In this document: in pieces, positions 1 to 33,443 of the stretch
How the letters are laid out: each line of letters opens with the position of its first letter
Numbering within the stretch: position 1 is the stretch's first letter
DNA from: a virus
Virus record (IMG/VR): IMGVR_UViG_3300028548_003072
Span: 1 to 33,443 of that record
Reading direction: 5' to 3' (one strand)
Length of the DNA: 33,443 nt
The notes under the pieces: generated by a model
What the model was told of the DNA's origin: nothing
The model's input: the letters and a program-made list of their open reading frames with translations, nothing else
Database searches by the model: none
Position numbers and translations under genes: made by a program

Positions 1-1848
1 TGGTGCTAAAAGAGCAGAAGCTCCACTAGCATTACCATAAATTATTTTACCTCTAGCTACTGCATCAAGTAAATTTATTTCTGCTGCTGTAGAAGTTACT
101 CCATCTAATATGTTTAATTCTGCTGTAGTAGATGTAACACCATCTAATATATTTAGTTCAGCAGTAGTTGATGTAACACCATCTAATATATTTAATTCTG
201 TTGCAGTTGAAGTTACTGCTACATTTTCATTAACTTTTGGTGAAGTTAAGGTTTTATTTGTTAAAGTTTGTGTTCCAGCAAGTGTAGCAACAGTATTATC
301 TATTGAAATTGTTCCTGAAGCTGTAATAGTTCCACCATTGATTCCTGTACCAGTTGCGATACTTGTTACTGTTCCAGTATTACTTGGAGTAATTACAGTA
401 TAAGTAATACTTGTAGATCCTAAAGATCCATTACTATCTGTCGTACATAAAAATATTTTATTATCATTTACAGAACCTTGATTAACTACAATCATACCAC
501 CTGATAGTTCGGCAATAGTGTCATGCTCTGGATCTCTTGATGCTGCACCAGCACCTGATGCTACTGCAATATATAAACCATTTGCTGTAGCTGTACTTTG
601 ATTTTTGACTAAAACTCTATCTCCAGCAACTAAAGTTATACCATCTATTGCATCACCAGCTTCTAGTGCATTTGATAAATTAACATTTCCTGTTGTAGCA
701 CATTCTGCAATAACTCTAGTTCTTAAACCAGCAACTGCTTGGTCAACATAAGATTTAGTAGATGCGTCTGAATTATTTGATGGTTCACCTAATCCTGTAA
801 CTGATCCACCAGATATTGAAACATTGTTTGCTGCTTGTGTTGCAATTGATCCTAGTCCTAAAGAAGTTCTAGCAGTAGCTCCACTTTCGGCTACCCAAGT
901 TGATCCATTACCAACAATTAAATTACCATCTGTTTTTGCTAAAGCACCAATTGCAGTTAAGTCTGCATCATTAGCTTGTTTAGCATTAATTTGAGTTTGG
1001 ATTGCACTTGATACTCCATCTAAATAACCTAGTTCAGTTGATGTAACTGCACTAACTTCTACTTTACCTGATCCGTTTGATGTTAAAGCTCTTGAAGCTG
1101 TTAAATCTTCTGTATCAATAGTAGTTGCTGCCCCAGTAATGGTAGCATTTTTAGCATTAAGTTGTGTTTGAACATTTGAACTTACACCATCAAGATAACT
1201 TAACTCTGTTGAAGTTACATCTGATACTGCAATTTTTTGTGAGCCATTAGATATTACTGCTCTGTTAGCAGTTAAACTTTCTGTATCAATCGTTGTAGCT
1301 GATCCAGTTATAGTAGCATTTTTTGCATTTAACTGAGTTTGGATTGCACTTGATACTCCATCTAAATAATTAAATTCAGCATTAGATACAACACCAGTAT
1401 TAATTTTTGTAGCTGGGATTCCTTTAGGTATAGAGTCAACAGTTAAGGCAGCTAAATAAACATCAATTGCTTCACTTGATAGTGAGCCACTATCCCAAAC
1501 TACTGTAACTGTTGTGTTAGTTGAAAAAGCAACAGCAGAAATTGTTCCATAAATAGTTCCAGGTGTAGCTGCTATAACTTTAATTCTTCTATTAACTGTA
1601 TAAATAGTTCTTACATCAACTCCAGCAATTGTAAAAGTTGTACCAGAAGCATAAGCAATAGTTGCAGCACCAGAGCCATCACCATACTGAACGTATTGTG
1701 AGTCATTGTACCAATCTCTAGTATTCTTCATCAAAGCTCTCAACGCATTATTTAAATTTGATGGAAGCATACCCTCATTAGTATCAATTCCATTTAAATC
1801 AATGTTACTTGCTTGTGTTGTCGAATAATCTTTTATATTGCTGCTCAT
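1..1848 (-). CDS. Tail fibre protein, C-terminus cut by window edge
   Basis: The minus strand is open from the ATG at 1848 to base 1 (616 codons, no stop), so the gene continues beyond the window. The start is preceded by AGGAG nine bases upstream. The first ~60 residues (MSSNIKDYSTTQASNIDLNG...) resemble the N-terminal virion-attachment part of many phage tail fibres. The middle has three copies of a module built on ELxYLDGVSSxxQTQLNAK, and the C-terminal end has four tandem 13-residue units (TTAELNILDGVTS and variants). Such repeats form trimeric fibre shafts. It probably contacts the host cell. It is the last gene of the leftward tail cluster. The receptor-binding tip is not in view. Confidence 0.88.
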   Translation of the reverse strand, partial: MSSNIKDYSTTQASNIDLNGIDTNEGMLPSNLNNALRALMKNTRDWYNDSQYVQYGDGSGAATIAYASGTTFTIAGVDVRTIYTVNRRIKVIAATPGTIYGTISAVAFSTNTTVTVVWDSGSLSSEAIDVYLAALTVDSIPKGIPATKINTGVVSNAEFNYLDGVSSAIQTQLNAKNATITGSATTIDTESLTANRAVISNGSQKIAVSDVTSTELSYLDGVSSNVQTQLNAKNATITGAATTIDTEDLTASRALTSNGSGKVEVSAVTSTELGYLDGVSSAIQTQINAKQANDADLTAIGALAKTDGNLIVGNGSTWVAESGATARTSLGLGSIATQAANNVSISGGSVTGLGEPSNNSDASTKSYVDQAVAGLRTRVIAECATTGNVNLSNALEAGDAIDGITLVAGDRVLVKNQSTATANGLYIAVASGAGAASRDPEHDTIAELSGGMIVVNQGSVNDNKIFLCTTDSNGSLGSTSITYTVITPSNTGTVTSIATGTGINGGTITASGTISIDNTVATLAGTQTLTNKTLTSPKVNENVAVTSTATELNILDGVTSTTAELNILDGVTSTTAELNILDGVTSTAAEINLLDAVARGKIIYGNASGASALLAP

Positions 1849-1861
1849 AATTTTTTAGCTC

Positions 1862-2008
1862 CTAATTCATAAACCAACTAAAAGCCTTATCGCTTTCAGT
1901 ATTATTTTTGTTAATTAATGTATTTACTGCTTCTTCAACTTGTCTTTGAAAAAGTTCTTTTGTGTCAAATGAATATCTAATGTTATCTATATCTATTTTA
2001 TCTGACAC
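1862..2008 (-). CDS. Small tail-cluster protein, 48 aa
   Basis: This short gene starts with GTG, which shares its first G with the TAG stop of the upstream 607-aa tail gene (TAGTG). GGTGGGG lies just upstream as a ribosome site. The product begins VSDKIDIDNIRYSFDTKEL and ends SWFMN. It is acidic and predicted helical (LFQRQVEEAVNTLINK). Its TAG stop lies inside the ribosome-binding stretch of the tail fibre gene, so translation of the three genes is probably coupled. No family is recognised. It could be a small tail or chaperone protein. Confidence 0.6.
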   Translation of the reverse strand: MSDKIDIDNIRYSFDTKELFQRQVEEAVNTLINKNNTESDKAFSWFMN

Positions 2009-3831
2009 TATCTATCCCCACCTGGTACTGCTTTTAAATCTATTCCTTGTGCATTAGTCCAAAGACTTGCTGCTGGAATTTTAACATTAGCTCTAAAATA
2101 TCTACCAGATTTTCTTACTGGATTTATACCACTTGCGTTCATTGAACTTGATGGTGATGATGTAACTGCATCTGCTAATTTATCTCTAGTTTTAATAATT
2201 ACATTTGCACTTGCATCTACAATTGGTCTAACACTTGTTATGTTTGCTCTTAAACCTGGAAACAATTCTGTTTCTTTAGTTTCAAGTTCAGCTTCTAAAT
2301 TTTTTCCAGAAAAAATAGCTGCTTTAAAATTCTCATCAACTGCACCTAAATACAAATGCCCAGTTTCCCAGAACCTTGTATCAAGTGAAATATTAATATC
2401 ATCTATGTTAGAACTTATAATATCCATAAGCTCAACTGTGTTAGCTACAATAAATTGTTGAAATATTTGTGATGCTTTAACTTTAGCAATTGACCATTTC
2501 TGAGTTACATAATTGTATATCAGAAGTTTATCACATAAACCAGTAACATTTGGGTTATCCTTACTTGGATATAACCAAATCGCTAAAGTATTAAATGGAT
2601 CTACTGCTGCTGTAATTCTATCTGTGTATGCTTTGTTTAAATCACTTTCAAAAAATCTATTAACTTTTTCAGATCCAATAGGAAGTATCTGATCTCCATT
2701 GATTTGAAAAAATCCATCTGAGGAATAAAAAAAGACCTGTCTGTTGTCCTGGCAAACTGTTTGTCCATAAACAGCTCCTCTATTTGGACTCAAAACTGAG
2801 AAACGGAATACTACGTTTCCACCAACAAAATCCATTCTTAAAATTGAATCTTCTCTAAAAATATATCCAACCTCACCAGAAGTTATTGCAACTATTTGAC
2901 CACCAGAGCCAGGCAAGTCTTGAGTATCTGATGAACTAACACCAGCTTCCCAAGTAGAAATATCATTAATTCCTGACCAAGCTAATCTGTTTTTTGCATT
3001 TTCAATATTACCAGTTACTAAGAAATCTCTTATCACACCTGAAACTCTAAACTTAGAGGGTACTGTTCCTGATCCTGATGCAGTTGCTAAAGTTTGTAAA
3101 TCAACAAAACCTGTTGAAGTTCCCATTAAAAAATATTGAGGTGCATCTACACCATTTGATGCAATAACATAACTTCCAAATTGAGTAAAAGTTATGTAGT
3201 CGGTAGCAGTTCCTGATAAAGGTGTGCCACCAATAAAATTTGTTGTTGTTAATTTTACAGTATCAGATGAAACATTAGTTAAATTTAATCTACCTACTGT
3301 TGCCCTTGTGACTGTAACAACTGCACTTGATACTGTTGCTGTAAAATCAGCATGACCATTAATACTATTTTTTAAATTTGTTGCAGTAGTATTATTATTT
3401 GTTTGTACTTGAAATTGATTTGTACTGGCAGTTCCTGTAACTGATGTAAAAACAATAGTTGAACCATTATTTTTTTTTAATGTAATAGTTTTGTTAGCTC
3501 CAATATTTGCATAATCAGAAACTGTAATTGTGCATTTTGCTTTTGCAGTATTTAAAAATAATCCACTAGCACCTTTATCTATAAATGCTCCACCAGCTAA
3601 TTGGTAAATTGTATCTGCTGTTCCTACAAAAGTAAAAACTGTGTTTTCATTATTTCTAAAACTTTTTGCTCCTTTAGCATTTTGTAAAACAGTTGATGTA
3701 CCACTATAAGGTACTAAACCTTTTACAGGCTTATAACTTGTAGCAGCATGGTAGACGTTAGTCGCTACAGTTGCACCAGGATTTAAATGTGATGGTTGAT
3801 CTGGTAACCATTCGCCAAAAGGTAATTGCAT
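2008..3831 (-). CDS. Large tail protein, podovirus nozzle/tubular type
   Basis: This 607-aa protein has an N-terminus (MQLPFGEWLPDQPSHLNPG) that matches the large tail proteins following the adaptor in many short-tailed phages. Such proteins begin with a proline/asparagine-rich lead and then a YxPxxGLVPYSG-like segment. The rest is beta-rich with Ser/Thr/Asn runs, as expected for a tail tube or nozzle. Residues near 300-400 (EDSILRMDF, FYSSDGFFQINGDQ) look like the beta-propeller-like core common in this family. It lies directly downstream of the probable adaptor. The name is by family resemblance and position; no enzymatic motif is seen. Confidence 0.7.
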   Translation of the reverse strand: MQLPFGEWLPDQPSHLNPGATVATNVYHAATSYKPVKGLVPYSGTSTVLQNAKGAKSFRNNENTVFTFVGTADTIYQLAGGAFIDKGASGLFLNTAKAKCTITVSDYANIGANKTITLKKNNGSTIVFTSVTGTASTNQFQVQTNNNTTATNLKNSINGHADFTATVSSAVVTVTRATVGRLNLTNVSSDTVKLTTTNFIGGTPLSGTATDYITFTQFGSYVIASNGVDAPQYFLMGTSTGFVDLQTLATASGSGTVPSKFRVSGVIRDFLVTGNIENAKNRLAWSGINDISTWEAGVSSSDTQDLPGSGGQIVAITSGEVGYIFREDSILRMDFVGGNVVFRFSVLSPNRGAVYGQTVCQDNRQVFFYSSDGFFQINGDQILPIGSEKVNRFFESDLNKAYTDRITAAVDPFNTLAIWLYPSKDNPNVTGLCDKLLIYNYVTQKWSIAKVKASQIFQQFIVANTVELMDIISSNIDDINISLDTRFWETGHLYLGAVDENFKAAIFSGKNLEAELETKETELFPGLRANITSVRPIVDASANVIIKTRDKLADAVTSSPSSSMNASGINPVRKSGRYFRANVKIPAASLWTNAQGIDLKAVPGGDR

Positions 3832-3849
3832 TATTTTTTTTTCCTGTTG

Positions 3850-4503
3850 TTAAGAAATTGAAACAAATGGAGAAGCTACTGATGTTGTAGTTCTTACTTG
3901 TAAAGGACTTCCATTGTATTCATCTTCTCTATCGTTTAACTCAAGTCGTTCCATAGCAGTTCCAAACATTTGTTGCCAAACTTGGACTTGTTGTGGATTG
4001 ATACCACCTAAAAAGTTTGCTGCATGAAACAATGATCCATATAAATAAATTGCTGGGTGAGATTTTAGAATATAATTTGTTGCAACTGATGAAGTTAAAG
4101 CTGGGAATTTTTTAAAATAATTCATTTTAGCTGTGTAAGTTGCATCTGGTTTTGGAGAGAATCTAATTGTATCTCCTAAAATTGTAAATGTACTTGGTCT
4201 GCCAGTTGTTGATGTGCCACTTGTTGCATCCATTGTTGCTGGTGTTGAATAAACCAATGGAGTTTTTGTTTGACCAGCTAAAATATAAAAATCCCTAATT
4301 TGTAAAAAGTCAGTCGGTAAGGCAACAGTTTCAGCATCTACAGTTATACTAACTTGATCTATCATTGATCTAACTCTTAATTTAGAGTTAAAATCAGCTT
4401 CTGCTAATTTAATAAAGTCATCAGCTATCTCTGTTGTTAAATCTGATCTGTTTAACCAGTTAGCAAGTGATGCTTTTAATTCTGTGTATGTAGTTAGTGC
4501 CAT
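3850..4503 (-). CDS. Head-tail adaptor / tail tubular protein A-like
   Basis: This 217-aa protein begins MALTTYTELKASLANWLNR, followed by FIKLAEADFNSKLRVR and LPTDFLQIRDFYI. That pattern is typical of the adaptor proteins that sit below the portal in podoviruses (T7 gp11-like role). The length fits the family. It overlaps the stop of the 112-aa gene upstream by one base and is followed by the large tail protein, which is the usual order. It probably forms a dodecameric ring joining portal and tail. The assignment rests on motif resemblance and gene order. Confidence 0.72.
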   Translation of the reverse strand: MALTTYTELKASLANWLNRSDLTTEIADDFIKLAEADFNSKLRVRSMIDQVSITVDAETVALPTDFLQIRDFYILAGQTKTPLVYSTPATMDATSGTSTTGRPSTFTILGDTIRFSPKPDATYTAKMNYFKKFPALTSSVATNYILKSHPAIYLYGSLFHAANFLGGINPQQVQVWQQMFGTAMERLELNDREDEYNGSPLQVRTTTSVASPFVSIS

Positions 4504-4841
4504 TAAATTTTTCCTGGTGCAGTTCTAAAATATCTAAAATCAGAACTATTTAGTTTTTCTCTTAATATTTTGTGTTGAACATCCTTAGGTAATTTAAACC
4601 AATTACCATCTTGACTGTTGTTATATTCTTTTGTCCAAATTTCTAAAATTATTGTAGGAACAGATGCTATTCTTTTAAAGTCTTTACCTGGAGAGTAACC
4701 ATCATTCCTAGTGTAAAGCTCTTTATTAGTTTTAATAATTGGAGCTATGTCAGTTGATGTTTTAACTAAAACACCCTCTTTATCATTATCATAATAAGTA
4801 TTATTTTTAATACCATCAGACTCTTGACCAATTTTTCTCAT
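4503..4841 (-). CDS. Structural-cluster protein, 112 aa, unknown
   Basis: This 112-aa protein lies between a 45-aa basic miniprotein and the adaptor gene. Its ATG overlaps the upstream stop (TAATG) and its own stop touches the adaptor start, so it is translationally coupled on both sides. It contains an EIWTKEYNNSQDGNWFKLP segment followed by a helical, basic DVQHKILREKLNSS part. No family or catalytic motif is recognised. The position suggests a minor virion or head-completion protein. Confidence 0.7.
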   Translation of the reverse strand: MRKIGQESDGIKNNTYYDNDKEGVLVKTSTDIAPIIKTNKELYTRNDGYSPGKDFKRIASVPTIILEIWTKEYNNSQDGNWFKLPKDVQHKILREKLNSSDFRYFRTAPGKI

Positions 4842-4978
4842 TAACGACCTTGCCCTAAATAACGATTAGTATTTTTTTGTCTTTTCTCATGTTTTGAGAG
4901 TGATTTTTTATGTTGACCAGCACCTCTTTTGGGTGGCTTATCTCTTGGAGTAAAAGTATTGAACTTTTGCTTTGCCAC
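4841..4978 (-). CDS. Basic miniprotein, 45 aa
   Basis: The GTG start at 4978 shares its first G with the TAG of the 94-aa gene upstream, and its TAA overlaps the ATG of the 112-aa gene (TAATG). The product (VAKQKFNTFTPRDKPPKRG...) is strongly basic and hydrophilic, with KKSLSKHEKRQKN in the second half. Tight coupling on both sides supports it as real although it is short. It may bind DNA or acidic virion proteins; this is inference only. Confidence 0.6.
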   Translation of the reverse strand: MAKQKFNTFTPRDKPPKRGAGQHKKSLSKHEKRQKNTNRYLGQGR

Positions 4979-5262
4979 TACGCACCCATTTCAGTAATAG
5001 AAATAACAGCATTATTTCCACCTAAAGCAGCTACTTTTTCACCTGGAGAAACTTTAAAAATTTCTGGTTGATCTGCTGGTATAAAAATATGATTAGCAGT
5101 AGCAGTTGGTGCAGTAGCAAAGATGATATGAAAATCTGTTGCAGCACAAATTCTTACATATTCAGTTTGTGATCCAAAAGCAGATGATGCAATAGATGCA
5201 GCAGTTCCAGCCATTGTTATTTTTTGTATTGTACTTGGTCTTAAAGCATAATTAAAAGCCAT
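4978..5262 (-). CDS. Probable capsid decoration or head protein, 94 aa
   Basis: This 94-aa protein is rich in Ala, Thr and Ile and looks all-beta. It ends with a segment (FKVSPGEKVAALGG followed by AVISITEMGA) like small head proteins of marine phages that pack on the capsid surface. It follows the capsid, decoration protein and two lysine-rich miniproteins. Its stop is shared with the next gene's GTG. No enzyme motif is present. The decoration role is inferred from composition and location. Confidence 0.6.
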   Translation of the reverse strand: MAFNYALRPSTIQKITMAGTAASIASSAFGSQTEYVRICAATDFHIIFATAPTATANHIFIPADQPEIFKVSPGEKVAALGGNNAVISITEMGA

Positions 5263-5277
5263 AATTTGTTTTTCCTT

Positions 5278-5385
5278 TTATTTTCTTTTCTTCATTTTAG
5301 ATTTAACAATCTTCAATTTAAGTTTTTTTGGTAAAGTTTTTTGTTTAGCTGTTAAGACAGCTTTACCTTTCATTCTACCTTGCAT
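5278..5385 (-). CDS. Lysine-rich miniprotein, 35 aa
   Basis: This short gene starts at an ATG that overlaps the TAA of the 33-aa gene upstream (TAATG). The product starts MQGRMKGKAVLTAKQKTLP and ends in a run of Lys/Arg, with about 40% basic residues. The following 94-aa gene has its AAGGAAAAA ribosome site just after this stop. It probably acts in the virion or binds nucleic acid, judging by charge alone. The overlap and codon-like pattern support a real gene. Confidence 0.55.
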   Translation of the reverse strand: MQGRMKGKAVLTAKQKTLPKKLKLKIVKSKMKKRK

Positions 5386-5486
5386 TAATATTTTCTCATT
5401 TTTACTTTTTTACTTTTTTTCTTTTTACCTTTTTTTTTAGGTGGTCTTCCTTTTTTAGAAGCATACGTCCCTTTACCCATTGGCAT
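5385..5486 (-). CDS. Lysine-rich miniprotein, 33 aa (GRPPKKK type)
   Basis: The ATG at 5486 is preceded by AAAGGAAATAAATT, a plausible ribosome site. The product starts MPMGKGTYASKKGRPPKKK and is almost entirely Lys/Gly after that. Small proteins of the form MPMGKGTYG-KKGRPPKK occur near capsid genes of many marine phages. The GRPPKKK motif resembles an AT-hook (GRP core), so minor-groove binding to AT-rich DNA is possible. It is coupled to the next miniprotein by TAATG. Confidence 0.6.
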   Translation of the reverse strand: MPMGKGTYASKKGRPPKKKGKKKKSKKVKMRKY

Positions 5487-5513
5487 AATTTATTTCCTTT
5501 TATTTGATTAGTA

Positions 5514-5550
5514 TTTGTGGGGAAGTATCGCTAGACAAGATCCCCACAAA
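5514..5550 (-). terminator. Stable hairpin downstream of decoration gene
   Basis: A perfect 10-bp inverted repeat, TTTGTGGGGA at 5514-5523 and TCCCCACAAA at 5541-5550, has a 17-base loop. It lies in the untranslated gap between the 113-aa gene and the lysine-rich miniproteins. No T-run follows on the leftward strand, so it is more likely a leaky terminator, processing site or 3'-end stabiliser than a strong stop. Confidence 0.4.
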
Positions 5551-5558
5551 ATTTGTAA

Positions 5559-5900
5559 TTATCTTCTAATAATAAGAGTTACAGCCATAGCTGATGTATT
5601 TGTTGATCCACCATTAGTGATAAGTTCAACAGCACCATCTTCTTCAACTCTATTAGCACCAGTTGGAGCAACAGTTATAGTTCTGTTAGCTGATCCAGAT
5701 GCTGTATGACTAATTGCACTTCCAGTAATTGCAACACCACCTATTTCAAAAGAGATAGCTGCTGTTCCTGTAGTAACAACTGCATTGTGTGTAATAATTT
5801 TAATAATATTTCCACCATCAGGCACAGCAACAAAAGTTGATGATCCAGCAGATACATTTGGTATTACACCAGTTATAAAATAATCGTTAAGTGTTCTCAT
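5559..5900 (-). CDS. Probable capsid decoration protein, 113 aa
   Basis: This 113-aa protein follows the major capsid gene. It begins MRTLNDYFITGVIPNVSAG, then TFVAVPDGGNIIKI, and ends in a beta-rich repeat (TSAMAVTLIIRR). Proteins of this form follow capsid genes in many marine phages and are thought to decorate the capsid or serve as head fibres. AAGGAAAAT lies upstream of the ATG. It is flanked by two hairpins (5976-5999 and 5514-5550), which may set its expression relative to the capsid. The role is inferred from position and composition. Confidence 0.62.
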   Translation of the reverse strand: MRTLNDYFITGVIPNVSAGSSTFVAVPDGGNIIKIITHNAVVTTGTAAISFEIGGVAITGSAISHTASGSANRTITVAPTGANRVEEDGAVELITNGGSTNTSAMAVTLIIRR

Positions 5901-5975
5901 TGTATTTTCCTTTTTTTGTATTGCTTCGTTCCGATATTAAATCTTCAAAGAAAACAAAATTATTAATGAATATTA

Positions 5976-5999
5976 TGAGGGAGTATAAATACCCCCTCA
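5976..5999 (-). terminator. Hairpin immediately after capsid gene
   Basis: TGAGGG... pairs with ...CCCTCA over 10 bp (one G-T) around a 4-base TTTA loop, 12 bases after the capsid stop codon. No T-run follows, so this may be a partial terminator or mRNA 3'-end protector for the highly expressed capsid message. Confidence 0.45.
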
Positions 6000-6011
6000 C
6001 AAAAGTTGTAA

Positions 6012-6959
6012 CTACGCAGTAGTTAAATCAAAAATACCACCACTTGCTTTTTCATTTTTAGAAACAAGTGTGTATTCAACTATCATTGCTTTTTTATCAG
6101 CATCTCCAGTTTTCGCTAAGTCAACCATTTGGAAGTCCCTTAGGTATGCAGCAGACCACATATCAGGAGATAGAACATAAGCTGATCTACTTCTTGAAAA
6201 TCTGTTTGCTACAACTTGTAACGCACCGAAATCACTTTCGTAAACGTCAATTGCAGAAACTAATCTTTTATTTTCTGCATCATCCATCCTAGTTGCTCCA
6301 CCTGTAAAGCCAGATAGTTTTTGCTTATTAAAAGCACCAACCATAACCATTGATGGATCGCCACCCTCAGTCCAAACTTTTCTAATCATAGATTTAAGTT
6401 GAGACTCAGTAAAAGCTCTTGTGTTTCCATCAGTTCTAGCATGAGTACCAGATCCAGTTGGATCAGCACCAGCTCCACCACCTTTGTCTGAATTAGTTTT
6501 AATCCAAGACTCTAGTGTAGCCATTCTTCTTGCAGCACCAGCACCTGAGTCAACAGGAGCTTGGTTTGCAGTAAGAGTAGTTTCCATATCTCTTTTAAGT
6601 TCTTTAGAAGCTTTAGAGATTAGGTATGCTAGTTCGTTGTTTCTTCCAGCAAGGTCAACTGATTCCATAGTACCAGAAACGATCACAGCTTTTCTTGAAA
6701 TTTGTGATTTGTTTCCAATTCTAGTAGTTGTAGTTTGTGCATCAAATGCAATTTCATCACCCTCTAAGTGATAGTTGTTTGCTGCTGGTGCAGCTAACGC
6801 ATCTATCTCCCATTCATGGTTGACGGCAGTTGCTTTTGATTTTCCAATTGAACTCATAAATGGAGTATCAGTTGGACTTATGTTGTAGATGATATCAGAT
6901 AAATCTTCTCTTTGACCATTTACAGCATATTTTGTAACAGTATTAGATATTAATGCCAT
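6012..6959 (-). CDS. Major capsid protein, SU10/DUF5309-like
   Basis: This 315-aa protein begins MALISNTVTKYAVNGQRED, followed by LSDIIYNISPTDTPF. That start is characteristic of the SU10-type (DUF5309) major capsid family, an HK97-fold group. Further family-like segments are the HEWEIDALAAP stretch near residue 48 and MVMVGAFNKQKLSGFTGG near residue 205. The length is usual for the family. It follows the scaffold gene with only nine bases between, and is followed by a hairpin and a decoration gene. It should form the icosahedral shell. Confidence 0.88.
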   Translation of the reverse strand: MALISNTVTKYAVNGQREDLSDIIYNISPTDTPFMSSIGKSKATAVNHEWEIDALAAPAANNYHLEGDEIAFDAQTTTTRIGNKSQISRKAVIVSGTMESVDLAGRNNELAYLISKASKELKRDMETTLTANQAPVDSGAGAARRMATLESWIKTNSDKGGGAGADPTGSGTHARTDGNTRAFTESQLKSMIRKVWTEGGDPSMVMVGAFNKQKLSGFTGGATRMDDAENKRLVSAIDVYESDFGALQVVANRFSRSRSAYVLSPDMWSAAYLRDFQMVDLAKTGDADKKAMIVEYTLVSKNEKASGGIFDLTTA

Positions 6960-6968
6960 TATATTATC

Positions 6969-7997
6969 CTATTTGTTTGAGTTGTTAATCATATCCAAGA
7001 AAACATTCTGAGCATCTTTAAGACTCCCAGTTTTTCTTAGACGACCAAACTTTTCTCTAGCAGCTTTTGATTTGACATCATTTTTGTCTTGTTTTATGCC
7101 TGACGAAAACACTCTGCTTGGCTTAGAAATCTTTTTAGCAAGATTTGGTTTTGCTTTTTGTAAATTTCCAAACTTCATAGCATCGTTTACCAACATCAAG
7201 ATACGATGGTCATATACTTGAGCTATTTCTGAATCGTTAAATCCATATTTAGCTAAATGACTTCTCATATTGTTTTTTAAAGTTGATGCTTTACCAGGAT
7301 CAGCAAAATCAGGAATATTATTAACTAATTTTGTTTTTTCCGTCTGTAAATATCCATCAAATTGTTGTTTCTGTTCAGATTGTGTTTTTTGAATAGATGA
7401 ATTAAGCATTTCTTGCTTTCTTCTTAATCTATGTTCAATCTTAGCAGCTTGTGCTGGATCTTCTTCGTAAAGAGCTTCTAAATCAGCAGAGTTTATCTCT
7501 GTATTAAGCTCTTGTTGGGCATTAGACAATATTTGATTCATCTCATTAAGCTTTTGAGAATAGTCTTGTCTTTGCTTTTCAGATTGAGAATGAAAGTTCT
7601 TTCTATCGTTAGAAAGTTCCTCAGTCTTTCGTCTGTAATCTGCATCTTTTTGATATCCATTTCTCAACTCATCAAGGGTAACTTCTAATTCTTGACCAGC
7701 AACTTTTACCTTGTAGGTGGAATTTTCCTGTTTCTCTTGAGTATCAATCTGTTCTTCGTTTTGAGATACATCTTGCTCTGAAACTTCTTCTTCTTCTGAT
7801 TCAGTTTCTTCGCTTATTTCCTGTTCCTGAGGTTGATCGGTTTCCAATTCCTCATTTTGTGGTTCAGGAGAATTCTGTTGTTGTGTTTCTCCAGTTTCTT
7901 TTTCTTCTGGAGTATTTAATAAACCATTTACTGCTTTTTGAGCTTTCTGTAAATCAGTTTCAGCTCCCTGTAGTGGGTTAGCAAAATTTTCTGACAT
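6969..7997 (-). CDS. Capsid scaffolding protein
   Basis: This 342-aa protein has a long acidic Glu/Gln-rich N-terminal third (residues ~30-95). It is followed by a Lys/Glu/Gln-rich helical coiled-coil middle (~115-240) and a basic C-terminus (~280-342). This composition and its place directly between portal and major capsid genes match scaffold proteins. The basic tail is where scaffolds usually contact the capsid protein. No protease motif is seen. The ATG is preceded by AAAAGGAAAAAT. Confidence 0.8.
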   Translation of the reverse strand: MSENFANPLQGAETDLQKAQKAVNGLLNTPEEKETGETQQQNSPEPQNEELETDQPQEQEISEETESEEEEVSEQDVSQNEEQIDTQEKQENSTYKVKVAGQELEVTLDELRNGYQKDADYRRKTEELSNDRKNFHSQSEKQRQDYSQKLNEMNQILSNAQQELNTEINSADLEALYEEDPAQAAKIEHRLRRKQEMLNSSIQKTQSEQKQQFDGYLQTEKTKLVNNIPDFADPGKASTLKNNMRSHLAKYGFNDSEIAQVYDHRILMLVNDAMKFGNLQKAKPNLAKKISKPSRVFSSGIKQDKNDVKSKAAREKFGRLRKTGSLKDAQNVFLDMINNSNK

Positions 7998-8054
7998 ATT
8001 TTTCCTTTTAAGTTAAGTTCCTCTTGTAAGGTTGACTTATCCTAACCTTAGTGG

Positions 8055-8348
8055 CTAGAATTTTTGGTTTTTGATATGGTTTCTAAAATCTTCCAATTGT
8101 TTGGTAGCTAGTTTGCCAGTATCTAAAATTTCTTGTAAGTGATGCTCAACTTTTCCAACTATATTATAAGCTAACCAAAGCTTCTCTCTAGTTTCAGTTT
8201 CGTTAGCACCAGTATTTAATAAACTTGTAGAATATAAATTTTTAAGCTTATCAAATGACTCTTGTAATAAAGGGTTGTTTAGTAAATCTTTAACCTTGTT
8301 GGATTGGTTTATTTCCTGTTGGAGTTTTGCTTGTTCCTGGTTGTCCAT
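8055..8348 (-). CDS. Portal-adjacent helical protein, 97 aa
   Basis: This 97-aa, mostly helical and hydrophilic protein begins MDNQEQAKLQQEINQ. Its start lies 59 bases inside the 3' end of the portal gene in another frame. Proteins of this size and charge often sit between portal and scaffold in podoviruses. The central part (ETREKLWLAYNIVGKVEHHLQEIL) looks like a helical hairpin. No function is recognised; it may be a head-assembly accessory protein. Confidence 0.65.
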   Translation of the reverse strand: MDNQEQAKLQQEINQSNKVKDLLNNPLLQESFDKLKNLYSTSLLNTGANETETREKLWLAYNIVGKVEHHLQEILDTGKLATKQLEDFRNHIKNQKF

Positions 8349-10479
8349 TTAATGACTCAATTTGTTTTTGTAGGTTTTGTTGTGATTGTTGTGCATCTCT
8401 AAAGTCTTTTGTGCTTTCGGCTACTAACATTTTATTAAGATCGGCTTCTGCTTTAATTTGAGCTGAATCTATTTGAGCATTATATTTAAGCTCAAGTTCT
8501 TTCATTTTAATTTCATTCTCTAATAACATTTTAGCATTACTAGCTTTAATTTCTCTTAGTTGTAATTCCAGACCAGCGAATTTTCGTTTTTCTTCACTTG
8601 CTATTCTTGCAAACTCTATTTTCTCAATTGGAGTTGGAGCTGGTGGTTGTTTAGGCTGCACCATTGATTTACCTTGATCTGGATTAACAAAATAATTCTC
8701 AACATTTTTAAGACCAGCATTTTCAATAATTTTTGCTAAACTATTATAAATATTTTTAAGACTTACCATTGGGTACTCTTGACCACCCTGTAATTGAAAG
8801 GCTTGAAGTTGTCTTTCTAGGATATTGTTTAACATACCAATTTGTTGATCTGAGCTTCCTGTACCTAATCCAACAGTAATAGATATGTTATATCTGTTTC
8901 TCCATTCAGTAGGTTTGACTGGAATAAATTGATTGTTTAATTCAACTACTCTTTCTTTGTCTTGATACTTACAAGTAAGCTCAAAAATTCTTTTAAATAA
9001 ATCTTTAATTCCTGTTTCAGCAAACACTCTAGCAATCAATTCCATTCTCATTTGAGATTGGCTCATTAAAGCATTAACACCAGTTGCAGTTTTATTTAAG
9101 CTATCTGCATCTAAGCCTTGATTGTATCTTGTAACACCAGTTCTAGATTCTCTTACTGTGTCTAAGTATTCTAATAATGGAAATGCTTGTTGTGAAATCG
9201 TTTGTGATTGCATCGGCATCATAACTTGGCTAGGTGGTTGTTTAGTTCTTACAACTCCACCAGGACGACTTGTTAAAAGGTCATCCAAGTTCACCATTCC
9301 ATCCATTATGGCTACTCTGTTATTATTTGTTAAATACATATTATCCAACAATTGTCGCATAACAGTTGATTTAACTAACTGCACATCTTCTACTAATTCT
9401 GAAACTGATCTACCATAAAATCTGTGTGGCATTGGGATCGGAGTTAAAGAACAGAAAGGAATGAAATCGCAACTCATATTTTCTAAAATTACAAAACCAG
9501 TTCCAGCACATATTATTTTTCTAAGTTCTGCAACACCATCACCATCCATATCAACTCTGACATAGCACTCATAAACTTCAATCTCTTGCGTACTATCATC
9601 TGGACTATCATTAAAAGGATTTGCATCAATATTTTGATTCCTTATTAATGCTTCATCATCCATTAAGAATGAGTTAGTTGTAGGAAGATCATCTATAATA
9701 TCTTGATCATATCCCATCTCTATAAGATCGGATCTAGTTTTCATAACTCTATGAGCTACAAAATTTGCTTCTTCAATAGTCTTTGCTGATTTTTGAATTA
9801 AAAATTCTTCTGGTGGTATATTTTCTATTTTAACTTTACCAGCCGATTTAGTTCTTTTAATAATACAATTATGCAACATTGGAGTTGGAACTTCTTCAAC
9901 CTCTTGTCCATTAAGTGCTGCTTCTTGTTTAAATTGATCTAATCTAGTTAAAGCATATTCATCAGGAAAAGATTCCTCTGATATAACTTCAATATCAGAT
10001 TCAAGCATTAATAAATCGTATTCGTAATCACTTAAATTTTCGTATGTTTCTTGCTCAACCTTTTCTGCGTCATCCCAATAAACTTTTACAATTCCATTCT
10101 TTTCTAAAAGAGCATCTTTGAACCAGGTATATAAAATACTAAAACCATTATTATCTTTGTTAAAAATATAGTTAATATAATTTGTAACTTGATCGGCTAG
10201 TTCTACATCTTCTGCTTGTACTGGCTCACACTTAACCATTTGATCTGATGAAGTAAAAACTCTTAAAAGGTTTGGTAAGATGGTTTCAATTGTGTCTGAA
10301 ACATCTGTACTAACAACTTGTGATCTACCATCTATCTCAGTACCTAAAGGCTCTCCCATATAATACTCAAGAGATTTTTTTCTAGCACCTGATAATGCAC
10401 CACCCATAAATCCAATAGAGTTATTTATCTCTGATGAAATTATGTTTTTAAGTTCTATTTCGGTTGTTTTTTTTGCCAT
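8290..10479 (-). CDS. Portal protein
   Basis: This 729-aa protein forms the ring through which DNA enters and leaves the head. It matches long podovirus portals (P22-like length) with the start SLEYYMGEPLGTEIDGRSQ, then VVSTDVSDTIETILPNLLRVF, IPPEEFLI and SRTGVTRYNQGLDADSLNKT. The last is the hallmark stretch of this portal group. The C-terminal ~130 residues are a coiled coil rich in Lys/Glu/Gln, probably the barrel. It follows terL by six bases, which is the normal order. Confidence 0.92.
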   Translation of the reverse strand: MAKKTTEIELKNIISSEINNSIGFMGGALSGARKKSLEYYMGEPLGTEIDGRSQVVSTDVSDTIETILPNLLRVFTSSDQMVKCEPVQAEDVELADQVTNYINYIFNKDNNGFSILYTWFKDALLEKNGIVKVYWDDAEKVEQETYENLSDYEYDLLMLESDIEVISEESFPDEYALTRLDQFKQEAALNGQEVEEVPTPMLHNCIIKRTKSAGKVKIENIPPEEFLIQKSAKTIEEANFVAHRVMKTRSDLIEMGYDQDIIDDLPTTNSFLMDDEALIRNQNIDANPFNDSPDDSTQEIEVYECYVRVDMDGDGVAELRKIICAGTGFVILENMSCDFIPFCSLTPIPMPHRFYGRSVSELVEDVQLVKSTVMRQLLDNMYLTNNNRVAIMDGMVNLDDLLTSRPGGVVRTKQPPSQVMMPMQSQTISQQAFPLLEYLDTVRESRTGVTRYNQGLDADSLNKTATGVNALMSQSQMRMELIARVFAETGIKDLFKRIFELTCKYQDKERVVELNNQFIPVKPTEWRNRYNISITVGLGTGSSDQQIGMLNNILERQLQAFQLQGGQEYPMVSLKNIYNSLAKIIENAGLKNVENYFVNPDQGKSMVQPKQPPAPTPIEKIEFARIASEEKRKFAGLELQLREIKASNAKMLLENEIKMKELELKYNAQIDSAQIKAEADLNKMLVAESTKDFRDAQQSQQNLQKQIESLNGQPGTSKTPTGNKPIQQG

Positions 10480-10485
10480 AACTTT

Positions 10486-11754
10486 TTAAACTATATAATT
10501 TGTATTAACTGGAACTTGTTTTTTCCAATTTGAAAGCTCTATTCCTTGCCCAGCTATTCCTGTTCTAAAAGCATCAGCACAATGCGATGCGTAGGAATGT
10601 TGAGGTTTAGATTTAAAAACTTGAGCCTTGTCATCCCATTTTTTTTGGTAGGCTTTTAAATACTCAATGCCAGTTGCACACTTGTCTTTGTCAAACCAGC
10701 AATTTACTAAATTTCTTCTGACAGATTCTATGCCATCTTCAATACTAAGCTTAGGTGCTACTTCACCAACTATGCCAAGATCCAATAAAGCTTCTAATCT
10801 TGTTTTAGCATAATTGCCAAGCTCCCTGACTTTTACATCATGGGGAAATATGTGAGTGCTATATTCAAAGCCTTTATTTTTTAAAACGTCAGCATAGTGA
10901 TCTAAACCATGTGAAGTGTTTTCGTAATAATCAATTAATCTTATTTCTTTTTTGTATCGTTGCACAAACCATATTGCAGTCTGGTCATTCATGCCAAGAT
11001 CCCACCAGGTTTCTACATCTATATCTTCGTCATATAGATTAGACACCATTCTTTTTTCTCTTACTAAATCTTCTATTATAGTTCCATAATATGATCCTGT
11101 TATTGCAGCTTGAAATGAACATTCAAATTCTTGCTCATATAAATCTTTGGACATTACATCTTTAGCAGCCTGTAATTCCTCATCGTCTAAAATCTGTGTT
11201 TCACTTGCTTTGTAAGTACAAGCATACCATTTAGGATTTTTTATAGCTGATTGATAAAGCTGATAAAAATTGTTTCTTCCTTTTGGTGTACCTATAAATA
11301 TGCACCAACCCTTTCGGTCTGCCAGAGCTGGTCTTATGACTTCTGGAAATATAGTTGGTTTAATAGATTGTGTTTCATCGAATACACATCCATCTAAACT
11401 AATACCTCTAATTGCTTGATCGTTTTCTGCACCAAGAATTGTTATCCTTGCACCATTTGCCAAATCACATCTAAGCTCAGATTCATTAAATTTTGTGCCA
11501 GGTATCTTTCCAGCGAACTGCTTAATGTAATCCCAAGCCGTAGCCTTTCCTTGTAGCCGGTAGGGCGATATAAAGGCATATCTAGGGTTAAGGTACTTGT
11601 TAGTTAAAGCTGCTTTTAACATATGGTTTATAGCCATGACTGTTTTTCCAGCTCTCCTGTGGAGAACGATCACACTAAACCTATGCTTATCTATTTGCCC
11701 ATGTAGTATTTTTTGTAAAGCTCTAGGCTTGTAGGGTATAACTATATTCGGCAT
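10486..11754 (-). CDS. terL: Terminase large subunit
   Basis: This 422-aa packaging motor has a Walker A variant HRRAGKT at residues 32-38, Walker B CVFDE at 123-127 (catalytic Glu 127) and the coupling segment CIFIGTPKG at 151-159. The nuclease domain starts with WWDLGMND (Asp 252, Asp 257), the acidic cluster that cuts concatemeric DNA. The length is normal and both activities look intact. It lies six bases upstream of the portal gene. It works with TerS, which here is separated from it by two small genes and a 350-base structured gap. Confidence 0.95.
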   Translation of the reverse strand: MPNIVIPYKPRALQKILHGQIDKHRFSVIVLHRRAGKTVMAINHMLKAALTNKYLNPRYAFISPYRLQGKATAWDYIKQFAGKIPGTKFNESELRCDLANGARITILGAENDQAIRGISLDGCVFDETQSIKPTIFPEVIRPALADRKGWCIFIGTPKGRNNFYQLYQSAIKNPKWYACTYKASETQILDDEELQAAKDVMSKDLYEQEFECSFQAAITGSYYGTIIEDLVREKRMVSNLYDEDIDVETWWDLGMNDQTAIWFVQRYKKEIRLIDYYENTSHGLDHYADVLKNKGFEYSTHIFPHDVKVRELGNYAKTRLEALLDLGIVGEVAPKLSIEDGIESVRRNLVNCWFDKDKCATGIEYLKAYQKKWDDKAQVFKSKPQHSYASHCADAFRTGIAGQGIELSNWKKQVPVNTNYIV

Positions 11755-11763
11755 TTTTTAAAA

Positions 11764-11952
11764 TTAGTGGAGTGTAATACTTTCAGATGTAGAAATAGGC
11801 TCTATGCCAAGATCATCCATGACCTGAAAAGAAAAATTATCACATTCTTTAATATTTTTAAAACCATCAAAATGTACGATCACACTTTTAGTAGATTCCA
11901 TCACATAGACGATAGCTGTATAACCCATTTTTTTATCATCAAATTTTTTCAT
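11764..11952 (-). CDS. Small protein upstream of terL, 62 aa
   Basis: This 62-aa protein begins MKKFDDKKMGYTAIVYVME and has a mixed beta/alpha pattern ending in a Ser/Thr-rich tail. It ends nine bases before terL and starts five bases after the 76-aa gene, so it is part of the same operon. A plus-strand frame of the same length exists over it but runs against the local gene direction. No family is recognised. Confidence 0.6.
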   Translation of the reverse strand: MKKFDDKKMGYTAIVYVMESTKSVIVHFDGFKNIKECDNFSFQVMDDLGIEPISTSESITLH

Positions 11953-11957
11953 TAGAA

Positions 11958-12188
11958 TTATCTTTTAGGCAATAATTTTTTAATTAATTTCAATTCTTCT
12001 TCTGACACAGCACCACCAATTTTCTCAGCTATAAATTTTTCGTCTAATTCAGCAGTAGGAATTGATTTTGCTAAAATTTCCATTTCTTTATCTCCAGCAG
12101 CGACTCCTGTTATGCTTTTTCTGTATTTGTTAAAAAATTCTTTATTTTTTTTTTTTAAGGCTAATCTTTTTCGTTCTTCTTCTGTCAT
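11958..12188 (-). CDS. Small protein with ejection-protein module, 76 aa
   Basis: This 76-aa basic protein contains KYRKSITGVAAGDKEMEIL (residues ~21-39). That matches QYRKYITGVAAGGKEIVLL in the 361-aa probable ejection protein encoded at 29892-30977. After the match it ends in a helical tail (SEEELKLIKKLLPKR). It begins MTEEERKRLALKKKNKEFF, a charged helix. Its place is between TerS and TerL, far from the ejection cluster. It may be a free-standing copy of a protein-binding module, possibly a minor virion protein. The shared segment is seen directly; the role is not known. Confidence 0.68.
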   Translation of the reverse strand: MTEEERKRLALKKKNKEFFNKYRKSITGVAAGDKEMEILAKSIPTAELDEKFIAEKIGGAVSEEELKLIKKLLPKR

Positions 12189-12265
12189 AATTTATCCTAT
12201 TAGTGGTTGGTTGTTGTAGGTGTGTGTAACTTCCCTAATTTTATTTTTAATTCCAAATATAGTTT

Positions 12266-12436
12266 TGGGGGTCGCTTTTTTCTTCACCCCATGACTTTCT
12301 GGTGCAAAACCAGGTAAAATGATTGTTAATCAACTGCTCCGGTTAAATAAGCTAATAAATTAGCCATTTATTTATAGAAATATAAATAAAGTATAGCTAC
12401 CGGTATTTATTTACCGGATTACTTTAGAATTATTCT
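12266..12436. ncRNA. Hairpin-rich structured region, candidate RNA or packaging element
   Basis: The gap at 12189-12540 has no good gene but a chain of inverted repeats. TGGGG/CCCCA is at 12266-12291. CTGGT/ACCAG is at 12299-12313. TGATT/AATCA is at 12320-12332. A 12-bp stem pairs 12338-12350 with 12407-12418 (one bulged T). It encloses two hairpins: GCTAAT/ATTAGC (12351-12364) and a 10-bp stem with a GAAA tetraloop (12367-12390). A competing CCGGTA/TACCGG hairpin (12400-12417) would break the long stem. This could be a structured RNA or the DNA site for terminase recognition. No clear promoter is seen. Confidence 0.45.
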
Positions 12437-12439
12437 ATT

Positions 12440-12466
12440 ATGTGACAAAAATATCACATTTTTTTT
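12440..12466 (+). terminator. Rho-independent terminator, plus strand
   Basis: ATGTGA (12440-12445) and TCACAT (12454-12459) form a 6-bp stem with an 8-base loop, followed by seven more T residues. It would stop rightward transcripts crossing the structured region before they run antisense into the terS gene. Confidence 0.5.
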
Positions 12467-12540
12467 CCTATAAGAGAGTGTGTGCTAGATTAATCTCTGA
12501 CTCCCATGAATCATACAATAACCCAATCAATACAATACTT

Positions 12541-12960
12541 TTACTTATCCCACTTAACAATCAAAGGAGAGGAATCTGATCCAAATACCTGTAATTGATC
12601 TTTTTTCATGTATGTTTTGGGTGCTAATCGTTCTGATTTCCACTTAGTTAAATCAATAAATGATTTGATTAAGTGAGTCTGACCTAAATCTGTTTTCTCT
12701 TTGTATTTACTATCTTCTAAACTCTGATTAATTAAATCAGTAGCATCACTTAATAAATATTCTATTCCATCAGTCTTAGCTACTTCGTATTGGCTTCTAA
12801 GCTCTTGGTCTTTAGCCATCCAGGTTCTAAATGATTGCCAACATGGTCTGTCTGGATTTTTATTCTTTGGAGATAAACAACTTCTGATACTTAAACCAAT
12901 TGCTAGTTCTTCTATTATCTCAGCAATAACTTTTGGATTCTTTTTTGTTTTATTAGCCAT
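12541..12960 (-). CDS. terS: Terminase small subunit
   Basis: This 139-aa protein resembles the small terminase group with a helical N-terminal DNA-binding part and SFRTWMAKDQELRSQYEVAK (~residues 43-62), the signature of that group. The phrase resembles HTH-bearing TerS proteins in which W-x(5)-P-EL-RxxYxxAR is common. The rest is helical and should oligomerise. It lies upstream of terL in the transcription direction, which supports the role. It would bind the packaging start site, possibly in one of the neighbouring structured gaps. The product ends PLIVKWDK, a typical end for the family. Confidence 0.75.
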   Translation of the reverse strand: MANKTKKNPKVIAEIIEELAIGLSIRSCLSPKNKNPDRPCWQSFRTWMAKDQELRSQYEVAKTDGIEYLLSDATDLINQSLEDSKYKEKTDLGQTHLIKSFIDLTKWKSERLAPKTYMKKDQLQVFGSDSSPLIVKWDK

Positions 12961-13013
12961 TTTAAATTAAATTAAGGGTTGTAATTGAATTAACACTCAT
13001 GTTAAGTCACTTA

Positions 13014-13033
13014 GATTCGTTATTAACCGAATC
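13014..13033. promoter_or_regulatory. Inverted repeat before the plus-strand small gene
   Basis: GATTCG and CGAATC form a 6-bp inverted repeat with an 8-base centre. It ends 13 bases before the ATG of the 53-aa plus-strand gene and overlaps the 5' leader, a place suited to an operator. No matching protein can be named. Confidence 0.35.
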
Positions 13034-13046
13034 AGAGAGGAATAAT

Positions 13047-13208
13047 ATGTTTAGAAATAATAAAATATCATCCAATACAGTAAATATGTTCAAATTGAAT
13101 ATTGTTAAAGTTTATGCAAAAAAAGAACTGTTAAAAGACATTTTCAAATGTCCTAAACTTCAAAAGAAGCATAAATTACTTAGCTTTAATCCAATTGAGT
13201 GTAATTAG
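13047..13208 (+). CDS. Plus-strand small basic protein, 53 aa
   Basis: This is one of few rightward genes in the left half. Its ATG at 13047 has a strong ribosome site (AGAGAGG) six bases upstream, which is better than that of the upstream in-frame ATG at 12999. The product begins MFRNNKISSNTVNMFKLNI, is rich in Lys and Asn, and carries two Cys (FKCPKLQKKH and IECN). It is followed by an inverted repeat and a plus-strand terminator, so it could form an independent unit. No family is recognised. It may be a small early regulator; a chance frame cannot be excluded. Confidence 0.45.
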   Translation: MFRNNKISSNTVNMFKLNIVKVYAKKELLKDIFKCPKLQKKHKLLSFNPIECN

Positions 13209-13213
13209 TAATA

Positions 13214-13272
13214 TTTAGGCAGATAGTTTGTTTTGAGAGAGAGAAAGACGAAATAAAGCTGATCTGCCTAAA
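13214..13272 (+). repeat. 11-bp inverted repeat in the 3' leader of the small gene
   Basis: TTTAGGCAGAT at 13214-13224 is repeated exactly inverted as ATCTGCCTAAA at 13262-13272 with 37 bases between. It starts six bases after the stop of the plus-strand gene. It may fold as a long stem in a plus transcript or serve as a protein site. Confidence 0.5.
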
Positions 13273-13329
13273 ATCTTCACCGAAAGAGGTTAATGAAAAA
13301 CCTTAATATATGAAGTGTAGATTTTTTTT
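13273..13329 (+). terminator. Branched terminator-like structure, plus strand
   Basis: ATCTTCAC (13273-13280) pairs with GTGTAGAT (13315-13322) with one mismatch. It encloses a smaller GAGGTT/AACCTT hairpin (13286-13304) and runs directly into eight T residues (13322-13329). It fits a terminator for a rightward transcript beginning before the 53-aa gene. Confidence 0.5.
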
Positions 13330-13349
13330 AGGTTTTAACTGTCAACTTG

Positions 13350-13778
13350 TCAAATATATTTTTTAAGATTTCTATTTGCATACTTACAAACATTTTTTAA
13401 TGCTTTTTCATATTCATATCCAATCTTAGTATGTGACCAATCCAAATACATTCTTTTCATCTTTCTAAGAGATAATCTATGAGGAAAATTTCGTAAATAA
13501 ATTAATTCTCTGTCAGATGCTTTTGCATCTAACATAACTAACAATACAAAGTCATAAATTGTTATCTGTCTTGATGTTAATGTTATTTTTAAGGTAGCTG
13601 CATATTTATCTAAGTTTTTAATACTATCTGCATCTTCACCAACACCAATAGCATTTTCAATTACTTTGTACATTGTAGGTAATGACTTAGCTTTTACTTT
13701 AGGCATTTTGCTATCGCAAAAAGACGATATTTGTAAAAATCTATCTAACTCATCTATTGTAAGGTTATTTGTTATCAT
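13350..13778 (-). CDS. Putative HTH protein, 142 aa (DUF6362-like end)
   Basis: This 142-aa protein ends with LSLRKMKRMYLDWSHTKIGYEYEKALKNV. That resembles the C-terminal helix-turn-helix of phage proteins of the DUF6362 kind (R-x-x-R-x-Y-G-x-S-x-T-x-I-x-x-x-x-x-x-A-L). The first 100 residues are helical with no known domain. It overlaps the 71-aa gene upstream by 14 bases and is the last gene of the leftward operon that starts near 16746. It is probably a DNA-binding accessory or regulatory protein. The family link is tentative. Confidence 0.6.
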   Translation of the reverse strand: MITNNLTIDELDRFLQISSFCDSKMPKVKAKSLPTMYKVIENAIGVGEDADSIKNLDKYAATLKITLTSRQITIYDFVLLVMLDAKASDRELIYLRNFPHRLSLRKMKRMYLDWSHTKIGYEYEKALKNVCKYANRNLKKYI

Positions 13779-13980
13779 CAGCTTTATACAATTCCTCCAG
13801 GTAAGTGTTGAATCTATCTTTACTAAGTGATTTTTGTAGTGTTTTAGTTTCTTTATTTTGATAATATTCTTTGCGATTTTTCTTAATCTTTTTTACAGCA
13901 CTAGAATAATAAACATTTGATGATTTAGTTACCCTTGCCAATGCTTTGGCAACTAACTTAGGATCTACATATGTTGTCAT
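13765..13980 (-). CDS. Small basic protein, 71 aa
   Basis: This 71-aa, lysine-rich helical protein begins MTTYVDPKLVAKALARVTK. Its ATG is preceded by AGGGAGATATATATA, and its end overlaps the next gene. The leader carries the tandem 13-bp repeats at 13997-14022. No domain is recognised. The charge suggests nucleic acid binding. Confidence 0.6.
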   Translation of the reverse strand: MTTYVDPKLVAKALARVTKSSNVYYSSAVKKIKKNRKEYYQNKETKTLQKSLSKDRFNTYLEELYKADDNK

Positions 13981-13996
13981 TATATATATCTCCCTA

Positions 13997-14022
13997 AATA
14001 GGTATAGATAATAGGTATAGAT
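13997..14022. repeat. Tandem 13-bp direct repeat AATAGGTATAGAT
   Basis: Two exact, abutting copies of AATAGGTATAGAT lie in the 90-base gap between the winged-helix gene and the 71-aa gene. They could be operator sites or iterons for a neighbouring DNA-binding protein. Each contains GGTATA, the hexamer that is also clustered at attP. Confidence 0.6.
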
Positions 14023-14036
14023 TGACTCTCCTTTTC

Positions 14037-14068
14037 GCTACTCCCAAATGATGTTTTTGCTACTCCCA
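14037..14068. repeat. Direct repeat GCTACTCCCA, 22-bp spacing
   Basis: GCTACTCCCA occurs at 14037-14046 and 14059-14068, in phase by 22 bases (about two helical turns). It lies between the end of the winged-helix gene and the tandem GGTATA repeats. Confidence 0.55.
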
Positions 14069-14070
14069 TT

Positions 14071-14460
14071 TTACTTATCCTTTCTTAGTATGTTGATAAC
14101 ATTGTCTATTTGTGGATTAATCTGTGGACTACTTTTTTGTTTGCCCAATGATATTCTTCTTCTCTTATTGATGTTGTGATTGATGTATTCTTGCATTGTA
14201 GTTTTATCAAAAACATAATGACAAGTTGAATTGTCAATTTGCTTACGACTTAACATTCCAAACAAAGTGAGTCGGTCAAGGATTTTAATTAATGTTTTCC
14301 TGGTCTTAATTTTAGTTCTATCCATCAAATACTTATGAGAAATACGACAACCCATTGGTGCATTTTCAAAACTCTTACAAATAATATAAACAACCTTTTC
14401 GTTGGCACTTAGAACTTTGTTGTTTAATAAATCGGTATGAAACTTTTCAAATGTTTTCAT
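14071..14460 (-). CDS. Winged-helix replication/regulatory protein, 129 aa
   Basis: This 129-aa protein has an N-terminal winged helix-turn-helix at residues ~15-80: LSANEKVVYIICKSFENA, then ISHKYLMDRTKIKTRKTLIK and a LTLFGMLSRK wing. This resembles the HTH_36 type found in phage replication initiators and RepA-like proteins. The tail is basic (NKRRRISLGKQ). It overlaps the methyltransferase upstream by ATGA. Direct repeats lie just downstream (13997-14068) and could be its binding sites. It could start replication or regulate the operon; neither is shown. Confidence 0.68.
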   Translation of the reverse strand: MKTFEKFHTDLLNNKVLSANEKVVYIICKSFENAPMGCRISHKYLMDRTKIKTRKTLIKILDRLTLFGMLSRKQIDNSTCHYVFDKTTMQEYINHNINKRRRISLGKQKSSPQINPQIDNVINILRKDK

Positions 14461-15113
14461 AAAAACAATCCATAATAATCGCCTAATCTTTTATTAACTG
14501 TGTCAAAGTATTTTTTATCTAATTCAATACCTATAAATTTTCTATTTAGGTTTCTGGATGCAATTGCAGTAGTTCCAGACCCCATAAAAGGATCTAAAAC
14601 AACATCTTTTTCATTTGAAAACTTAGAAATTAAATGTTCCATCAGCATTATTGGCTTTTCGGTTGGATGGTATTTATTTTGAGTTCTTGCAAATTTAAAA
14701 ATATTTGGTGATCTATCGCCATTTATTAATTTTCTACCTTTTTGTAAAAATATTATGAATTCAACTTTAGGTGCAAAATCTGCACTTAAATCACCCATTG
14801 ATGTATTGTTTTTTTCCCAAACTAATATATTTTTTATTGTAAAATATTTTTCAAATGCTTGTTTAAATTTATCAATATTATGAAAACTACAAAAAACATA
14901 ATGAGCTGTATTATTTTTAGTTTTATCGAAACACAATTTAGAAAAATCATTTAACCAATCTAAATTATTATCATTTTTAATTTTATCATATTTTATTTTT
15001 CTATATGAACTTTTAAATTCCATTCCATAAGGAGGATCAGTTAAGATTAAATCTACACTTTCATCTGGCAAAGTTTTCATAACCTCTAAACAATCTCCAT
15101 GAAATAATTGCAT
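14457..15113 (-). CDS. DNA methyltransferase, N6-A/N4-C type (beta order)
   Basis: This 218-aa enzyme transfers a methyl group from S-adenosylmethionine to an exocyclic amine of adenine or cytosine. The catalytic motif DPPY is at residues 26-29. The cofactor motif DPFMGSGTT is at 174-182, preceded by HPTEKP (149-154), giving the beta-class order. It is short, without an obvious separate target-recognition domain. It overlaps the MT-A70 gene upstream (TAATG) and the winged-helix gene downstream. It probably modifies phage DNA against restriction or affects regulation. The target site cannot be read from sequence. Confidence 0.9.
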   Translation of the reverse strand: MQLFHGDCLEVMKTLPDESVDLILTDPPYGMEFKSSYRKIKYDKIKNDNNLDWLNDFSKLCFDKTKNNTAHYVFCSFHNIDKFKQAFEKYFTIKNILVWEKNNTSMGDLSADFAPKVEFIIFLQKGRKLINGDRSPNIFKFARTQNKYHPTEKPIMLMEHLISKFSNEKDVVLDPFMGSGTTAIASRNLNRKFIGIELDKKYFDTVNKRLGDYYGLFL

Positions 15114-15658
15114 TACAGCTCATTCCCCCAATTATCCCATCCATCGCTTTTAAAATCTTGTCTGGCAAATAATTCAATTCTGGGAAGATCACCACAAAGT
15201 TCTACTATGTCATTCCTGATCCTGTCAGGCTTCCTACTGTGTTCTCTCCTTACATCCATAACAAGTTGCTTAACACTCATCGAAACCCTCTTAGGTTTCC
15301 CCCTTGTAGCTAACAGACACATCTCTGGGTTAGCTCTAGTCCAATATCCCATTCCAGTAAAATTACCCTCAGATTTTCTATTCTGTTTTACCCAACTAAA
15401 AGCTACTGTCTTAAATTTAAAATTCCATGCTTTAAGCAGCTCAAAAGACTTGTGCAATAAAGGATCAACAACCCACATAAACAATACACAATCCACAGCA
15501 GCAATACTGTCGATATCAAGATTACATAAATCGTTAAATTCCATACATGGATAATGTTTTGTAGCATTTCGTTCTTCTCCTTTTTTTGAATAGCTTTTAA
15601 AATACCAAGGTGGATCAGCATAAATAATATTGTATTTCTTTTTAGGAAATGGGATCAT
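15113..15658 (-). CDS. MT-A70 family adenine methyltransferase
   Basis: This 181-aa enzyme of the MT-A70 group has its catalytic DPPW at residues 15-18 (YADPPWYF). Family segments VLFMWVVDPLLHKSFELLKAW and FTGMGYWTRANPEMCLLATRG follow, then IELFARQ near the C-terminus. The group makes N6-methyladenine in DNA (phages, Ime4-like relatives in RNA). It overlaps a zinc-ribbon gene upstream by ATGA and the second methyltransferase downstream. Two different amino-methyltransferases in a row suggest deliberate modification of phage DNA. Confidence 0.9.
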   Translation of the reverse strand: MIPFPKKKYNIIYADPPWYFKSYSKKGEERNATKHYPCMEFNDLCNLDIDSIAAVDCVLFMWVVDPLLHKSFELLKAWNFKFKTVAFSWVKQNRKSEGNFTGMGYWTRANPEMCLLATRGKPKRVSMSVKQLVMDVRREHSRKPDRIRNDIVELCGDLPRIELFARQDFKSDGWDNWGNEL

Positions 15659-15834
15659 GGTTTGACCACCTTTAATTTATCTTGCTTTAATATTTCCTGA
15701 GATAATTCTTCTATGTTTTTTCCAGTCCATTTTTCACTTATGCAATCAGCACAATAATTAAAATTGCTTTCAATAACATCGGCATCGCTGCCACATTTAC
15801 AACAAACTTTCACATCTCCATAAACATTAGCCAT
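15655..15834 (-). CDS. Zinc-ribbon miniprotein, 59 aa
   Basis: This short gene starts at an ATG preceded by the end of the 171-aa gene and ends by ATGA overlap with the MT-A70 start. The product contains CCKCG (residues 11-15) and CADC further on, a four-Cys zinc ribbon, then a helical tail (WTGKNIEELSQEILKQDK). Such mini-ribbons in phage operons often act as adaptor or DNA-binding factors. Its coupling to the methyltransferase suggests a partner role, which is inference. Confidence 0.72.
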   Translation of the reverse strand: MANVYGDVKVCCKCGSDADVIESNFNYCADCISEKWTGKNIEELSQEILKQDKLKVVKP

Positions 15835-16349
15835 TAGTTTAAACTTTCGTCTTTAAGTAGAATTATTGGATTTAAAATTTTTAAAGGTACTGCCCAAACT
15901 TTTGGTCTGGCAAGATTGAAGTCTGTTAAATAATCATCCTTACCTATTACAGCAGAGCTATTAATGAATCCTTTGATAGTAAATTTTGGTGCTTCACTTA
16001 ATACAAATACATAAATCTCATTTGGTTTAACTCCTCCTGGTCTTATGATTAATGAGTTGTTATTATTTTTTTTAGGAGTCTGGGATCTAACTTGGATATT
16101 GTAATTTTTGTATTTAACATCTGGAGCTGATCCAACATTGGTATGAAATTCAAATGGTACTTTTAGATAAAGACACAATGCAATTTCTGACATTGCACCA
16201 CTAATACTTTTAGCAATTTTATCTTCTAAAGTACCTTTGTAACCATGCCACCATTCTTGCTTTTGTTTCATGCTTTCAGTAACTCTAAGCAAACCAGTCT
16301 GGGCGGCAGTTGTTATCTCATATAAATCTAGTTCTATTTCTGGACTCAT
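15834..16349 (-). CDS. PD-(D/E)XK nuclease-like protein, 171 aa
   Basis: This 171-aa protein has GAMSEIALCLYL (Glu 55), then APDV (Asp 77) and NIQVRSQ (Gln 86, Arg 88). This layout is like a divergent PD-(D/E)XK core with QxR in place of ExK. Similar proteins in other phages have the form DVGxYEVRTT and end in a beta-rich domain like FVLVTGxxPxFxVxGWI, here FVLSEAPKFTIKGFI. It lies upstream of the zinc ribbon and two methyltransferases and may act on the same DNA, or may be an inactive relative. Confidence in the fold is moderate and in activity low. Confidence 0.6.
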   Translation of the reverse strand: MSPEIELDLYEITTAAQTGLLRVTESMKQKQEWWHGYKGTLEDKIAKSISGAMSEIALCLYLKVPFEFHTNVGSAPDVKYKNYNIQVRSQTPKKNNNNSLIIRPGGVKPNEIYVFVLSEAPKFTIKGFINSSAVIGKDDYLTDFNLARPKVWAVPLKILNPIILLKDESLN

Positions 16350-16567
16350 TTAACCCACTCACCTTTTTTGTCTTTACACCAATGAGCTGAGATTATTTTT
16401 CCCTTATAAAAATTGCCAAAATCCTTATCTGATTTGTCTATGGTTTTTTCATAAGCCTGACTGCAAGTAATTTTCTTAACTGTTTGTGTGATAGGAATTT
16501 TAATAAGTTGGTAGCCTGGATTAATGTCAGATGTTCCAAATGCTAATATCAAAAAAAATATGCTCAT
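16346..16567 (-). CDS. Secreted small protein, 73 aa
   Basis: This 73-aa protein has a short hydrophobic N-terminus (MSIFFLILAFGTSD) that looks like a signal peptide. The remaining ~55 residues have two Cys (TCSQAYEKTI and AHWCKDKKGEW), which may form a disulfide outside the cytoplasm. Its ATG overlaps the upstream gene's TGA (ATGA). An exported product in an early-type operon might act at the envelope, for example in superinfection exclusion. No family is recognised. Confidence 0.6.
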   Translation of the reverse strand: MSIFFLILAFGTSDINPGYQLIKIPITQTVKKITCSQAYEKTIDKSDKDFGNFYKGKIISAHWCKDKKGEWVK

Positions 16568-16746
16568 ATAGTAGGTGATTCGTTTTTGGCACTAAATATG
16601 GTGCGACATTTACAGTAAAAAAGGTTGCATAATTCTAACTGGACTGTTTTAATTAATAATGATTTTTGTTTATAAGAAACTATTAGAGAAACTATTTCCC
16701 TTAGATTAGGTACTAAAACCCTTATTTTATCTATGTTTTCTCTCAT
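16564..16746 (-). CDS. First gene of leftward early operon, 60 aa
   Basis: This 60-aa protein begins MRENIDKIRVLVPNLREIV and has CNLFYCKCR near residue 40. It is the first frame after the divergent control region (16772-16857), about 70 bases from the likely leftward promoter. It is coupled to the next gene by ATGA overlap, which supports it despite its small size. No family is recognised. Confidence 0.5.
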   Translation of the reverse strand: MRENIDKIRVLVPNLREIVSLIVSYKQKSLLIKTVQLELCNLFYCKCRTIFSAKNESPTI

Positions 16747-16771
16747 ATAGTCCAGAGATCCACCAATTAAT

Positions 16772-16857
16772 TTTACAAATGAATCGCTAACACAATTAAT
16801 AACCAGAGATAATTATGTTGCAACCACAATCAAGTCAACATAAGGTCAAGTTATGTT
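16772..16857. promoter_or_regulatory. Divergent promoter and operator region
   Basis: Rightward: TTTACA (16772-16777), 17 bases, ATTAAT (16795-16800). Leftward: TTGACT (minus strand, 16838-16833), then 17 bases to TAATTA or 15 to CATAAT. Three copies of a half-site lie over and after these: TTATGTTG (16813-16820), CAACATAA (16836-16843, inverted) and TTATGTT (16851-16857). They form two nested inverted repeats, a typical repressor operator layout between divergent operons. Confidence 0.5.
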
Positions 16858-17575
16858 AAATAAAAAAACAACTAATCATTTCGATCTGCTATACAAGACT
16901 CAAAATAATATGACTGATAGCACAAATGGTTTTAGAAAAGAGGGTTTAGAGTTTCTTAAAAAAAGATACAAAAAAACTACTGACGATTTTATTAGAGCTA
17001 CCTACCCCAAAAAAGATCAAGCTAACATGAGAGTTAAAATCTCAAGATTGATTAATAGAGATCCTAATGCTCCAGGTTATTTTGATTCTCAAGAACTAGC
17101 TGTTGATCTGTCAAAATTTTTTAATGAATTTAGAACTAATGGCGATCAGTTTATTTCAGCTAATTATTTTTTAGGTATGGCAGCTTATATAGATGTAATT
17201 GGTCAAGCATTTGATGATGGTAGAGTTGCTTTGTTTTCAAAAAAAGATATTAAAAAATGTGCAGTACCAGTTAGATATACTGGCTGTCAGGGTATCATAA
17301 CTAAAACTCCAAGCTCTAATGGTTTGATTAGAGTCTTTAAACCTAAAAATAATATTTACATAAATGCTGACTCTAGGTATGGAATCTGCCAGGACAAGAA
17401 ATCAAAAGTAATTCATATTGGTTATCTACAACCAAATAGTAATGGTCGTTATGATGTTCAAGATAGATCATGGTCAACTGGTAAAGTTAATCTTCCAAAC
17501 ATCGCAACTGATATTACTCCATCTTGGACTTCAAGAATCGAAACAGAACTCTACCCATCATACTGGGATTATTAA
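16853..17575 (+). CDS. Putative phage repressor/regulator, 240 aa
   Basis: This rightward protein is divergent from the early leftward operon and adjoins the operator. An AAGG lies seven bases before the ATG at 16853; a second ATG at 16910 is possible. Residues ~45-90 (MRVKISRLINRD, then FDSQELAVDLSKFFNEF) resemble the later half of an XRE-like helix-turn-helix. The C-terminal ~110 residues are beta-rich (VPVRYTGCQGII, IYINADSRYGIC, HIGYLQPN) and recall the LexA/CI fold, but no Ser/Lys protease motif is visible. A lysogeny repressor is plausible from place and shape. This is inference. Confidence 0.5.
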   Translation: MLNKKTTNHFDLLYKTQNNMTDSTNGFRKEGLEFLKKRYKKTTDDFIRATYPKKDQANMRVKISRLINRDPNAPGYFDSQELAVDLSKFFNEFRTNGDQFISANYFLGMAAYIDVIGQAFDDGRVALFSKKDIKKCAVPVRYTGCQGIITKTPSSNGLIRVFKPKNNIYINADSRYGICQDKKSKVIHIGYLQPNSNGRYDVQDRSWSTGKVNLPNIATDITPSWTSRIETELYPSYWDY

Positions 17576-17580
17576 TCCAT

Positions 17581-17635
17581 TTATCATTGAGTGATAATTA
17601 AGTTGCTTTGAGCATTACATAGTATATCTACTATG
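17581..17635 (+). promoter_or_regulatory. Two palindromes before the exonuclease gene
   Basis: TTATCA-5-TGATAA (17581-17597) and CATAGTA-4-TACTATG (17618-17635) lie in the 61-base gap. The second ends one base before the ATG of the nuclease gene, where no Shine-Dalgarno is seen. It could block initiation as a hairpin or be an operator. Confidence 0.4.
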
Positions 17636-17636
17636 A

Positions 17637-18515
17637 ATGGAGAAACGAATCAGAAAAATTGGTGATTGCTACACTAAGTTTGGATTGAAGCACACTTCAA
17701 AATCTCAGAACACAATACCTGACGACATACGATTTAGAAATTACATCGTAATGACTCCAAAAGAAAAAAGAGATATGCCTAAGAACTGTTCATTTGAGGG
17801 TGGAACTTTAGAGCATGAGTTGGTGCAAATACACTACACAGAAAATAAAACTTTAGAGGAAGCTCTTAACTTTGACTCTGTCCAGGACAGGATTAATAAT
17901 TATTCTCCAGTAGATGAAAAAGATAAAATAAAATTTGAGCATATTGTTGAACGATTAATACCAGTTGCACAAAATCATTTAGACAATGTTGGTGAGCTGC
18001 CTAAACAAAAATGGAAAGCTGAGTTAGAGTACACTCATTGGGATGATAGAATACAAACTTACTTCTTATCTTATGTGGATCTAATAGGTGAAACACACTT
18101 TGGAGATATTAAAAATGTTTTTGGTACTCTAGTTAAAACAAAAGCTGGTTACTCTTACACTAAAAAGAAATGCCCTCTAGTTCCATTTCACTCTGACTGC
18201 TTACAAATTTCACTCTACCAAAAGCTATTACCAAAATTAAAACCATTTTTAACTTATGCAAGTGACAGCGATAAAAGAATATTTACTCCAGAAAATTGTA
18301 CTGAACTAAGACCAGAGAGCCTGGAACATTATTATGATGAGTTGGTTCTTTACCAAAGATGTTGGGAAAAGAAATTAGAATTAGCTGATGGCAATATAGA
18401 AACTTTAGCACTTTTATCAAAGCCTGATTTTAGTGAGCTTAGAAAAAATAGTTTCTGGTGGAAAGGTACTGACCCAGCAGTAATAAAAAGATTTAAGGGT
18501 TACTATGGATTTTAA
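17637..18515 (+). CDS. RecB/Cas4-like PD-(D/E)XK exonuclease
   Basis: This 292-aa nuclease of the RecB/Cas4-like group has GTLEHELVQ (residues 56-64, His 60), YVDLIGE (Asp 148), GDIKN (Asp 157, Lys 159) and QISLYQK (Gln 190, Tyr 194). These are the four motifs of this exonuclease family. It would resect double-strand ends to give single strands for the ERF protein encoded two genes downstream, replacing lambda Exo. It overlaps the coiled-coil gene downstream by 11 bases. The start has no clear ribosome site. Confidence 0.87.
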   Translation: MEKRIRKIGDCYTKFGLKHTSKSQNTIPDDIRFRNYIVMTPKEKRDMPKNCSFEGGTLEHELVQIHYTENKTLEEALNFDSVQDRINNYSPVDEKDKIKFEHIVERLIPVAQNHLDNVGELPKQKWKAELEYTHWDDRIQTYFLSYVDLIGETHFGDIKNVFGTLVKTKAGYSYTKKKCPLVPFHSDCLQISLYQKLLPKLKPFLTYASDSDKRIFTPENCTELRPESLEHYYDELVLYQRCWEKKLELADGNIETLALLSKPDFSELRKNSFWWKGTDPAVIKRFKGYYGF

Positions 18516-18765
18516 AGGCTTAGTAGATCACTACCAGACTTTACCTAAATCTGAGCTAATTGAAAAATTAGTTTTTAAAAATGCAAGACTCTTAACTCAG
18601 GACAATGTGATTGAGAAACTTGAAGATGAAGTAAAAAGAATTGAGGAAGTAGATCAAGGTCATCAACAATTAAATGGTGAATTGGTTGAAGAAAATAATC
18701 AATTAAAAAAACAAAAAGAAATTTTACAAAAAGCAATTAGAAAACAAGGAGAGAACGATGAGTAA
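18505..18765 (+). CDS. Coiled-coil protein, 86 aa
   Basis: This 86-aa protein is almost wholly helical. Residues ~30-80 are a coiled coil rich in Glu, Lys, Gln and Leu (IEKLEDEVKRIEEVDQGHQ, VEENNQLKKQKEILQ). It overlaps both the exonuclease and ERF genes, so it is probably a cofactor of this recombination pair, but no known family is recognised. Confidence 0.72.
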   Translation: MDFKGLVDHYQTLPKSELIEKLVFKNARLLTQDNVIEKLEDEVKRIEEVDQGHQQLNGELVEENNQLKKQKEILQKAIRKQGENDE

Positions 18766-19423
18766 TATTTATGAGAAATTAAGTAAGGCAAGTCAAGAAG
18801 CAGACAAAGTTATTAAAGCACCTAAAAAAACAGGATTACATTTCAATCCCTTACTCCATGATGCAGTCCAAAAAGTTGCGATGGATGCTTTGAACAAACA
18901 TGGTTTATATCCAGTATGTAATTATGAACCTACTGTTACTGACAAGTATGTTTTTATTAAATGTGAAATGACTATCCATGACACCACTTCAAAAGAATTT
19001 GTTTTAATACAAGGCTGTTCAGCATTTGGAGCAACTGACCGATATGGAACTGGTAATGCTATGTCTTACTCCAGAAAATATGCTTTCTTAAATGCACTTA
19101 ATTTAGAAACTGGTTTGGATAATGAGGATGGTCATAAAGCTAAACCTTTTAAAGCACCTACTGTTAGTGCAGCTAAACCTATACCTAAAGTTGATACAAC
19201 AAAATTAGCTAACGATTGGATTGCAAAATTAAAAGATGTTGCAAAACTTTCAGCATCACCAAACAAATTTGAAAATAATATTCAGATACAGATGAAAGAA
19301 TTTGAGTCTGAATTAAAACAAATCAGCTTTGATCCAGTTGAGGATCTAAGAGTTGAAACAGAATACACAAAACTAAAATCACAAATACAAAACAAACAAG
19401 GAAATAACAATGGCAGAGTTTAA
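18758..19423 (+). CDS. ERF-family single-strand annealing protein
   Basis: This 221-aa protein carries the ERF signature GTGNAMSYSRKYAFLNALNL, continuing ETGLDNEDG, at residues ~97-125. It is preceded by the beta-rich core typical of the P22 Erf group. It coats single-stranded DNA and anneals complementary strands, acting in phage recombination and genome circularisation. The C-terminal ~90 residues are a linker and helical tail. It overlaps the coiled-coil gene (8 bases) and the SSB-tailed gene (14 bases). Its partner is the RecB/Cas4-like nuclease upstream. Confidence 0.92.
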   Translation: MSNIYEKLSKASQEADKVIKAPKKTGLHFNPLLHDAVQKVAMDALNKHGLYPVCNYEPTVTDKYVFIKCEMTIHDTTSKEFVLIQGCSAFGATDRYGTGNAMSYSRKYAFLNALNLETGLDNEDGHKAKPFKAPTVSAAKPIPKVDTTKLANDWIAKLKDVAKLSASPNKFENNIQIQMKEFESELKQISFDPVEDLRVETEYTKLKSQIQNKQGNNNGRV

Positions 19424-19637
19424 TAATAAAATTAGTCTATGGAAAAGAAAACCTAAAGAAACGGATGTGGCTGGTAAAGCCTATCCTCATTATTCTGGAA
19501 ATCTTGTCTGTGATGGAGTTACCAAAGATATAGCTATTTGGATTCAAACAGAGAAAACTAAACCAGGTAGTCCAGATTTATCAGGAACTATATCTGAGCC
19601 TTATAAAAAACCATCAAGTGAGGAGCAACCATTTTAA
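19410..19637 (+). CDS. Small protein with SSB-like acidic tip, 75 aa
   Basis: This 75-aa protein begins MAEFNNKISLWKRKPKETD and has a small beta-rich body (LVCDGVTKDIAIWIQTEK). It ends SSEEQPF, like the acidic C-terminal peptide (DDDIPF-type) of bacterial SSB that recruits repair proteins. It follows ERF directly. It may be a minimal single-strand-binding or SSB-mimic protein. The body is also like small DUF736-type proteins. The function is inferred. Confidence 0.62.
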   Translation: MAEFNNKISLWKRKPKETDVAGKAYPHYSGNLVCDGVTKDIAIWIQTEKTKPGSPDLSGTISEPYKKPSSEEQPF

Positions 19638-19948
19638 TGGCTGAAAGCGAAAACCCAAATCACTATAAAAAAAGTATTCAGACTTACGATGCAATAGTAA
19701 GCCAACTATCCAGTTTAGAGGTAGTTGGTTTCTTGCGTTCACAAATTTTGAAATACACAATGAGGTTTGGTGCGAAACATGGCAGTACAGCAGAAGCTTG
19801 TTTGATGGATGTAAAAAAAGCTAATTGGTATTCAGCAAAACTAGAACTTCAATTGCAAGGATTAGGTAGTCCAAAACAAAAAGCACCTGACTATGTAACT
19901 AAACCTAACATCACTAATTTATTTGATAAGGATAAAGATGGAAGATAA
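19637..19948 (+). CDS. DUF3310 family protein
   Basis: This 103-aa protein has NPNHYKKSIQTYDAI near its start, then GFLRSQILKYTMRFGAKHG and DVKKANWYSAKLELQLQ. These are the standard features of DUF3310, a small helical family common in phage replication modules (nucleotide-kinase-linked in some phages). Its biochemical role is not known. It shares its first base with the stop of the gene upstream and overlaps the next gene by 11 bases. Confidence 0.85.
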   Translation: MAESENPNHYKKSIQTYDAIVSQLSSLEVVGFLRSQILKYTMRFGAKHGSTAEACLMDVKKANWYSAKLELQLQGLGSPKQKAPDYVTKPNITNLFDKDKDGR

Positions 19949-20237
19949 TAAAGAAAACGATCATATATATTTAAGCAAGATCAAATACGATTGCTTAGAT
20001 TTTATATCAACATTTATTAAACAATATAAATTCAGCCCAACTTATAAAGAGATAGCAGAAAAATTTGGATTCAGCAGAGCTAGAGCTGGTGCAATATGTG
20101 CCGAACTTTTTAAGTTAGGTTTAATCTCAAAAGGTTTAGCAGCTCATCGTAAAATTAGATTATCTAAAAAACAAATTAGTCAGATACCCAATCTTAGTTT
20201 TAACAGAGAGTATTCAACAATGGAGTTTAGAAGATGA
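19938..20237 (+). CDS. LexA-type winged-helix protein, 99 aa
   Basis: This 99-aa protein has a LexA N-terminal-like winged helix at residues ~10-65: CLDFISTFIKQYKFSPTYKE, IAEKFGFSRARAGAICAEL and FKLGLISKGLAAHRKIRL. No LexA protease half is present, so it is a stand-alone DNA-binding protein. The ATG at 19938 is preferred to the TTG at 19923. It overlaps DUF3310 and the next gene. It could bind LexA-like boxes or the phage operators. Confidence 0.78.
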   Translation: MEDNKENDHIYLSKIKYDCLDFISTFIKQYKFSPTYKEIAEKFGFSRARAGAICAELFKLGLISKGLAAHRKIRLSKKQISQIPNLSFNREYSTMEFRR

Positions 20238-20419
20238 GCAAGGTTACTAAAGAAAGTTTTTTTGAAGCAAGTTTTCAAACTAAAGAAGAATTTGATAATG
20301 CAGAGATAGCTGCAAAATCGGATGTCAGCGATAATGCTGAGCTTAAAGTCACAGAAATTAAATTAGAAAAATCTGTGATTAAACTTAACAATAGGACAGA
20401 CCAGGATGGCAAGGAGTAA
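20234..20419 (+). CDS. Acidic small protein, 61 aa
   Basis: This 61-aa acidic protein begins MSKVTKESFFEASFQTKEE. Its ATG overlaps the stop of the gene upstream and its stop overlaps the next gene by 14 bases, so it belongs to the operon. No family is recognised. Confidence 0.55.
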   Translation: MSKVTKESFFEASFQTKEEFDNAEIAAKSDVSDNAELKVTEIKLEKSVIKLNNRTDQDGKE

Positions 20420-20600
20420 TAGTTTGCTAAGGAGATATGAGAAGCTTAAAAGGTATCATGCAGAGATTATGTTACCAGCTAAGGTAGGCACTAGACAATG
20501 TGTGCATAGCTTAAAAGCTTTTAAAAAATATATCAAAACTTACAGACAAATTGTTGGTGTAGAAAATGGCGATGCCACTTTCAAGTACACTCAGCTTTAA
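20406..20600 (+). CDS. Basic small protein, 64 aa
   Basis: This 64-aa, strongly basic and helical protein begins MARSNSLLRRYEKLKRYHAE and has a Cys at residue 32 region (RQCVHSLKAF). Its start lies 14 bases inside the preceding gene, with AGGAC upstream. Possibly nucleic-acid-binding by charge. No family is recognised. Confidence 0.55.
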   Translation: MARSNSLLRRYEKLKRYHAEIMLPAKVGTRQCVHSLKAFKKYIKTYRQIVGVENGDATFKYTQL

Positions 20601-20667
20601 TTACTAACTAACTTAAAAGTTGTAAAATACTCTAGGCTATTAGTCTGCCCAAAATAAGGAGAGAGAA

Positions 20668-21108
20668 ATGACAAGACCATATAAATCAGCGATCAAAAGT
20701 GAGCTTCAAAAAGAAATAGATATTGAGATTGGTAAAAGATTAAGACAAGCAAGAGCTTCCAGAAAAATACAAAAATTATTATATGATAAAGCTGGAAATA
20801 TTATAGATACAGTTCAGGTTAATAAACCATGTACTCAAATGCAATTAGCCAAAGTATTAGATTGCAGCTTCCAACAGATTCAAAAATTTGAACATGGGAA
20901 GAATACTCTTTCCCTTTATAAAACATTTCAAGTGTGTTGTTTTTTTGAAATGGAGATTGAGCAATTTACCAACATTTATCAATTAAGATTATATCCATCT
21001 ATTAAACAAATCTTTTTTAAAGATGTTGAAACAAAATTAGTTGGTCAATATGAGCCACCAATTAATAGTTCTAAAGATAGAGATTGCTCCCTATCATCTG
21101 AGCTTTAA
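20668..21108 (+). CDS. XRE-type regulator with insertion in its HTH
   Basis: This 146-aa protein has a Cro/CI-like helix-turn-helix: EIGKRLRQARASR (~23-35), then after an insertion of about 20 residues (YDKAGNIIDTVQVNKPC), TQMQLAKVLDCSFQQIQKFE (~56-75) and HGKNTLSLYKTFQVC. The normal spacing lacks the insert. The strong AGGAGAGAGAA before the ATG gives efficient translation. It is the last gene before the rightward operon's terminator. It may be the Cro-like partner of the repressor candidate at 16853, or an integrase-operon regulator. Confidence 0.82.
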   Translation: MTRPYKSAIKSELQKEIDIEIGKRLRQARASRKIQKLLYDKAGNIIDTVQVNKPCTQMQLAKVLDCSFQQIQKFEHGKNTLSLYKTFQVCCFFEMEIEQFTNIYQLRLYPSIKQIFFKDVETKLVGQYEPPINSSKDRDCSLSSEL

Positions 21109-21187
21109 TAAGTGCTTATTACATCATTATTTTTTAATGGTGTAAGTGGTTGTGGGTGCTTTGTAACCATCCACTTTTGTGTATAAG
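21109..21187 (+). other. Untranslated 3' end with small inverted repeats
   Basis: Between the XRE gene and the terminator lie AATAAG-TG-CTTATT (21112-21125) and an AAGTGG...CCACTT repeat (~21144-21176). They are part of the 3' untranslated region of the rightward operon. No gene is seen. Confidence 0.35.
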
Positions 21188-21225
21188 GGAAGTAGGTTTT
21201 TTAGTCATCTCCTACTTCCTTTTTT
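21188..21225 (+). terminator. Rho-independent terminator of the rightward operon
   Basis: A perfect 9-bp stem GGAAGTAGG (21188-21196)/CCTACTTCC (21211-21219) with a 14-base loop is followed by six T (21220-21225). It stops rightward transcription from the recombination/regulatory operon, just before the 56-aa gene at 21230. Confidence 0.85.
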
Positions 21226-21229
21226 AAAA

Positions 21230-21400
21230 ATGTTTTTTATTATATTTAAACCCAAAGATATATTTAGAAGTTATAGCAATCAGATTTTTGCAACAGAAGC
21301 AGAAGCTCTGGATTGGGGCAAGAGATCATTTAAAAGAAAAGATATTTGGGAGGTAGTTCCCTACAACTCAGAGAACTACGAAAAGTATTGGTATAAATAA
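21230..21400 (+). CDS. Small conserved-type protein, 56 aa
   Basis: This 56-aa protein begins MFFIIFKPKDIFRSYSNQIF and continues ATEAEALDWGKRSFKRKDIWE and VVPYNSENYEKYWYK. The TEAEALDWG...KYWY pattern is of a type seen in small phage proteins. Its start lies five bases after the T-run of the terminator, so it would be expressed only by read-through or a weak promoter inside the hairpin. The upstream in-frame start at 21179 would put the terminator in the gene and is rejected. Confidence 0.5.
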   Translation: MFFIIFKPKDIFRSYSNQIFATEAEALDWGKRSFKRKDIWEVVPYNSENYEKYWYK

Positions 21401-21413
21401 TTAATTTTGATAA

Positions 21414-21746
21414 TTATATTTTATATTTTAAAACTCTACCAGGTTCATACTTATGTAAAGATTTTATTATTAATTTAAGCAACAAAGAATTTTTCCTTGT
21501 AAGACCATCTTTAAAACCATCAACTAAGGTTATTATGTGTTTTCCATTTTGATAAATACAATATTCATATTGAAATATATTATTTAAAGAATCTACATAA
21601 GATAGTTTTGGTAATTTTTTTTTACTTTTAATTATCTGTTGAATCTCTTGAGAAAAATAACTTTTTCTTTTTTTTAATTTTATATCAATATCAGAATCAT
21701 AATGATAATTAATTGATTTCATTAGTTGATTAAGTGTTAGATCCAT
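21414..21746 (-). CDS. Integrase-operon protein, 110 aa
   Basis: This 110-aa protein begins MDLTLNQLMKSINYHYDSD and is rich in Lys, Tyr and Ile (IDIKLKKRKSYFSQEIQQ). It follows the integrase by 12 bases with AGGAGAGAGAT before its ATG, the same strong ribosome-site type as the other genes of this operon. It converges with the rightward 56-aa gene. No family is recognised. A role in lysogeny or excision is possible from location only. Confidence 0.62.
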   Translation of the reverse strand: MDLTLNQLMKSINYHYDSDIDIKLKKRKSYFSQEIQQIIKSKKKLPKLSYVDSLNNIFQYEYCIYQNGKHIITLVDGFKDGLTRKNSLLLKLIIKSLHKYEPGRVLKYKI

Positions 21747-21758
21747 ATCTCTCTCCTA

Positions 21759-22910
21759 TTAGTTATTAAACTGTTGGTTCTGCCAATCGCTTCTTCCTTT
21801 TTCCATTTCAGTATTAGCATAAGGCTTGATGTAAGTTCTTCTAACAAAATCTACACTATCATCACCAAGAGCATCAGCCAGGTCTTGAGGGTCTGTGTAC
21901 TTCTTTTTCCATGCCCAGTATGTTGCCATAAAATGTCTGAAAGTATAGCACTTACGATTGATGGGTAGTTCCTCCCCAAAACTCTTTGTTGCCTTGTCTA
22001 AGTGCTTTATAAGAGTTTCTAGCCTTACATATTTACCATTTTTCTCTAGGAACAAACTATCTTGAGTTTCTGGTAATTGGTTTAGATGATCTTGAATCTT
22101 ATCTTTTAAACTAGATGAAATAACTAGATCCCTAACCTTTTTGTTTTTAGTTAAACCAAGACTCCCATTTCTTTTAACTGCATTAGAAATTGATAAGTAT
22201 GGAGAGTTAGATTTAAACCTTAGATGTGATCTATTTAAACCTCTAATCTCACTAGGTCTACAAGCAGTTTCAAGCATCAATAAAAACATTAATTTTATAT
22301 CAGCTCTCTTAGTATGATTAATAAGATCAATCATTCTGTCCAATGACCAGACCTCAAAATCTAACTTATCAAACTTACGATTTTCAATCACAATGTCATA
22401 AAGATAATCCATATCTTTACATACATTCCTAGCCAACTTTCCTTTAGCAGCAGAAGCATCTAAGATAGCACTCAGAACATTAAACACTTTAGATAATGTC
22501 TTAGCATTAATTGCTTCCTTTTTTTCTAAAAATTTAACAAATGATTTAATGGAATCTTTGTCAATTAACCTGGCATCCTGGTTATAAAAGTATGGCAAGA
22601 TATGAAAGGTAGCCATGCTATTATAATCCCTTATACAGCTCTCTGAGGGCTTGTTATAAGCTGCATTCTTCTTTATTAGACGATCATACCATAGTTGGTG
22701 AGCTTCATCTATACTCCAATAGCTAAAGTCAGTAATTTTAAAACCATCAGTTTCAACTTTCTTTACTACAATAGGAGTAAGATTTTTTCTCTTACCCCTT
22801 GTAATAAACTTGATTTTATTATCAGCACCCTTGTACTGAAAACGATACTTAGTCTGACCTCTAACTTGTACTGGTGTGATATTATTATATTGTAGTTTTT
22901 CTTTAGACAT
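21759..22910 (-). CDS. int: Tyrosine recombinase integrase
   Basis: This 383-aa integrase has an SAM-like core-binding part around residues 75-170. The catalytic domain includes ACRPSEIRGL (Arg 218), a Lys in TKNKKVRD (~255-258), YTFRHFMATY (Arg 325, His 326) and FVRRTYIKP (Tyr 360 nucleophile). The usual His of HxxR is Tyr 322, and the LGH position reads LGDD (Asp 350). Both changes are found in some active relatives but are unusual together. It sits 980 bases from the tRNA-Asn-derived attP. It would integrate the phage at the host tRNA-Asn gene. Confidence 0.93.
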   Translation of the reverse strand: MSKEKLQYNNITPVQVRGQTKYRFQYKGADNKIKFITRGKRKNLTPIVVKKVETDGFKITDFSYWSIDEAHQLWYDRLIKKNAAYNKPSESCIRDYNSMATFHILPYFYNQDARLIDKDSIKSFVKFLEKKEAINAKTLSKVFNVLSAILDASAAKGKLARNVCKDMDYLYDIVIENRKFDKLDFEVWSLDRMIDLINHTKRADIKLMFLLMLETACRPSEIRGLNRSHLRFKSNSPYLSISNAVKRNGSLGLTKNKKVRDLVISSSLKDKIQDHLNQLPETQDSLFLEKNGKYVRLETLIKHLDKATKSFGEELPINRKCYTFRHFMATYWAWKKKYTDPQDLADALGDDSVDFVRRTYIKPYANTEMEKGRSDWQNQQFNN

Positions 22911-23209
22911 TATGCTCTCCCTCTCATTCTATCTGCTGCTGCTAATCTATTATCAACAATAGCTTGATCGTATTGTCCAAGAGTATCATTTTCATCTAAT
23001 CCAGATACTTCAGATATATTTTTTTTATATTTTTTAATTAAAGGAAGTTGATCTATTAATTGTATAAGACAATTACCAGTATAAACTTCTCCATACCATT
23101 TTAAAGTCCAAGCCATAGTTTCTCTATTGTACTTACACTTTTTTTCTATATTGATTTTTTTTCTTGCCAACACATATCTTAACTTTTCTTCTATTATTTT
23201 ATTATCCAT
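22910..23209 (-). CDS. Integrase-operon protein, 99 aa
   Basis: This 99-aa protein starts MDNKIIEEKLRYVLARKKIN and ends RLAAADRMRGRA. Its TAA overlaps the integrase ATG (TAATG), so int is translated by coupling. Its own leader is identical over 16 bases to that of int. It lies directly upstream of int and could be an excisionase-like or directionality protein. No known family is recognised. Confidence 0.65.
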   Translation of the reverse strand: MDNKIIEEKLRYVLARKKINIEKKCKYNRETMAWTLKWYGEVYTGNCLIQLIDQLPLIKKYKKNISEVSGLDENDTLGQYDQAIVDNRLAAADRMRGRA

Positions 23210-23607
23210 TATGCTCTCCCTCCATAATAGTTTAGCTCATTTTCTTTTTGACATTCTTCCAGCTCATCAACTGGAAGTTTTGGTTTTTCCATTTTGATAG
23301 GCTCAACAATTTCAACATGGTAAGGTTGGTCAGCACAATATTCAGCTTGTTTTAAAAACAATCTGTAAGCTGTGTAACTAGCTGGAATTAATCTAGTATA
23401 TTCCGAAACATAACCTTGAACATTATAATCATGGCTATCGTAAAAACACTCATCACTTTTAAGCACAGCTATTTTACCATCAACTGCAAAATTATTTATT
23501 TTTTTTACAGTAGATAAATCAATTTCATCTTGAGTTGAAAACTTTGATTTAGTAGCGATCTTGTAACCTTGAATAACAAGTTTTCTTCTTTGTTTTTGTG
23601 TAGTCAT
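23209..23607 (-). CDS. First gene of integrase operon, 132 aa
   Basis: This 132-aa protein starts MTTQKQRRKLVIQGYKIAT, with AAGGAGAGAGAAT before the ATG. It is the promoter-proximal gene of the leftward lysogeny operon. The body has AVDGKIAVLKSDECFYDSHD and a Glu/Pro-rich C-terminus. The stop overlaps the next gene's start. It might be a regulator or accessory factor, but no domain is recognised. Confidence 0.65.
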   Translation of the reverse strand: MTTQKQRRKLVIQGYKIATKSKFSTQDEIDLSTVKKINNFAVDGKIAVLKSDECFYDSHDYNVQGYVSEYTRLIPASYTAYRLFLKQAEYCADQPYHVEIVEPIKMEKPKLPVDELEECQKENELNYYGGRA

Positions 23608-23639
23608 ATTCTCTCTCCTTATGTTAGTTGACGTTATAT

Positions 23640-23676
23640 ATTACATAAGTTATACCTGAGATTAAGTGGATTACAA
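23640..23676 (-). promoter_or_regulatory. Probable promoter of the integrase operon
   Basis: On the minus strand, TTGTAA (23676-23671), 16 bases, then TATAAC (23654-23649). It lies about 42 bases before the first gene's ATG. The -10 box overlaps a GGTATAACTT repeat that occurs inverted on the other side (23771-23787), so a site-binding protein may control int. Confidence 0.5.
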
Positions 23677-23787
23677 CAGTCATTTGTTCATATACTGCAA
23701 TCATTTTCCACCTAGTTCCAGGTGATATAAAAAAAATATGAAATTGTGAGAACCGATTCGGTATAATTTTGGTATAACTTTTGTAAT
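23640..23787. repeat. 17-base inverted repeat and tandem 11-base repeat left of attP
   Basis: GGTATAACTTNTGTAAT occurs on the minus strand at 23656-23640 and on the plus strand at 23771-23787 with one mismatch. Next to the latter, GGTATAATTTT and GGTATAACTTT abut at 23760-23781 as an 11-base tandem repeat. Smaller palindromes CACCT-6-AGGTG (23709-23724) and ACCGATTCGGT (23752-23762) lie between. These may be integrase arm sites, excisionase or repressor sites. Confidence 0.5.
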
Positions 23788-23827
23788 CAAAATTATTTTT
23801 ATCGCATAAAAGCAAGAATCCAGACAC

Positions 23828-23867
23828 AAAAAAAGAGCCGAAAAAAATCTTGCGATTCAATTCGGCT
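23828..23867 (-). terminator. Strong terminator of the leftward lysis/late operon
   Basis: Minus strand: AGCCGAA, UU internal loop, GAATC, GCAA tetraloop, GATTT, UU, TTCGGCT, then C and seven T. The stem is 7+5 bp with a GNRA loop, plus a U-tract at 23834-23828. It would end late transcription arriving from 24146 rightward genes and keep it out of the integrase control region. Confidence 0.85.
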
Positions 23868-23878
23868 ATATGTATAAA
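23850..23878 (+). promoter_or_regulatory. Promoter aimed at the attP tRNA half
   Basis: TTGCGA (23850-23855), 17 bases, TATAAA (23873-23878). The expected start is near 23885, about six bases before the tRNA 5' end at 23891. After integration it would drive the hybrid tRNA-Asn gene. Its -35 lies in the loop/stem of the minus-strand terminator. Confidence 0.6.
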
Positions 23879-23890
23879 CACTTTTATTAT

Positions 23891-23932
23891 TCCTCGGTAG
23901 CTCAGTTGGTAGAGCAGTTGACTGTTAATCAA
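23891..23932 (+). other. attP core: 5' half of tRNA-Asn(GTT)
   Basis: The 42 bases read as the 5' half of a tRNA: acceptor strand TCCTCGG, D-arm GCTC...GAGC, anticodon stem GTTGA, loop CTGTTAA with anticodon GTT, and the return strand TCAA. The next base, G, cannot pair with G27, so the tRNA identity stops there. The T-arm and 3' acceptor are missing. It lies beside the integrase operon and is therefore the likely attachment core, matching a host tRNA-Asn gene. Confidence 0.8.
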
Positions 23933-24145
23933 GTTGCCCACCCTAAAAACCTACCTATACCTAGTTTTTTACAAAAAAGTATAATCACAGTATATTTTTC
24001 ATATTTGTTTTCATCTCATTTACATAACTCATGTATCTAAAACGATAACACAATGTACTTTTTATACCACTAAAATTCTTTACCCACCACTACCCCTGAA
24101 AGCCAAATGACTGACAACTGATCTGAAAAGATCAAACCGATTTTG
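23933..24145. promoter_or_regulatory. Right arm of the attachment region, no gene
   Basis: No gene is seen here. It has inverted TATACC (GGTATA on the minus strand) at 23956-23961 and 24063-24068, matching the hexamers left of the core, as well as AGTATAATCACAGTATAT near 23975. These could be arm-type integrase sites. It otherwise holds only AT-rich spacer and the 3' leader of the lysis operon. Confidence 0.4.
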
Positions 24146-24316
24146 TTACTTTCTTTTTGTTTTCTTAACTTTCTTAGCAGTCTTAGCTGCCCTCTTAAAA
24201 TTGGCTGCTGTTGGAAAACCTTTAGCTCCAGGTCGTTTCATTGTTTCACCACTACCAGCCTTGATTCTATTTCGCTTGGCATGGATGTTGGCATATAAAC
24301 CTTTTGCTTTTGCCAT
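24146..24316 (-). CDS. Basic small protein, 56 aa (DUF6321-like)
   Basis: The product starts MAKAKGLYANIHAKRNRIK, continues AGSGETMKRPGAKGFPTAAN and ends in a Lys-rich tail. The NIHAKRxRIKxGSGExMRxPG pattern is widespread in aquatic phages and viruses (DUF6321-like; the family name is from memory). The start overlaps the TAA of the upstream gene. It is the last gene of the leftward late operon. It probably binds DNA or packs in the virion; the role is unknown. Confidence 0.72.
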   Translation of the reverse strand: MAKAKGLYANIHAKRNRIKAGSGETMKRPGAKGFPTAANFKRAAKTAKKVKKTKRK

Positions 24317-24465
24317 TATCTTTTACCCTTTTTAAGTGCAATCTTATGAGCCTTAGTAAAACTAATACCTTTGGCCATAGATGTTTTCATATCTTTCATG
24401 TGCTGTTTTGTGTGATGCACACTATGTTTTTTTAAAGTTGTTTTCTGTCTTGCAGTTAATGCCAT
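24316..24465 (-). CDS. Basic His-rich small protein, 49 aa
   Basis: The product starts MALTARQKTTLKKHSVHHTK and continues MKDMKTSMAKGISFTKAHK. A LTxRQxxTLKxHSxHHTxxHM pattern is common in small marine phage proteins. It overlaps the next gene by TAATG. Function unknown. Confidence 0.7.
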   Translation of the reverse strand: MALTARQKTTLKKHSVHHTKQHMKDMKTSMAKGISFTKAHKIALKKGKR

Positions 24466-24468
24466 AAT

Positions 24469-24645
24469 CTATTTGTCCTTTTCTATTAATTTTTTAAAGT
24501 ATTCTTTTTTATCGCAAGTTATGTGGGATCTAGTTTCATCTGCAAAAGATAGGAAGCTCATATCATTAGTAATTTCTTTGTTACAAATTCTACATTCTCC
24601 AAGTGAAATAATTTGATCTGGTTTCTTCCAGGCTTTGTTTTTCAT
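24469..24645 (-). CDS. Zinc-finger-like small protein, 58 aa
   Basis: The product starts MKNKAWKKPDQIISLGECRI with CRICNK (C18, C21) and later HITCDKK, giving a CxxC...HxxC set of possible zinc ligands. It ends in a charged helix. The ATG overlaps the stop of the upstream gene. No family is recognised. Confidence 0.65.
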   Translation of the reverse strand: MKNKAWKKPDQIISLGECRICNKEITNDMSFLSFADETRSHITCDKKEYFKKLIEKDK

Positions 24646-24866
24646 TATGTGGTAACCTTAGATGTTTCTTTACAATCAAATTGAGTAAAGGCTTTATATT
24701 GATCTACAAAATTTGGACTCATATCTTTTAATAATTCACTTGAATAATCATAAGCATAGTAAATGCAGTTATGATAATTTTTAAATTCTATAATAGGTGT
24801 AGGTAAAGGCTTACAGTCGTTGCCTGGCAAACCACTACAAATTAACATTACCAAAACAAAGTTCAT
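24645..24866 (-). CDS. Secreted-type Cys protein, 73 aa
   Basis: This 73-aa protein has a short hydrophobic start (MNFVLVMLICSGLPGNDCKP). Four Cys in all (C10, C18, and others in NYHNCIYYAY and TQFDCKE) suggest disulfides. It may be exported; no lipobox is evident. It follows the holin gene by zero bases (24866/24867). It could be a spanin-like or envelope factor by position. Confidence 0.58.
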   Translation of the reverse strand: MNFVLVMLICSGLPGNDCKPLPTPIIEFKNYHNCIYYAYDYSSELLKDMSPNFVDQYKAFTQFDCKETSKVTT

Positions 24867-25226
24867 TTATTTTTTCTTCATTTTATTCATTGTAGTCACA
24901 CCAAATGAAGCTCCAACAATGGTCAAAATAATGTACCAAAACATTGGGTCAGCATATTCTAAAATTTCCCAACCTCTTTGCATTGCGTCTTGTGTGTATG
25001 GAATAAAATGACAAGCCATTAATATTGTAAAAAATATAACTAACCATTCATCTTTGTATGAGTTTTCTTGTTGTTTGATTTGCTCTACTGAAATTGTTTT
25101 GGCAGCTTCTATTTCTGCTGCTCTTATAATTTTAGTCTTTTCTGCCTTATGTTGAAAATGGCTAGAAATTTTATTGATCCCCATTTTTACTAAAGGGTTT
25201 TTTAATAAACTTAAAAATTGTATCAT
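24867..25226 (-). CDS. 3TM holin (GTA_holin_3TM-like)
   Basis: This 119-aa protein begins MIQFLSLLKNPLVKMGI at the ATG that overlaps the endolysin stop (ATGA); the earlier frame start is rejected. It has SYKDEWLVIFFTILMACHFI (first strong membrane segment) and MFWYIILTIVGASFGV (second). Together with the KDEWLVIFFT motif this fits the 3TM holin family used for release in gene-transfer agents and many phages. It would let the M15 endolysin cross the inner membrane. Confidence 0.83.
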   Translation of the reverse strand: MIQFLSLLKNPLVKMGINKISSHFQHKAEKTKIIRAAEIEAAKTISVEQIKQQENSYKDEWLVIFFTILMACHFIPYTQDAMQRGWEILEYADPMFWYIILTIVGASFGVTTMNKMKKK

Positions 25227-25711
25227 TCTTTTACCTTTCCGTTCTCCCAAAGCATCTCTGGTAATCCATCAGAATAAGACTTGCCATCAAATGTAAGAAC
25301 TTGTTTTCTATTGTTGCCATCACAATAACTGGCATGAATCCAACCAGCATTAGGCTCATCTTTATTATTAGACCAAAATTCTAAAATCAGTTGGTCAAAG
25401 TCACAGTTGTTTTGAATCCAATAAGCAACTTGAATATTAGGAATACCAATAATTTCAAAGTCAACAGCCATACCTTTAGTATGTTGTGAACTATCCGAAC
25501 TACCAATCTTACGATTAAGTTCTAAGCATCTATAACCAGAATTAATCATAACTGGTTTTTCAAACTTGGCTCTTACAGGCTCTAGTATTTCATAAGCTAC
25601 ATTACCAAGATTTTTAATCTCACCAGAACCAGGCATATTCTTAATACCATTCCTAGTTCCTACTTGGCTTTTGATAAATTCTGAAAGCTTAAAATGTTTT
25701 GATACTTGCAT
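25223..25711 (-). CDS. Endolysin, peptidase M15 family
   Basis: This 162-aa protein is an M15-type L-Ala-D-Glu or D-Ala-D-Ala peptidase. SSQHTKGMAVDF gives the zinc ligands His 77 and Asp 84, and WIHASY gives His 126; Glu 111 (LILEFW) is the likely catalytic residue. The start (SKHFKLSEFIKSQVGTRNGI) is typical of the phage M15_3 group. It has no signal peptide, so the 3TM holin encoded next should release it. Confidence 0.93.
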   Translation of the reverse strand: MQVSKHFKLSEFIKSQVGTRNGIKNMPGSGEIKNLGNVAYEILEPVRAKFEKPVMINSGYRCLELNRKIGSSDSSQHTKGMAVDFEIIGIPNIQVAYWIQNNCDFDQLILEFWSNNKDEPNAGWIHASYCDGNNRKQVLTFDGKSYSDGLPEMLWENGKVKE

Positions 25712-25713
25712 AA

Positions 25714-25926
25714 TTATTTACATTTACAGTTGTCGCAGTTACAAATTTCTTGATCCTCATGTATATGTAGATCAATTTTACAATGACATTTACAATGACA
25801 TTTTTTACATTTCTTTTTTTTAGGCTTTTTTTTTAGTTCTTGCCCAACATCAAATGTTAAAACATCATTAACTTTTTCCATTAAGGAGTCCATCCACCCA
25901 AAAAATTTAGATAAAAATTTATCCAT
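25714..25926 (-). CDS. Cys/His-rich metal-binding miniprotein, 70 aa
   Basis: This 70-aa protein starts with an amphipathic helix (MDKFLSKFFGWMDSLMEKV) and a Lys run. Residues 40-70 have nine Cys (40, 43, 45, 47, 49, 62, 64, 67, 69) and four His (44, 48, 54, 56). The spacing CxxCHCxCHC...HxH...CNCxxCxC is metallothionein-like and should bind several metal ions. It lies between the endolysin and a small membrane-type gene. No family is recognised. Confidence 0.65.
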   Translation of the reverse strand: MDKFLSKFFGWMDSLMEKVNDVLTFDVGQELKKKPKKKKCKKCHCKCHCKIDLHIHEDQEICNCDNCKCK

Positions 25927-26153
25927 TATTCTAAAATAAGTTTCTTTATTGATTTTGAACCATCTATATTAGTTTCAAGTTCAGCTTTTGATTTAATACA
26001 TCTATACTCTACGTTGCTTGAAACATTTCTATTAGCAACTCTTTTACCTCTAAGACATTCTGAAATTGATGGTTGTATTCTGACTTCTTTAATTTCATTA
26101 TTAACGATCATTAAAAGTGCGACCACAACCTCAACCATGACTACCATTTCCAT
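25926..26153 (-). CDS. Signal-anchored small protein, 75 aa
   Basis: This 75-aa protein has a hydrophobic N-terminus (MEMVVMVEVVVALLMIV), with a second ATG (26138) giving less overlap. The remainder is hydrophilic with two Cys (SECLRGKR and YRCIKSK). It overlaps the coiled-coil membrane gene upstream by 23 bases. It is likely exported or membrane-anchored in the lysis cluster. Confidence 0.58.
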   Translation of the reverse strand: MEMVVMVEVVVALLMIVNNEIKEVRIQPSISECLRGKRVANRNVSSNVEYRCIKSKAELETNIDGSKSIKKLILE

Positions 26154-26499
26154 TCTGTCTGACTTTATCTTTTAGTTTTTCTACATCTTCTAAAAGTTTT
26201 TCAGTTTGTTTTTTTAAAAATTCTATGTTGATTTTGTTGTGCATCATATTATCAATTCTTTTTTCTAATTTTTCAGTAGTCTTATATAAATCCTCTACCA
26301 ACATAAATTGTTCCTGATCGGTCGGTAACTGCTCACTTTTTTTAAGTAAGTCTGCTTGAAACAATTCTCTTGAAGTTTCTAATGAAGTTAATCTAGCTGT
26401 CACTTCTGTATAGGCAAACACACCCATAGCTACACCCACAACAATACCAATCATATTTTTAACTGGCATACTTACTGATGTATTCTCTGATATTTTCAT
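26131..26499 (-). CDS. Membrane-anchored coiled-coil protein, 122 aa
   Basis: This 122-aa protein has a membrane segment at ~12-30 (VKNMIGIVVGVAMGVFAYTE) followed by a long coiled coil (LLKKSEQLPTDQEQFMLVE, KLEKRIDNMMHNKINIEFL). The pattern LLKKxEQxPTxQEQxMLxE is shared by a widespread family of small marine phage proteins with unknown function. Its shape recalls inner-membrane spanins. It is coupled by ATGA to the 183-aa gene. Confidence 0.7.
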   Translation of the reverse strand: MKISENTSVSMPVKNMIGIVVGVAMGVFAYTEVTARLTSLETSRELFQADLLKKSEQLPTDQEQFMLVEDLYKTTEKLEKRIDNMMHNKINIEFLKKQTEKLLEDVEKLKDKVRQNGNGSHG

Positions 26500-27047
26500 G
26501 GTGTGGGTACTGGTAATTTAAAATCTTTAGGTGGTATTAGAATTTTATCACCCATGATTATAATTTCTGGGTTTTCTTTTTTGTAATCATCTTTTAGATC
26601 ATCCCAATTACTTTTAGAATCATCTGGTCTATTATCAATACTTGTTGGGGAAACACCTCTGCATTTAGATACAAGTAAATTAAAGTTTTTATTCTGTTCA
26701 AGACTAGGATTACTATTAACCCTACCACACATTTTCATTAGCTCTAGCTGTTGCTTGAGTTCCATATTTTCTTGCTGCACTCTTTTAAAATCATCAGTAC
26801 AAGCAGAACCTAAAAAATGTCTATAAGTTAATCTTACATTTTCATTTTCATGAGTGGAGCTTCCATTATTTATATAGTCTGTATCTCTTTGTTCTACGGA
26901 AATATCAAACGATCCTGTGCTACAAGTGTTAGAGCCATTATTAAGATATTCGTTTCTTGCATGAGCTGGTTTGACAAACAATGCTAATAGAGTCATTAAT
27001 ACAATTAATATTCCTGTGAAGTAATAGTTCATCTTGGCAATCTCCAT
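26496..27047 (-). CDS. Secreted Cys-containing protein, 183 aa
   Basis: This protein has a likely signal peptide: from the second Met, MNYYFTGILIVLMTLLALF runs to an AHA cleavage site. The alternative start 27032 has GGAG nine bases upstream; 27047 is kept as the longest. The mature part carries several Cys (SNTCSTGSF, SACTDDFK, MKMCGRVN, SKCRGVSP) and a short coiled coil (VQQENMELKQQLELM). It is probably periplasmic or virion-surface and could act as an outer partner in lysis. No family is recognised. Confidence 0.65.
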   Translation of the reverse strand: MEIAKMNYYFTGILIVLMTLLALFVKPAHARNEYLNNGSNTCSTGSFDISVEQRDTDYINNGSSTHENENVRLTYRHFLGSACTDDFKRVQQENMELKQQLELMKMCGRVNSNPSLEQNKNFNLLVSKCRGVSPTSIDNRPDDSKSNWDDLKDDYKKENPEIIIMGDKILIPPKDFKLPVPTP

Positions 27048-27062
27048 TATTCATAAATCCTT

Positions 27063-27386
27063 TTATCTGTTTAAATCTTTTATATCGTATGAGTGTTCTC
27101 TTACTTGGTCTGCAAGAGTCCTGTATAAATTCTCTGCCATCTGCCATGTAGCCTCAGCAGAGGATAATCTTATTTTTAAATCTGCTACCTTGTCTTGTTC
27201 TATTTTTAAATCTCTTTGAAGATCATTTATTTCAACAGCTAATATTTTTGTTATCGCTGTTTTATTACCATTAATTGTTTGAGTTAGATTAAGTACATAC
27301 TTAACAGAAGTAAAACCCCCAACTACTATTGAAGCGACTACTGGTACAAATATAAAATTTTTTTTAAATAAATCTGCTATGTTCAT
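27063..27386 (-). CDS. Spanin-like membrane coiled-coil protein, 107 aa
   Basis: This 107-aa protein has a membrane segment at ~9-32 (NFIFVPVVASIVVGGFTSV) and a coiled coil at ~50-85 (EINDLQRDLKIEQDKVADL). This N-in topology with an outside coiled coil is like inner-membrane spanins. It starts by ATGA-like overlap after the nuclease gene and lies in the lysis region. A direct spanin partner is not certain. Confidence 0.65.
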   Translation of the reverse strand: MNIADLFKKNFIFVPVVASIVVGGFTSVKYVLNLTQTINGNKTAITKILAVEINDLQRDLKIEQDKVADLKIRLSSAEATWQMAENLYRTLADQVREHSYDIKDLNR

Positions 27387-27721
27387 AATTTTTCGTTCCC
27401 ATAATCATTCATTACAATTTTGATTCCTAATTTTTTTTGCTTGGCAGTAGGTGATCGCCAGATTTTTCTTCTATATGGTTTAATATGTTTTCTGTATGTA
27501 TTAGTTTTTATGTCTAGCAATTGAATAGTGCCATCTGGAGCTACAGCTACCAAGTCAAATGGACATTGAGGATCACAAGACTTTGCAACCCAATACCCTT
27601 GTCTAGTTAAATTAACTATCTCTTGGTATTCTCCAATTGTGCCTTTAATATTTGTGCTTAGTTTAACAGGCTTGATACCAAGCTTAATAGACTGCTTAGA
27701 CTTATGGTTAGAATTACCCAT
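27383..27721 (-). CDS. PD-(D/E)XK endonuclease (resolvase-like), 112 aa
   Basis: This 112-aa protein has KGTIGEYQEIVNL (Glu 31), CPFDLVAV (Asp 56) and LLDIKT (Asp 70, Lys 72). This is a classic PD-(D/E)XK core (PDDEXK_5-like) in a minimal form, like archaeal Hjc and some phage resolvases. It could resolve recombination intermediates before packaging or act as a nicking enzyme. It begins 64 bases inside the preceding 68-aa gene and overlaps the spanin-like gene. Active-site residues look intact. Confidence 0.82.
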   Translation of the reverse strand: MGNSNHKSKQSIKLGIKPVKLSTNIKGTIGEYQEIVNLTRQGYWVAKSCDPQCPFDLVAVAPDGTIQLLDIKTNTYRKHIKPYRRKIWRSPTAKQKKLGIKIVMNDYGNEKL

Positions 27722-27864
27722 GCGATTTTTTTAATGTTTTTAATCTCTAAATCTAAATGGTGTAAATGGTTGTGTGTGATTGTGTCTAATTTATTGTTAA
27801 TGAGTTTTATCTCACCCTGTAACTTTATAATGTCTTGCGAATTTTTTACAGATTGAGAAGCCAT
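27658..27864 (-). CDS. XhlA-like coiled-coil, tail-anchored protein, 68 aa
   Basis: This 68-aa protein has a coiled coil (~10-42: IIKLQGEIKLINNKLDTIT and LHHLDLEIKNIKK) and a C-terminal membrane segment (IAWVILTISLSSLLSLVSS). This is the architecture of XhlA-type lysis accessory proteins. It shares its first base with the stop of the 672-aa gene upstream and overlaps the nuclease gene by 64 bases. A lysis-accessory role is likely but is inferred from shape. Confidence 0.62.
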   Translation of the reverse strand: MASQSVKNSQDIIKLQGEIKLINNKLDTITHNHLHHLDLEIKNIKKIAWVILTISLSSLLSLVSSLLN

Positions 27865-29882
27865 TAATTGTTTTGCTCCAATGAATCAACACTAGCAGCA
27901 CCAAATGTTAAAGCTTTAACATATCCAAAAACTTTTGCTTGATCTTTCCAATTAGCAGCTAGGTCTAACAAAGCATCTATTCCTCTATCACTAACCATAG
28001 CTTCGGCTAATTCATTTGATGTTTTGGTAAAAGCTCTTTGTTTAAAAAATTTATTAACACTTTGTAAAAATTGTCCTGTTTCAATTGCAAAAGAAACTTT
28101 GTTACTTTCTGCTCCCTCTTTATATAATAAATTTCCAGCAGTTGATGATCCAGCTTGACCAGATTTACCACTAGCTTTTAAAACATTTGCAAATTTAACT
28201 ATTGAATTTTCTATATCTTTATATTTAACATTAGCATTTTTAGTTTTTGCTAATTGATACATCATCTCAGTAAAATTTCCTTTAGTAGCTTCATTCTTCA
28301 TAATAGAATTATAAAAAATAACACCAGTATTAATTCCCTCTTTCATACCATCTGAACCAGCTACAATAAATTTGCTGTTAAAATAAGTTGAAATAGTATT
28401 TTCTAAAAGTCCTGGTACTTTACTTGCATTAACAGAGTCTGCAAATCTGATAATATCTTTTTTAGATAAAAGAGGAGAATTTAGATGAGAAAATAATTTA
28501 CCCATATTCTCTGGATTTTTAGAAAAATTAATTTTTTTAATATCATTAAATACTTGAGTCATTGATCCTTTGGTAATTGGCTCAACAAAACCATCATAAA
28601 ATTTAGAATATTTTTCGTTAGCAGTAGTCCAACCTTTATTTGTTGCTAGAACACTTTTAAGCTCTGATGCCATATCAGCATACTTAAATTTATCTAAACT
28701 TTTTTCATTAGTAAAAATACCATTTCTTTTAAGATCCCTAAATATCTTATAAGAATTGTGCATGACTTGTCCATTACCCTCTGACTTTTTAATTTTAGCA
28801 ACTTGATCTTTTAATAATCTTTGTACTCCTGTACTGCCACCATCTGCTGCTTTTTCTAAAGCTATAATCATGTCATTTACTTGAGTAGAACTATAATTAA
28901 ATTTTTTAATTTCTGCTCCACCATTTAACAACCACATTTGTGATCCTTGAGATTCTAAAGCTATTGCAGCTTTTTCGTATTGTGCATTTAATTCTTTAAC
29001 ACTTAAAGATTTATTTGTAGAAATAATGCCATTATCTTTTCCCCACCTTGCAATAAAATCTTTCATTTCTGCTGGTCTGTTTGCCCAAAATTTATCTACA
29101 ACTTTATTTCCTATAATAGACGACTCAATTGTACCATCCATTTTTATAATAGATTTATTTCCACTAGCTTCTGATGTCTTTAAAATTAAACCTTTGTCTT
29201 TTGCATACTTTTGAAGATCCTTAACTTTTTTAATGTCAGCAGCATTATCAGGAATAATGTGTTTTGCTAAACCAGAAGTATTACCTCTAGCTGCCATGTA
29301 AAGATCAAGACCTAAATTAACAGCAGCACCTACACCATAACCAGCAGCTTCGCTATTAGTTCCTTGTTCTACACCCTCTTTAATTAATCCAGATACAGCA
29401 CCAGTTGTACCAAAAATCATTTTAGCTTTAGTAAAAAGACTAGGTGATGCAAATTCTGCTGCACTCCTAGAAAATTCGTTGGCATCTAATTTAGTGTCGT
29501 AAGTTAAAAACTTTTCTCTTACATATTTTCCTGGTCTAATTTTATTTTCTGATGCTAAAGCAACTTTATATTTTTGCTCCATGTCCTCAATATCAGATTC
29601 ATCCATATTCATCATTTTAGCAACTTTAACTGCCAACATACCTCCACCCTTTTTAAAGGCATCGTCTAATATAAAAGGTAGGTCAAGCAACTGAGTTAAA
29701 CCCTCACCATATCCAACAATAGGTGACATAACAGTATCAATAGCAACTTCTGTATTAGTTAATTCAGATGCTTCAACATTGTTTTCAGGATTGTTATTTT
29801 CAACAGTAGCTAATTGATTGGTATTGCTTTTTATTTCTTCTTCTTGTTTTTTTAAAATTCCTGTATAATCTATTATTTCCAT
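27864..29882 (-). CDS. Large internal virion / ejection protein, 672 aa
   Basis: This 672-aa, helix-rich protein has Ala/Gly-rich hydrophobic parts (GTTGAVSGLIKEGVEQG and AAGYGVGAAVNLGLDLY, ~165-200) suited to membrane insertion. The N-terminus is acidic and hydrophilic. It follows two other probable internal proteins and matches podovirus ejection proteins by size, helicity and location. It should be packed in the head and ejected ahead of the DNA. No lytic transglycosylase motif was seen. ACCTTTATTTTA separates it from the upstream gene. Confidence 0.72.
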   Translation of the reverse strand: MEIIDYTGILKKQEEEIKSNTNQLATVENNNPENNVEASELTNTEVAIDTVMSPIVGYGEGLTQLLDLPFILDDAFKKGGGMLAVKVAKMMNMDESDIEDMEQKYKVALASENKIRPGKYVREKFLTYDTKLDANEFSRSAAEFASPSLFTKAKMIFGTTGAVSGLIKEGVEQGTNSEAAGYGVGAAVNLGLDLYMAARGNTSGLAKHIIPDNAADIKKVKDLQKYAKDKGLILKTSEASGNKSIIKMDGTIESSIIGNKVVDKFWANRPAEMKDFIARWGKDNGIISTNKSLSVKELNAQYEKAAIALESQGSQMWLLNGGAEIKKFNYSSTQVNDMIIALEKAADGGSTGVQRLLKDQVAKIKKSEGNGQVMHNSYKIFRDLKRNGIFTNEKSLDKFKYADMASELKSVLATNKGWTTANEKYSKFYDGFVEPITKGSMTQVFNDIKKINFSKNPENMGKLFSHLNSPLLSKKDIIRFADSVNASKVPGLLENTISTYFNSKFIVAGSDGMKEGINTGVIFYNSIMKNEATKGNFTEMMYQLAKTKNANVKYKDIENSIVKFANVLKASGKSGQAGSSTAGNLLYKEGAESNKVSFAIETGQFLQSVNKFFKQRAFTKTSNELAEAMVSDRGIDALLDLAANWKDQAKVFGYVKALTFGAASVDSLEQNN

Positions 29883-29891
29883 AATTTACCT

Positions 29892-30977
29892 TTATTTTAA
29901 TTCTTCTAATATATATTTATTAACCTTATCCATGTTCTCAATACCAAATACTTGTTTAAGTTTTAATTGTATTTTGTCATTATCATAGCCACCATCAACT
30001 AATGTTTGTGCATAAGTAACTGCCATCTCTTTATTAACTGTTATTTGATTTTCTGGTAATTCTAAATATTCTTTATACTTGCCAGTTGGTTTTCCCTCAG
30101 AATCTAATGTCATTTCACCTACACCTAAAGCTTTATAAGCTTTATTTCTTCTAGTAATAATATCATTCATTATTCTTTGTGTTTTAACTTTTGCTTTAAA
30201 TACACTTGGTGGATCGTCAGGGTTTGCAATTGAATTTTTCAAAAGAACAATTTCTTTTCCACCAGCAGCAACACCAGTAATATATTTTCTGTATTGGTTA
30301 GTATTTTTAAGCACATCAGATTTCCATGCAGAATATCTATTTACAAAATCATTTGCTTCTTTTGACGTATTAATTCCCAATTTTTGTGCTTGACCAGTTA
30401 GCCAAGCTTCACCTTGTCCCATATAAGTCATAAACTTATCCTCTGCCATAACATCAATATTTTCAAGAGTTATTGCAAAATTTTCTGAGTTCATTATTTC
30501 CTCATCAAGTTTTCCAGCAGTTTTCTTTGGAACAAGATCGCTAGTAGTTTTACCAGTAACTGATTGAGATATTTTATTATATTTTTTGTTGTTGGTTAAT
30601 TCCTCAGCTCTTAACAAACCAGCTTTGGTATTTGTGTTAATTGTTAATTTATCTGTTCCATCTTTAGATAAAAAAGTTTCAAATTTTGATCCTTTATCTT
30701 TAGCAAAAAGATTCTGTTCTACCCATTTTTCAGGAAAAGCTCTAAATGCTGGTAGTTGATCTGCTGGAACTTGATCTTCATATTGCTTTATAAATTTTGC
30801 TCTTTCATCTGCTGTTTTTTGTTTTTTAAATAATGATGCAGTTTGCATACCTTGTAAAAGGCTAGGCAAAGCAGCACTTGGAGCAGAACCTGATAGTCCA
30901 GCAGTTAATAATCCTATTCCACCTAAAACTTCTGGTGAGTATAAAAGTCCTTTAAACTTATCTTCTTCTTCTGGCAT
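29892..30977 (-). CDS. Internal virion / ejection protein, 361 aa
   Basis: This 361-aa helical protein has a hydrophobic, Gly/Ser-rich N-terminus (VLGGIGLLTAGLSGSAPSA) and contains QYRKYITGVAAGGKEIVLL (~residues 229-247), continuing KNSIANPDDPPSVFKAKV. This module is common in ejection proteins of marine podoviruses, and it recurs in the 76-aa protein at 11958-12188. The C-terminus resembles a helical dimerisation region. It overlaps the 418-aa gene upstream by one base. It should act with the 672-aa and 418-aa proteins in DNA delivery. Confidence 0.7.
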   Translation of the reverse strand: MPEEEDKFKGLLYSPEVLGGIGLLTAGLSGSAPSAALPSLLQGMQTASLFKKQKTADERAKFIKQYEDQVPADQLPAFRAFPEKWVEQNLFAKDKGSKFETFLSKDGTDKLTINTNTKAGLLRAEELTNNKKYNKISQSVTGKTTSDLVPKKTAGKLDEEIMNSENFAITLENIDVMAEDKFMTYMGQGEAWLTGQAQKLGINTSKEANDFVNRYSAWKSDVLKNTNQYRKYITGVAAGGKEIVLLKNSIANPDDPPSVFKAKVKTQRIMNDIITRRNKAYKALGVGEMTLDSEGKPTGKYKEYLELPENQITVNKEMAVTYAQTLVDGGYDNDKIQLKLKQVFGIENMDKVNKYILEELK

Positions 30978-32233
30978 TATATTAGTCCTTGTTCGTTTAA
31001 GTAGTTATAGAAAACATTGCTGTTATTCATGGATCTGGAATAGTTATCATTGTAACTATTGCCATAACCATACTGATTAGTATTAGGTGTTATATTTAAA
31101 GTGTTAGCCATTTTAGTCTTAGCTGTGTTGTAAGTGTTTAAATAGTTTTGATTAATACCAAGATTAGTATTATTTAGATTTGCAAAATAATCATTAACCA
31201 TAGATGGTTGAGTTGTAGTTCCACCAACTGCATCAGCAGCATAAGGCGTTAATTGATTTACTGCATCTCTTTCACCCTCACTAGCATTACCAGTTAGAAA
31301 ACCACCACCATAATTAAAATCACCAGAGCCATCAGGATTATATTTTATAGTAGATCCTGTATAACCTAACAAATCCATAGCTTTATTATTTTTATAATTA
31401 TCAGTAGCTCCTCTAAAAAAAGTTCCTATAATTCCACCTGATTTAGCAATTGTGCTTAATGGTGTTTTTCTTAAATCACTTTCAAAAGTTTTAGCAACTT
31501 CACTAATATTGTCTGTGTATTTACTATATTTAGTTTGATCTACAATTGAGCTTAAAGAAATGTCTAAATTATCAATTATAAATTTATCTTCAATACCATC
31601 TACATTAGTTCCAATTAAATCTGAATTTGATATAGCTTGTAATCTTCCTAAAAAATCTGTTTTATCTTTATCTGAAACTCCTGGTGAATCTAAGTATGCA
31701 CCAATATTTGATGTTTGATAATCAGCAACATTAATAACTCCTGGTGTTTGTTTTAAACTAAACTCTCCAGTTTCAGGATTAAAAAAATTAGATTCTATTT
31801 TACCAACATCTTTATATGCTTCTGTTTCATAATCAAAATTACTTGTAGGTGTTACTCCTGGAGGAGAAGCTGGGGTTGGTGTTGTATAATCATTACCACT
31901 ATCATAACTATCGTTACTATCTCCACTTCCTTGACCACCCTCTGCACCAGCATTTCCACCACTTGTGTCAGAACTACCATCAGAGTTTCTATCACCCCAA
32001 CCATCTAAACTTAAAAGACCAGATGCACCAACATTTGGTTTTCCATTATCTAAAGAGTTGTGTAAATTAGCATCAAGTAATAATCCTTTTTCAGCTTCTG
32101 TAATATATACAAGTTCTGTTGATGGACTATTTTCAGATGACTTCCAAAATTTAGGTGCTTTAACTTCTTCGGTTTTACCAAGATAGTTTCTAACACCACC
32201 TTGCATTACAAAGTTGTCGTCATTTAATAACAT
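30977..32233 (-). CDS. Low-complexity virion protein, 418 aa
   Basis: This 418-aa protein has a Gly/Ser/Asp-rich disordered stretch (~80-125: GNAGAEGGQGSGDSNDSYDS) followed by Pro/Thr (TTPTPASPPGVTPTS). The C-terminus is Asn/Tyr-rich (NQYGYGNSYNDNYSRSMNN). It begins MLLNDDNFVMQGGVRNYLG with AAGGACAT before the ATG. Its location in the ejection cluster suggests a virion protein. No known family is recognised. Confidence 0.68.
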   Translation of the reverse strand: MLLNDDNFVMQGGVRNYLGKTEEVKAPKFWKSSENSPSTELVYITEAEKGLLLDANLHNSLDNGKPNVGASGLLSLDGWGDRNSDGSSDTSGGNAGAEGGQGSGDSNDSYDSGNDYTTPTPASPPGVTPTSNFDYETEAYKDVGKIESNFFNPETGEFSLKQTPGVINVADYQTSNIGAYLDSPGVSDKDKTDFLGRLQAISNSDLIGTNVDGIEDKFIIDNLDISLSSIVDQTKYSKYTDNISEVAKTFESDLRKTPLSTIAKSGGIIGTFFRGATDNYKNNKAMDLLGYTGSTIKYNPDGSGDFNYGGGFLTGNASEGERDAVNQLTPYAADAVGGTTTQPSMVNDYFANLNNTNLGINQNYLNTYNTAKTKMANTLNITPNTNQYGYGNSYNDNYSRSMNNSNVFYNYLNEQGLI

Positions 32234-32241
32234 TTATGTCC

Positions 32242-32352
32242 TTATAAGATTATTGAAATTACAATTAGTACACCAAGTATAATAATATATTTAGATGTGT
32301 TGTTATCTATGTCTGCTTTTAAATCGTAAATTATTTTATTTATTTTATCCAT
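32242..32352 (-). CDS. Tail-anchored miniprotein, 36 aa
   Basis: The ATG at 32352 overlaps the stop of the 233-aa gene (TAATG), after a CTAGGAGGATTATT-type ribosome site. The product is a charged helix (MDKINKIIYDLKADIDNN) followed by a membrane segment (YIIILGVLIVISIIL) up to the stop. It is probably a small membrane protein expressed with the virion genes. Because it is short and unrecognised, confidence is moderate. Confidence 0.55.
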   Translation of the reverse strand: MDKINKIIYDLKADIDNNTSKYIIILGVLIVISIIL

Positions 32353-33053
32353 TATAATAATCCTCCTAAGAATCCTAAACCACCACCAATCATTGCACCA
32401 GTAGTACCAAATTTAGATCCAATTAATGCACCACCCATAGCAGAAGTTAATGGGTTAGCTTGTGTTTGTGTACTTGATTGTTGAACTGGTAAGCCAGTAG
32501 CAATAGGATTAACAATACTGTTGTACTGTTGTAGTGCTTGAAATGGAGCCATGTTTTGTTGTCTTTGAATATTTTCTAACTGTCCACCAACTTGTGATAA
32601 GTTTGGAGCAGAACCAGCTATTGCTAATTGTCTGCTTCGTTCTTTATCGTATTGGTCAAAAGCATAAGGTAAAGCAGCATCAGTAATACCACCTAAAATT
32701 TGTTGTTGATTCATCATTGAGCCAGGCGATCTTCCAGCAGCCGAAAATTCTGAATTAACAGATGTTGCAATATCGTTAGCAGCACCTTGTAACATTGGAG
32801 ATAAAAAAGGATTCAAATAGTTGCCACCTAAAGTGTCAGCCAACTGAGTGTTAGACGCATTTGCCATAACTTCTTGTTGGGCAAGACCTTGAGTAGTTTG
32901 AGCAGATGGAGCTACATATCCAGCAGCACCTACACCTTGATTGTATAAGTTTCCAGCTTCACCTATAATTTGATTTAAAGCTGGTCTAGCTGGTTCATAA
33001 GGTTGAACACTTTGAGTTGTTTGATTTCCACCACCACTTGATCCACTTGACAT
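32352..33053 (-). CDS. Virion protein, Gln/Gly-rich, 233 aa
   Basis: This 233-aa protein begins with a Ser/Gly tract (MSSGSSGGGNQTTQSVQPYE) and has a long helical Gln/Asn/Ala-rich body (PFLSPMLQGAANDIATSVNS, SPGSMMNQQQILGGITDAA). It ends in a Gly-rich hydrophobic tail (MGGALIGSKFGTTGAMIGG). This form is typical of small internal or tail-lumen proteins upstream of ejection genes in marine podoviruses. It shares its first base with the stop of the GNAT-like gene. Confidence 0.68.
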   Translation of the reverse strand: MSSGSSGGGNQTTQSVQPYEPARPALNQIIGEAGNLYNQGVGAAGYVAPSAQTTQGLAQQEVMANASNTQLADTLGGNYLNPFLSPMLQGAANDIATSVNSEFSAAGRSPGSMMNQQQILGGITDAALPYAFDQYDKERSRQLAIAGSAPNLSQVGGQLENIQRQQNMAPFQALQQYNSIVNPIATGLPVQQSSTQTQANPLTSAMGGALIGSKFGTTGAMIGGGLGFLGGLL

Positions 33054-33443
33054 TATTTATTCTCCTTTATTGATTTTTCTAAAACTACATGAGTTTTTTT
33101 ATAATTAAATTGTTCCATAATTCGTTCCCATCCTTTTCTTGATATTAAATACATATCAGTACATCCAATTGATTTTGCCCAATCTTCTAATACTGAAATT
33201 AAATGCTGCCATTTTTGTCTTTGTCTACCAGTAACAATAAATATGTTACAAGTTTTTACTAAAGTTCTTTGAATAATTTCTGTAACTACAACTCCATAAT
33301 ACTTTTCAAGTGTTGTAGATTTGTCTTTATCCCAAACTACCCATAGCTGCATTTTATTTTTTTTAACACAATCATACACAAAGTCTGCATCTGTGTGATT
33401 GCCTGAGTAAGATAGAGCTTCGCTAATATCTTTTTTAACTAAA
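33053..33443 (-). CDS. GNAT-like protein, 5' end cut by window edge
   Basis: The minus-strand frame is open from 33053 to the right edge; an internal GTG at 33379 is not the true start. The visible part (KKDISEALSYSGNHTDADFV, QLWVVWDKDK, YYGVVVTEIIQR, CNIFIVTGRQRQKWQ, VLEDWAKSIGCTDMYLI and KGWERIM...YKKTHVVLEKS) resembles the small GNAT-type acetyltransferase-like proteins found in marine phage virion clusters. Whether it binds acetyl-CoA cannot be told. It precedes the 233-aa gene and would follow the tail fibre if the map is circular. Confidence 0.62.
   Translation of the reverse strand, partial: LVKKDISEALSYSGNHTDADFVYDCVKKNKMQLWVVWDKDKSTTLEKYYGVVVTEIIQRTLVKTCNIFIVTGRQRQKWQHLISVLEDWAKSIGCTDMYLISRKGWERIMEQFNYKKTHVVLEKSIKENK

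Follow-up and report, generated by a model that had tools for sequence, protein, structure and literature searches.

The window, that is, the whole stretch of 33,443 nucleotides that was analysed, is the record of an uncultured virus. It encodes an SU10-type portal and a large terminase of the Terminase_6N family, which was closest to the terminases of pelagiphages (best HTVC106P, 55.6%; HTVC028P, 47.7%). Two adjoining DNA methyltransferase genes were also observed at 14457-15658 on the minus strand (PHROG E 2.5e-71 and 5.1e-81). We were particularly interested in the region from the integrase gene to position 23932, which contains the following features.

21759-22910, minus strand: tyrosine integrase (Pfam PF00589, E 6.7e-9; PHROG integrase, E 5.4e-26)
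22910-23209, minus strand: 99-aa ORF between int and attP
23209-23607, minus strand: 132-aa ORF between int and attP
23760-23783, plus strand: tandem GGTATAAYTTTTG-like repeats, conserved in relatives, possible integrase arm-type sites
23828-23867, minus strand: hairpin resembling a terminator (AGCCGAA/TTCGGCT), with a T-run after it; folding energy -15.2 kcal/mol, z -3.7; overlaps the promoter-like pair and was absent from the preliminary description
23850-23855, plus strand: putative -35, TTGCGA, invariant in three relatives (L127, L128, L157)
23873-23878, plus strand: putative -10, TATAAA, 12 nt before the tRNA, invariant in the same three relatives
23891-23932, plus strand: attP core, the tRNA-Asn(GUU) 5′ half, which begins at the mature 5′ end and runs through to the 3′ side of the anticodon stem; 42/42 against SAR11 tRNA-Asn genes, first 38 nt in 49 viral half-tRNA contigs
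23922-23928, plus strand: anticodon loop, CTGTTAA, presumed 7-bp crossover (overlap) region

The attachment core and the rebuilt tRNA-Asn gene

The 42 letters of the core (TCCTCGGTAGCTCAGTTGGTAGAGCAGTTGACTGTTAATCAA) were compared with bacterial genomes and were identical at every position to the 5′ half of tRNA-Asn(GUU) of SAR11 (Pelagibacteraceae). At least 120 bacterial genome stretches contained the exact 42-mer; among the matches listed, all titles except one name Pelagibacteraceae, Pelagibacterales or Pelagibacter, and in the host loci that were read it formed the 5′ part of the tRNA-Asn gene. The 38-nt version of the core was found in 273 of 397 genomes of the SAR11 family. These results support two proposals of the preliminary description, that the core is a tRNA 5′ half starting at the mature 5′ end and that the SAR11 tRNA-Asn gene is the target. 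The window thus has the arrangement of a tRNA-targeting tyrosine integrase: int lies close to an attP that matches part of a host tRNA gene exactly. The int start codon was 981 nt from the core, which lies upstream of int and outside the gene, so that int would not be split on integration as in pTN3-like suicidal integrases. The two ORFs between int and attP gave no Pfam or PHROG matches. The int operon runs opposite to the tRNA direction for ~2.2 kb, and on the plus strand after the core no clear gene was found before 24645.

ARAGORN detected no tRNA in the window as it stands. It did recognise tRNA-Asn in a construct in which the window sequence stops at 23928, the last base of the anticodon loop, and continues with a host 3′ half; the reconstructed opposite junction gave no tRNA-Asn. 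The phage therefore does not carry a complete tRNA of the disrupted isotype, as in tRNA-dependent lysogeny; the host gene is rebuilt. In the reconstruction, and at junctions in relatives, the rebuilt gene follows element DNA, which is the expected outcome for a carried 5′ half. The choice of CTGTTAA as the presumed overlap region was drawn from tyrosine-recombinase biology (PMC8371274).

Related phages and natural junctions

The exact 38-mer was found in 58 viral contigs, of which 7 had a complete tRNA-Asn gene, 2 were left junctions to host DNA (L160 and L180) and 49 had a half-tRNA attP. Thirty of the 49 belonged to group A (HTVC028P type), in which int lies on the tRNA strand and starts 246-281 nt after the core start, and the late genes lie just upstream of the core, running in the tRNA direction. 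Another 15 formed group B, the relatives of the window, with int upstream of the core on the opposite strand. Integrase side and strand were constant within each group (30/30 in A, 15/15 in B). The remaining four had no int match, and most of these had little sequence on the expected int side. In group A attPs the match to the host ended right after the anticodon loop. A short ORF of ~48 codons with a strong ribosome-binding site was observed between the half-tRNA and int of HTVC028P (L002 6130-6275).

The exact 3′ half was also searched for in viral contigs. It gave 7 matches, of which 6 were complete tRNA genes and one was L328, a group-A-type phage whose int is 44% identical to that of HTVC028P and lies 291 nt downstream of the core. 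In L328 (2404-2479, reverse strand of the locus) the tRNA-Asn 3′ half was exact and the 5′ half had decayed (25/38 identical), with its last 11 bases, around the presumed crossover, intact, indicating an apparent switch from a 5′-half to a 3′-half attP. Given that the 5′ half of L328 has decayed, an exact 5′ half seems not to be needed for recombination alone. Judging from this one phage, the best explanation for its exactness elsewhere is that a functional tRNA has to be restored. In viral contigs, a 17-nt anticodon-arm pattern was found, among the matches listed, mainly in complete tRNA genes of other hosts. HTVC019P was considered as a further case and dropped, as no matching half-tRNA was recognised beside its int.

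Among the 397 genomes of the SAR11 family, the 38-mer occurred twice in four. Genome G289 contained, on one contig (L228), tRNA-Cys, the native promoter, the 5′ half, and then a group-A int with more phage genes; on another (L229), phage late genes, a hairpin and a TTTACA promoter were followed by the complete tRNA-Asn and then by host genes of XRE and amino-acid-transporter type. Genome G074 showed both junctions in the same arrangement (L226, L227). In each lysogen the two junctions lay on separate contigs. Both prophages belong to group A, sharing the attB of the window but differing in integrase arrangement. Moreover, in an island of genome G005 (L193, L194 = G005:C24) the complete tRNA-Asn followed element DNA, and the native promoter stood at the other end. 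The flanks of this island are group-B-like; no integrase was found in it, and it carries a cytosine methyltransferase and a restriction-type gene. The proposed loss of the native promoter on integration was therefore observed at both junctions in G289, G074 and the G005 island, and at the left junction in L180. For the integrase group of the window itself, searches of the 397 SAR11 genomes with the integrase protein and a 6-row profile found no lysogen, whereas the group-A query, which served as positive control, worked; the junction evidence thus comes from group A relatives and the group-B-like island. One locus of genome G003 (L051) was set aside as a lysogen junction, because the phage contig found in G003 (L191) has an intact attP and lacks a host junction. 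A separate complete tRNA-Asn is also present there, so G003 gives no evidence of integration.

A single complete tRNA-Asn gene was present per genome in the six genomes checked. A native promoter-like pattern, for example TTGTTT-16/17-TAAGTT or TATGTT, was found shortly before tRNA-Asn in 145 of 153 host loci, and was kept with or without a tRNA-Cys gene just upstream. Precise excision would restore attB with this native promoter, so the phage does not hold its host hostage, and the suggestion that host viability is tied to the prophage is not supported. Harm to the host would come only from a deletion that removes the attR-side promoter.

Terminator-like hairpin, putative promoter and predicted expression of the rebuilt gene

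The pair TTGCGA-17-TATAAA was found exactly as first described, ending 12 nt before the tRNA start at 23891. As a lone motif it is weak (p ~0.04 against dinucleotide shuffles), and 9-of-12 promoter matches are commonplace in the window (8 found, 14.6 expected). A generic sigma-70 matrix scored against shuffles was rejected as a test, because it also scored the hosts' own conserved promoters poorly (p 0.08-0.89) and was indecisive for phage and host promoters alike. Since the single-sequence match is weak, the case for a promoter is carried by comparison. In three relatives (L127, L128, L157), with integrases 74-100% identical to that of the window, the stretch from -50 to -25 upstream of the core was 100% conserved and that from -25 to -1 was 92% conserved. 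Other group-B types showed TTGATA 16-17 nt ahead of a TTTAAA-like sequence, or no clear pair (L131, L143, L145 and L151). The region upstream of the core in the window had no homology to the host native promoter region (the best match, 25.6 bits, was no better than shuffled sequences gave).

Of 11 group A upstream sequences that differ from one another by more than 20%, 10 had TTGACA or TTTACA beginning 46-49 nt ahead of the tRNA, against an expectation of 0.026 matches per sequence in a 20-nt window; these sequences are related and not independent trials, although their integrases range down to ~42% identity. The -35 was usually followed 17 nt on by TAAAAC, TAAACA or a similar sequence. The proposal that the phage brings its own promoter is thus well supported by comparison in group A; for the window, the pair as tRNA promoter is plausible but unproven.

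In most half-tRNA contigs, the sequence just ahead of the core included both a promoter-like pair and a hairpin of terminator type. The four group-B types tested all had a minus-strand hairpin with a T-run immediately upstream of the core, in the same position and with differing stem sequences (z -3.4 to -6.1). At the island junction L194, no stable hairpin was found within the stretch tested. In group A, AGTGAA...TTCACT hairpins stood ahead of the promoter, with z -1.9 to -4.5 in three types; the test was not significant in two others. In group B the hairpin would block late-gene transcription, or in a lysogen host transcription, from entering int.

Taken together, positions 23828-23932 probably form a carried-5′-half attP that belongs to a temperate phage of SAR11, and the rebuilt tRNA-Asn would be started by an adjacent phage promoter. 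Crossover by the integrase would take place within the anticodon loop of the host's one tRNA-Asn gene. The phage 5′ half and the host 3′ half would then rebuild an identical tRNA gene, as the joined sequences indicate, and the native promoter would be left at the other junction before a useless 5′ half, as in the related lysogens. The rebuilt gene is predicted to start from the promoter immediately upstream, TTGCGA-17-TATAAA in the window; comparative evidence points to TTKACA-17-TAAAAM as its equivalent in group A. The hairpin may insulate the promoter cassette and the int operon from neighbouring transcription. In group A, the upstream promoter would drive int in the free phage and would be exchanged for the host tRNA promoter once integrated.

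Three other explanations were weighed against this mechanism. The 5′-half attP could be right and the rebuilt tRNA read through from a more distant phage promoter; the weak score of the pair in the window and the group A late genes, which lie just upstream and run in the tRNA direction, would fit such transcription. However, the neighbouring int operon of the window runs the other way, hairpins stand between the genes and the tRNA in most types, and the promoter position is conserved in group A, so that we consider distant read-through unlikely. A promoter serving int or another phage gene, placed before the tRNA half only incidentally, would agree with the short distance to a same-strand int in group A. 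In the window, by contrast, int is on the other strand and the plus strand lacks a clear gene before 24645, and in group A the int and tRNA roles are compatible; this explanation therefore appears very improbable. Whole tRNA-Asn genes do occur in some large phages, and the 42 bases might be the decaying remnant of such a captured gene and no attachment site at all. We dropped this explanation, to which we give hardly any credence, because the identity is exact, the integrase stands alongside at a fixed side and strand, and integrated copies of relatives were found.

The usual native pattern was absent from eight of the 153 host loci. Six of them (L037, L051, L197, L206, L208 and L209) contained phage-like promoter sequence. 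In three, homology to the left arms and promoters of group-A attPs far exceeded the shuffled controls, with 67.1 bits in L197, 65.3 in L037 and 63.5 in L206, against a maximum of 41.0 bits across 1000 shuffled queries. In L206, L197, L208, L209 and L037, tRNA-Cys lay directly upstream without intervening phage genes; these loci were thus rejected as prophage junctions and are taken as prophage-free. The alignment of L206 with the phage locus L125 extended over 171 bp, well into the attP arm. The segments in L206, L197 and L037, which lie between tRNA-Cys and tRNA-Asn, may be remnants of a lost prophage that have come to act as the host promoter, or may reflect the capture of host promoters by phages. 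Because the L206 homology extends so far into the attP arm, prophage loss is tentatively favoured. From these sequences, we give even chances to the proposal that, in some SAR11 lineages, the sole tRNA-Asn gene has permanently exchanged its native promoter for one of phage origin. If true, phages and hosts would trade promoters of an essential gene at the tRNA-Asn site. Such prophage-free hosts also speak for the carried-5′-half explanation given above.

Comparison with known systems

In the usual account of integration into tRNA genes, the element supplies the 3′ part and the host promoter is undisturbed; for bacterial tRNA genes, the original promoter is retained with very few exceptions (review PMC8371274, citing Williams 2002 and Cossu 2017). 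Among the phages of SAR11, whose members rank with the most abundant bacteria in the ocean, the reverse is common: the 5′ half is carried in two integrase groups, apparently together with a hairpin-plus-promoter cassette of their own. These phages provide natural experiments in which the promoter of a single-copy tRNA gene is replaced, a straightforward prediction for group A, namely integration-dependent promoter exchange for int, and a possible route for phage promoters to become host promoters.

A 5′-half attP is not unprecedented, since PMC8371274 and PMC8776855 describe such cases; the arrangement is known but rare: pTN3-like integrases of archaea have it, and T7-like cyanophages share at least the 5′ half. 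New here are lysogens of pelagiphages, a cassette of hairpin plus promoter, and SAR11 genomes without a prophage in which the tRNA-Asn promoter region is homologous to phage attP. Bacterial examples are seldom seen; in archaea, the pTN3-like integrases have the 5′ half as their site, and the integrase promoter serves for expression (PMC8371274). These integrases resemble the window in that att consists of the 5′ half of a tRNA gene and the restored tRNA is read from a promoter in the element (PMC8371274, citing Cossu 2017), which in the window would be the putative promoter; however, their site lies inside the int gene, which is split on integration, whereas that of the window lies outside int. 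In the T7-like cyanophages P-SSP7 and S-TIP37, attP likewise matches the first half of a host tRNA, and integration was shown by PCR (PMC8776855). These phages differ in using tRNA-Leu and in having attP downstream of int; no stable lysogens were found, and no promoter comes up in the sections of PMC8776855 consulted. In P-SSP7, P-SSP2 and P-SSP3 we found TATAAT 19-20 nt before the tRNA-Leu 5′ half, in sequence otherwise diverged (L190 5835-5898; L336 and L337 1470-1539), which hints that the half-tRNA-plus-promoter design is wider than SAR11 phages.

HTVC028P and the other group A pelagiphages share with the window the same attB, the tRNA-Asn 5′ half and a hairpin and promoter upstream, but their int lies downstream on the same strand with late genes upstream, whereas the int of the window lies upstream on the opposite strand. 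Mycobacteriophages usually carry the 3′ half, and some bring a whole replacement tRNA (PMC10865867). Their tRNA-dependent lysogeny is similar in that the phage compensates for a disrupted host tRNA and supplies the promoter; it differs in using a whole tRNA gene with a short att core, whereas the window carries half a gene and the host gene is rebuilt. For ICEKp1 at tRNA-Asn, state-dependent promoter switching has been measured, the host tRNA-Asn promoter driving int when the element is integrated (PMC13023037). Integration thus changes the promoter that reads int, as predicted here for group A, but ICEKp1 inserts at the 3′ end of the tRNA, whose promoter stays in place (PMC13023037).
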